Shown: positions 1-40,983 of the stretch, in pieces
Layout: each line of letters opens with the position of its first letter
Position numbering within the stretch: the stretch's first letter is position 1
From: Gracilibacteraceae bacterium
GTDB lineage: Bacteria; Bacillota; Desulfitobacteriia; Desulfitobacteriales; Syntrophobotulaceae
Assembly: GCA_031266805.1 (NCBI GenBank)
Contig: JAISAH010000018.1
Location: forward strand, 1-40,983
Reading direction: 5' to 3'
DNA: 40,983 nt
The notes under the pieces: model-generated
Told to the model about the DNA's origin: nothing
The model's database searches: none
What the model saw: the letters and a program-made list of their open reading frames with translations, nothing else
Program-made: the position numbers and the translations under genes

Positions 1-2
1 TT

Positions 3-116
3 TGCAACGCTTTGTCCGTCATTGCCGGGTTGCGCTCGGAAGGAAAAAACCTTTACCAGAGCATATCAGAGATCTTCGGGAAAGCGGATGACTTTAGGTT
101 AGGGTGTGAACTGTAA
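3..116 (+). CDS. possible 3' end of an unidentified ORF (partial)
   Basis: An open frame enters from the left edge and reads 37 codons to a TAA at 114-116. The peptide contains LSVIAGLRSEGKNLYQSI and ends RLGCEL, an amphipathic mix that looks more like coding sequence than the other two forward frames, which also stop nearby. I do not recognise the family. Transposase C-termini sometimes look like this, but that is only an impression. Because the start is outside the window and the fragment is short, it may not be a gene at all. Confidence 0.3.
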   Translation, partial: CNALSVIAGLRSEGKNLYQSISEIFGKADDFRLGCEL

Positions 117-157
117 CAATGGCTGCTTTATTTTCAAACAGTTCCCAAGGAATACTA

Positions 158-187
158 TTGCGTGCGCGCCCTTTTTAGGTATATAAT
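158..187 (+). promoter_or_regulatory. sigma-70-type promoter for a leaderless trmL transcript
   Basis: A perfect TATAAT lies at 182-187, with a weaker -35 candidate TTGCGT at 158-163 and an 18-base spacer. The expected transcription start, about seven bases after the -10 box, falls on or next to the ATG at 194. There is no Shine-Dalgarno sequence between the -10 box and that ATG, which fits a leaderless mRNA. The rest of 117-157 shows no other clear element. Confidence 0.6.
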
Positions 188-193
188 ATAGGC

Positions 194-664
194 ATGGAAA
201 GGATATTGCGCATCGTTTTGGTGGAGCCGGAAATCCCGCCGAACACGGGCAATGTGGCCCGGTTGAGCGCGGCGGTCGGCGCGCGGCTGCATCTGGTGCG
301 GCCGCTGGGGTTTGAACTGGACGACCGGCGGCTGAAGCGGGCCGGCCTTGATTATTGGCCGGACGTGCGCATGACGGTCCATGATGATTTTTCAGAAGTG
401 CAAACCGAACTGGCGGAGGCGCCGTTTTATCTGGCGACGACCAAAGGGGAGCGGAGTTATACGGATATAAAATACGAACCGGGCTGCTGTCTCGTCTTCG
501 GGGCGGAAACGCGGGGATTGCCGGAGAATATCCTCGCGGCGTACCCGGATCGGCAAATAAAGATCCCGATGCGAGAGGGCTGCCGCTCGCTCAATCTATC
601 CAACGCGGTGGCTGTCGTGGTGTACGAGGTGATGCGGCAATGGGGTTTCGCGGGGCTGGTATGA
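194..664 (+). CDS. trmL: tRNA (cytidine(34)-2'-O)-methyltransferase TrmL
   Basis: A 156-residue SPOUT-class (SpoU/TrmH-like) methyltransferase. TrmL methylates the ribose of the wobble nucleotide 34 of tRNA-Leu isoacceptors, using S-adenosylmethionine in the cytoplasm. Family signatures are visible: the N-terminal VEPEIPPNTGNVARL loop (about residues 10-24), the central FGAETRGLP segment (about 97-105), and the C-terminal IPMREGCRSLNLSNAVAVV, which forms the trefoil-knot SAM site. The length equals the family norm of about 155 residues, so the protein looks complete. The ATG at 194 fits the N-terminal strand of the family but has no Shine-Dalgarno sequence. The next gene starts 16 bases downstream on the same strand, so the two are probably co-transcribed. 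Confidence 0.93.
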   Translation: MERILRIVLVEPEIPPNTGNVARLSAAVGARLHLVRPLGFELDDRRLKRAGLDYWPDVRMTVHDDFSEVQTELAEAPFYLATTKGERSYTDIKYEPGCCLVFGAETRGLPENILAAYPDRQIKIPMREGCRSLNLSNAVAVVVYEVMRQWGFAGLV

Positions 665-680
665 TACGGGAGGGCTGGGC

Positions 681-1691
681 TTGAGCGCTTTGTTTTTTCT
701 GGCGGCGGCGGTATTGGCTTTGGTTTTCACTCCCGCGAGCAAACGGCTGGCCTACCGGATCGGCGCCGTGGATAAACCGGACGGTCGCCGGATCCATACC
801 TCTCCGGTGCCCCGGCTCGGCGGAGTGGCGATGTACGCCGCTTTCTGGCTGATCGCTCTGCCGCTGGCCTGGGAAAACAACGTCGCGCGCGGCTTGTTCT
901 GCGGCAGCACGATCTTGCTGATGACCGGCATCCGCGACGACGCGCGCGGTCTGAGCGCCCTGCCCAAACTCCTGTGCCAGATCTGCGCCGCGGCCGTGCC
1001 CTTTGCTTTTGGCCTGAAAGTGGAACAGATCGTGCTGCCGGGCTCCGTGACTGTGCCGCTCGGCGTCTGGGGCTATCTTTTCGCTTTGATTTGGATCGTC
1101 GGGCTGATTAACACGGTAAACCTCTGCGACGGCATGGACGGGCTGGCCGCCGGTATTTGCTGCATGGCCGCTCTGATCCTGGCCTGGTCCGCTTATCGCA
1201 TCGACCAGCTGACGGCGGCGGCACTGATGCTTACCCTGGCGGGGGTGGCCCTCGGTTTTCTGTTTTACAATTTTCATCCGGCCAGCGTGTTCATGGGGGA
1301 CAGCGGCGCGATGTTTCTGGGATATATACTCGGCGGCGTATCACTGATGGGGACCCTCAAAACCACGACCGTGATCAGTTTGTTCTTTCCGCTTCTCGTG
1401 CTGGGAGTGCCGCTGATCGACATATCGTTCGCCGTGCTGCGGCGGGCGCTGACCGGCAAGCCCATAGCCGCGGCGGATAAGGGTCACTTGCATCACCGTC
1501 TGCTGGATGCCGGCTGTTCGCAGCGGCAGGCGGTCGTCGTTTTATACGCTTTGAGTTTTCTTTTCTGCGCGGCGGCGGTGCTGCTGGCCAATCAGTTCTG
1601 GCTGCCGGCGATCTTGCTCGTCGGCCTGAATTTGATCGTGATAACGACGATCATGTTCCGCCGGTTCCGGGTGGTGTTTTCTAAAAAATAG
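681..1691 (+). CDS. WecA/TagO/MraY-family undecaprenyl-phosphate sugar-1-phosphate transferase
   Basis: An integral membrane protein of 336 residues with about ten or eleven hydrophobic segments. It belongs to the polyprenyl-phosphate N-acetylhexosamine-1-phosphate transferase superfamily, which starts envelope polysaccharide synthesis by moving a UDP-sugar phosphate to undecaprenyl phosphate. Visible motifs are DKPDGRRIHTSPVPRLGG near the N-terminus, the catalytic NLCDGMDGLA loop (about residue 150), FMGDSGAMFLGY (about 205), and a late HLHHRLLDAG histidine motif (about 270). The HLHHR form suits WecA/TagO rather than MraY. The start is TTG at 681, preceded by GGGAGGG with a six-base gap. 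The gene follows trmL closely and is followed by yqeG. Which envelope polymer it serves cannot be told, because no glycosyltransferase cluster is nearby. Confidence 0.88.
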   Translation: MSALFFLAAAVLALVFTPASKRLAYRIGAVDKPDGRRIHTSPVPRLGGVAMYAAFWLIALPLAWENNVARGLFCGSTILLMTGIRDDARGLSALPKLLCQICAAAVPFAFGLKVEQIVLPGSVTVPLGVWGYLFALIWIVGLINTVNLCDGMDGLAAGICCMAALILAWSAYRIDQLTAAALMLTLAGVALGFLFYNFHPASVFMGDSGAMFLGYILGGVSLMGTLKTTTVISLFFPLLVLGVPLIDISFAVLRRALTGKPIAAADKGHLHHRLLDAGCSQRQAVVVLYALSFLFCAAAVLLANQFWLPAILLVGLNLIVITTIMFRRFRVVFSKK

Positions 1692-1694
1692 GAC

Positions 1695-1718
1695 CCTCTA
1701 AACTCAGAATTTTAGAGG
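1695..1718 (+). promoter_or_regulatory. hairpin covering the yqeG ribosome binding site
   Basis: An inverted repeat with arms CCTCTAAA (1695-1702) and TTTAGAGG (1711-1718) can form an eight-base-pair stem with an eight-base loop. The right arm contains the only Shine-Dalgarno-like GAGG before the ATG at 1725. No run of T follows, so it is a poor intrinsic terminator. It more likely hides the ribosome binding site until ribosomes finishing the upstream gene (stop at 1689-1691) open it. Confidence 0.5.
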
Positions 1719-1724
1719 TCTCTG

Positions 1725-2246
1725 ATGATCGAGGTGGTTTCCTTGGGCCGCGGGATCAAACCCGATTTCCAATTTTTGTCAGTAACAGATCTGGGGGCCG
1801 ACTGGCTGCGGGCTAACCGGCTGGGGGGGTTGCTGCTGGATATGGACAACACCTTGACTCCCTGGAACGCGCCGGCGCTGCCGCCGGCGACGCTGGTCTG
1901 GAGGGAAAAGCTGCGCGCCTGCGGCGTCAAGATCTGCATAGTATCCAACAGCCGAAAACAGGCAAAAGTAGAGCGGGTAGCCGCGGCGCTGGCGGCGCCC
2001 TATGTGTATCGGGCGGGCAAGCCGCGCCGCGGGGGGTTCGAGGCCGGGCGGACCATACTGGGTCTGGCCCCGGAAGAAATACTCGTGGTCGGCGACCAGC
2101 TTTTTACGGACGTGCTGGGCGGCAACCGGGCGCGGATGCGCACTTGCCTGATTTGTCCCATATCCCCCACGGAATTTATCGGCACCAAAATTTTACGCCT
2201 GCTGGAACGCGCGGCGGGGCGGCCCGCCTGTTTTCAGCAAAAATAA
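1725..2246 (+). CDS. yqeG: YqeG-family HAD IIIA-type phosphatase
   Basis: A 173-residue HAD-superfamily phosphatase. Motif I is present as LLLDMDNTLTPWN (about residues 38-50, with the two aspartates of DxDxT). Motif II is the serine in ICIVSNSRK (about 70-78). The motif III lysine is in the segment AGKPRRGGF, and motif IV is VVGDQLFTDVLGG (about 120-132). Length and order match Bacillus YqeG; members act on small phosphate substrates, but the physiological substrate is not settled. The family is typical of Firmicutes and cyanobacteria, which helps place the organism. The ATG at 1725 has GAGG seven bases upstream inside a hairpin. Position directly after the prenyl-phosphate transferase suggests one transcript with trmL. 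Confidence 0.88.
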   Translation: MIEVVSLGRGIKPDFQFLSVTDLGADWLRANRLGGLLLDMDNTLTPWNAPALPPATLVWREKLRACGVKICIVSNSRKQAKVERVAAALAAPYVYRAGKPRRGGFEAGRTILGLAPEEILVVGDQLFTDVLGGNRARMRTCLICPISPTEFIGTKILRLLERAAGRPACFQQK

Positions 2247-2299
2247 GGACTCGCGCATTTATTGCGGCATAGGTCCTAACGGAGGATAATACAGATGCT

Positions 2300-3445
2300 A
2301 TGAAACTACGATTTTGTCAATGCCTGACATTCGCGGTTTTCTTGCTGACCGGCTGCGGCGGCGGCCCCGAACACGCGGCTCCGCCGCAAACCGTCGCCCT
2401 CAGCCCCGTAACGTCAGAAACCATAGCGGAAGAACTGGTATGGAGCGGCAATATCACGCCGGCGGAGACAGCGCGCTTATCTTTTAAAGTGGCGGGTGTT
2501 ATCGAGGACATCTACGTTCACGCCGGCGACGCCGTGGCCGCCGGTCAGACGCTCGCGCGTCTGGACGCCGGCGATTATGAAGTGCAGACTAGGGCGGCCG
2601 CGGCCGCGCTGCAAGCCGCCGCGGCGCAGGAGGAACACATTCTGCCGGCGAAGGTCAGTCAGGCCAAAGCTCAACTGGATCTGACTCTGGCGAATTACGC
2701 CCGGGCGCGGGAGTTATATGAAGCGGGCGCCGTATCGGCTGTTGCTCTGGAGGAGATCACCGCGAAAAAAACAGCCGACGAAGCGACTTACGCTCAGGCG
2801 ACCGAAGCGTTAAACATCGGCCGCGCCGAGGCCGAGAGGGCGCGCTCCGCTTACGACCTGGCATTGTCCCAGTTGGCCGCCACGGAGATCAAAAGCCCCT
2901 GGGACGGCGTGGTCCTGCAAGTGGTGGCCGCGGCCGGCGAGAGTACGGCCGCCGGTTATCCGGTGCTGGCTCTGGGTCAAACCGCGGAGATGTGGGCGGA
3001 GATCGGCCTGACTGACGCCGAGACCACCCGTCTCGCGCCCGGTTTGGCGGCCGCGGTTTATGTCTATGGGCCGGAAGACACCTGGCGGGGCAGTTTGGAC
3101 GAGATAGGCGCGTTGGCCAGCAGTGTGACGCGGACCTTCACCGGCCGTGTCCGCTTAAGCAACGCGGACGGGCGTCTGCGGGCGGGGATGATCGCGCGGG
3201 TCAGCATAGAGCTGCCGGGCAAAGACCGCGTGCTTATCCCGGCCGCGGCGGTACTCCATCTGGCGGACGGGGATTTTGTTTATATTTATGAGGCGGAGTC
3301 CGGCGCGGCGCGGCGCCGTCAGGTGGAAACCGGCGAGATCCGCGGCGATAAAGTCGAGGCGCTGACCGGTCTGGCCCCCGGCGATCAATTGATCGTGGAG
3401 GGCCAGTTCAAGCTGCGGGACGGAGAGCGGGTGACGCCGCAATGA
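2300..3445 (+). CDS. RND efflux periplasmic adaptor (membrane fusion) lipoprotein
   Basis: A 381-residue adaptor of the AcrA/MexA type that links an inner-membrane RND pump to an outer-membrane channel. The N-terminus is a lipoprotein signal, with a hydrophobic run ending in the lipobox LTGC, so the protein should be lipid-anchored at Cys19. A biotinyl-lipoyl-like half (VAGVIEDIYVHAGDAVAAGQ, about 56-75) is followed by an alanine-rich alpha-helical hairpin (about 90-195), the second lipoyl half (KSPWDGVVLQVVAAAGE), a beta-barrel region and the membrane-proximal domain ending GEIRGDKVEALTGL. GGAGG at 2281-2285 lies rather far (14 bases) from the start. A two-codon ORF, ATG CTA TGA at 2295, overlaps the real ATG as ATGA and may couple translation. 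The gene overlaps the pump gene by four bases. Confidence 0.9.
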   Translation: MKLRFCQCLTFAVFLLTGCGGGPEHAAPPQTVALSPVTSETIAEELVWSGNITPAETARLSFKVAGVIEDIYVHAGDAVAAGQTLARLDAGDYEVQTRAAAAALQAAAAQEEHILPAKVSQAKAQLDLTLANYARARELYEAGAVSAVALEEITAKKTADEATYAQATEALNIGRAEAERARSAYDLALSQLAATEIKSPWDGVVLQVVAAAGESTAAGYPVLALGQTAEMWAEIGLTDAETTRLAPGLAAAVYVYGPEDTWRGSLDEIGALASSVTRTFTGRVRLSNADGRLRAGMIARVSIELPGKDRVLIPAAAVLHLADGDFVYIYEAESGAARRRQVETGEIRGDKVEALTGLAPGDQLIVEGQFKLRDGERVTPQ

Positions 3446-6400
3446 TAAAATGGTGTGTACGGCATAAAAGCATGGTGGCTCTGATTTCCGCCATGATGCT
3501 CATCGGCGGCGCTCTTTCTTTTTTATTGCTCAGCCGGCAGGAAAATCCCTCCGTGACCGCGCCCGCCGCCATCGTGAGCTGCGTCTATCCCGGAGCGGCG
3601 CCGGCCGATGTGGAAAAATCCGTGGCCCGTCCGCTGGAAAAAGAGCTGGCGGCGCTCCAAGGCCTGAAACACGTACAGAGCGTGGCCATGCCGAATGTGT
3701 GTCTTATAACCGTGTATATCCAGGATATGAGCGACGCCGATATCCGGGAAAAATACGCCGAGATCAAGGAATGTGTCAGCCGGGCGGAACCGAGTCTGCC
3801 CGCCGAAGCGCAAAAACCCGTGATCCGGACCGATCTGGCTTCCGCCTACGGCCTGATCCTGACACTCAGTTCGCCGACGGCGCCGGCGGCGGATCTGCGG
3901 GAAGCGGCTCTGGATATAGAGAGCGCCTTAAGGCGGATCCCCGGCGTGACGGCGGCGGATATCACCGGCGCCCTGGAAGAAGAAATCGTCGTCAATCTGG
4001 ATATGGCCAAAACCGAACAATACTCGCTGGCGCCGGCGCGGCTGTCTCAGGTGATCGCCGCCGGCAATATCGCTCTGCCCGCCGGGTCGCTCGATTTAGC
4101 CGGGCGTTATGTCCCCGTGCGTTTGAACGGAGAATACGGATCGGAGGCGGATCTGCGGGAAGCCGTCGTAGCGGTGGCCGCGGACACGGGTTTGCCGGTG
4201 CTTCTGCGCGACGTGGCGGAAATCAGCTGGGATGAACGGCGAGAGAGCGTGAAGGCTTTTGCCGGGCGGACGCCCGGCGTGATCATCGGCGTCAAATACG
4301 CGGAAGACGGCAATGTGGTCGATATCGGCCGCCTGGTGCGGGCGGAAACGGAGACTCTGGCGAGGAGCGCGCCACCCGGCATGACGCTGACTGTTTTGAC
4401 CGATCAGGCTGTTTTTACGGAGGAAGCGATCACCTCGTTTTTGCAGAATTTCCTCGCGGCCGTTCTGCTCGTCGTCGTCGTCGTATGGGTGGTCATGGGA
4501 CTGCGCAGCGCCGTCATCGTTTCTTTGCCGATCGCCTTGGTCGTGGCGGCCGTATTGGCGGCGATGTTTTTCTGCCGCATACCGCTGCATCAGGTTTCCG
4601 TGGCTTCCCTTATCATATCCCTGAGCTTGCTGGTGGCTAACGGAGTGGTGGCCAACGATAATATATACCTTTTTATGGAAGAAGGACATGACCCCTTTAC
4701 CGCCGCCACAGAGGGCGCGCGGCAGGTGGCGGTGCCGATTTTGACCTCGACGCTGACCACCGTCGCTTCGTTTTTACCGCTGGCCCTGATGCAGGGCGTA
4801 GCAGGCAAATTCGCCTACAGCCTGCCGATCCTTGTCACCGTGGCTTTGCTCGTCTCGCTGCTTACGGCGCTGACCGTCGTGCCGGCCTGCGGGCATAAGT
4901 TTCTGAAACCGCCGGTCGTCGCCGCCAGCGGCGGCGCTCAGACGAACGGGCCCGGGGCCATAAAACGCTTCACCCGTTTTTATACGCGCTGGCTGGATCT
5001 GGCTTTGGATCATCCGGGCCGGGCGATAGGCGTCTTTGCCGCGGCGCTGGCGCTGACGCTTTTTTTGCTGCCCGGTCTGAACGTGCAGGTTTTCCCGCCT
5101 TTGGAGCGGGAGCAGTACGCGCTGGAAATGACGGCGCCGGCCGATTACGCGCCGGAGGCGACGCGGGCGCTGGCGGCGCGGATGGCCGATCTGCTGGCGG
5201 AGGAAGGATCGGTGCGGGATTTCGCTTATGTGACCGGGACCGGTTTTCCAAAATATAACATGACCTTCCCTCCCGCGCGGCAAGGCGCGCATAAGGCGGA
5301 ATTTCTGGTCAACGGCGGGCGGAGTCAGGCGGAAGCCGTGGCCGATCGCCTCAGCCGCGCGCTGCCGGACGCGGTCACGCGCGTGAAATTTCTGGAATTC
5401 AACATGCCGCAGGACTATCCGATAGCGGTTCGCGTCGCCGGCGAGGATATCCCGACTTTGCGGCGGATAGCGGAGGAGTTGGAGGAACTGACCGCCCCGC
5501 TGGGCTCGGTGGGGCGGACGGAGATCAATTACGGTCAGGACTCCTATGAGCTCAGTTTAACGGTAAACGAGGAAAAAGCGGCCGCCGTCGGCATTTCGAC
5601 TTACGATATCGCCGCTGTTTTGCGTATGGCGGTAAACGGCGCGGAGGCTACGAAGCTGAAGAGCGCCGATTTGCGACTGGACTCCATCCCCGTGATCCTC
5701 CGCGTGCCGGAAGCGCATTTGAGCGTCCGCGAGGGACTGGATCAGATTTTCATCACCTCGGGGGTAACGGGCGCGCGGGTGCCGCTGCGCCAGCTGGTGC
5801 GGACCGAGACCTCCACGGCGCTGAATCAGGTGGTCCGCCGTGATTTTGAGCGCGTGATCACGCTCGGGGTGTTTCCCGCGCCGGGGTCGGGGATCCCCAA
5901 TGTGATCGCGGACTGCCGGCAAGCTTTCCGCGCCGTGACGCTGCCGGAAGGATATTCGCTGGTCATCGGCGGGGAAAACGAATTCACGAGCGAAACTCTG
6001 GGCTCGATGGTCATGCCAGCTGTATTGGCGGTTTTGATCATTTACCTGATTTTGGCCCTGCAATTCGGTGATTTGATCAGTCCCTTGATCATCATGGGCA
6101 CGATCCCGCTCTCTTTTATCGGCATCATCTGCGGCCTGCGCCTGTTTGGCTACCCGATAGGCTTCATGGCCTTGTTGGGCGGCGTCAGCCTCATGGGCGT
6201 CGTGGTCAATAACGGCATCGTGCTGCTGTCATATGTCAAAGATAAGGAGCGGGAGGGCGCCGGTCTGCGCGAGGCGGTGTTCACAGCCGGCGTCACCCGC
6301 CTGCGCCCGATAATGATCGGCATGGTGACGACGGTGATCTCCCTGATCCCGATGATGCTGGCCGGAGGCACGCTGTGGGCGCCGCTCGCGACCACGGTGA

Positions 6401-6501
6401 TCACGGGGATGCTGGTCTCCACTTTAGCGACCATGATAGTGATCCCTTGTTTATATTTATTGATCCATCGCGGGAGAAACCCGGCTCGAGGAAATATCTG
6501 A
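3442..6501 (+). CDS. RND-family efflux pump, inner-membrane permease
   Basis: A 1019-residue proton-driven RND transporter of the AcrB/acriflavin-resistance superfamily, with the expected two repeats of one plus five transmembrane segments and two large periplasmic loops (about residues 35-325 and 535-845). Near the N-terminus SRQENPSVTAPAAIVSCVYP matches the start of the porter domain. In TM4 the proton-relay pair DD of AcrB is read here as ND (GVVANDNIYLFMEE). In TM10 the AcrB lysine position is asparagine (MGVVVNNGIVLLSYV), as in many non-AcrB RND branches. It starts inside the adaptor stop (ATGA overlap at 3442). No outer-membrane factor gene is in the window, so a TolC-like partner must be elsewhere. 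The substrate is unknown. The last codons lie in a terminator hairpin shared with the convergent gene. Confidence 0.92.
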   Translation: MIKWCVRHKSMVALISAMMLIGGALSFLLLSRQENPSVTAPAAIVSCVYPGAAPADVEKSVARPLEKELAALQGLKHVQSVAMPNVCLITVYIQDMSDADIREKYAEIKECVSRAEPSLPAEAQKPVIRTDLASAYGLILTLSSPTAPAADLREAALDIESALRRIPGVTAADITGALEEEIVVNLDMAKTEQYSLAPARLSQVIAAGNIALPAGSLDLAGRYVPVRLNGEYGSEADLREAVVAVAADTGLPVLLRDVAEISWDERRESVKAFAGRTPGVIIGVKYAEDGNVVDIGRLVRAETETLARSAPPGMTLTVLTDQAVFTEEAITSFLQNFLAAVLLVVVVVWVVMGLRSAVIVSLPIALVVAAVLAAMFFCRIPLHQVSVASLIISLSLLVANGVVANDNIYLFMEEGHDPFTAATEGARQVAVPILTSTLTTVASFLPLALMQGVAGKFAYSLPILVTVALLVSLLTALTVVPACGHKFLKPPVVAASGGAQTNGPGAIKRFTRFYTRWLDLALDHPGRAIGVFAAALALTLFLLPGLNVQVFPPLEREQYALEMTAPADYAPEATRALAARMADLLAEEGSVRDFAYVTGTGFPKYNMTFPPARQGAHKAEFLVNGGRSQAEAVADRLSRALPDAVTRVKFLEFNMPQDYPIAVRVAGEDIPTLRRIAEELEELTAPLGSVGRTEINYGQDSYELSLTVNEEKAAAVGISTYDIAAVLRMAVNGAEATKLKSADLRLDSIPVILRVPEAHLSVREGLDQIFITSGVTGARVPLRQLVRTETSTALNQVVRRDFERVITLGVFPAPGSGIPNVIADCRQAFRAVTLPEGYSLVIGGENEFTSETLGSMVMPAVLAVLIIYLILALQFGDLISPLIIMGTIPLSFIGIICGLRLFGYPIGFMALLGGVSLMGVVVNNGIVLLSYVKDKEREGAGLREAVFTAGVTRLRPIMIGMVTTVISLIPMMLAGGTLWAPLATTVITGMLVSTLATMIVIPCLYLLIHRGRNPARGNI

Positions 6502-6517
6502 AAATTCAGATATTTCC
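6490..6517. terminator. bidirectional hairpin between convergent RND and amrS genes
   Basis: A nearly perfect 28-base inverted repeat, with arms starting GGAAATATCTGA on each strand, gives a stem of about 12-13 base pairs with a tiny loop. It spans the stop codons of both convergent genes (TGA at 6499-6501 on +, TGA at 6508-6506 on -). On both strands the arm is read in the same frame as Gly-Asn-Ile-stop. It has A/T-rich arms and no long T tract, so the termination strength is uncertain. Confidence 0.7.
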
Positions 6518-7342
6518 TAAGTAGACGTAGCGCAAATACCGCCGCGCCGCCAGTGCCAGCGCCCGCATAACGCGCTCCGGGGTCGGCTGCGCGGCGCTCA
6601 GATGATGGCGGGGGAAAAACCGCGTGACATGGAGGGGAATATTCGGGTCCACCCCGGCCAGCCAGGCGGCCAGCGCCTCCGTTTCCTCCGGGCCGTCGTT
6701 CCAGCCCGGCACGACCAGCAAAGTCGCCTCCACATGACAAACCGCCGCCGCCAGCTCGACATTGCGGCGCACGACGGCTAGGTCGCCGCCCAATTCCGCG
6801 TAATGCTCCGGCGTAAAAGCCTTGACGTCGATATTCATCGCGTCGATCAGCGGCAAAAGGCCGAGCCAGGTTTCCTCCGCGGCGTAACCGTTCGTGACCA
6901 GCACGGCGGCCAGTCCGCGCCCCTTGGCCAGCGCCGCGGTTTCCCGCACAAATTCGCAGAGCACCAGCGGTTCGTTATAGGTAAAAGCCAGCCCGATATT
7001 GCCTTGCCCAGTGAGAGCGGCGGCCATGTCCGCCAATTCCTCCGCCCGGTAAAACCGGCCGGGCGCCTCGCCCCTCCCCGCCGCCGCGATGCTGTGGTTC
7101 TGGCAATGCGGGCAGCGCAAATTGCAGCCGTAACCGCCCAGCGAGAGGATGCGCCGGCCGGGGTGAAAATGACGCAGCGGCTTTTTTTCTATCGGATCAA
7201 GGGCCAGCGCCGTCACAAAACCGTAATCCCATAAGCGCACCTCCCCGTCCACGTTGGCGCGCGCGCGGCAAAAACCGCTCTCTCCGGGGCGGAGCCGGCA
7301 ATGCCGCGGGCACACCGGGCAGCGGGCCGCGCCGCCGCTCAT
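6506..7342 (-). CDS. amrS: AmmeMemoRadiSam-system radical SAM enzyme AmrS (C-terminally short)
   Basis: A 278-residue radical SAM protein of the AmrS / pyruvate-formate-lyase-activase-like family. The N-terminal cysteine cluster CPVCPRHC and a following GFCRAR are typical. The radical SAM cluster motif CxxxCxxC is in GGYGCNLRCPHCQNHS (about residues 69-84). AFTYNEPLV and the VTNGY segment (SAM contacts) follow in the expected order. The function of the Amme/Memo/RadiSam trio is not established, and the AMMECR1 and Memo partners are not in the window. Family members usually continue past a YVYLGNV-like segment with another 20-30 residues carrying a CxxC pair. Here the protein stops at YLGNI, inside the terminator hairpin. 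The ATG overlaps the upstream MFS stop as ATGA. Confidence 0.85.
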   Translation of the reverse strand: MSGGAARCPVCPRHCRLRPGESGFCRARANVDGEVRLWDYGFVTALALDPIEKKPLRHFHPGRRILSLGGYGCNLRCPHCQNHSIAAAGRGEAPGRFYRAEELADMAAALTGQGNIGLAFTYNEPLVLCEFVRETAALAKGRGLAAVLVTNGYAAEETWLGLLPLIDAMNIDVKAFTPEHYAELGGDLAVVRRNVELAAAVCHVEATLLVVPGWNDGPEETEALAAWLAGVDPNIPLHVTRFFPRHHLSAAQPTPERVMRALALAARRYLRYVYLGNI

Positions 7343-8604
7343 CGCGCGCCTGTTTTGAGGCCGCGGGCCACCAAAAGGTTGGCGAGCGAGAGAACGCCGG
7401 CCAGCAGAAACACATATTCCGGTCCCCAGATATACCAGATCGTGCCGCAGAAAAACGAGCCGATGATCCCGATCACATGGTCTATGCTCATACCCAGCGA
7501 GAGCGACGGCGTCACATCCTCCGGGCTCAGGGCGATAGAGCGCAGATAAACGGCTCGCACCATGGCGAACTGCGCCGACATGCGGTCGATGATATTCAGG
7601 AGATAGACCATGATCATGCCGACGCCGGTCAGCACGACCACGTTATGAGTGATCCAGCGGCTGAGAAACCCGTAAGCTACATATACGGAAATAAAGGCGA
7701 ACGCCTCCGAGATCATGACGTTGCGGACGCCGAAACGGTCGATCCATTTGCCGACCTGGGGCATGAAGAATATCCCGATGAACGAGCCGGCGACCGAGAG
7801 GATGGACATGGTGTCGGCGCCGAAATCCAGGAGGTCGATCAGGACCCAGGGGCTGTAGACGAGCATGATCTGCTTGCGGCCGCCGAACAGGGCGCAAATA
7901 ACATAGTAACGCAGATAAGCCCGGCGAAAAACGAGTTTGGGCGCGCCGCGCGCCGCGCCGCCGTTTTCTTCCTCCGGCATGACGCGGAACAGAAAAACAA
8001 ACAGCAGGCAGACGACGATCAGGCAGGCGGCCGCCAGAAAAAACACCGTGACCGGCGTGTCAAAATCAAAAGCCCCATAGCGAAACCCCAAAAAAGTGAC
8101 GACGCCCGCTATCATGAACAGCGCCATGCGCACGCTGTTCAGCCGCCCGAGCATACTGCCCATGTTTTGCTTTCGGGCCAGCGAAAGGCCGATGCTGTCG
8201 CCGAGCGCGATATACATATGCACGCCCATCGAGTAAATGAACAGGAAGATCAGCATGACCGGAAACGACGGGCGGAGAAAACCGAGGACGATGAGGGCCC
8301 CGGCTGTCATGGCGTGAGCGATCAGGGCCGTGCGGACGTCGCGCAAGGACGAGAGGGCGGCGATGACAAAAATCGCCAAAACCCCCGGCAGCTCCCGCGG
8401 GAACTCGATAAAACCCCGTTGCTGCGCGTTCACATCGTAAGCGTCTTTAAAATAATTGGCCAGGAGCGCGTCGCTGAAGCCCATGGCCAAGCCGACAAAA
8501 GCCGTGCTGACTAGGAATATTTTCACTGCCGGACTATCGTTAAATTTCAAGCTGATGTCGTCCTCCCGGCGCCTTTTCGCAGTATGATTTAGAACTGTAA
8601 GCAT
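7339..8604 (-). CDS. MFS-family transporter of unknown substrate
   Basis: An integral membrane protein of about 421 residues with around twelve hydrophobic segments in two halves, separated by a charged cytoplasmic loop (about residues 195-215, MPEEENGGAARGAPK). It fits the major facilitator superfamily; a loop of the GKWIDRFGVRN type after TM8 resembles the second copy of the MFS signature. I cannot assign a substrate. I place the start at the ATG at 8604. A TTG at 8631 would add nine residues and has no ribosome binding site. A 14-base palindrome (8610-8623) lies directly upstream and may affect initiation. It overlaps amrS by four bases, so the two are co-translated. Composition is GC-rich (7921-7980 has 42 G/C of 60), unlike the island to its right. 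Confidence 0.75.
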   Translation of the reverse strand: MLTVLNHTAKRRREDDISLKFNDSPAVKIFLVSTAFVGLAMGFSDALLANYFKDAYDVNAQQRGFIEFPRELPGVLAIFVIAALSSLRDVRTALIAHAMTAGALIVLGFLRPSFPVMLIFLFIYSMGVHMYIALGDSIGLSLARKQNMGSMLGRLNSVRMALFMIAGVVTFLGFRYGAFDFDTPVTVFFLAAACLIVVCLLFVFLFRVMPEEENGGAARGAPKLVFRRAYLRYYVICALFGGRKQIMLVYSPWVLIDLLDFGADTMSILSVAGSFIGIFFMPQVGKWIDRFGVRNVMISEAFAFISVYVAYGFLSRWITHNVVVLTGVGMIMVYLLNIIDRMSAQFAMVRAVYLRSIALSPEDVTPSLSLGMSIDHVIGIIGSFFCGTIWYIWGPEYVFLLAGVLSLANLLVARGLKTGAR

Positions 8605-8651
8605 TGTAGCACCGCCGGCGGTGAAAAGCAATAGATGAAATCGCCCCCGTC

Positions 8652-8672
8652 ATTCCGGACTTGTTCCGGAAT
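8652..8672. repeat. REP-like palindromic element
   Basis: A perfect inverted repeat with eight-base arms ATTCCGGA / TCCGGAAT and a five-base loop, embedded in GTCATTCCGGACTTGTTCC. This kind of element recurs as a dispersed intergenic repeat in several bacterial genomes. Only one copy is seen here. It lies in the 124-base gap between the GC-rich MFS gene and the AT-rich regulator gene, marking the left edge of the catabolic island. No T tract follows, so it is not a typical terminator. Confidence 0.55.
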
Positions 8673-8728
8673 CCATCCCTGTTTTCTATTTTTTGGATTC
8701 AGGAGAATAGTAAAAAGAACGGAGACGG

Positions 8729-10471
8729 TCAAGTTGTTATACTCATTGAATCTTTATTTATACCATAACTTGAAAGTTTCTTAATGATAGCAGGATGACT
8801 CAGTCCAATATGCTTTGCTGTATTTCTGATCGTTCCATATTTCTGCAGCGATTTGAGCAAATATGTCTTTTCAAAATACTCTTTGGCTTCGCGATACCCG
8901 GAAAATCTTTCCAATATTTCGTCAAATGATGATTCTGAAACAGGTTTTACCGCGGCGCTATTAGGAAAGCTGAATGTTTCAATATTTAAATTTAAATCCC
9001 GTCCGTTTAGTGAGACAAATATTTCAGCGGGTAAATGCTCCGGAAATATACAATCTTCATCGCTCAAAATAACAAGCCGCTCGATCAGATTTTGAAGTTC
9101 CCGGACATTGCCGGGCCAGTCATAGGAAAAAAATAAATTCAATAATGAATTGGAAATCTTTTTGTTGACATTATATTTGCTGTTATATTTTGCGAGAAAA
9201 CAATTAATAAGCGGCAGAATATCTGATTTGCGTTCTTTTAAAGGAGGGATAGTTAAATGCAAAACATTAAGTCGATGAAATAAATCCAGCCGAAATTGTT
9301 TTTGCGCGATCATCTGAGATAGATCCCTATTGGTAGCTGAAATCAACCGAACATCGACTCTTATCAATTTATTGCCGCCCACGCGATAGAATTCCATATT
9401 TTCCGCAAACCGCAAAATTTTAGCCTGAAGGGGCAATGTCATTTCCCCGATTTCATCCAAAAATATGGTGCCGTTATGTGCCAATTCAAATAATCCCATA
9501 TGGCCGCCTTTTTTTGAACCGGTAAAAGCCCCTTCCTCATAACCGAATAACTCTGATTCTAATAGGGTCTCGGGTATGGAGCCGCAATTGATCTTGAGAA
9601 ACGGAGTCCTTTTACGCCCGGAGTTCTCATGAATATAATCGGTCAGGACCTCTTTTCCCGAACCTGATTCTCCGGTTATTAACAGCGGCACATCGACTTT
9701 GGCATATTTTCGCGCGTTATTGAGCAAAATTTGCATTTTTTCGCTTCCGAATACATAATTGCCATGAGATGTTTTCGTTCCCTGGAATCTTTCCAGCAAC
9801 TTAGTGTAGCGATTTAATTGCAGCTGGCTTTCCAGCAATTCATCACGAAGAGCATTAATCTCGGTAATGTCGCGAATATTGCTGACGACTCTATGAATAT
9901 TTCCCGCGGAATCGAAAACGGGTCTGCCCGTGACCACCGCCTTCCTGATTTGATCATTATATCTGTATTCGTTCAAAAAAGTAACTGGTTGTTGTTTTTC
10001 CACCACCTTGATCGTGGACGATTCAGAATATGCCCCCATTGCAACCCCATCACGGACATTGCCGCCTAACATAGTTTCTCTGGGAATTCCGGATATCCTC
10101 TCGAAACTCTTGTTAATCCGCAGTATCTTGCCGGTTGCATCCGCTACGACTATACCATCCTGAACGTCTTCGATTATGGCTTCTAACTCCATCTTTGCTT
10201 CTAAGAGCTTACCAATGATATCGCCCGGATCATTGGCAAACAACACCATGATAAACCCCTCGAAACCACTATCCTCAATCATAACAGGATATATATTGAG
10301 GAAGCCAAAGGGCGTTAAAATAAAGTTCTGCGGTTCGGCTGGCAGGGCCTCATTGTTGATGAGATCAGTTATAGAACGCCATTCGGGGTGCGCGTACTGC
10401 TTTTGTACGAACTGCCCTTGCGCATCCGTTAGAAAGGCTTGAATAGAGGGATAATAGCTATCATTACTCAT
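8729..10471 (-). CDS. sigma-54-dependent enhancer-binding regulator with PAS domains
   Basis: A bacterial enhancer-binding protein of about 580 residues. An N-terminal region (about 1-90) looks PAS-like and may be the ligand sensor. A clear PAS domain follows (about 95-210, IIEDVQDGIVVADATGKILR). The AAA+ domain (about 240-470) has Walker A GESGSGKE, Walker B IFLDEIGEM, the arginine-bearing LFHRLNVL region, and the sigma-54 contact loop read as GAFTGS rather than GAFTGA. The C-terminus is a Fis-type helix-turn-helix (TIRNTAKHIGLSHPAII). The ATG at 10471 has AGAGGTGGG upstream; a GTG four codons earlier is less likely. It lies 128 bases downstream of the catabolic operon end and is AT-rich (8941-9000 has 22 G/C of 60). 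It is the natural candidate to activate the -24/-12 promoter before fixA. Confidence 0.9.
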   Translation of the reverse strand: MSNDSYYPSIQAFLTDAQGQFVQKQYAHPEWRSITDLINNEALPAEPQNFILTPFGFLNIYPVMIEDSGFEGFIMVLFANDPGDIIGKLLEAKMELEAIIEDVQDGIVVADATGKILRINKSFERISGIPRETMLGGNVRDGVAMGAYSESSTIKVVEKQQPVTFLNEYRYNDQIRKAVVTGRPVFDSAGNIHRVVSNIRDITEINALRDELLESQLQLNRYTKLLERFQGTKTSHGNYVFGSEKMQILLNNARKYAKVDVPLLITGESGSGKEVLTDYIHENSGRKRTPFLKINCGSIPETLLESELFGYEEGAFTGSKKGGHMGLFELAHNGTIFLDEIGEMTLPLQAKILRFAENMEFYRVGGNKLIRVDVRLISATNRDLSQMIAQKQFRLDLFHRLNVLHLTIPPLKERKSDILPLINCFLAKYNSKYNVNKKISNSLLNLFFSYDWPGNVRELQNLIERLVILSDEDCIFPEHLPAEIFVSLNGRDLNLNIETFSFPNSAAVKPVSESSFDEILERFSGYREAKEYFEKTYLLKSLQKYGTIRNTAKHIGLSHPAIIKKLSSYGINKDSMSITT

Positions 10472-10545
10472 AATACATCCCACCTCTCACATGTCAGCAT
10501 GAAAAAAGATCCACGGCGGTTATGTTGATTGAGTGAACAGAAAAG

Positions 10546-10572
10546 AGTTTGAGTATTAGAAAACCTCAAACT
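10546..10572 (-). terminator. weak hairpin terminator or attenuator at the operon end
   Basis: Arms AGTTTGAG and CTCAAACT form an eight-base-pair stem with an 11-base loop, in the gap between the flavodoxin-like gene and the regulator gene. On the - strand the stem is followed by a short CTCTTTTCTG run. The T tract is modest, so partial read-through from the operon into the regulator gene is possible. Confidence 0.45.
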
Positions 10573-10598
10573 TATCATATCATATTTTTGAACTTATT

Positions 10599-11417
10599 TC
10601 AGCGATATTTCTGCTGTGCTTCGCGCACTTCATCCTTCCGGCGAATATATTCTTCTTTTATATTCGTCAGGGTACATCCGTGTTCCGCCAATCCTTCAGC
10701 TGAAAATCTACTTGGCCGCGCAGGTATTAGCGCCAGACGGAATTCCCCATTCTCAGACTTCAACTGCCCCTTGCTCGAACACATAACACAGCGCCACTGC
10801 CCGTTATGGAATATCTGCAACAATGAGCTGCCGCATTCCGGACAGTAGGCTTTATCTTCATCTATGAAGTCGACGCGGGCGTTGTTCACCAATGATTGAG
10901 CCAATGCTCGTATTTTCAACAGCAAATCTTCCCGCAGAACATCCCCGGGGAGTATTGAACGCAGGATAACCGTTCCTGTCACATCCAAACCTAAAAAACG
11001 AGCAAAATGCATGGCCGCTTCACGTCCGTATCCTTCCCAGCCAGGCACAGTGTGCGGAACCGCGATTACGCACTGTTTACCTGTCGCGTACTCGGCCGTA
11101 TTGTTCTGGATTGAGATCAGGCGATCATTGACGAGTTTCAAGGATGTATGCTGTCCTAAATAATAGACCGGCGCGGCGATGACGACTTTATCCGCCGCTT
11201 TAACCCGGTCGAGGAAATAGTTCAAGTCGTCGTCAAGAACGCAGCGTTTATCCCTTGGCAGACAAGCGTAACACGCCTTGCACAAACCAATATTCAAATC
11301 AGTCATGCGGATCATTTCTTTATCCCACTCCGCGGGGAGACTACTCACTATTTCTTTGACGATAATTTCCGAATTGCCAATTTTACGGGGAGACGCGACT
11401 AAACCTAAAACTTTCAT
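10599..11417 (-). CDS. flavodoxin-fold NAD(P)H-dependent oxidoreductase with C-terminal zinc ribbon
   Basis: A protein of about 272 residues. The N-terminus MKVLGLVASPRKIGNSE is the FMN-phosphate loop of the NADPH-dependent FMN reductase / flavodoxin-like family. A ferredoxin-like CKACYACLPRDKRC segment (about residues 50-63) and VIAAPVYYLGQHTS (about 83-96) follow, as in iron-sulfur flavoprotein relatives. Near the C-terminus CPECG ... CVMCS (about 213-233) gives two CxxC pairs of a rubredoxin or zinc-ribbon kind. The frame is open 68 codons further upstream, but that part overlaps the preceding gene and has no family character, so I start at the ATG at 11417. It probably shuttles electrons between NAD(P)H or ferredoxin and a flavoenzyme of the pathway. 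It is the last metabolic gene of the operon. Confidence 0.82.
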   Translation of the reverse strand: MKVLGLVASPRKIGNSEIIVKEIVSSLPAEWDKEMIRMTDLNIGLCKACYACLPRDKRCVLDDDLNYFLDRVKAADKVVIAAPVYYLGQHTSLKLVNDRLISIQNNTAEYATGKQCVIAVPHTVPGWEGYGREAAMHFARFLGLDVTGTVILRSILPGDVLREDLLLKIRALAQSLVNNARVDFIDEDKAYCPECGSSLLQIFHNGQWRCVMCSSKGQLKSENGEFRLALIPARPSRFSAEGLAEHGCTLTNIKEEYIRRKDEVREAQQKYR

Positions 11418-11436
11418 AATTATATTACCTGTCGTC

Positions 11437-12609
11437 TCAAAAGCTTTTTTGCAGAATATTCCTGACGTCCTCCGCGGAGAAAGGCATAAAACTGTTCGCG
11501 CGGCCTTCCGGTCCATAAGCTTTGACAGCCATTTCATCAAAGTATTTATCTTCGCTGACGCCCGCCTTCCGCAGCGTCTCGGGAAGACCCAAGGAAGAAA
11601 AGAATCGGCGCGTTTTCTCAATGGACAGGCGCGCGATCTCTATGGGCGGCAGCGCTGCGTCAATCCCCCAAACATTCAGGCCGAAGGTTACAAAACGCGG
11701 CAAAGTCTTCTCACTCAGAACATATTCCATCCAGACCGGCGTGAGGACCGCCAGACCAACCCCATGAGTGACATCATCATAATAAGCGCTGATAGTATGC
11801 TCTATTTCATGAACGCTCCAGCCAATGTCTTTGCCTTTGGCCGTCAGCGTATTCACCGCCAATGAAGACGCCCACATGAGATTAGCCCGCGCTTCGTAAT
11901 CAGTCGGGTCATCCATGGCTGCCGGCGCGTAATGGATCACTGTCTTCAGCAATGCTTCCGCGATACGGTCTGACACATAAGCTGATTCGTCCACCGTAAA
12001 ATACGGTTCGCATATATGCGAAAAAATATCCGCCGAACCGGCGGCCGTATGCTTTGGAGGAACAGTAAACGTATATGTCGGATCAAGAATCGATACTTTG
12101 GGGAGCATCATATTGCTGCCGGTGATAAGCTTGTCGTGTCGATTCATATCAGAGATTACCGCCAGGGCGTCCATCTCGGAACCCGCTGCGGCAAGCGTCA
12201 GCACAGTAAATATGGGTAAAAATTTCGTATAACGTACTTGCATCGAAATGAGGTCCCAGGGATCTCCTTCGTAAGCGACACAACCGGCAATTGTTTTCGC
12301 GCAATCAAGAACAGAGCCGCCGCCTACAGCGAGTACCCCGCCAACTTGGTGCAAACGGCATAAACGCACGCCCTCTATGACATCCGGAAGTTTCGCGTTT
12401 GGTTCAATGCCGGGCAATTCGGCAAAATTTATGCCTGACTTTCCCAATTCTTCTATAACCGCGTCATAAACGCCGTTGCGCTTAATACTCCCTTGACCGT
12501 ACACCAACAGTACTCTAGCGCAATATTGCCTGATGTTTCTTCCCAGATTTTTGATTTGGCCTTCGCCAAAATAAGAGCGGGTACCGATTGCATAGGTAAA
12601 ATTTTCCAT
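11437..12609 (-). CDS. iron-containing alcohol dehydrogenase, butanol-dehydrogenase (BDH/YqhD) type
   Basis: About 390 residues. It resembles NAD(P)H-dependent butanol dehydrogenases: an N-terminal FTYAIGTRSYFGEGQI, the nucleotide-binding VLAVGGGSVLDCAKTIA (about 92-108) and a metal-binding region with IFSHICEPYF and later histidines (SVHEIEHTISAYYDDVTHG, about 260-278). It would interconvert an aldehyde and a primary alcohol or omega-hydroxy acid. 4-Hydroxybutyrate dehydrogenases belong to the same broad family, which fits an AbfD-type pathway, but the specificity cannot be read. The ATG at 12609 has GGAGG at a suitable distance; an upstream ATG 15 codons earlier lacks one. It lies 51 bases after the small CGGCNP gene and 19 before the flavodoxin-like gene. 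Confidence 0.88.
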   Translation of the reverse strand: MENFTYAIGTRSYFGEGQIKNLGRNIRQYCARVLLVYGQGSIKRNGVYDAVIEELGKSGINFAELPGIEPNAKLPDVIEGVRLCRLHQVGGVLAVGGGSVLDCAKTIAGCVAYEGDPWDLISMQVRYTKFLPIFTVLTLAAAGSEMDALAVISDMNRHDKLITGSNMMLPKVSILDPTYTFTVPPKHTAAGSADIFSHICEPYFTVDESAYVSDRIAEALLKTVIHYAPAAMDDPTDYEARANLMWASSLAVNTLTAKGKDIGWSVHEIEHTISAYYDDVTHGVGLAVLTPVWMEYVLSEKTLPRFVTFGLNVWGIDAALPPIEIARLSIEKTRRFFSSLGLPETLRKAGVSEDKYFDEMAVKAYGPEGRANSFMPFSAEDVRNILQKSF

Positions 12610-12660
12610 GAACACTGATTCCTCCGGTTTATCCGCATTATATATCAACTTCAAAGATGT

Positions 12661-12975
12661 TCAGCTATCAATCAAATTCATCAATTTTTTGATAACCTCC
12701 GCGGCAATACCCTGCTCAGCCACCGCATAACCATCAACACTTTCTCCGGCGACGCTGATCCCCGTTTTTCCCGCGGGGAAACTTTTTGGTGCGCAATTCA
12801 CTCGGCAGCCGCTGACCCAAAGAGCGATATCACTCTCGGCCTGATTATACATATAGGCTATCCCATGGGCGCCCAAGTATTCACGGACAGATCCAGCCAG
12901 CAATCCGCGATTAATCACCGGGTTGCAGCCGCCGCAAAAATTGATACATACTTCTGCTTCTGAATTCTCAATCAC
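12661..12975 (-). CDS. small CGGCNP-motif protein of unknown function
   Basis: About 104 residues with an N-terminal CINFCGGCNPVINRG segment (Cys-x3-Cys-x2-Cys) and a second pair in SGCRVNCAPKS (about residues 60-70). I have an impression of similar short CGGCNP proteins beside flavin-dependent enoate reductases in anaerobes, but I know of no established function. The cysteines could bind an Fe-S cluster or act as a thiol pair. The GTG at 12975 overlaps the upstream VOC stop by eight bases (GTGATTGA), suggesting coupled translation. A TTG at 12999 gives eight more residues and a longer overlap. No transmembrane segment is seen. Confidence 0.7.
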   Translation of the reverse strand: MIENSEAEVCINFCGGCNPVINRGLLAGSVREYLGAHGIAYMYNQAESDIALWVSGCRVNCAPKSFPAGKTGISVAGESVDGYAVAEQGIAAEVIKKLMNLIDS

Positions 12976-13354
12976 TGCAATCCGGGTAAATAAACTCAAC
13001 TCTTTCCCCGTCCGGCGCTTCGAAAAAGGCTATCGAGGCCCCAATAATTGACCGCCTCGGACCTTCAAGCAATTTGACGCCTGCTTCTTTCATTTTCGTC
13101 AACACATCTTCCATATCATCAGTTTCAATAGCCACATGATCAACGACGCCCCGCCAACGATTACCCACGGGATCAGGCGCTTTATGCTGCAATATTTCAA
13201 TTACTACGTCGCCGAGACTCAGAAACTGGATCCTAATCAGATTATTCTCATATGCTTTTTCTGGCAATAGCGCGCATCCGCAAAGTTTCGTATAGAATTC
13301 GACGGAACGATCAACATCTTTTACGATGAGTCCGATATGCGCAACCTTATTCAT
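12968..13354 (-). CDS. VOC-superfamily protein, methylmalonyl-CoA-epimerase/glyoxalase-like
   Basis: About 128 residues with two beta-alpha-beta-beta-beta halves of the vicinal oxygen chelate fold. The first half starts KVAHIGLIVKDVDRSVEFY with the typical metal-binding histidine (His in AHIG). The second contains VVDHVAIETDDMEDVL with the matching histidine, and the C-terminal FFEAPDGERVEFIY carries the usual metal-binding glutamate. This layout resembles methylmalonyl-CoA epimerase and glyoxalase I, so an epimerase or isomerase acting on a CoA ester or hydroxy-carbonyl is plausible in an anaerobe; a ring-cleaving dioxygenase is less so. The ATG at 13354 with GGTGG upstream is preferred to the TTG two codons earlier. 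It lies between the SDR gene and the CGGCNP gene. Confidence 0.85.
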   Translation of the reverse strand: MNKVAHIGLIVKDVDRSVEFYTKLCGCALLPEKAYENNLIRIQFLSLGDVVIEILQHKAPDPVGNRWRGVVDHVAIETDDMEDVLTKMKEAGVKLLEGPRRSIIGASIAFFEAPDGERVEFIYPDCSD

Positions 13355-13421
13355 AGACAACTACCACCTCTCAGTATAAAGGGCGCCGCGCGAGCCAAGG
13401 CGCGGCGCCGCAAACGATGAA

Positions 13422-14174
13422 TTATTTTGTTGTGCTGAACCCGCCGTCAACAGATAAATCAATGCCTGTGATAAAGGCGGCTCGCGGCGATGCCAGGAAG
13501 AGAATAGCTTCCGCGACTTCCTGCGGAGTTCCGGGGCGTCCCAGCGGGTGTGTCCGCTTGATGTATTCTTCTAATTCAGGATTCATCACTTTCATGACCA
13601 TCTCGGTGGCGATGAAACCGGGAGAGATTGAATTGATGCGAATCCCCGCGCTTCCCCATTCATTCGCCAGACCCGCTGTAAATTTATTCATGCCGCCTTT
13701 GGTTGCGGCATACACTGAGCGTTCCTGCACCACAAGATGGCTCTGTATGGATGAGATATTGACGATGGCGCCGGATCCCGCGGCAATCATGCAGCGAGCT
13801 GCTTCTACCGAAAAAAAGTAAGCGCCTTTCAAATTTATATCAACAACAGCGTCCCAATCTTCTTCGGTTTGCTCCAGCCCGGCTTTTCGGCGGAGGATGC
13901 CTGCGGCGTTTACCAATACGTCGATCTTGCCGCATTGATCCATGACCTCTTTTGTCATCCGCTTGATTTCCTCGTAATTTCCTACATCTCCCGGCAACCC
14001 GCGGGCGTTATAACCTTCATTTCGCAGTTTCTCCGCATATTCATTAACATCCCGGGCAGTACGGCTGACGATAAAGCATGTCGCTCCTTCTTCACAAAAA
14101 CGCCGCGCCGCGGCGCCGCCAATACCCCGGCTCCCTCCGGTCACAACGCAGATTTTATCTTGAAATTCCCCCAT
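13422..14174 (-). CDS. short-chain dehydrogenase/reductase (FabG/gluconate-5-dehydrogenase-like)
   Basis: A 250-residue classical SDR. The cofactor motif TGGSRGIG (about residues 13-20), the structural NAAG (about 90-93, VLVNAAGIL), the catalytic serine in NISSIQS (about 140), and YAATK (Tyr/Lys about 155-159) are all present. The protein ends with TGIDLSVDGGFS, as typical for the family. It should interconvert a secondary alcohol and a ketone with NAD(P)H; no substrate can be assigned. The ATG at 14174 follows GGAGG. It lies between the GldA-like gene and the VOC gene in the operon. Confidence 0.9.
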   Translation of the reverse strand: MGEFQDKICVVTGGSRGIGGAAARRFCEEGATCFIVSRTARDVNEYAEKLRNEGYNARGLPGDVGNYEEIKRMTKEVMDQCGKIDVLVNAAGILRRKAGLEQTEEDWDAVVDINLKGAYFFSVEAARCMIAAGSGAIVNISSIQSHLVVQERSVYAATKGGMNKFTAGLANEWGSAGIRINSISPGFIATEMVMKVMNPELEEYIKRTHPLGRPGTPQEVAEAILFLASPRAAFITGIDLSVDGGFSTTK

Positions 14175-14208
14175 AATTAACGCCTCCTCAACGTTTCAAT
14201 GATTTAAG

Positions 14209-15303
14209 TTAAACTTGACTTTGCCGGCCAAGAGCGTCAGCGACATACATAGCGGACAGAACGTCTGTCGCTGTTACGACAAAAGGCTCTTTGTGTATTG
14301 CTTCTTTCGGCGCGGTCGCCTTCTGCGCCACTTGGTACAAATCCGCGCGGCTGCAGTGATCAATATCCAAATCTTTAAACGTAGTTGGCAACCCCACGCT
14401 GCGTGAGAAGCGAATAACCTCTTCAATCTCTTGCCGTGGCCGGTTCTCTAAGACCAGCAGCACAATGGTTCCAAACGCTACCCACTCCCCGTGGTACTTG
14501 TCGTGATAGGTCGGAAGAGTACTGAAACCGCTGTACATTGAGTGCGCCGCCGCCGAGCCGTTGCATTCAAAGCCAATCCCGCTCAAAAGGGTATTAGCTT
14601 CGATGATATTGTCCAACGCTTTCGTAACGACCCTGTTCTCCGCCGCCAATTTAGCGGCCGCGCCATCGGCCAGCAATGTTTCATAACAAAGTTTTGCTAT
14701 GGCCAATGAGGCTAACGTAGCCTGCCCGCCCCCGTAGTTGGTTCTGCAATTCTCCACGCAGGTACGCGCTTCGAAGTATGTCGCCAGAGCGTCCCCCATC
14801 CCCGCGACCAGCAATCGCACCGGCGCTTCGGCGATGATACGCGTATCCGCCAGCACAACATTGGGGTTTCGTTTGGTTTCAAATTTTTCCTCAAATACGC
14901 CGTCTTCGGTGTAATAAATGATTAAGGCGCTGGTGGGCGCGTCGCAGGAAGCGACGGTCGGAACGATAACAACGGGGAGTTCCTCCAGATAAGCGACGGC
15001 CCTGGCCGCGTCCATAACTTTACCGCCGCCGACGCCTATGACGACGTCGGATCCATGTTTTTGCGCTATGACCCGCAGCCGCGCGGCTTCTTTCTTCGTG
15101 CATTCACCGCCAAAACATTCAAAATGAATAACGCTATCCGTTTCCGCAAAGCTTTGGCGTATTGATCCTTCCAGTTCCCGCATCCCTCTTGGGCTGATCA
15201 GAACGAAAAGCGATTTGCCGAGATGGGCGGTATGCTCCCGTAAATTTCGCAACTCATCGTAGCCTTGCACGTATTTGCTCAGGCAGATGAAAGTTTGTGC
15301 CAT
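14209..15303 (-). CDS. glycerol-dehydrogenase-like (GldA family) NAD-dependent dehydrogenase
   Basis: A 364-residue member of the GldA branch of iron-containing/polyol dehydrogenases. Visible signatures are VVIGVGGGKVMDAARAVA (about residues 84-101, NAD binding), VPTVASCDAPTSALIIYY (about 119-136, with the metal-binding aspartate region), AGMGDALATYFEARTC (about 166-181) and histidines in AAAHSMYSGFSTLPTYHDKY-like sequence (about 253-270). GldA oxidises vicinal diols to hydroxyketones with NAD; here it may act on a hydroxylated pathway intermediate. The ATG at 15303 is preceded by a strong GGGGGGAGG. It is a second metal-dependent alcohol dehydrogenase of a different branch from the BDH-type enzyme, so the pathway probably has at least two alcohol/carbonyl steps. 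Confidence 0.9.
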   Translation of the reverse strand: MAQTFICLSKYVQGYDELRNLREHTAHLGKSLFVLISPRGMRELEGSIRQSFAETDSVIHFECFGGECTKKEAARLRVIAQKHGSDVVIGVGGGKVMDAARAVAYLEELPVVIVPTVASCDAPTSALIIYYTEDGVFEEKFETKRNPNVVLADTRIIAEAPVRLLVAGMGDALATYFEARTCVENCRTNYGGGQATLASLAIAKLCYETLLADGAAAKLAAENRVVTKALDNIIEANTLLSGIGFECNGSAAAHSMYSGFSTLPTYHDKYHGEWVAFGTIVLLVLENRPRQEIEEVIRFSRSVGLPTTFKDLDIDHCSRADLYQVAQKATAPKEAIHKEPFVVTATDVLSAMYVADALGRQSQV

Positions 15304-15326
15304 TGATCATCCTCCCCCCTGATATA

Positions 15327-15797
15327 CTATTGGAATAACTCTGGACGGTATGATTTGACATCCGCGTATTGAACAAACTCTACGAAATTTCCTTCCGGAT
15401 CAACAATGTTCAAACAGTTTACCCCCGGTCTGACATCATAAGCTTCCGTACACAGCATTTTGACATTGTTGGCTTTTAATGCGGCTATGATATCCGCCAT
15501 ATCGGATACAACGAAAGTAAGATAACAAATCCCCATACGCTCATAAACCCAAGCCGGCGGAGCGGGCGGGGATCCGACGTCTCCGTCCGTGCGCACCATT
15601 TTAACCCGGTCGCCATAATTTGTTTTCATACGGACGATACGGTATCCGTTCGGCGTCGTTCCAACCTTGGCGCTGGCTGAGGCGTCGGAACGCAGATCAC
15701 TGATTAGTTCCAGCCCCAAAACTCTCGTGTAGAAATTGATCATGCAATCCATGTCGCTGACGACAATTCCGATCTCCATGGGCACTACTTGATTCAT
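15327..15797 (-). CDS. VOC-superfamily protein, second copy in operon
   Basis: About 156 residues with the two-half vicinal oxygen chelate fold: an N-terminal MEIGIVVSDMDCMINFYTRV, a central LTFVVSDMADIIAALKANN, and a C-terminal DPEGNFVEFVQY with the typical glutamate. The first metal position seems to be Glu (MEIG) rather than His, and the second half has no His in the expected strand (ICYLTFVV), so metal binding may be altered or lost. It is clearly diverged from the other VOC protein at 12968-13354. I start at the ATG at 15797 (AAAGGCGGT upstream); an ATG 18 codons earlier adds a basic, non-family extension. The role is unknown. Confidence 0.8.
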   Translation of the reverse strand: MNQVVPMEIGIVVSDMDCMINFYTRVLGLELISDLRSDASASAKVGTTPNGYRIVRMKTNYGDRVKMVRTDGDVGSPPAPPAWVYERMGICYLTFVVSDMADIIAALKANNVKMLCTEAYDVRPGVNCLNIVDPEGNFVEFVQYADVKSYRPELFQ

Positions 15798-15859
15798 GGA
15801 TATAGACCGCCTTTCTGCGGAAGACGTCGACGCCTCCCGCCTTATTTTCATTTCATATT

Positions 15860-17800
15860 TCAGATTTTCATGGCCACCTGATAGGCGTCATACGTAGCGT
15901 CTTTGACCTTGCGCGGCAGAACGGCGTCGCCCAGCGGATATATCTCCCCCTGATATCCGGACAAAATCAATTCTTCGTACAGGCGGTCATTTACTTTGAG
16001 GCCGATCGCGAAAACAACGCGGTCAAAGGGCTGAGCGGTATAGACGCCTCGTGATTGTAAGGTTACGCCCTGTTCATCGATATGGTCGACAGTTGTACTG
16101 GTCTTGATATTGATGTTCGGGCTCTCTTCCAAACACGCCCGCAGCACCCATCCTTCCCGCAGGCCCAAACCTCGCACCGGCGCGGCGCCCGGCTCGACGA
16201 CGGTGACTTTATAGCCGTTGTCGCTTAAATAGATTGCCGTTTCACAACCGACCAGGCCTGCGCCCATCAGAAGTATGTGTTCGCCTTTGGCCGGAACAAT
16301 TTTACCGCTGAGAATATCTGTGGCGACGCAGTGGGGAATACGTTCCAGCCCGCAGATTGTGGCTGGAATGACCGGATTTGATCCTGTAGCCACGAGAACC
16401 GCGTCCGGGTTTTCAGTCAAAACATAAGCGCTGTCCGCATTCTGGCCTTTAATAATCTGTACCCCCGCTTTTACCGCCAATGACTCCATATCCTCCGCCA
16501 CGATCCCGAACTCGTTTTTATGGGCCGGAACGGTCGCGTAGAGTATTTGTCCTCCCGCGCGGTTTTCTTTTTCCACAAGTTTTACCTTATGTCCGCGCTG
16601 AGCGGCTACCATCGCCGCGGTCAGCCCGCCAGGACCGCCGCCGATGACGAGTACGTTTTTCTTAACAGCCGCGGGGATTACGGCCAATTCTCTTTCCCGC
16701 CCGGCCCGCGGGTTGATTGAGCAGCTAATTGGCAATTGCGTTCCCAATTGATCACTGCAGGCCATGCACGCCGGGCAGCGCTGGATTTCATCAGCGCGGC
16801 CTGTCTGCGCTTTTAGCGGGAAGAACGGATCCGCGTGCAGGGCGCGCCCCAGGCTGATATAATCCGCGTCTCCAACCGCCAATAATTCTTCGGCGAAGTC
16901 CGGTGTGTTGATTCTCCCCACGGTGGCGACAGGAATTGAGACATGTTTCTTAATCTCCCGCGTCACTTCGCGCATAACCCCATGAGGGAAAGACGTTGGC
17001 TGCACTATCCACATTACAGATTCATAGGTTCCCGCGGAGATATCAATCAAATCGACCCCACTTTTTTCCAATTCTTGGCAAAAAATACACGTCTCTGCCA
17101 GGTCGCTGCCGTCAGGCATCTTTTCTTCACCGCTATGACGATAGATAAGCGGATAATCGCCGCCCAAGGTTTCCCTCACTGCTTTGACCACTTCCAAGGG
17201 GAAACGCATGCGGTTTTCTAAACTTCCGCCATATTCATCCGTGCGCTTATTAGCCCGCGGCGAAATAAATTGATAGAGGAGATAGCCGTGGCAGCCGTGC
17301 AATTCGACCGCGTCATAACCGGCGGCTTGCGACAAGGCGGCTGATTTGGCGTATTTTTGTACCAATTCTTTGATTTCAGCAATGGTTAAAGGACGGGGAA
17401 TATCGCCATGGGATAAAGTGGCGCACGGAACAGCCGACGGGCCTACCGGCTGGAAACCAGTGTAATCAGAGGAACATTGACGGCCGCCATGTACGAGTTC
17501 GACGGCTACTTTTCCTCCCGCGGCGTGAACAGCGTCCGTCAGCTTTTTATGGCTTTCAATCTGGCTCTCATCGTAAAAACCTAACTGAGCGATGTGGTTT
17601 TTGCCAACCGGATCGATATAGGTCGCCTCGATGATCATCAAAGCGACGCCGCCCTTTGCTCTTTCCACCAAATAATCAATATACCGTACAGATGGCGTAC
17701 CATCGACATGCGCGTAATTCCTTTCGCAAGGCGCCATTATCAGCCGGTTTTTCATTTCCATATTCCGGATTTTACTGGATGTAAACAATCTGTCATACAT
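15860..17800 (-). CDS. old-yellow-enzyme/2,4-dienoyl-CoA-reductase-like Fe-S flavoenzyme
   Basis: A 646-residue three-domain oxidoreductase. An N-terminal FMN TIM barrel (about 1-370, LFTSSKIRNMEMKNRLIMAP, VELVHGGRQ, ELHGCHGYLLYQFISP) is followed by a cysteine cluster for [4Fe-4S] (RCPACMAC ... PISC, about 345-365) and then FAD/NAD(P) domains with VLVIGGGPGGLTAAMVAA (about 388-405) and LLMGAGLVGCETA (about 510-522). The family includes 2,4-dienoyl-CoA reductase, 2-enoate reductase, BaiCD/BaiH and trimethylamine dehydrogenase. The Cys spacing C-x2-C-x2-C-x11-C is one residue shorter in the second gap than in E. coli FadH and closer to trimethylamine dehydrogenase. It probably reduces an enoate or enone double bond. 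The ATG at 17800 follows AAAGGAGG. Confidence 0.92.
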   Translation of the reverse strand: MYDRLFTSSKIRNMEMKNRLIMAPCERNYAHVDGTPSVRYIDYLVERAKGGVALMIIEATYIDPVGKNHIAQLGFYDESQIESHKKLTDAVHAAGGKVAVELVHGGRQCSSDYTGFQPVGPSAVPCATLSHGDIPRPLTIAEIKELVQKYAKSAALSQAAGYDAVELHGCHGYLLYQFISPRANKRTDEYGGSLENRMRFPLEVVKAVRETLGGDYPLIYRHSGEEKMPDGSDLAETCIFCQELEKSGVDLIDISAGTYESVMWIVQPTSFPHGVMREVTREIKKHVSIPVATVGRINTPDFAEELLAVGDADYISLGRALHADPFFPLKAQTGRADEIQRCPACMACSDQLGTQLPISCSINPRAGRERELAVIPAAVKKNVLVIGGGPGGLTAAMVAAQRGHKVKLVEKENRAGGQILYATVPAHKNEFGIVAEDMESLAVKAGVQIIKGQNADSAYVLTENPDAVLVATGSNPVIPATICGLERIPHCVATDILSGKIVPAKGEHILLMGAGLVGCETAIYLSDNGYKVTVVEPGAAPVRGLGLREGWVLRACLEESPNINIKTSTTVDHIDEQGVTLQSRGVYTAQPFDRVVFAIGLKVNDRLYEELILSGYQGEIYPLGDAVLPRKVKDATYDAYQVAMKI

Positions 17801-17865
17801 ACGGAAGACCTCCTTTGCTGCTAAATTTTTTCACTTTACGGATACTGAGGCGAGTTGCCGGAAAA

Positions 17866-17891
17866 GGGCGCGCCGGTTTCCCTTTGCGCCC
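17866..17891 (-). terminator. hairpin between transporter and enoate-reductase genes
   Basis: Arms GGGCGC and GCGCCC, separated by 14 bases and followed on the - strand by CTTTTCC, can form a GC-rich stem with a short T tract. It sits in the largest gap inside the operon (106 bases, 17801-17906) and could lower expression of the distal half. I see no -24/-12 or clear sigma-70 promoter in the gap. Confidence 0.4.
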
Positions 17892-17906
17892 CCATTAAAA
17901 TTTTAA

Positions 17907-19286
17907 TTAACCATTTTTAAACAGAACTTTTTCATTGATTTCTTCAAGTGTTTTATGTCTCGTTTCCACACCGAAGATCGCCACAACGATCGCCACGATA
18001 AACAGGCAAATGCTGACCGCGACAAACACTGAGACAGAACCAAAATTATTCAAGAGCCAAGCAACTCCGGGCGGTGTTACAATAGCGGCGATACGGCTGG
18101 CCGAGTTTCCTAAGCCAACGCCTCTGAGTTTAGCGGCGACCGGAAATATCTCGGTCGCGTAGACTGAGCAAATGAGTGTAATATAAAAATAGAGGAAAAG
18201 CATCAGGATGAAACCGATAGCCATGATCATTATCGCTTCTTTTTGCAGCGAATAAACGATTGATGTGACGCACATTCCCAGCAGACAGACAATCAAGGCC
18301 GTTTTGCGCGGAACGTGGTTAGCCACTCCTGCACAAATTATACAGCCAATGGGAGCGGCAATCAACATAACTGTCGTTAATCGCAATGAAACCTCCAACG
18401 ACATACCGTTCATCTTGAGAATAGTGGGAATCCAGTTCACCATGGTATAGGTCGCAATATTCATGCCGCACATACCCACGACAAAGGTGATGGTTCTTTT
18501 CGCCAGCGTCCCTTTAAATAGGGCTGAGTACGGGAGGTCTTGCGTGATTTCTTGGGTCAAGGCGTCATAATTAACGGCTGCCAGCTCAACCCCTTTGGCT
18601 TCGAGGTTTTTCTCAACTCGGGTGACGATAGCGTCCGCTTCTTCTATTCGGCCTTTTTGCGCCAGCCATCTGGGGGATTCTTCAAGATAAAAGTGCTGCA
18701 AAACGCACACGATCAGACCAAACACACCGACAATAAACCAAAGAGGCCGCCAGGTAAACACCGGAATGATCATCATGGCCATAAATGTTGCGATCGGAGG
18801 GCCAAAGTTGGCAATCGTCGAAACGAGTCCGGAGTATTGCCCTCGGTTTTTCGGAGGCAGGTACTCGCCGAAAGAACCATAAGTGGCGGCGTATTGAGCG
18901 CCCATGCCCATCCCTAAGACGGATCGGCAAACAATCAGGACAATCATATTAGGAGCGAAACTGGCGGCAATTGACGCGCAGCCAAAAAAGATCAGATTGT
19001 ACTTCATGGCGCTTTTCCGGCCAAAGCGATCCCCGATAATGCCAATCAAATAGGCGCCGATCAACCAGCCCAACATTGTAAACGAGATGAAATAGGCGTT
19101 GAGAGTCGTGGTTGAAAAACCGCTGTCGAGAACTGCGGCTAATACGGAACTGGAAAAATAATTATCAATACCATCCGCCAGAATTCCCAGACCCAACAAT
19201 ACTAAAAGTTTGTTATGCCAGCGGCTAATAGGAATACGGTCTAATCGCGCGGCAATTGATTCAAAAGACTGTCGCTCTGTACTCAT
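17907..19286 (-). CDS. MFS metabolite:H+ symporter
   Basis: A 459-residue major facilitator with about twelve transmembrane segments, of the sugar-porter/organic-acid symporter type. The signature after TM2 is GDRFGRKSA (about residues 85-93), the TM4-5 region has CRSVLGMGMGAQYAATYGSFGEYLP, and the mid-loop has LEESPRWLAQKGR (about 205-217). The C-terminal repeat ends ETRHKTLEEI. Relatives import aromatic acids, other carboxylates or sugars by proton symport. Placed in the middle of the CoA operon, it most likely imports the pathway substrate. The ATG at 19286 follows GAGGAGG. Specificity cannot be told from sequence. Confidence 0.88.
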   Translation of the reverse strand: MSTERQSFESIAARLDRIPISRWHNKLLVLLGLGILADGIDNYFSSSVLAAVLDSGFSTTTLNAYFISFTMLGWLIGAYLIGIIGDRFGRKSAMKYNLIFFGCASIAASFAPNMIVLIVCRSVLGMGMGAQYAATYGSFGEYLPPKNRGQYSGLVSTIANFGPPIATFMAMMIIPVFTWRPLWFIVGVFGLIVCVLQHFYLEESPRWLAQKGRIEEADAIVTRVEKNLEAKGVELAAVNYDALTQEITQDLPYSALFKGTLAKRTITFVVGMCGMNIATYTMVNWIPTILKMNGMSLEVSLRLTTVMLIAAPIGCIICAGVANHVPRKTALIVCLLGMCVTSIVYSLQKEAIMIMAIGFILMLFLYFYITLICSVYATEIFPVAAKLRGVGLGNSASRIAAIVTPPGVAWLLNNFGSVSVFVAVSICLFIVAIVVAIFGVETRHKTLEEINEKVLFKNG

Positions 19287-19331
19287 TACATTACCTCCTC
19301 GATGGTTGATCTTTGTCCGGCGCAGGCCTGT

Positions 19332-20126
19332 TCAATCCCTGTAAAACCCTGTATACTCCGGTTTTTTCTTAGCGACAAAAGCGGCCATGCCTTCCCTCTG
19401 ATCCTGCGTCGCGTAAACCTCGCTCGTAACAAAGCCTTCAAAACGGCACGCTGTCCTGATATCCATATCACGTCCGTAGGTTAATGTCGCTTTCATCAAT
19501 CGCATAGCCGTCTGCGATTTGCTGTTGAGTTCCCCGGCTAATTCCATAGTTTTATCCAGCAAATCATCAGGTTCAGTCACAAATTCCACCAAGCCGATAC
19601 GGTACGCTTCCGGAGCGTCGATCATCGACGCGGACATCGTCAGCCATTTTGCCATACCGGTACCGACAAGACGAACCAATCGCTGAGACCCGCCGAAAGC
19701 GGCCGTGACGCCGATGTTGACCTCGGGCACGCCAAATTTCGCTTTTGCCGACGCTACACGGAAATCACAGGCTAACGCCATCTCAATACCGCCGCCGACC
19801 GCGTAGCCGTTCACCGCCGCAAAAACCGGCTTTTCAAATTCTTCTATCATATGCATGAGCTGCTGTCCATAGGTGACCCATTCGCGCGCTTTTTTAGGAT
19901 TCAGTCGCATCATCGGTTCGACGTTGTCGCCGGCGCAAAATGCTTTCTCGCCCGCGCCCGTGATCACAACACTGTAGACCTCGTCATTTTCTTTGCATTC
20001 GTCGAAAATATCCCGTAATTCTGCCATTATATCCAGATCAAGGATATTCAGTTTCTGCGGCCGATTCATGGTAATCAGCGCGGTATGGTTCTTTAACTCA
20101 ACGAGATGCGTTTCACGCTCTTTCAA
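19332..20126 (-). CDS. enoyl-CoA hydratase/isomerase (crotonase family)
   Basis: A 264-residue crotonase. Oxyanion-hole segments are AFCAGDNV (about residues 62-69) and NGYAVGGGIEMALACDF (about 105-121). The two catalytic glutamates of enoyl-CoA hydratase are both present, in GGGIEM and in FGVPEVNIG, so true hydratase activity is plausible. It would interconvert a 2-enoyl-CoA and a 3-hydroxyacyl-CoA downstream of the AbfD-type dehydratases. The start is TTG at 20126 with AGGAGG seven bases upstream; no ATG gives a better N-terminus. It lies 64 bases after the second AbfD-like gene. Confidence 0.9.
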   Translation of the reverse strand: MKERETHLVELKNHTALITMNRPQKLNILDLDIMAELRDIFDECKENDEVYSVVITGAGEKAFCAGDNVEPMMRLNPKKAREWVTYGQQLMHMIEEFEKPVFAAVNGYAVGGGIEMALACDFRVASAKAKFGVPEVNIGVTAAFGGSQRLVRLVGTGMAKWLTMSASMIDAPEAYRIGLVEFVTEPDDLLDKTMELAGELNSKSQTAMRLMKATLTYGRDMDIRTACRFEGFVTSEVYATQDQREGMAAFVAKKKPEYTGFYRD

Positions 20127-20190
20127 TTTTTAGCCTCCTTTCCTGTTATATGTCCAACATGCTTTCTCCCGCTCCCCTCCTTTGCTGTCG

Positions 20191-21627
20191 TTAATCCGTG
20201 ATATCAAGAATAGCTTTCGCAAGCTCTTTCTTGTTCTGTAAGTTGCCGTAACGCTGTATTTGCACTCGCTGCGCCTGCGGCGATCCCGCTCCGTGCATGG
20301 ATTCAGTCTTGTAACCCATAGCCCCTGTCCCGAAACACATATTTTCAATTAGCCGCAAGAGTTTCATCCTGTTTTCAGCGGGAACTTCCGAACCGGCGAA
20401 ATACTTTTTCATATACGGCCCCGCGACCGGATGCTCAAGATCCTTGGCGGAAGGCAATGTGACCATGATGCCGCCCGCGATATCTTCCATTATCTTAGTT
20501 ATTTCGTATGGGAAACGCGTTATATTGTGTTTGCAGACATTAGCCAAAAGAAGATCGACCATAAAGTTTCCCGCCGGTGTTTTAAAGCTTTCGCAAGAGC
20601 AGGCTATGCCGCATGAATAAAGGGTTTCGTTAAGATGGATCATCTCAACGAGTTTGTCCTTGATATGCGACGCTTTCGCCGTGCCATTGTAGTCCGCCAT
20701 TAACGCCGCCGCGCCAATAAGAACATCTCCGACTCCGGCTTTGCATCCACCGTAGCTGGCGCGGTGATAAGACGCGAAACGCTCAACGAAGGGACCGGCC
20801 CATTCCGTTTCGCCGCACATAAGAACGTGATCCCACGGCACAAAGAGATGGTCGAAGACCATGAGCGATTCCTGGGAGCCGTATTTCATATTGCCCGAGT
20901 CGAAGGTCCCCTCTGTTTTACGCGTATCCCCAGGCTGACGCCCAAAGATATAGACGATACCCTCTGCGTCCGAGGGAGTAATAAAGGAGACAGCGTAATC
21001 TTTATCTTCCGGGCGCAGAGCCATAGTCGGCATAACAAGCGCCATGTGCGCGTTAGTCGCCGCTGTCGTATGGCATTTGGCGCCGCAGACGACGATGCCG
21101 TCACCGTTCTTTTCAACAATACGCACAAAAAGATCAGGATCCGCTTGCTGATGCGGCGGCGCGCCGCGATCGCCCTTCGCGTCGGTCACACCGGCGGCGA
21201 CAATCAAGTCTTCGTCCTGAATCTTTTTAAATATCGCCAGAAATCTCTGATGATAGTTCGTTCCCAATTTTTCGTCCATTTCATAAGTCATGCCAAACGC
21301 TGCGTTCATAGCGTCCATACCCGCACAGCGCTGGAAACAGGCACAGGTTTTTCGTCCCATCAACCTCAGCATCTTAATCTTTTTTATGAGATCATCAGTA
21401 CTCTGATGCAGATGACCAAAACGGTTAACTGTGTTTCCAGTCAAATGCGAAGTAGCAGTCATCAATTCCGCGTACTCAGGGTCTTGAGCGAGATCATAGG
21501 ATATCCTGACAGCGTTCAGGCTCGGCCGGATAATCGGATGATCGACCCAATTAGTGATCTCTTCTCCGAACATATAAAGTTTGTAATTCATTTTGCGCAA
21601 GCTTGTTTCATATTGCGCGCCTGTCAT
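20191..21627 (-). CDS. 4-hydroxybutyryl-CoA dehydratase-family [4Fe-4S]/FAD enzyme, paralog 2
   Basis: A protein of about 478 residues in the 4-hydroxyphenylacetate 3-hydroxylase (HpaB) fold family, and specifically the AbfD branch. Counting from the ATG at 21627, the cluster ligands are Cys97 and Cys101 (CACFQRCAGMDA), His288 and Cys295 (YHRASYGGCKAG). These match C99, C103, H292 and C299 of the Clostridium aminobutyricum enzyme, and the lysine next to the last cysteine is kept. AbfD dehydrates 4-hydroxybutyryl-CoA to crotonyl-CoA and isomerises vinylacetyl-CoA. A GTG three codons earlier (21636) has better spacing from GGAGG and is a possible alternative start. It shares the family layout with the gene at 23324 but is clearly diverged, so the two may handle different substrates or form a heteromer. 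It lies directly after the CoA-transferase gene. Confidence 0.88.
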   Translation of the reverse strand: MTGAQYETSLRKMNYKLYMFGEEITNWVDHPIIRPSLNAVRISYDLAQDPEYAELMTATSHLTGNTVNRFGHLHQSTDDLIKKIKMLRLMGRKTCACFQRCAGMDAMNAAFGMTYEMDEKLGTNYHQRFLAIFKKIQDEDLIVAAGVTDAKGDRGAPPHQQADPDLFVRIVEKNGDGIVVCGAKCHTTAATNAHMALVMPTMALRPEDKDYAVSFITPSDAEGIVYIFGRQPGDTRKTEGTFDSGNMKYGSQESLMVFDHLFVPWDHVLMCGETEWAGPFVERFASYHRASYGGCKAGVGDVLIGAAALMADYNGTAKASHIKDKLVEMIHLNETLYSCGIACSCESFKTPAGNFMVDLLLANVCKHNITRFPYEITKIMEDIAGGIMVTLPSAKDLEHPVAGPYMKKYFAGSEVPAENRMKLLRLIENMCFGTGAMGYKTESMHGAGSPQAQRVQIQRYGNLQNKKELAKAILDITD

Positions 21628-21692
21628 TAGTGTCACCTGATTCGACCTCCGTTTCCCTTTGCCCGTCGGGAAAAAAGTTAATATTTAGGTTA

Positions 21693-23291
21693 TTAGGGTC
21701 TTTTTTTCACGCCGATCTCATCTTTGATATTCATTGGCTGAGGCAAATAGATCCTGTGATCCATCACTTTTAAATCTGGAGAGACCTTGATTTTTCCGAC
21801 GACCTGATCCAGAACATGTGTCTGGAGATCAATGCCCGGGGCTATTTCCGTTAAAACCATTCCATCCGGTCTTAATTCAAAAACACAGCGTTCCGTAATA
21901 TAAATTACCTTCTTTTTGTTTTGAACGGCAAAATTGCCGCTGTAGGTAATCTGTTCGACTTGCGGCAGAAGTTTTTTAGTCCCGCCTTCCTGTACGATAA
22001 CCATTTTCCCGTCTTCGATCTTCGTCTTTAACCCCCCGGTGGTGAGCGTTCCGCAAAAAACGGCTTCTTTGGCGCCCTGAGAGATGTTAACAAACCCTCC
22101 GGAGCCAATGACCCGCCCGGGCATCTTGCTTACGTTGACATTGCCGGATTCGTCGAATTCCGCCATGCCCAGAAAACAAAAATCAACGCCGCAGCCGTCA
22201 TAGAAATCAAATTGCTCTTTCTGGTGTATCATCGCGCAGGCGTTGATCGAAGCGCCAAAACCCGCTCCTCCGCACGGGATGCCGCCGATGGCGCCGCCTT
22301 CCACCGTTAATGTCAAAGCGTCGTCAAAGCCCTCCTCCGCCGCTACCGCGGCGACTCCCTCGCCGATGCCTATTCCCAGACTGACTATCGCTCCGGGAAA
22401 AAGTTCCATGGCCGCTCTGCGAGCAATGGTTTTCCTCTGATCCAAAGGAATGGAGTTAATACTGTCTACTGGAACTCTAAGTTCTCCGCAAGCGGCAGGA
22501 TTAAAGTAAAACGCGTCATATGCCTGGGATTTATGCCGCTCATCACTCACCACCACATAATCAACGACAATAAACGGCACCCGAACTCGCCGCGGATCCA
22601 GGGTTCCGGCTTTGGCCACCCGCGTGACTTCGGCGATTACTATGCCGTCTCGCGCTTTGACCGCCTGAGCCATCTGCAACGGCTCGGTAATGACCGTATC
22701 ATGCTCCATGCTGAGATTACCGAGTTCATCCGCCGTCGTACAACGGATAAAACAAGCGTCCAAATCGACCGATTTAAAAAACAGCCATTCCTCGCCGTCA
22801 ACTTCCATCACCCGAACAATATCCTCATCGGTGATCAGGTTCATCTTGCCGCCGTCAATACGCGGATCTACATAAGTTCCGATGCCTGTTTTGGTAAATA
22901 TTCCCGGTTTGCGCCCCGCCATCGCATGCGTTAACTGGGCGAGTATCCCCTGTGGTATCGCGTAGGCTCTAATCTTGTTCCTGGCAATGAGTCTTCCTGT
23001 CGCCGGCGCCATACCGTAATGGGCCGTGATTGATTTTGCCAATAATCCTTCATGGGCGAAGTGATCCTGCCCGCGAATCTCTTCGGGATTGTCCGGAAAG
23101 AAATTAAAGTGTCCAAAACCGCCTTCACTGAAAAGCGTCAGGCCACGCGGGCATCCTTCTTTAATAAAACGATCTTCAAGCGCCGAACACAGCGTTTCCG
23201 GAACATTGGACGCTACAAAGCCTGTAACGGCAAGCGTCGCCCTATCTGGGATCAGTTTCGCCGCTTCTTCTTTTGTAATGAACTTCGCCAC
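21693..23291 (-). CDS. acyl-CoA:acetate/3-ketoacid CoA-transferase (propionate CoA-transferase type)
   Basis: A 532-residue class I CoA-transferase with fused alpha and beta halves, like YdiF and clostridial propionate CoA-transferase. The first half has VTGFVASNVPETLCSALED and LFSEGGFGHF. The second starts about residue 288 (IARRAAMELFPGAIVSLGIGIGEGV). The catalytic glutamate that forms the thioester intermediate should be Glu331 in LTVEGGAIGGIP. It would load the pathway acid with CoA taken from acetyl-CoA or a product CoA ester, saving ATP. The GTG start at 23291 is preceded by GGGAGGAAAA. It lies between the two AbfD-like genes, which supports activation of an acid that one or both of them then use. 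Confidence 0.9.
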   Translation of the reverse strand: MAKFITKEEAAKLIPDRATLAVTGFVASNVPETLCSALEDRFIKEGCPRGLTLFSEGGFGHFNFFPDNPEEIRGQDHFAHEGLLAKSITAHYGMAPATGRLIARNKIRAYAIPQGILAQLTHAMAGRKPGIFTKTGIGTYVDPRIDGGKMNLITDEDIVRVMEVDGEEWLFFKSVDLDACFIRCTTADELGNLSMEHDTVITEPLQMAQAVKARDGIVIAEVTRVAKAGTLDPRRVRVPFIVVDYVVVSDERHKSQAYDAFYFNPAACGELRVPVDSINSIPLDQRKTIARRAAMELFPGAIVSLGIGIGEGVAAVAAEEGFDDALTLTVEGGAIGGIPCGGAGFGASINACAMIHQKEQFDFYDGCGVDFCFLGMAEFDESGNVNVSKMPGRVIGSGGFVNISQGAKEAVFCGTLTTGGLKTKIEDGKMVIVQEGGTKKLLPQVEQITYSGNFAVQNKKKVIYITERCVFELRPDGMVLTEIAPGIDLQTHVLDQVVGKIKVSPDLKVMDHRIYLPQPMNIKDEIGVKKRP

Positions 23292-23323
23292 AACTTTTCC
23301 TCCCGCCTTGGACTCCCCTTAAC

Positions 23324-24775
23324 TTAATTCTCAATACCGGCAAGACGCTTTACAAGATCTTTTTTCTTGTCAATATTACCGTAGCGGGTGATCTGTATTT
23401 TCTGCGCCTGGGGCGAACCGGCGCCGTGCATTGATTCACAGCGATAGCCGGTGGAACCCGTGCCGTAGAGCATACATTCGAGAAAACGCAGACAGCGTAT
23501 CCTGTCCTCCGCCGAGGCGCCGCTCACGCCCTGGAACATCTCTTTCATCCATTCGCCGGCGACCGGATGCGCTAAATCTTTTGAAGAGGGCAAAGTCACC
23601 AGAACCCCGCCGGCAATTTCTTCCGCCATTCGGCATATCTCGTATGGAAAACGAGTGACGTTCAGCTTGGTGCAGTTAGCCAGAAGCATATCGACCATAT
23701 AGGTTCCCGCCGGCAGTTCATAACCTTCCGCGCCGGCCGCGATACCGCCCTGGTACAACACTTCGTTCAAATGAGTCATTTCTACCAATTTATCCTTAAT
23801 ATGGGATTTATTGGCCACGCCGTTATACTCGGCTATAAGAGCGGCCGCGCCAATCACGCAGTCACCCACGCCCGCCTTGCAACCTCCATAACTCTGGCGG
23901 TGATACGTCGCGAACCTCTCGACCATCGGACCCGCCCATTCGGTTTCGCCGTCCATGAGTACGTATTCCCACGGCACGAATAGGTTGTCAAATACCATCA
24001 GTGATTCTTGGCCTCCATATGTCGGATTGCCGCAATCAATCGCCGAATCTGGGCCTTCCGTTTTTCTCGTGTCACAGGATTGGCGGCCGTAAACGTAAAC
24101 GATGCCTTCCGCGTCGGACGGCGTGACAAAAGCGATCGCGTAATCCCTGGCGTCCGGCTTAACGGCACTGGTTGGCATGACCAGCAGCCAATTGGAATTT
24201 GTGGCGCCCGTCATATGGCATTTCGCCCCGCGCACAATAATGCCGTCCGCGCGCCGCTCAACGATATGGGTATACAAGTCGGGGTCGGCTTGCTTATTCT
24301 GGGCCAAGCTTCTGTCGCCTTTCGGATCCGTCACACCTAATTGCAGATAGATATCTTCCGCTTGAACACGCGTATAGAATTTTTTGAACCGTTTGTGATA
24401 TTCCGTCCCCATCGCCTGATCCATTTCATAGGTTATGGAATACACCGCGTTACACGCGTCGAGCATTCCGCAGCGCTGATAACAACAGGATGTCTTCTGT
24501 CCCATCAGCCGCTGCATCTTCACTTTTTTGATCAAGTCTTCGGTGCTGGCGACAAGATGGGTAAAGCGGTTGATTTTGCCGCCGGTCAATGGCGAGACGG
24601 CGGTCATCAGATCTTCGTATTCCGGGTCAAAAGCCATATCGTAACAGAGTTTGGTCGCGTTCAGCGAAGGCCGGATAATCGGGTGATCAACCGTGTTCTT
24701 GATTTCTTCACCGAACATATAAAGCTTAAAATTCATCTCCCGTAACGTTTCCTCGTACTGGGCTCCTGTCTTCAT
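23324..24775 (-). CDS. abfD: 4-hydroxybutyryl-CoA dehydratase/vinylacetyl-CoA isomerase (AbfD family), paralog 1
   Basis: A 483-residue AbfD-type enzyme that should carry FAD and a [4Fe-4S] cluster. The ligands are at Cys98 and Cys102 (CCYQRCGMLDA), His292 and Cys299 (YHRQSYGGCKAG). The last two have the same residue numbers as in C. aminobutyricum AbfD and the first two are shifted by one. The N-terminus MKTGAQYEETLREMNF and the segment MFGEEI are shared with paralog 2. The radical-type reaction removes an unactivated beta-hydrogen and the 4-hydroxyl to give crotonyl-CoA; the enzyme is oxygen-sensitive, so the host is anaerobic. The ATG at 24775 has AGAAAGGAAG upstream. It lies after the acyl-CoA dehydrogenase gene and before the CoA-transferase gene. 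Family-level confidence is high, but the exact acyl substrate is open. Confidence 0.9.
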   Translation of the reverse strand: MKTGAQYEETLREMNFKLYMFGEEIKNTVDHPIIRPSLNATKLCYDMAFDPEYEDLMTAVSPLTGGKINRFTHLVASTEDLIKKVKMQRLMGQKTSCCYQRCGMLDACNAVYSITYEMDQAMGTEYHKRFKKFYTRVQAEDIYLQLGVTDPKGDRSLAQNKQADPDLYTHIVERRADGIIVRGAKCHMTGATNSNWLLVMPTSAVKPDARDYAIAFVTPSDAEGIVYVYGRQSCDTRKTEGPDSAIDCGNPTYGGQESLMVFDNLFVPWEYVLMDGETEWAGPMVERFATYHRQSYGGCKAGVGDCVIGAAALIAEYNGVANKSHIKDKLVEMTHLNEVLYQGGIAAGAEGYELPAGTYMVDMLLANCTKLNVTRFPYEICRMAEEIAGGVLVTLPSSKDLAHPVAGEWMKEMFQGVSGASAEDRIRCLRFLECMLYGTGSTGYRCESMHGAGSPQAQKIQITRYGNIDKKKDLVKRLAGIEN

Positions 24776-24825
24776 TTTTTTACTTCCTTTCTCTGATAAT
24801 TATTTGTTTAAGTTTAAATAAACAG

Positions 24826-25965
24826 CTACTTCAGCAAATCCCCAGAAATAATCATGCGGTGAACCTCAGACGTTCCTTCCAGAATTTCCGTGAATTTCGC
24901 GTCGCGCATCAGTCTCTCCACTTTCGTGCCGCGGATATATCCTAATCCGCCGTGGATCTGAACCGCTTTGACTGTGTGAGTCATTGCCATTTCCGCGGCG
25001 AATAACTTGGCCATCGAAGCCTCGACCCCGAAGGGGCGCCCTTCATCATACAGTTTCGCCGCGTGAAGCACGAGTAAACGCGCTGCGGCAATATCCCTAG
25101 CCATATCGGCAATCATCCATTGAATCGCTTGGTTCTTCGCCAGCGGGCGACCGAACTGCCGCCTGTCTTTGGAATGCTTAACGGCTTCATCCAGCGCCGC
25201 CTGAGCTATCCCCACCGCTTGGGCGGCAATCGTAATCCGGCCGACGTTTAACGTGGTCAGGGCTATCCGCATCCCCTGTCCTTCTTTGCCGATGAGATTT
25301 CCTTTCGGTACCCGGCAATTTCTGAAAATAAGTTCCGTCGTGTCGGAGCCGCGAATTCCCATTTTATCTTCGTGTTTGCCGGCCTCGAACGGAGACTCTT
25401 TCCGATCGACGATAAACGCGCTGACACCTTTGCTTCCCGGCGTGTCAGGATCCGTCCGGGCGAACAGGACGCAAATTCCACAATACCCGCCATTGGTGAT
25501 GAACATCTTCGCGCCGTTGATAATGTAGTCGTCGCCGTCGCGCGCCGCTCCGCACATCAGAGCGCCCGCGTCAGTGCCGGAACAAGCTTCGGTAAGAGCG
25601 AACGCGCCATAATCCTCAAGTTTGCACAAACGCGGGGCATATTTCTCAATCTGTTCCTGTGTGCCGAATTCCAAGATCGGGCCGGCGACCATCGTATGAG
25701 CTCCCAAAGTAAGCGCCGTCGCCGCGCAGGATCTGGCCAGTTCTTCCAGGATCAAGACATAGCTTATTTTGTCGGCTCCGCCTCCGCCGTATTCCTGGGG
25801 ATAAGGAACACCCGTCAGATCCAGATCCGCCAACATGCGCATAGCCTCATCCGGGAATTCCCCCGCTTTATCGATTTCTTCGGCCCTCGGCTCAAGTTCT
25901 TTCTCGGCAAATTCACGCGCTATCCGCTGAATAAGCTGTTGTTCTTCTGTCAATGGCAGATTCAC
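24826..25965 (-). CDS. acyl-CoA dehydrogenase (butyryl-CoA-dehydrogenase-like)
   Basis: A 379-residue FAD acyl-CoA dehydrogenase of standard length. The helical N-terminal domain (LPLTEEQQLIQRIAREFAE) is followed by ALTEACSGTDAGA and FITNGGYCGICVLFART (flavin-binding beta domain, about 120-175), then the C-terminal helices with HSKDRRQFGRPLAKNQ and QIHGGLGYIRG. The catalytic base of the short/medium-chain enzymes is present as Glu363 in ILEGTSEVHR. It exchanges electrons with FixAB, whose genes directly precede it, and could work as a 2-enoyl-CoA reductase or an oxidative dehydrogenase. The GTG start at 25965 has AAGAGGTG upstream. Closeness to FixAB recalls the CaiA-FixAB pairing of carnitine metabolism, though the protein itself looks more like butyryl-CoA dehydrogenase. 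Confidence 0.92.
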   Translation of the reverse strand: MNLPLTEEQQLIQRIAREFAEKELEPRAEEIDKAGEFPDEAMRMLADLDLTGVPYPQEYGGGGADKISYVLILEELARSCAATALTLGAHTMVAGPILEFGTQEQIEKYAPRLCKLEDYGAFALTEACSGTDAGALMCGAARDGDDYIINGAKMFITNGGYCGICVLFARTDPDTPGSKGVSAFIVDRKESPFEAGKHEDKMGIRGSDTTELIFRNCRVPKGNLIGKEGQGMRIALTTLNVGRITIAAQAVGIAQAALDEAVKHSKDRRQFGRPLAKNQAIQWMIADMARDIAAARLLVLHAAKLYDEGRPFGVEASMAKLFAAEMAMTHTVKAVQIHGGLGYIRGTKVERLMRDAKFTEILEGTSEVHRMIISGDLLK

Positions 25966-25985
25966 TTTTTCACACCTCTTTTGCG

Positions 25986-26909
25986 TTAATTTTTCCGCAG
26001 CGCCGTGATCATGCAGGGAACAAAATCGTATAAATCACCGACAATACCATAATCCGCCGAGGCGAAAATCGGCGCGCTCTCACTGTTATTAACCGCTACC
26101 ACTGTTTTGGAATCACGTATGCCGGAAAGATGCTGAATTTGTCCGGACACGCCAATGGCGATATAAAGGCTTGGGCGGACTTTAAACCCCGAAATGCCAA
26201 TGTATGACTCGGGAGGAAACCATTGATATTCATTGATTGCGCGTGTGCAAGACACTTCCGCTCCCAGCGCCGCCGCCATTTCGTAAATCAGATTTAAATC
26301 ATCTTTTTTTCCCACTCCGCGGCCGACACAGACGATCTTATCCGCTTTCGTCAAATCGACACTCGCTCGCTCTATCGGCAGGCGATCCACGATATTGATC
26401 GCTGATCCGCCGTCTGCTTCTTGTATCCGCAGCGAAGCATCAGCTGCTCCGAGAGCAGCCGCCGGAGTATAAAGCGACGCCGCCAAGGTAATCAAACTCG
26501 GAGACGATAACGCCTCAGTCGCGATAGCCAAACCGCCGTAAACCATCCGATCCGTCTCGATTATCCCCTCATTATTCCGGATATCCAAGGCGTCAGTAAC
26601 CAATCCGGTTCCCAAGATCGCGGCGCAGCGCGCCGCAATTTCTTTGCCGCTGCAGCTGCTCTCAAACAATATTGCCAAGGGTCGCTCCGTTTGAGCCAGC
26701 GCCGATAACGCTTCAACACAGGATTCCGCGCGCCCGTCTGCAGACCTGAACACCGTGACTTCATCAACACCGGCTCGGACAATTGAGTGCGTACCGTCTT
26801 CGCTGCTGATAAATACCCGCAGTTTTCCTGTTTGAGATATTTTCCCGGCACATGCGATCATTTGCGTGGCGACAGCGGCACTTTCTGAATAAATCCATAT
26901 ATCTCGCAT
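25986..26909 (-). CDS. fixB: electron transfer flavoprotein alpha subunit, FixB type
   Basis: A 307-residue FixB/EtfA protein. Signatures shared with FixB are MVYGGLAIATEAL (about residues 120-132), VCVGRGVGKKDD, YIGISGFKVRPSLYIAIGVS (about 235-254), SGQIQH, and the C-terminal APIFASADYGIVGD that binds FAD. It pairs with FixA (next gene upstream) to carry electrons between the acyl-CoA dehydrogenase and other redox carriers in the cytoplasm. Whether it bifurcates electrons, as FixABCX does, cannot be told: no FixC or FixX is present. The ATG at 26909 follows TGAGGTG. It lies 20 bases after fixA. Confidence 0.92.
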   Translation of the reverse strand: MRDIWIYSESAAVATQMIACAGKISQTGKLRVFISSEDGTHSIVRAGVDEVTVFRSADGRAESCVEALSALAQTERPLAILFESSCSGKEIAARCAAILGTGLVTDALDIRNNEGIIETDRMVYGGLAIATEALSSPSLITLAASLYTPAAALGAADASLRIQEADGGSAINIVDRLPIERASVDLTKADKIVCVGRGVGKKDDLNLIYEMAAALGAEVSCTRAINEYQWFPPESYIGISGFKVRPSLYIAIGVSGQIQHLSGIRDSKTVVAVNNSESAPIFASADYGIVGDLYDFVPCMITALRKN

Positions 26910-26929
26910 TTTTCACCTCAAAAGCAGAA

Positions 26930-27700
26930 TCATTCTACTCGCAAGTATTCCAACAGTTTATCAACATTCTTGGCCATGTCTTCTTCTTTGATCAAGACAT
27001 GCTTGCGCTCGGAAACAGCCCCTTTGATCTTGATCAGCCTGTTTTTGGGTTTCAGCTGTTCATCGCTTAAACTCAGTTCAGATACATTAAGCCGCGTTGA
27101 CGGTTTCTTACCCGCCGCGAGTACTTGCTTCAAGCCAGGGATGCGCGGTTCGCATATTTCAGGCAGAACACTAATGACTACAGGCCCTTTCATCTGCAAA
27201 ATTTCAACAATATCCGCTAACTTGCGCTTGACAATAATATTGCCGTCTTGCCAGTCCAGTTCCATTGCGTAAGTAACGGCCGGTACGTTCAGTAAGGCGG
27301 CCAAACGGGCCCCAGTCTGCTGGGCATACGTATCAGACGAACCTTCCGCGCAAACAACCATGTCATACGCCCCTGTTTTACCAATAGCCGCCGCCAGCAC
27401 ATTGGCCGTCACATAAGAATCCGCCGTGATCGAGGATGGATCCTCAATCCAATACGCTTCTGCCGGCCCTCTGGAGAGCGCGTCCTTTAAGGACGCTTTA
27501 ACGTTTTCGTCTCCGTATGAAACAGTCCTCACCGAACCGCCGTATTTCTCACACAGGCGTACTGCCGCTTCTATGGCGTTTCGATCATAGTCGCTGATTT
27601 TATATTTCGCGCGGCTGCAGTTGAGTTCCAGAGTATCCTCCTTTACTGAGATGTCTTGCTCATTAATGACCCATTTGTAACAAACGACGATGTTCGGCAT
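26930..27700 (-). CDS. fixA: electron transfer flavoprotein beta subunit, FixA type; first gene of the operon
   Basis: A 256-residue FixA/EtfB protein. The N-terminus MPNIVVCYKWVINEQDI, the run KYKISDYDRNAIEAA (about 32-46), ALSRGP, and AEGSSDTYAQQTGA (about 113-126, nucleotide-binding) match FixA of the carnitine-linked pair more closely than ordinary EtfB. The frame is open 72 codons further upstream, but that part is not protein-like and lies across the promoter, so the start is the ATG at 27700, with AAGGAGA upstream. Its 5' leader is predicted to be only about 27 bases, from a sigma-54 promoter at 27739-27755. It begins a single-strand run of 16 metabolic genes. Confidence 0.92.
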   Translation of the reverse strand: MPNIVVCYKWVINEQDISVKEDTLELNCSRAKYKISDYDRNAIEAAVRLCEKYGGSVRTVSYGDENVKASLKDALSRGPAEAYWIEDPSSITADSYVTANVLAAAIGKTGAYDMVVCAEGSSDTYAQQTGARLAALLNVPAVTYAMELDWQDGNIIVKRKLADIVEILQMKGPVVISVLPEICEPRIPGLKQVLAAGKKPSTRLNVSELSLSDEQLKPKNRLIKIKGAVSERKHVLIKEEDMAKNVDKLLEYLRVE

Positions 27701-27738
27701 GGCTGTCTCCTTATTTTGCTTTCTATTGCCTAACCTAT

Positions 27739-27755
27739 TGCAAAATTCGTGCCAG
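27739..27755 (-). promoter_or_regulatory. sigma-54 (-24/-12) promoter of the catabolic operon
   Basis: On the - strand the sequence reads CTGGCACG-AATT-TTGCA, matching the accepted sigma-54 consensus YTGGCACG-N4-TTGCW at every defined base. The predicted start of transcription, about 12 bases after the GC of the -12 element, is near 27728, giving a leader of about 27 bases before fixA. The only sigma-54 activator in the window is encoded at the far end of the same operon. Confidence 0.9.
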
Positions 27756-27810
27756 GATAAGAATAGCGGAAAATGCGGCGATTCCTTATGACAGCGTATA
27801 TAACCGCGGT

Positions 27811-27838
27811 AGCAATAGTTACCGTGGTAACTGTTGCT
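27811..27838. promoter_or_regulatory. candidate upstream activator site for the sigma-54 regulator
   Basis: A 28-base inverted repeat with 13-base arms and one mismatch. Its core is AGTTACC-GT-GGTAACT (27817-27832), flanked by GCAA and TTGC. Its centre is about 97 bases upstream of the predicted sigma-54 start, in the usual range for enhancer-binding proteins. Two weaker relatives flank it: ACCGCGGT at 27803-27810, about 18 bases away, and a GTGGTTAC half site at 27845-27852. A tandem array would suit a hexamer-forming activator. Binding by the regulator at 8729-10471 is an inference. Confidence 0.65.
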
Positions 27839-27886
27839 CATAATGTGGTTACGCATTTTTCTCAGGTAAATCTCAGGCGCGCCAAT

Positions 27887-27915
27887 TATAATGTATATAC
27901 ACATGTGTATATACA
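27887..27915 (+). promoter_or_regulatory. -10 box with overlapping perfect 24-bp palindrome before the LUD gene
   Basis: TATAAT at 27887-27892 runs directly into a perfect 24-base palindrome at 27892-27915, with half site TGTATATACACA centred on 27903/27904. The palindrome would cover the transcription start and ends next to the AAGGAGG ribosome binding site of the LUD gene, an ideal place for a repressor. Every step alternates purine and pyrimidine. No good -35 box is seen. As RNA it could also fold into a hairpin touching the ribosome binding site. The regulator that would bind is unknown. Confidence 0.65.
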
Positions 27916-27928
27916 AGGAGGGATCAGG

Positions 27929-28606
27929 ATGGATGCGAGCAAGCAGCTGATCGCGGGGAAGAAAATTGAAAAAATCCTGGCGGCATTGAAGAAAAACAAT
28001 ATGCAGGGTTTTTTCGTGGAGACCGGGGCGGAGGCGGCGTCTTTGGCGGAAAGCCTGATCGCGCCGGGCTCCGTGGTCGCCGTGGGGGGCTCGGTGACGC
28101 TGCGGGAAACGGGGATCATCAATATCTTGGCTTCGGGGCGCTATGAATATCTGGACCGCTATGATCCGGCTTTGAGCGCAGATGAGCTGAAGGCTTTGTT
28201 TCGCCGCTCTTTTTCCGCCGACAGCTATCTATGTTCCGTCAACGCGATCACCGAATCGGGGGAGCTTTATCAGGTGGACGGCAACGGCAACCGGGTCGCG
28301 GCGCTGCTCTACGGCCCGGAGCAAGTGATCGTCGTCGCCGGCCGCAATAAGATCGTCACTGATCTGGGCGACGCCGTCCGCCGGGTCAAACAAACGGCGG
28401 CCCCGGCTAACAGCGCCCGTCTCAACTGCAATACGCCCTGCGTGGAAACCGGGGAATGCGTGTCTTTGCTGAAAGGCGCCCATCCGGAAATGACCATGGG
28501 CTGCCAGAGCGCGCGCCGCATCTGCTCAAACTATGTGATCATGGCTCGCCAGCAGATCAAGGATCGGATAAAAGTGATCTTGGTGGGCGAGGATTTGGGA
28601 TACTGA
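27929..28606 (+). CDS. LUD-domain (LutC/DUF162-like) protein
   Basis: A protein of about 225 residues. The LUD fold is suggested by KKNNMQGFFVETGAEAASLA, SVVAVGGSVTLRETGI (about 48-63) and DSYLCSVNAITESGELYQVD (about 97-116, the conserved NA(I/V)T.TG-like segment), followed by VVVAGRNKIVTDL. A cysteine-rich C-terminus (CNTPCVETGEC ... MGCQSARRICSNY) is not in LutC itself but is common in stand-alone DUF162 proteins of anaerobes. LUD proteins take part in lactate oxidation complexes, but no LutA or LutB is nearby, so the role is unknown. The ATG at 27929 has AAGGAGG upstream; the 52 codons before it are non-coding. It diverges from fixA and sits 32 bases before the QueG-like gene. Confidence 0.85.
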   Translation: MDASKQLIAGKKIEKILAALKKNNMQGFFVETGAEAASLAESLIAPGSVVAVGGSVTLRETGIINILASGRYEYLDRYDPALSADELKALFRRSFSADSYLCSVNAITESGELYQVDGNGNRVAALLYGPEQVIVVAGRNKIVTDLGDAVRRVKQTAAPANSARLNCNTPCVETGECVSLLKGAHPEMTMGCQSARRICSNYVIMARQQIKDRIKVILVGEDLGY

Positions 28607-28638
28607 TCCGCGAATGGGGGAGGGGAGGCGGAGTAAAA

Positions 28639-29760
28639 ATGACGAGCGGCGAAATCAAGGAATACGGCCTCAGCATAGGCTACAGCGGTGTTGGGGTGAC
28701 CTCGGCGGACGGTTTTCCCGGATATTTGGCCAAAGTCGCCGCGCGCAGCGAGTTGTTTGATTTTTTCAGCTTCACGACGACAAATCCGGTCGAAGGCGCT
28801 CTGCCGCGAAAATTCATGCCGAACGCCAAATCTGTAATCGTCCTGGTTTTGGATTATTTCCAGAGCGACTTCCCAGAAACTTTAAAAGCGATGATCGGGA
28901 AGATCTACCTGGCCCGCTGCTACGGCCCGCCGCTGGGAACGCTTAACCATTCCCGGCTGCAGCTGATGAAAGATTTTCTTTCCTCCCGCGGCTGCGAAGT
29001 CAACGCGGAAATCGGCGTACCCGCCAGATGGGCGGCGGTCCAGGCGGGCGTCGCGACTTTTGGCAAAAACAACTTCGCTTACGCCGACGGCGCCGGTTCT
29101 TATATTGTGATCCAAACTCTGGTCGTCGACCGGGAATTGGCATATGACGCGCCAACCATGGACTGCGCCTGCCCGTCCGGCTGCCGGGCCTGTCTGGACG
29201 CTTGCCCGACGCGGGCTCTCTACGCGCCTTTCTCTCTGGATCCCAGAAAATGCGTCTCTTTCAACAACTGGACGCGGCAGGACGGACGGGGCGATATCTC
29301 CTCCTTCATCCCCTATGAGCTGCGGGAAGCGATCGGCGGCAAGATCCACGGGTGTGATATCTGTCAGGATGTTTGTCCGCGCAACCGGCGGAAGCTGAAA
29401 GCGCCGAAGCCCATGGACCGCTACATTGCGGCGGTCAGCCCGGACATCACCTTGCCCGCCGTGCTGAATATGCCGGAGGTTTTTTTTCAGAAAAGGATCC
29501 GGCCCGTCCTGTACAATTACATCAAAGACAAGCGCTACATGATGCGAAACGCGGCTCTCGCTATAGGCAACTCCCAAGATGAAAAATACCTGCCGGACCT
29601 GGAGACCGCGCTGGAGAGCCGGGACGAGATGATCCGGGGATATGCCGCCTGGGCGCTGGGCCGGATCGGCGGCGCGGCGATCCGGATATTGGAGCGCCGA
29701 TTGGCGCGGGAAACCGCCGGCGCCGTACGCGCGGAACTGCGGCGCGCTCTGGGGGACTGA
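28639..29760 (+). CDS. QueG-like (epoxyqueuosine-reductase family) double-cluster Fe-S protein
   Basis: About 373 residues. An N-terminal region resembles the corrinoid-binding part of epoxyqueuosine reductase and reductive dehalogenases (VPARWAAVQAGVATFGKNN, about residues 130-148). It is followed by two [4Fe-4S] ferredoxin motifs, CACPSGCRACLDACP (about 174-188) and GCDICQDVCP (about 238-247), and a HEAT-like C-terminal repeat (about 300-373). QueG proper reads CISYLTIE after the first cluster, but here it is CVSFNNW, so this is probably a paralog with a different substrate rather than the tRNA enzyme. The ATG at 28639 is preceded by GGGGAGGCGG. The frame is open further upstream but overlaps the LUD gene without family resemblance. 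It is likely co-transcribed with the LUD gene. Confidence 0.82.
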   Translation: MTSGEIKEYGLSIGYSGVGVTSADGFPGYLAKVAARSELFDFFSFTTTNPVEGALPRKFMPNAKSVIVLVLDYFQSDFPETLKAMIGKIYLARCYGPPLGTLNHSRLQLMKDFLSSRGCEVNAEIGVPARWAAVQAGVATFGKNNFAYADGAGSYIVIQTLVVDRELAYDAPTMDCACPSGCRACLDACPTRALYAPFSLDPRKCVSFNNWTRQDGRGDISSFIPYELREAIGGKIHGCDICQDVCPRNRRKLKAPKPMDRYIAAVSPDITLPAVLNMPEVFFQKRIRPVLYNYIKDKRYMMRNAALAIGNSQDEKYLPDLETALESRDEMIRGYAAWALGRIGGAAIRILERRLARETAGAVRAELRRALGD

Positions 29761-29792
29761 CCCGGTTAGCTAAAATTAATCCATTCCCGCAA

Positions 29793-29821
29793 TTGACAAA
29801 ACGCCTGCAATAATATATCAT
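29793..29821 (+). promoter_or_regulatory. sigma-70-type promoter for cysK
   Basis: A perfect TTGACA at 29793-29798 and TATCAT at 29816-29821 are separated by exactly 17 bases. The transcript would start near 29828, leaving a leader of about 55 bases that contains a palindrome and a GGGAGGG ribosome binding site before the ATG at 29883. Confidence 0.8.
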
Positions 29822-29842
29822 AAAAATATATTATTGATTGCA

Positions 29843-29856
29843 AAACATATATGTTT
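29843..29856. promoter_or_regulatory. palindrome in the cysK leader
   Basis: AAACATATATGTTT is a perfect 14-base palindrome lying just after the predicted cysK start point (about +16 to +29). It could be an operator for a sulfur-responsive repressor such as a CymR/Rrf2-type protein. It does not closely match a site I can name, so this is only a candidate. Confidence 0.45.
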
Positions 29857-29882
29857 ACTGAAAATAGCGGGAGGGTAACGGC

Positions 29883-30821
29883 ATGGCTGAAATCGCGCAG
29901 AATCTGACGGATTTGATCGGAAAAACGGCGCTGCTGAATCTGAGGGCTTACGCCAAAAAATTAGACCTGGGCGCGGCGCTTATCGCGAAACTGGAGTATC
30001 AAAACCCGGCCGGCAGCGTAAAAGACCGCATCGCCAAGGCTATGATCGACGACGCCGAGGAGAGCGGCAAACTGGTCCCGGGCTCGGTGATCGTAGAACC
30101 GACCAGCGGCAATACCGGCATCGGTCTGGCTTCGGTGGCGGCGGCGCGCGGCTACCGCGTCATCCTGACGATGCCGGAAACGATGAGCGTAGAGCGGCGC
30201 AAACTGCTCAAAGCGTATGGCGCGGAACTGGTGCTCACCGAAGGCGCGAAGGGGATGCGGGGCGCTATTGAGAAAGCCGACGAATTGGCGGCCGAGATCC
30301 CGGATTCCTTTATCCCGAGGCAGTTCGCCAATCCGGCCAACCCCAAGATCCACCGGGAGACCACCGCGGTGGAGATCTGGGAGGATACCGGGGGTAAAAT
30401 AGACGCCTTTGTGGCCGGCGTGGGCACGGGCGGCACCATCACCGGGGTGGGCGAATTCCTGAAAAATAAAAACCCGAATATTCAGGTAATTGCTGTGGAG
30501 CCGGCCGATTCGCCGGTGCTGAGCGAAGGAAAAGCCGGCCCGCATAAAATCCAGGGGATCGGCGCCGGTTTTGTGCCGGAAGTCCTCAATACGCAGATTT
30601 ACGATGAAGTGATCAAAGTGAGCAATGAGGACGCTTTCGCGACGGGCCGCCTCATCGCGAAAACCGAAGGGCTGCTGGTGGGGATCTCGTCGGGCGCGGC
30701 GGTCTGGGCCGCGGCGCGGCTGGCCGGGCGCCCCGCCTACGCCGGCAAAAACATCGTGGTCATTTTACCGGATACCGGGGAGAGATATTTATCCACCGTT
30801 ATGTACGACGGCGCGTCTTGA
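29883..30821 (+). CDS. cysK: cysteine synthase A (O-acetylserine sulfhydrylase)
   Basis: A 312-residue PLP enzyme that makes L-cysteine from O-acetyl-L-serine and sulfide. The PLP lysine lies in [14 protein letters not shown] (Lys about 43). The substrate loop [10 protein letters not shown] (about 70-79), the phosphate-binding GTGGTITG (about 178-185) and the cofactor contact SSGAAVWAA (about 267-275) are present. The length equals typical CysK, and the C-terminal [11 protein letters not shown] is intact. It has its own good promoter. No cysE is beside it in the window. Confidence 0.96.
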
Positions 30822-30884
30822 TAAACAAGGAAATCCATGTTAAACTGATTTTGGAAATAAACAGTTGAACAGGAGGAAAAAATC

Positions 30885-31610
30885 GTGGACGTCTATCGTT
30901 TTCAAGATGAAAAAAGCGACAAATTCTGGCGGATCGAATACGCCGAGAAGGATCTGGTCGTGAATTACGGCAAGACCGGCACAACGGGAAGATACCAGCT
31001 GAAAGTGTCAGACAGTCCGGAAGCCTGTGAAAAAGAGGCGAAGAAGCTGATCGCCGCCAAGGTAAAGAAAGGCTACATAGCCTACCCGGAGTTTGACCCG
31101 GACAGCCAATTCTACATTGACGACGATGAAACCGGCCCACACCCGCTGACCTCTCATCCGAAATTCCGGGCGCATTTCACCGCCGACCTCTATTATGACT
31201 GCTTCGATGAGGAAGCGCCTTTCGGCAGCGACGAGGGCGCCGACACGCTGATGCAGATCACCGATGATATCCGCAAGAACAAGGATTTTGATTTTGCCGG
31301 ATTCCCGCAGAAAATGGTCGAAAAGTATTGGGATGGGATCTGGCTGCCGCCGGAGGATATCTCCCGCCCGGCGGTGGAGCAGCTGGCCAAAAAATATGGG
31401 AACGACATGACCAATAGCGATATAGCGACCTATGCCACGGCTTTTGCCCAGATCAAGATCACCGGGCGCGTTGACGCGGGGCTGAGGCAGATGGCCCTCC
31501 AATTCCTGCGGCGCATGGAAATCGCCGTCGTGGTTTTGCGTTGGCATGACGGCCCCTCGGAAGTAATCGCTCGGATGATCACCGATCTGGAGGCGTTTCC
31601 GGCGGATTGA
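30885..31610 (+). CDS. WGR-domain protein with YfeS-like C-terminal region
   Basis: A 241-residue cytoplasmic protein. An N-terminal WGR domain (about 1-68) has VNYGKTGTTGRYQLK in place of the usual W/YGRIGT motif. From about residue 80 a YfeS-like segment follows, with FYIDDDETGPHPLTSHPKF and YYDCFDEEAPFGSDEG. The remainder (about 150-241) is helical and not recognised. WGR domains are found in PARPs and in MolR-like regulators, where they bind nucleic acid; the function here is unknown. The start is GTG at 30885 with AGGAGG upstream. It lies 63 bases after cysK on the same strand and ends at a convergent terminator. Confidence 0.8.
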   Translation: MDVYRFQDEKSDKFWRIEYAEKDLVVNYGKTGTTGRYQLKVSDSPEACEKEAKKLIAAKVKKGYIAYPEFDPDSQFYIDDDETGPHPLTSHPKFRAHFTADLYYDCFDEEAPFGSDEGADTLMQITDDIRKNKDFDFAGFPQKMVEKYWDGIWLPPEDISRPAVEQLAKKYGNDMTNSDIATYATAFAQIKITGRVDAGLRQMALQFLRRMEIAVVVLRWHDGPSEVIARMITDLEAFPAD

Positions 31611-31627
31611 TCGCCGGCAGGCGGGCC

Positions 31628-31653
31628 GGGATCCGTTATTTTTAGCGGATCCC
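31628..31653. terminator. bidirectional terminator between WGR and transglutaminase genes
   Basis: A perfect eight-base-pair stem with arms GGGATCCG / CGGATCCC and a ten-base loop containing a run of T. It lies between convergent genes and includes the stop codon of the - strand transglutaminase gene (31642-31644). T tracts after the stem are weak on both strands. Confidence 0.65.
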
Positions 31654-33774
31654 AAACGGCCGTTTGACCGAGACGCGCCGGAGCAGTTCATACGTCTCCA
31701 GCGCCTCGGCCAGATCGCTTTCATCCACGGCCGCGCCGGCAAAAGCCGCTCTCTCGTAAAGCGCCGTGAGCGGGCGCAGGTCCGCGCCGTATTCCAGCTG
31801 GACGAAATCGGCCAGCATCCTTGGCGTATAAGGCTCCACCGGCGCCGCCCGATGGCGGGAAAGCAGTTCCTGGACGCGGCGGTAGAGAAGGATTAGCCCT
31901 TCCCGCGCGCCGGACTCGCGGACCCGGCGGCGAAAACCCGCTTCCCGTCTGGCGGGGATCAGGCGGCAGCGGACGAGGATGCTCAAAAGGACGGCGAGAC
32001 TCAAACAGCCGGCAAAAAGCAGCGCCCATTTCCGCTCGCCGCCGTTTTCAAACAGGCTTGGCGCTTCGCGCGCTTCCTCATAAGCCACCGTCGGCTCAAA
32101 AACCGTCCAGCCATAACCGGGCAGGAACACTTCCACATAAGCGTGAGCGCTGCCGCTGGTCACCAGAGCCACGCCGCCCTCGTCGGGAGGCGGCGCGTAA
32201 AAACCCTCGACATAACGGGCGTTGAGACCGGCGGCCCGCGCCATCAAAGTCATCGCCGTCGCGAAATCGGAGCAGGCGCCCCGATGGCTGTTAAAGATGA
32301 AATATTCCACATCCGTCTCGTACCCTTTCGGCGGCAGATAATTCAAATCATAAATATAGCTGTTTTCGCGAAAATAATTTTCGAGGACGGCCGCTTTTTC
32401 ATAGTCGCTCCGCAGGCCCGCCGTCGTCAGGGCGGCCAGCTGCGCCGTCCGTTCCGGCGCCGAATAAGACGCCGCGCCTAAAAACGTCTCCGCCATCTCC
32501 CGTTCCGTCTCAAACGCCAGCACATCCGTTCTGGCGTTCAGGCGGCCGGCGCGGGCAAACACCGCGTCCATATCGCTTAACAAATTTTCGTAATTAAAGG
32601 CGCTCAGATAGGTCAGCACATCTTTATCCAAAATTTGCCTGTAATAGGATAAATTGTATTGAGCGTTTCGCGGCAATTGGGACTGGCGGAGCAAAATCTC
32701 TCCGGTCGTCGTCTGGAACAAATTATCCGCGGGCACGCCGGCGATGTCAAAACTCGTCTCCGGATGGGGGACATACCGGGACTGCAGACCCAAATGCCGG
32801 ATCGCCGCGGTGCGCGGAGCCGGCGCCGCTTCAGGCGCTCCGCCCGCCGCGTAGCGGGCCGCGAAACCCCCGTCCAGTTCCGCCGCCTGTTTGATGAGAC
32901 GCAGCAGATTATCCGCGCCCAGGCTGGCTCGCTCTTTTTTCCAGTCGCTCTGCAGGACAAATAATTCGCCCACCGCGTTCCAGCCTCCCCGGCTGAAGGC
33001 GCCGAAAGTCTGGCGTTTCAGGTACAGCGGTTCCGTCGCCCGCACCTCCAGAAGCGGCTGCTCGTTTTCGGCGTTGTCGGGTAGGCTGTCGCCGGAGCGC
33101 AGAGACAGGCTGTCGTAATTCCCATATAACATACGAAAATAATCAAAAGGAGTGACGGCGGCCTTCGGCAAAATCAAAGCCGCCGCCACGAGCAGGGCCA
33201 GCGTTCCGCCGGCGACGAGCCAGTAAAGGCGGGGATTGACCATATCCACATCCCGCGTCGACTCCTTCCGGCGGCAATCAATGAGAACGACGACAAACAA
33301 GGCGGCGATTACGGCCAGATAAACCGGCGGTATGAGCGTCAGGCGCGAGGCGTACAGCATACAGGGTATGGTGATGATCAGCGTCGTCGTCGCCATGTTG
33401 ACGTTGACCCGCGTAAAATAATAGACGCCGGAGGCCAGAAAAAAGCACAGGACCGCGGCCAGGGAAATCAGGCCGGGCACAGGCAGGACGCCGTTTTTCA
33501 GCAGCGCGAGGGCGGCGAGGGGGATTTGCCCTTCCCATAGGTTGACCAGACAAAAAGGACCGGTCATCAGGGCGCCGGCAAGGAGATAGAGGAGGACGGC
33601 GCCCGCGGAGCGGCGTTGTTTTATCCGGGCGCAAAGGCAAAAGACCAGATAATTGCAGGCCAGAGCCGGCAGGACAAACAGAAAGGCCCAGCGGGTGTAG
33701 ACGCCGAGGGTCAGCATGACCAGCGCCGCAGAAAACAGCAGCGGTATACATATATCCCCGAATTTTTCCCGCAA
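31642..33774 (-). CDS. membrane-anchored transglutaminase-like protein (TgpA/DUF3488 type)
   Basis: About 710 residues. The N-terminal half of TgpA type has about six transmembrane segments (about 10-205), followed by a large extracytoplasmic part with a transglutaminase-like core. The catalytic cysteine is in HRGACSDFATAMTLMARAAG, the histidine in GSAHAYVEVFLPGYGW, and the third residue is Glu in FEPT, as is common in this family. One further transmembrane segment (KWALLFAGCLSLAVLLSILV) precedes a cytoplasmic DUF4129-like tail. Such proteins pair with DUF58 proteins and a MoxR ATPase; the ATPase is absent here. The TTG at 33774 lies one base after the DUF58 stop with GGAGG eight bases upstream, which is better than the TTG at 33795. 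Confidence 0.88.
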   Translation of the reverse strand: MREKFGDICIPLLFSAALVMLTLGVYTRWAFLFVLPALACNYLVFCLCARIKQRRSAGAVLLYLLAGALMTGPFCLVNLWEGQIPLAALALLKNGVLPVPGLISLAAVLCFFLASGVYYFTRVNVNMATTTLIITIPCMLYASRLTLIPPVYLAVIAALFVVVLIDCRRKESTRDVDMVNPRLYWLVAGGTLALLVAAALILPKAAVTPFDYFRMLYGNYDSLSLRSGDSLPDNAENEQPLLEVRATEPLYLKRQTFGAFSRGGWNAVGELFVLQSDWKKERASLGADNLLRLIKQAAELDGGFAARYAAGGAPEAAPAPRTAAIRHLGLQSRYVPHPETSFDIAGVPADNLFQTTTGEILLRQSQLPRNAQYNLSYYRQILDKDVLTYLSAFNYENLLSDMDAVFARAGRLNARTDVLAFETEREMAETFLGAASYSAPERTAQLAALTTAGLRSDYEKAAVLENYFRENSYIYDLNYLPPKGYETDVEYFIFNSHRGACSDFATAMTLMARAAGLNARYVEGFYAPPPDEGGVALVTSGSAHAYVEVFLPGYGWTVFEPTVAYEEAREAPSLFENGGERKWALLFAGCLSLAVLLSILVRCRLIPARREAGFRRRVRESGAREGLILLYRRVQELLSRHRAAPVEPYTPRMLADFVQLEYGADLRPLTALYERAAFAGAAVDESDLAEALETYELLRRVSVKRPFGIR

Positions 33775-33775
33775 A

Positions 33776-34981
33776 CTAAACACCTCCGCGCACAAAAGCG
33801 AGTTCCGGCGTTATCCGCCAGGCGCCGGGCAGCGCCGCCGCCGTCAGAGTCAGCACTTCGGTCCCCGGCTCTTGCGCGGCGCCCTCCCGGGGCCGCAGGT
33901 TTTCCGCCCGGTTGGAAAACAGCAGTGCCGTCCTGCCGTCGCCGTCCATCTCCGGCCGCGGTTCCGCGCCCCGGTTTTCCGCGCCGCGGGCGAAACGGAA
34001 TCTGGCCATCCGGTATTGCAAGGCGCTGACTTCGCGTTCCGTTTCCGGCGCGTTTTTTTGCCAGCGGCCATCCAAAAAAATATAAACGGCGCAGCGAAGA
34101 CCGGCGCGCACAAACAGCAGCGTCAGGCCCAGCAAGGCCTCCACCAGCCTTTCGTCCCGGCTGAACAGCGCCAGATTTTCTTCCGGTCGCGCGGTAAAAG
34201 GCGGCGCCGCCCGGTCGAGAATCAGTGACACCTTGGGGCTGACGGACGGCTCGTTCAGGCGAACCATATAAACGCCGGTCCGGGCCGAAAGTTTCCAGTT
34301 CACCCGCCGCAGCTGATCGCCCGGCACATATTCCCGGTGTTCAAAGCCGGGCAGCCCCATGTGAAAAAGCTCGTCCCGCCCCGTCTCTTCCTCGTCGTCC
34401 TCGGCCCGCGCCGCCATTATCTCATGCAGGAGCTCGTTTTCCCGCAAATCAGGCAAACGCGGCACCACCTCTATTTCCGCCGCCCAAGCGGCGGGCGCGG
34501 TCTCATCCTCCTCCCAGACAAAGCGGCAGAGTCCGAAAAAATCGGCGCCTTCCACAGAGCGTACGCCGACGGGGGCCGCGCCCCATATGGCCGCCGTATA
34601 AAGGCGTTCCAGCCGCTCGGCCGTATCCAGCCACGGCACCAGCACCAGATTTTTATTGCTTTCCGCGCTGAAATGCGGCGAGTCATGGAATTCGACCCGC
34701 AAAAAAACAAAAGTGGGCGCGGCGGCGCTAAAACAGGCGGTGAACAGGACCGTCTCCCCTTTGCGCAGCACACGCGCGGAAACGGAGGTCTCCAGCCGGA
34801 AAGTCCGCAGGGCGAATATATTGACGACGTTCATGATCAGCGGCGTCAGGGCGAGAATCAGCAAAAAAGTGAGACCGAAGCGGATATCGATGAACAAAGA
34901 GTAGGCCAGACAAAAAAGGCAGGTCAGTATATATCCGATCATATGCCGCCATATCACAGAAACCCGCATCACCTGTCTCAT
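33776..34981 (-). CDS. DUF58 (VWA-like) protein
   Basis: A 401-residue protein with two N-terminal transmembrane segments (about 10-52), then an extended region ending in the DUF58 core. The diagnostic [19 protein letters not shown] motif is at about residues 218-236, followed by VSLILDR with the von Willebrand A-like aspartate. DUF58 proteins accompany MoxR ATPases and transglutaminase-like membrane proteins in a widespread module whose exact task is unclear; envelope assembly is often suggested. The ATG overlaps the histidine-kinase stop as ATGA, and the transglutaminase gene starts one base after its stop, so all three are translated as one operon. Confidence 0.87.
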
Positions 34982-37900
34982 TTTCCCTCACGGTCATCTT
35001 TTTCCGGTAAATACTCCCGCAGGCGGCGCAGCACTTCATCGAAATCCAGCGGTTTGCCGATATGCCCGTCCATGCCGGCCGCGAGGCATTTTTCCACATC
35101 CTCTCGGAAAACATTGGCAGTCATGGCTATTATTGGAATCTTTTGCGCCCGCGGGAATTCCAGGGCCCGGATGCGCCGCGTCGCTTCAAACCCATCCATC
35201 TCCGGCATCTGGATATCCATAAATATCATGTCGTAAGCGTCGGGATTGGCGGCAAAAATATTCACCGCCTCGGCGCCGTTTTCCGCGCAGTCGATATTCA
35301 GCCGCGTCGCCTCCAGCAAAGCCAGCACGATCTCCCGGTTGATCTCCACGTCCTCCGCCAAAATCACGCGATAAGCGCTGAAATCATCCGTTTCCGCCGA
35401 TTCGCCCTCGGCCGGGAGGCGGCCGGCGCCGAGACACCCGGCGATACAGTCGGCGACCGCGGAAGGGAAGAGCGGTTTGGGCAAAAAGTCGCTCACGCCG
35501 GCTTCCCGCGCCTGCGTCTCTATAACGCTCCATTCCGCGGAGGAAATCATGAGGACGACGGCGGGCTTATCCCCCGCCTCCGCCCGGACGCCGCGCGCGA
35601 AATCCAAACAGTCCGTATCGGGCAGCGCCCTGTCTATGAAATAAATGTCATAAAATACTTTTTTGTCCAATAAAGAGCGGGCTTCCCCGCAGCTGGCGGC
35701 GGTATCGCAGGCAATGCCGAGTTCAAAAGCTATTTCCGTGAAATACTCCTGTATTTCCGGCGTGGCGCCGGCCATCAGCACCCGGATACCGCCCAAGGTG
35801 ATCCCCGCCGGCCAAAATTCCGCCGCCCGGTCTTTTCCGGCGCGTTTCACCATGGCGGTAAAAGCGAAAGTCGATCCCTGTCCCGGCTCCGATTCCAGCC
35901 ATATTTTTCCATCCATCATGTCCACGATGCGCTTGGAAATGGCCAGTCCCAGGCCCGTGCCGCCGTACTGCCGCGAAGTGCTGCTTTCGGCCTGCTGAAA
36001 AGAGGTGAAAAGCCTGGCCCGCTGCTGCGCGGAAATCCCGATGCCCGTGTCCGTCACTTCGATCCGGAGTTTGCACGCTCCTTCGTCGTCCTCACCCGCC
36101 AAACGCGCGTCGAGCCGCAGAGTGCCGCCTTCCGGCGTGAATTTGACCGCGTTGCTCAAAAGGTTCGTGATTACCTGCGCCAGACGCTGATCATCCCCGA
36201 TCAGCACGCGCGGTATGGCCCGGTCGATATACACGGCGAAATTCTGCCGTTTTTCCTCCGCCCGGAAGTTAATGACGCTGACGACTTTCTGGAGCATTTT
36301 TTCAAAATCGAATTCGGCGGACGAAATTTCCAGCTTGCCCGCCTCGATCTTGGACATATCCAAAATGTCGTTGATAACGCCCAGCAAATGCGCGGAAGCA
36401 GCCTCGATCTTCAGGAAGGCATAATCTTTCCGTTCCGCGTCCGCCGCCGCTTTGCCGATGGAGGTCATACCGATAATCGCGTTCATCGGCGTCCGCATTT
36501 CATGACTCATGTTCGCGAGGAAAGCCCCTTTCGCCTGGCTGGCCCGCTCCGCCTCTTCCCGCGCGCTGAACAACTGTGAAACGTCGTTCATCACGACGAC
36601 AACCCCGCGGCAGACGCCGTCGTTTTCCTGGGCCGGGGTTATCCCAATCTGGAACACCGCCGTTTTGCCGGAAAGGAGTTCGATTTTTTCCTCGTAGCTC
36701 TCGCCCTGGTTTGTCGCAATAACCTCAAGGCAGCGATCCCCGGCGGCGGATACCCAGGCGCCGGGCATGGTTCCCGCGAAGAGTTCCGGAAAAGAAAGAT
36801 CTATCATTTCGCGTATGCTGTCGAAACCCAGAAACTCCGCCGTCTTTTCGCTTCCCAGCATAAAGCACATATTGAGGTCAAGCATGAACGTAATACCGGG
36901 CGTGTTTTTCAGCACCAAATGTTCGTTCTTTTTAATCGCCGCCAGAAGATCGTTGGCCAGAACCCTGGAAATGGCTCCGGTTTCGCCGGGCTGTCCGGCA
37001 AGGACCATGTAGCCGGATTCTTTGCCGCTCTGCAGCAGTTTACCGTAGGATACCTCGAAACGGTAACGTCTGATCTTTTCGGCCATGCGGACAAAGGGCA
37101 GGTATATGAGGAAGCCCACGGCGATATTCAGCACCTGCATAACGCTGCCCGCGACCGAGCCCGCCGCGGCATAGCCGCTGATAATTGCCGGCGTGGTCCA
37201 GGCAACTTTTGCCGCGGAAACCGGCAGGATCCCCATAACCGCAGCGCTCCAGGAAATCACCGTCAGCACCAGGGGAGCCGCGACAAAGGGGATAAGGTAT
37301 ATCGGATTGAGAACAACCGGTATACCGAAAAGGAGGATCTCGTTAATGTTAAAAACAGCGGGCAAAATCGAAATTACCGCGAGCCGCTTCAGCCCGCTTT
37401 TCTTATGGATGACAAAAAGCGCCGCCAGCAGGGACAGGGTGTTTCCCGCGCCTCCCATGGAGGCGTAGGCGTCGAAAAAAGTCTTGGTAAAAACAAGCGG
37501 CGAGCCGGACACGGCAGCCGATTCTGTTACGGCGGGAAGGTATATTTCGGTTATCACAGGTTCCAGGGCGTTGGCGCCGTGAATCCCGAAGAACCACAGT
37601 ATCTGCCGCGTCAGGGTATAGAGAAGGGCCGTCCCCAGGTTGTTTCCCAGGCCCTTGAACGGAAGGGAAATGTAATTATAGATAAGGACGTGAATGTCCG
37701 TTATCCCGGCCGCCGCCATCGCCGTTTTAAAGAGGGCGAATATTCCCAGGGTAAACATGGCGGGAACCATCGCCGCGAGCACATGGGACATCGCTGTGCC
37801 GGCGTCCTCGGAAAAAAACCGGATGCGGAGTTTTTTGATCCGGTAAAACAAAAGAAATATCTTTGCGGAAGCAAAACCGGCGATAATCGCAAGGAACAGC

Positions 37901-38313
37901 CCGTTAACTCCCATCCAGTTATAGGGAATGGCAAAGTCGTTGGACGAAGGCTCAAGTATGGTCAAAAGGGAACAAAACGACAAAAGGCCGGCAATAACCG
38001 GATGTACCGCGTCGAGGGGATTTTTCAGATTGAAACGTTCCGCGACTCCATACCCGATGGAAAAGGTCATAACCGGAGAGAGGATCGCCAGGGTACCGTT
38101 CCAGATATAAGCGCCGAAGCCGCGCCAGAGCGGACCGAAAAGGCTTTCCATAAAATCCTGATAAACCTTAACCGGGAAATTGTTGATCAGCACGGCAGCC
38201 GCTCCGGCGATAACTACCGGCAGCGTAAGGGTAAGGGAATTCCTCACGATGCTTAACTGTTCCGAGTTTGCCGCTTTAATCCAGAAAAGCCGAACCTTTT
38301 TATGTTTACCCAT
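34978..38313 (-). CDS. PTS-EIIC-like membrane sensor fused to hybrid histidine kinase with two receivers
   Basis: An 1111-residue protein. Residues about 10-415 form a complete-looking PTS EIIC domain of the cellobiose/lactose class, with [14 protein letters not shown] and [21 protein letters not shown]-like domain follows (about 450-585). HisKA has the phospho-acceptor His604 in NMSHEMRTP; HATPase_c (about 705-830) has [16 protein letters not shown] and GTGLGLAI. Receiver 1 (about 845-960) has FIDRALPD and FLPKPLF; receiver 2 (about 985-1105) has [20 protein letters not shown] and IGKPLDF. No EIIA, EIIB or HPr phosphorylation domain is attached, so the EIIC part probably senses or binds a sugar. 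Codon choice changes near residue 590, so a recombination or assembly join must be considered. It overlaps DUF58 by four bases. Confidence 0.85.
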
Positions 38314-38446
38314 ACTAAGAGTTTAATGCCTGCCGTTGTAATCGTCCATACAAGACTTTACCCGGGCAGCCGGAATTTTAGCCGCTTGCGCTGTCCGTTT
38401 TCGTCAGACACTGGAACCAAACGCTTTTTTGTGATACCCTGGCGTT

Positions 38447-39721
38447 ATGGCCGAAAAGACATTTCCCCTTGACAAAGACAAGCTTGAAAAGCTTGCGGAA
38501 ACATACCCGACACCGTTTTACCTTTACGACGAAAAGGCGATTCGGGAAAACGCCCGCCGTATGCAAAAGGCCTTTTCCTGCTTTCCCGCGTACAAGGAAC
38601 ATTTTGCGGTTAAGGCGCTGCCCAATCCTTACATATTGAAGATCCTTGCGGACGAAGGTTTCGGCGCCGACTGCTCGAGCCTGCCGGAACTGCTCCTTGC
38701 GGATATGGCCGGCATGAAAGGCGAAGAACTGATGTTTACCGCCAACGAAACGCCGGCGGCGGAGTACCGCAAGGCCAGGGAGCTGGGAGCGGTGATAAAC
38801 CTCGACGATATAAGCCACATTGAGTTTCTTGAAAACTGCGCGGGCGTTCCGGAACTTGTTTCGTGCCGTTACAATCCCGGCCCCCTCAAGGAAGGAAACG
38901 CGATTATCGGGAAACCCGAAGAGGCAAAGTACGGCTTTACCCGGGAACAGCTTTTGGAAGGTTACGCGATGCTCAAGGCCAAGGGGGCAAAACGCTTCGG
39001 CCTTCATACAATGGTCGCTTCCAATGAACTTTCTCTGGCGTATCATGTCGAGACCGCCCGCCTCTTGTTTGAACTTGCCCTGGAGATTTTTGACAAAACA
39101 GGGATCCGCCTTGAATTCATCAATTTGGGCGGAGGGCTGGGCATCCCCTACAGACCGGAACAGGAAGCCGTCCGCTGGGAAGCTCTTACCGGAGGAATCA
39201 AGCGGGTTTACGACGAACTGATTGCGGGAAGCCCACTTTACCCGCTGGCGATTCATACCGAATACGGGCGTCCGGTTACCGGCCCTTACGGCTGGCTTGT
39301 GGCCAGGGCCATTCACCGCAAAAACATCTACCGCAGCTATATCGGCCTTGACGCGTGCATGGCGGATCTGATGCGGCCGGCTCTCTACGGGGCCTACCAC
39401 CACATAACCGTCGCCGGCAAAGAAAACGCGCCGCCGGAAGAAACTTACGACATTGTGGGAAGCCTCTGCGAAAACAACGATAAATTCGCCGTACAGAGAA
39501 AACTCCCGAAAATTGTAACAGGCGAAAAATCGGGCGACCTGGTGATCATCCACGACGCCGGCGCCCACGGCAGGGCCATGGGCTTTAACTACAACGGCAA
39601 ACTCCGCTGCGGCGAGCTTTTATTCCGCGAAGACGGCTCGGTTTTGCGGATACGCCGGCCCGAAACAACGGACGATTACTTTGCCACGTTGGATCTGCGG
39701 GGCCTGGACGAATTTTCCTGA
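38447..39721 (+). CDS. lysA: diaminopimelate decarboxylase-like PLP enzyme
   Basis: A 424-residue fold-type III PLP decarboxylase of the LysA/ornithine/arginine group. The PLP lysine is in HFAVKALPNPYIL (about residues 50-62), the glycine-rich phosphate site is INLGGGLGIPY (about 225-235), and the C-terminal catalytic region has GLDACMADLMRPALYGAYHH and HDAGAHGRAMGFNYNG. LysA makes L-lysine from meso-diaminopimelate; this is the best guess, though a related amino-acid decarboxylase is possible. No Shine-Dalgarno sequence precedes the ATG at 38447. Leucine codons are mostly CTT at the start (all four of the first four), unlike the genes left of 36.5 kb. It is transcribed away from the kinase gene. 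Confidence 0.88.
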   Translation: MAEKTFPLDKDKLEKLAETYPTPFYLYDEKAIRENARRMQKAFSCFPAYKEHFAVKALPNPYILKILADEGFGADCSSLPELLLADMAGMKGEELMFTANETPAAEYRKARELGAVINLDDISHIEFLENCAGVPELVSCRYNPGPLKEGNAIIGKPEEAKYGFTREQLLEGYAMLKAKGAKRFGLHTMVASNELSLAYHVETARLLFELALEIFDKTGIRLEFINLGGGLGIPYRPEQEAVRWEALTGGIKRVYDELIAGSPLYPLAIHTEYGRPVTGPYGWLVARAIHRKNIYRSYIGLDACMADLMRPALYGAYHHITVAGKENAPPEETYDIVGSLCENNDKFAVQRKLPKIVTGEKSGDLVIIHDAGAHGRAMGFNYNGKLRCGELLFREDGSVLRIRRPETTDDYFATLDLRGLDEFS

Positions 39722-39781
39722 AACGCCCATTCGCCTTAAACCCGGCGGTTTTGATACGATCTTGCTGAAATCCGCTTTGTT

Positions 39782-39798
39782 TGAACACTGAGTGTTCA
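39782..39798. terminator. inverted repeat between convergent lysA and CorC-type genes
   Basis: TGAACACT-g-AGTGTTCA is a perfect eight-base inverted repeat around one base and includes the stop codon of the - strand gene. The central loop is too small for a full RNA hairpin unless inner pairs open, and there is no T tract, so termination is uncertain. Confidence 0.4.
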
Positions 39799-40983
39799 GA
39801 ATTTACGGACCAGCGCCGAAACAAGACGGCGGTCTTTAATTTTGGTAACGCTGATTGAAAGCCCCTGATCTTCAAGCCCGGGCTTTTCGCCGTCTTCGGG
39901 GATCCGGCCCAGAAGGGTAAACACATAGCCGCCGAAGGTATCGTAGCTTTCTACCGGAAGGGCGGCGCCTGTTTCGGCGGCCACCTTGTCCAGTGACGCT
40001 CCGCCGCTTATCCGCCAGAGGCCGGGGCCTTTTTTTTCTATGGCCGGAAGTTCCGCCTTTTCTTCGCTGTCGGCAAGATCGCCCACAAGCGCCTCAAGCA
40101 AATCGTTCATCGTAACAATGCCGTCCACGCTTCCGTATTCGTCAACCACAACGGCAAAGTGGTTCCGCCTGGTTTTCATCCGCCTGAACAGTATGTTTGC
40201 CGGCGCCGTGTTGGGAACAAGCTGCGCCGGTTTTACCGCGTTTTCCATTACCGGGACACGGCGTCTGTCTTCAAGGCCAAGGTAATCCCTCGCGCAGAGC
40301 ACGCCCCGCGTGTCGTCGATGTTTTCTCCGCATACCGGATAATAGCTGTGCCTGGTTTCCAGAACGATCCGTTCCCATTCGCGATCTTCATCCTTAAGCC
40401 GGAGAAACACCGCGTCCCGGCGGTGAGTCATCAGTTCTTCCGCAGTTATATCATCAAATTCAAAAACATTGTTGATGATTTCTTTTTCTCCGGAAGCGAT
40501 TGATCCCCGGGCGCTGCCCGCTTCGACGAGGAGCCGTATTTCTTCTTCGGTTACCGCCTCGTCTTCCGCCTCCGGATCTATTCCAAAAAGCCGGAGCAGG
40601 CCGTTGGTGGATCGCGTAAGAAGCCACACGACCGGGGCAAAAAGTTTTGAGATAAAGACAACGAGCGAGGAGAGGGCGAACGCGAGACGTTCCGCTTTGC
40701 GCATCGCGATGCGTTTGGGGACAAGCTCTCCCAGCACGAGGGTCAAAAAGGAAAGGATGAGGGTGATAAGGACAAGCGACACGGTACCGATAGTGGCTTC
40801 GGGAATGGCCGCGCCGGCTTTGACGAGCGCCGCAGCAAGGCGGCCGGAAAAATTGTCCGCGGCGAAGGCGCTTCCCAGAAAACCGGCAAGGGTAATGCCC
40901 ACCTGGATTGTGGCAAGAAATTTCGCCGGCTTGCTGGTAAGGGAAAGAAGCCGTTTCGCCTTACGGCTGCCGCCCGCGGCGAG
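39796..40983 (-). CDS. CorC/HlyC-type CNNM-CBS membrane protein (5' end outside window)
   Basis: At least 396 residues, open to the right edge. The frame continues upstream of a GTG at 40902 with the family-like SRKAKRLLSLTSKPAKFL and TIQVGITLAGFLGSAF, so the true start is outside. The order is an N-terminal CNNM/DUF21 membrane domain (segments around GSVSLVLITLILSFLTLVLGELVPKR-like sequence), an acidic linker, two CBS domains (RRDAVFLRLKDEDREWERIV and FAVVVDEYGSVDGIVTMNDLL), and a C-terminal CorC/HlyC domain (SYDTFGGYVFTLLGRIPEDG). The family is linked to magnesium/cobalt efflux and is historically called hemolysin TlyC. Leucine codon use (CTT-rich) matches lysA. Confidence 0.9.
   Translation of the reverse strand, partial: LAAGGSRKAKRLLSLTSKPAKFLATIQVGITLAGFLGSAFAADNFSGRLAAALVKAGAAIPEATIGTVSLVLITLILSFLTLVLGELVPKRIAMRKAERLAFALSSLVVFISKLFAPVVWLLTRSTNGLLRLFGIDPEAEDEAVTEEEIRLLVEAGSARGSIASGEKEIINNVFEFDDITAEELMTHRRDAVFLRLKDEDREWERIVLETRHSYYPVCGENIDDTRGVLCARDYLGLEDRRRVPVMENAVKPAQLVPNTAPANILFRRMKTRRNHFAVVVDEYGSVDGIVTMNDLLEALVGDLADSEEKAELPAIEKKGPGLWRISGGASLDKVAAETGAALPVESYDTFGGYVFTLLGRIPEDGEKPGLEDQGLSISVTKIKDRRLVSALVRKF

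Follow-up and report, generated by a model that had tools for sequence, protein, structure and literature searches.

Two diverged AbfD-family dehydratase genes flank a CoA-transferase gene in a predicted catabolic operon of a Gracilibacteraceae bacterium

The chemistry of 4-hydroxybutyryl-CoA dehydratase (AbfD) is a rare ketyl-radical dehydration involving a non-activated C-H bond, and to our knowledge the enzyme has one established substrate. AbfD, typically a homotetramer, converts 4-hydroxybutyryl-CoA into crotonyl-CoA. Use of 4-hydroxybutyrate via abfT and abfD has been described for clostridia, AbfT being the known CoA-transferase partner of AbfD (PMC4591306). Two AbfD candidates, Msed_1321 and Msed_1220, are present in the genome of Metallosphaera sedula; this organism is an archaeon, and the candidates are alternatives for one step and differ in transcriptional behaviour (PMC7078158). 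With locus numbers differing by about 100, the two genes do not lie side by side. In the literature searched, which consisted mostly of non-subscription papers, we found no report of a catabolic operon that contains two AbfD genes.

We analyzed a 40,983-nucleotide stretch of DNA from a Gracilibacteraceae bacterium (the window). An earlier note on this DNA had described two AbfD paralogs flanking a CoA-transferase, and the open reading frames bear this out (Table 1). The order of genes on the minus strand is EtfB-EtfA-ACAD-AbfD1-CoAT-AbfD2-ECH-MFS, followed by genes for an OYE-like flavoenzyme, a VOC protein, a GldA-like protein, an SDR, a second VOC protein, a small cysteine protein, Fe-ADH, an FMN reductase and a sigma-54 activator. 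The part from EtfB to MFS has the appearance of a sigma-54-type breakdown operon of a gut-type anaerobe, and the OYE-like gene is probably an extension of the same transcription run.

Table 1. Coordinates of the features of the AbfD1/AbfD2 locus in the window.
Feature	Position	Strand	Remarks
Predicted consensus sigma-54 (-24/-12) promoter TGGCACGAATTTTGCA	27739..27754	-	38 bp before EtfB start codon
EtfB	26930..27700	-	First operon gene; true start ATG at 27700 (MPNIVVCYKW)
EtfA	25986..26909	-	
Short-chain acyl-CoA dehydrogenase (ACAD)	24826..25965	-	Closest solved chain 5ol2_C (acyl-CoA dehydrogenase)
AbfD1, AbfD/HpaB-family FAD + [4Fe-4S] dehydratase, diverged copy	23324..24775	-	Pfam, PDB match, model
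Fused family-I CoA-transferase (CoAT)	21693..23291	-	Between AbfD1 and AbfD2; closest solved relative E. coli YdiF (2ahu)
AbfD2, AbfD-family dehydratase	20191..21636	-	Ortholog of single AbfD of congener G004 (76% identity); Pfam, PDB match, model
Enoyl-CoA hydratase (crotonase, ECH)	19332..20126	-	
MFS transporter	17907..19286	-	Resembles aromatic acid:H+ symporters, below family cutoff
OYE/BaiCD/2,4-dienoyl-CoA-reductase-like flavoenzyme	15860..17800	-	
Small four-cysteine protein, 112 aa	12661..12999	-	CGGCNP...GCxxxCA; beside abfD in other genomes
Iron-containing alcohol dehydrogenase (Fe-ADH)	11437..12654	-	74% identical to that of congener AbfD cluster
PAS + sigma-54 activator (PrdR-like)	8729..10483	-	60% identical to congener cluster regulator

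AbfD1 and AbfD2 are full-length members of the AbfD family. Both matched HpaB_N and HpaB (PF11794, PF03241), and their best solved relative is the AbfD of C. aminobutyricum (1u8v), with E values of 7e-205 for AbfD2 and 2e-182 for AbfD1; the solved AbfD structures 1u8v and 6vjr match both copies far better than any monooxygenase does. AlphaFold2 models of AbfD1 and AbfD2 (mean pLDDT 93.5 and 93.6) returned 1u8v as the top Foldseek match (TM 0.97 and 0.98) at 56% and 61% identity, compared with 17-23% for HpaB-type enzymes, and their length is that of 1u8v as well. Identity as HpaB-type flavin monooxygenases was ruled out, since the two proteins score 148 and 138 bits against the TIGR02309 equivalog cutoff of 480 bits and the Fe-S ligands are present.

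The [4Fe-4S] ligands C99, C103, H292 and C299 of 1u8v are all kept, as C98, C102, H292 and C299 in AbfD1 and as C100, C104, H291 and C298 in AbfD2. The latter numbers count from the GTG at 21636, which we preferred as the start over an ATG three codons inside because a GGAGG about 9 nt upstream is better placed for it. The earlier note had given the correct AbfD1 positions and correct motif strings near the ligands (CCYQRCGMLDA in one copy), and it had recognized the ligands of AbfD2, for which its positions (97, 101, 288 and 295) count from the later ATG. The copies are 63.7% identical, and their comparison gave a pN of 0.24 with a pS, already saturated, of 0.82, which indicates purifying selection overall on both. 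A decayed copy was thus ruled out by full length, retained ligands and pN far below pS; with most catalytic residues intact and confident models, the earlier impression that neither copy is dead holds.

The active sites were surveyed in an alignment of 80 family members using 1u8v numbering. Residues Q101, T190, E257, Y296, K300 and E455, which from the AbfD literature we take to be catalytic or pocket residues, are shared by 1u8v and both copies. Unlike in 1u8v, M149 of the GAMTD motif is replaced by Val in AbfD1, in AbfD2 and in the single AbfD of a second Gracilibacteraceae genome (the congener G004), while all 63 other core members have Met. Met149 is presumably a pocket residue conserved across the family yet no defining feature of it; as it is not a cluster ligand, AbfD membership is retained despite the substitution. 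The same three proteins also have V104G/A and G147L/A, and all three columns are near-invariant in the 63 other AbfDs. G191A, S195A and G255S are common to AbfD2 and the congener protein and are not found in AbfD1. Judged from these residues, both copies appear to have an unusual active site on an intact catalytic core.

Changes at near-invariant positions found in AbfD1 alone are H76V, G105M and H196N. The absence of H76, G105 and H196 from this one member of the three could be explained by AbfD1 acting mainly as a vinylacetyl-CoA-type delta-isomerase, or as an enzyme otherwise altered so that it does not dehydrate. We consider this improbable, the least probable of the readings discussed here, because every cluster ligand is kept together with E257, Y296, K300 and E455, and because H76 is also missing from the archaeal AbfD 6vjr.

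The divergence of the pair claimed in the earlier note therefore extends to near-invariant pocket positions. At 140 near-invariant columns AbfD1 departs from the family in 14 and AbfD2 in 10, and the two sets overlap only in part. Other members have a median of 1 such departure and at most 9, a comparison that is biased since these members served to define the columns. The changes are modestly enriched in active-site segments (p 0.02 for AbfD2 and p 0.11 for AbfD1), and AbfD1 is weakly the faster of the two (Tajima chi-square 1.1-6.3, depending on the outgroup). These departures argue against simple redundancy, in which two copies merely raise flux through one reaction. AbfD is reported to be slow and abundant (PMC7078158), and an independent local pair in another genome (G195), 74% identical and with near-identical pocket motifs, would suit such a dosage effect; weighing both sides, we regard it as decidedly unlikely here. 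Two specificities are a better fit than redundancy for a pair whose pockets diverge around an unchanged catalytic core.

Trees of 80, 53 and 20 sequences placed AbfD1, AbfD2 and the congener AbfD in one clade (support 100/99-100) on a long stem, apart from all other sampled AbfDs. This clade rules out that the operon brought together two old AbfD subfamilies, and the separate clades with their own neighbours that the earlier note had considered were not recovered; a sampled ortholog exists for AbfD2 only. Within the clade AbfD2 pairs with the congener protein (93-94/90-94) and AbfD1 branches outside. Constraining AbfD1 and AbfD2 as sisters lowered lnL by 17.4 (p-AU 0.021), whereas pairing AbfD1 with the congener AbfD is not firmly rejected (p-AU 0.129). 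Since sisterhood of the window copies is disfavoured, the gene was most likely duplicated before the two genomes diverged, and topology and AU test rule out a very recent tandem duplication in the window genome, the outcome that would have spoken against the earlier note. Based on these trees the duplication is most likely of genus level or older and restricted to the lineage. A search for further AbfD1-type sequences in 83 genomes of the class and 398 of the phylum returned only the window genome and the AbfD2-type congener, which was also the sole close relative detected in one scan of genome contigs. The pair can thus be described, from its sequences, as an in-lineage duplication within a known enzyme family with altered pockets in both copies.

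The congener cluster (locus L003) reads EtfB-EtfA-SSF-ACAD-AbfD-ECH-CoAT. It resembles the window locus in its AbfD, which has the same pocket motif as AbfD2, and in ACAD, EtfAB, ECH, Fe-ADH, the small cysteine protein and the sigma-54 activator. It differs in having neither AbfD1 nor a YdiF-type CoA-transferase at E<=1e-150; an AbfT-like CoA-transferase, an SSF transporter and an MBL-fold hydrolase stand in place. AbfD1 and CoAT would therefore be either extra in the window genome or lost in the congener, whose MAG is 83% complete, so that an AbfD1 copy elsewhere in it could be missed. The MBL-fold hydrolase gene (L003, 14861-15871) lies inside this single-AbfD cluster; one may speculate that its product is a lactonase supplying a 4-hydroxy acid.

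Because the congener cluster contains the AbfD2-type copy only, AbfD2 can probably serve alone. This bears on the possibility of an obligate or facultative mixed AbfD1/AbfD2 tetramer in which one subunit is perhaps regulatory or confers specificity. Near-adjacent genes in one operon and 64% identity would permit mixed assembly, but neither the ligands nor the conserved C-terminal motif ESMHGAGS show complementary loss between the copies, and no second AbfD accompanies the AbfD2 ortholog in the congener cluster sampled. A hetero-oligomer accordingly appears very unlikely, marginally more so than the dosage effect. Of the three options in the earlier note this one is weakened, and two substrates ranks best.

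The CoA-transferase between the two copies is of the YdiF type, unlike AbfT. It is a fused alpha+beta CoA_trans protein matching 2ahu with an E value of 9e-131 over residues 5-520, and family-I CoA-transferase activity is predicted for it from this match. Its closest YdiF-type relatives are encoded in GntP-permease/ACAD/EtfBA/FixC-like clusters; AbfD was not detected in these, and they do not reveal the substrate. As to regulation, TGGCACGAATTTTGCA is the sole exact match to the sigma-54 consensus in the window, about 0.04 being expected per window from a simple base-count estimate; no such site was found 5' of the congener's EtfB. A PAS/sigma-54 PrdR-like activator is encoded near abfD in most loci examined, which suggests that AbfD pathways are often under sigma-54 control.

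With both genes in one operon, a CoA-transferase between them and differing pockets, the two dehydratases could act in turn on a single substrate that has two groups to eliminate, or on a product that is fed back. The additional redox genes of the window cluster (OYE-like, GldA-like and SDR), which are absent from the congener cluster, are consistent with this. However, step order does not follow from operon membership, and a pathway with two AbfD steps was not found in the literature searched; we consider sequential action unlikely.

The reading that we favour, giving it about an even chance, is that both AbfD1 and AbfD2 function as 4-hydroxyacyl-CoA dehydratases/isomerases and assemble independently of each other; they would have arisen by duplication within the lineage, diverged in their pockets and come to act on two related 4-hydroxyacyl-CoA esters. 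According to this scheme the sigma-54 activator would turn the operon on and the YdiF-type CoA-transferase would activate 4-hydroxy acids by CoA transfer. In each dehydratase the substrate would sit between FAD and the [4Fe-4S] cluster, and the ketyl-radical chemistry of AbfD would let AbfD1 or AbfD2 remove the hydroxyl at C4, giving an enoyl-CoA. ECH could then hydrate the enoyl-CoA, or ACAD and EtfAB could exchange electrons with it. Two homomeric enzymes of different 4-hydroxyacyl-CoA specificity would thus supply one enoyl-CoA pathway, presumably in the direction of breakdown. More tentatively, the clade of AbfD1, AbfD2 and the congener protein may represent a specificity class for a 4-hydroxyacyl-CoA other than 4-hydroxybutyryl-CoA; as the second dehydratase, AbfD1 would then serve a different substrate or the next one in sequence, and one anaerobic pathway would include two radical dehydrations.

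AbfD gene pairing is not unique to the window, as other genomes carry AbfD near a divergent AbfD-like gene. In G195, whose class is represented by 3 genomes only, two intact AbfD genes lie within about 6 kb (L093, 9827-11290 and 15867-17465), with an AbfT-like CoA-transferase, an SDR and a small four-cysteine gene nearby. They form a sister pair (100/97) and, unlike the window copies, belong to another AbfD subclade. AbfD-like subfamilies with 38-42% identity to 1u8v (L022-L024, L033, L025-L028, L034, L035 and L090, 6388-7851) occur in genomes from the order to which the window belongs; they keep C-x3-C/H/C and differ in pocket residues (e.g. AHNSIAAYAD, VSQSGAIGSH).

The small four-cysteine protein, present in one copy each in the window genome and the congener, matched no Pfam family above cutoff. 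Its four cysteines are conserved without exception in 32 of 32 relatives. Of the 60 core abfD loci with enough sequence downstream, 28 have a relative of about 100 aa encoded on the same strand no more than 1.2 kb away; these loci are from Bacillota and Desulfovibrio. No relative was found at any of 14 divergent AbfD-like loci. The protein is a candidate for a factor in Fe-S maturation or for a partner of AbfD, and may point to one so far unrecognised. For the family as a whole, the altered pocket of the AbfD1/AbfD2/congener clade and the retention of two such enzymes in one operon would provide a natural test of how far gut-type anaerobes have extended AbfD chemistry to further 4-hydroxy acids.
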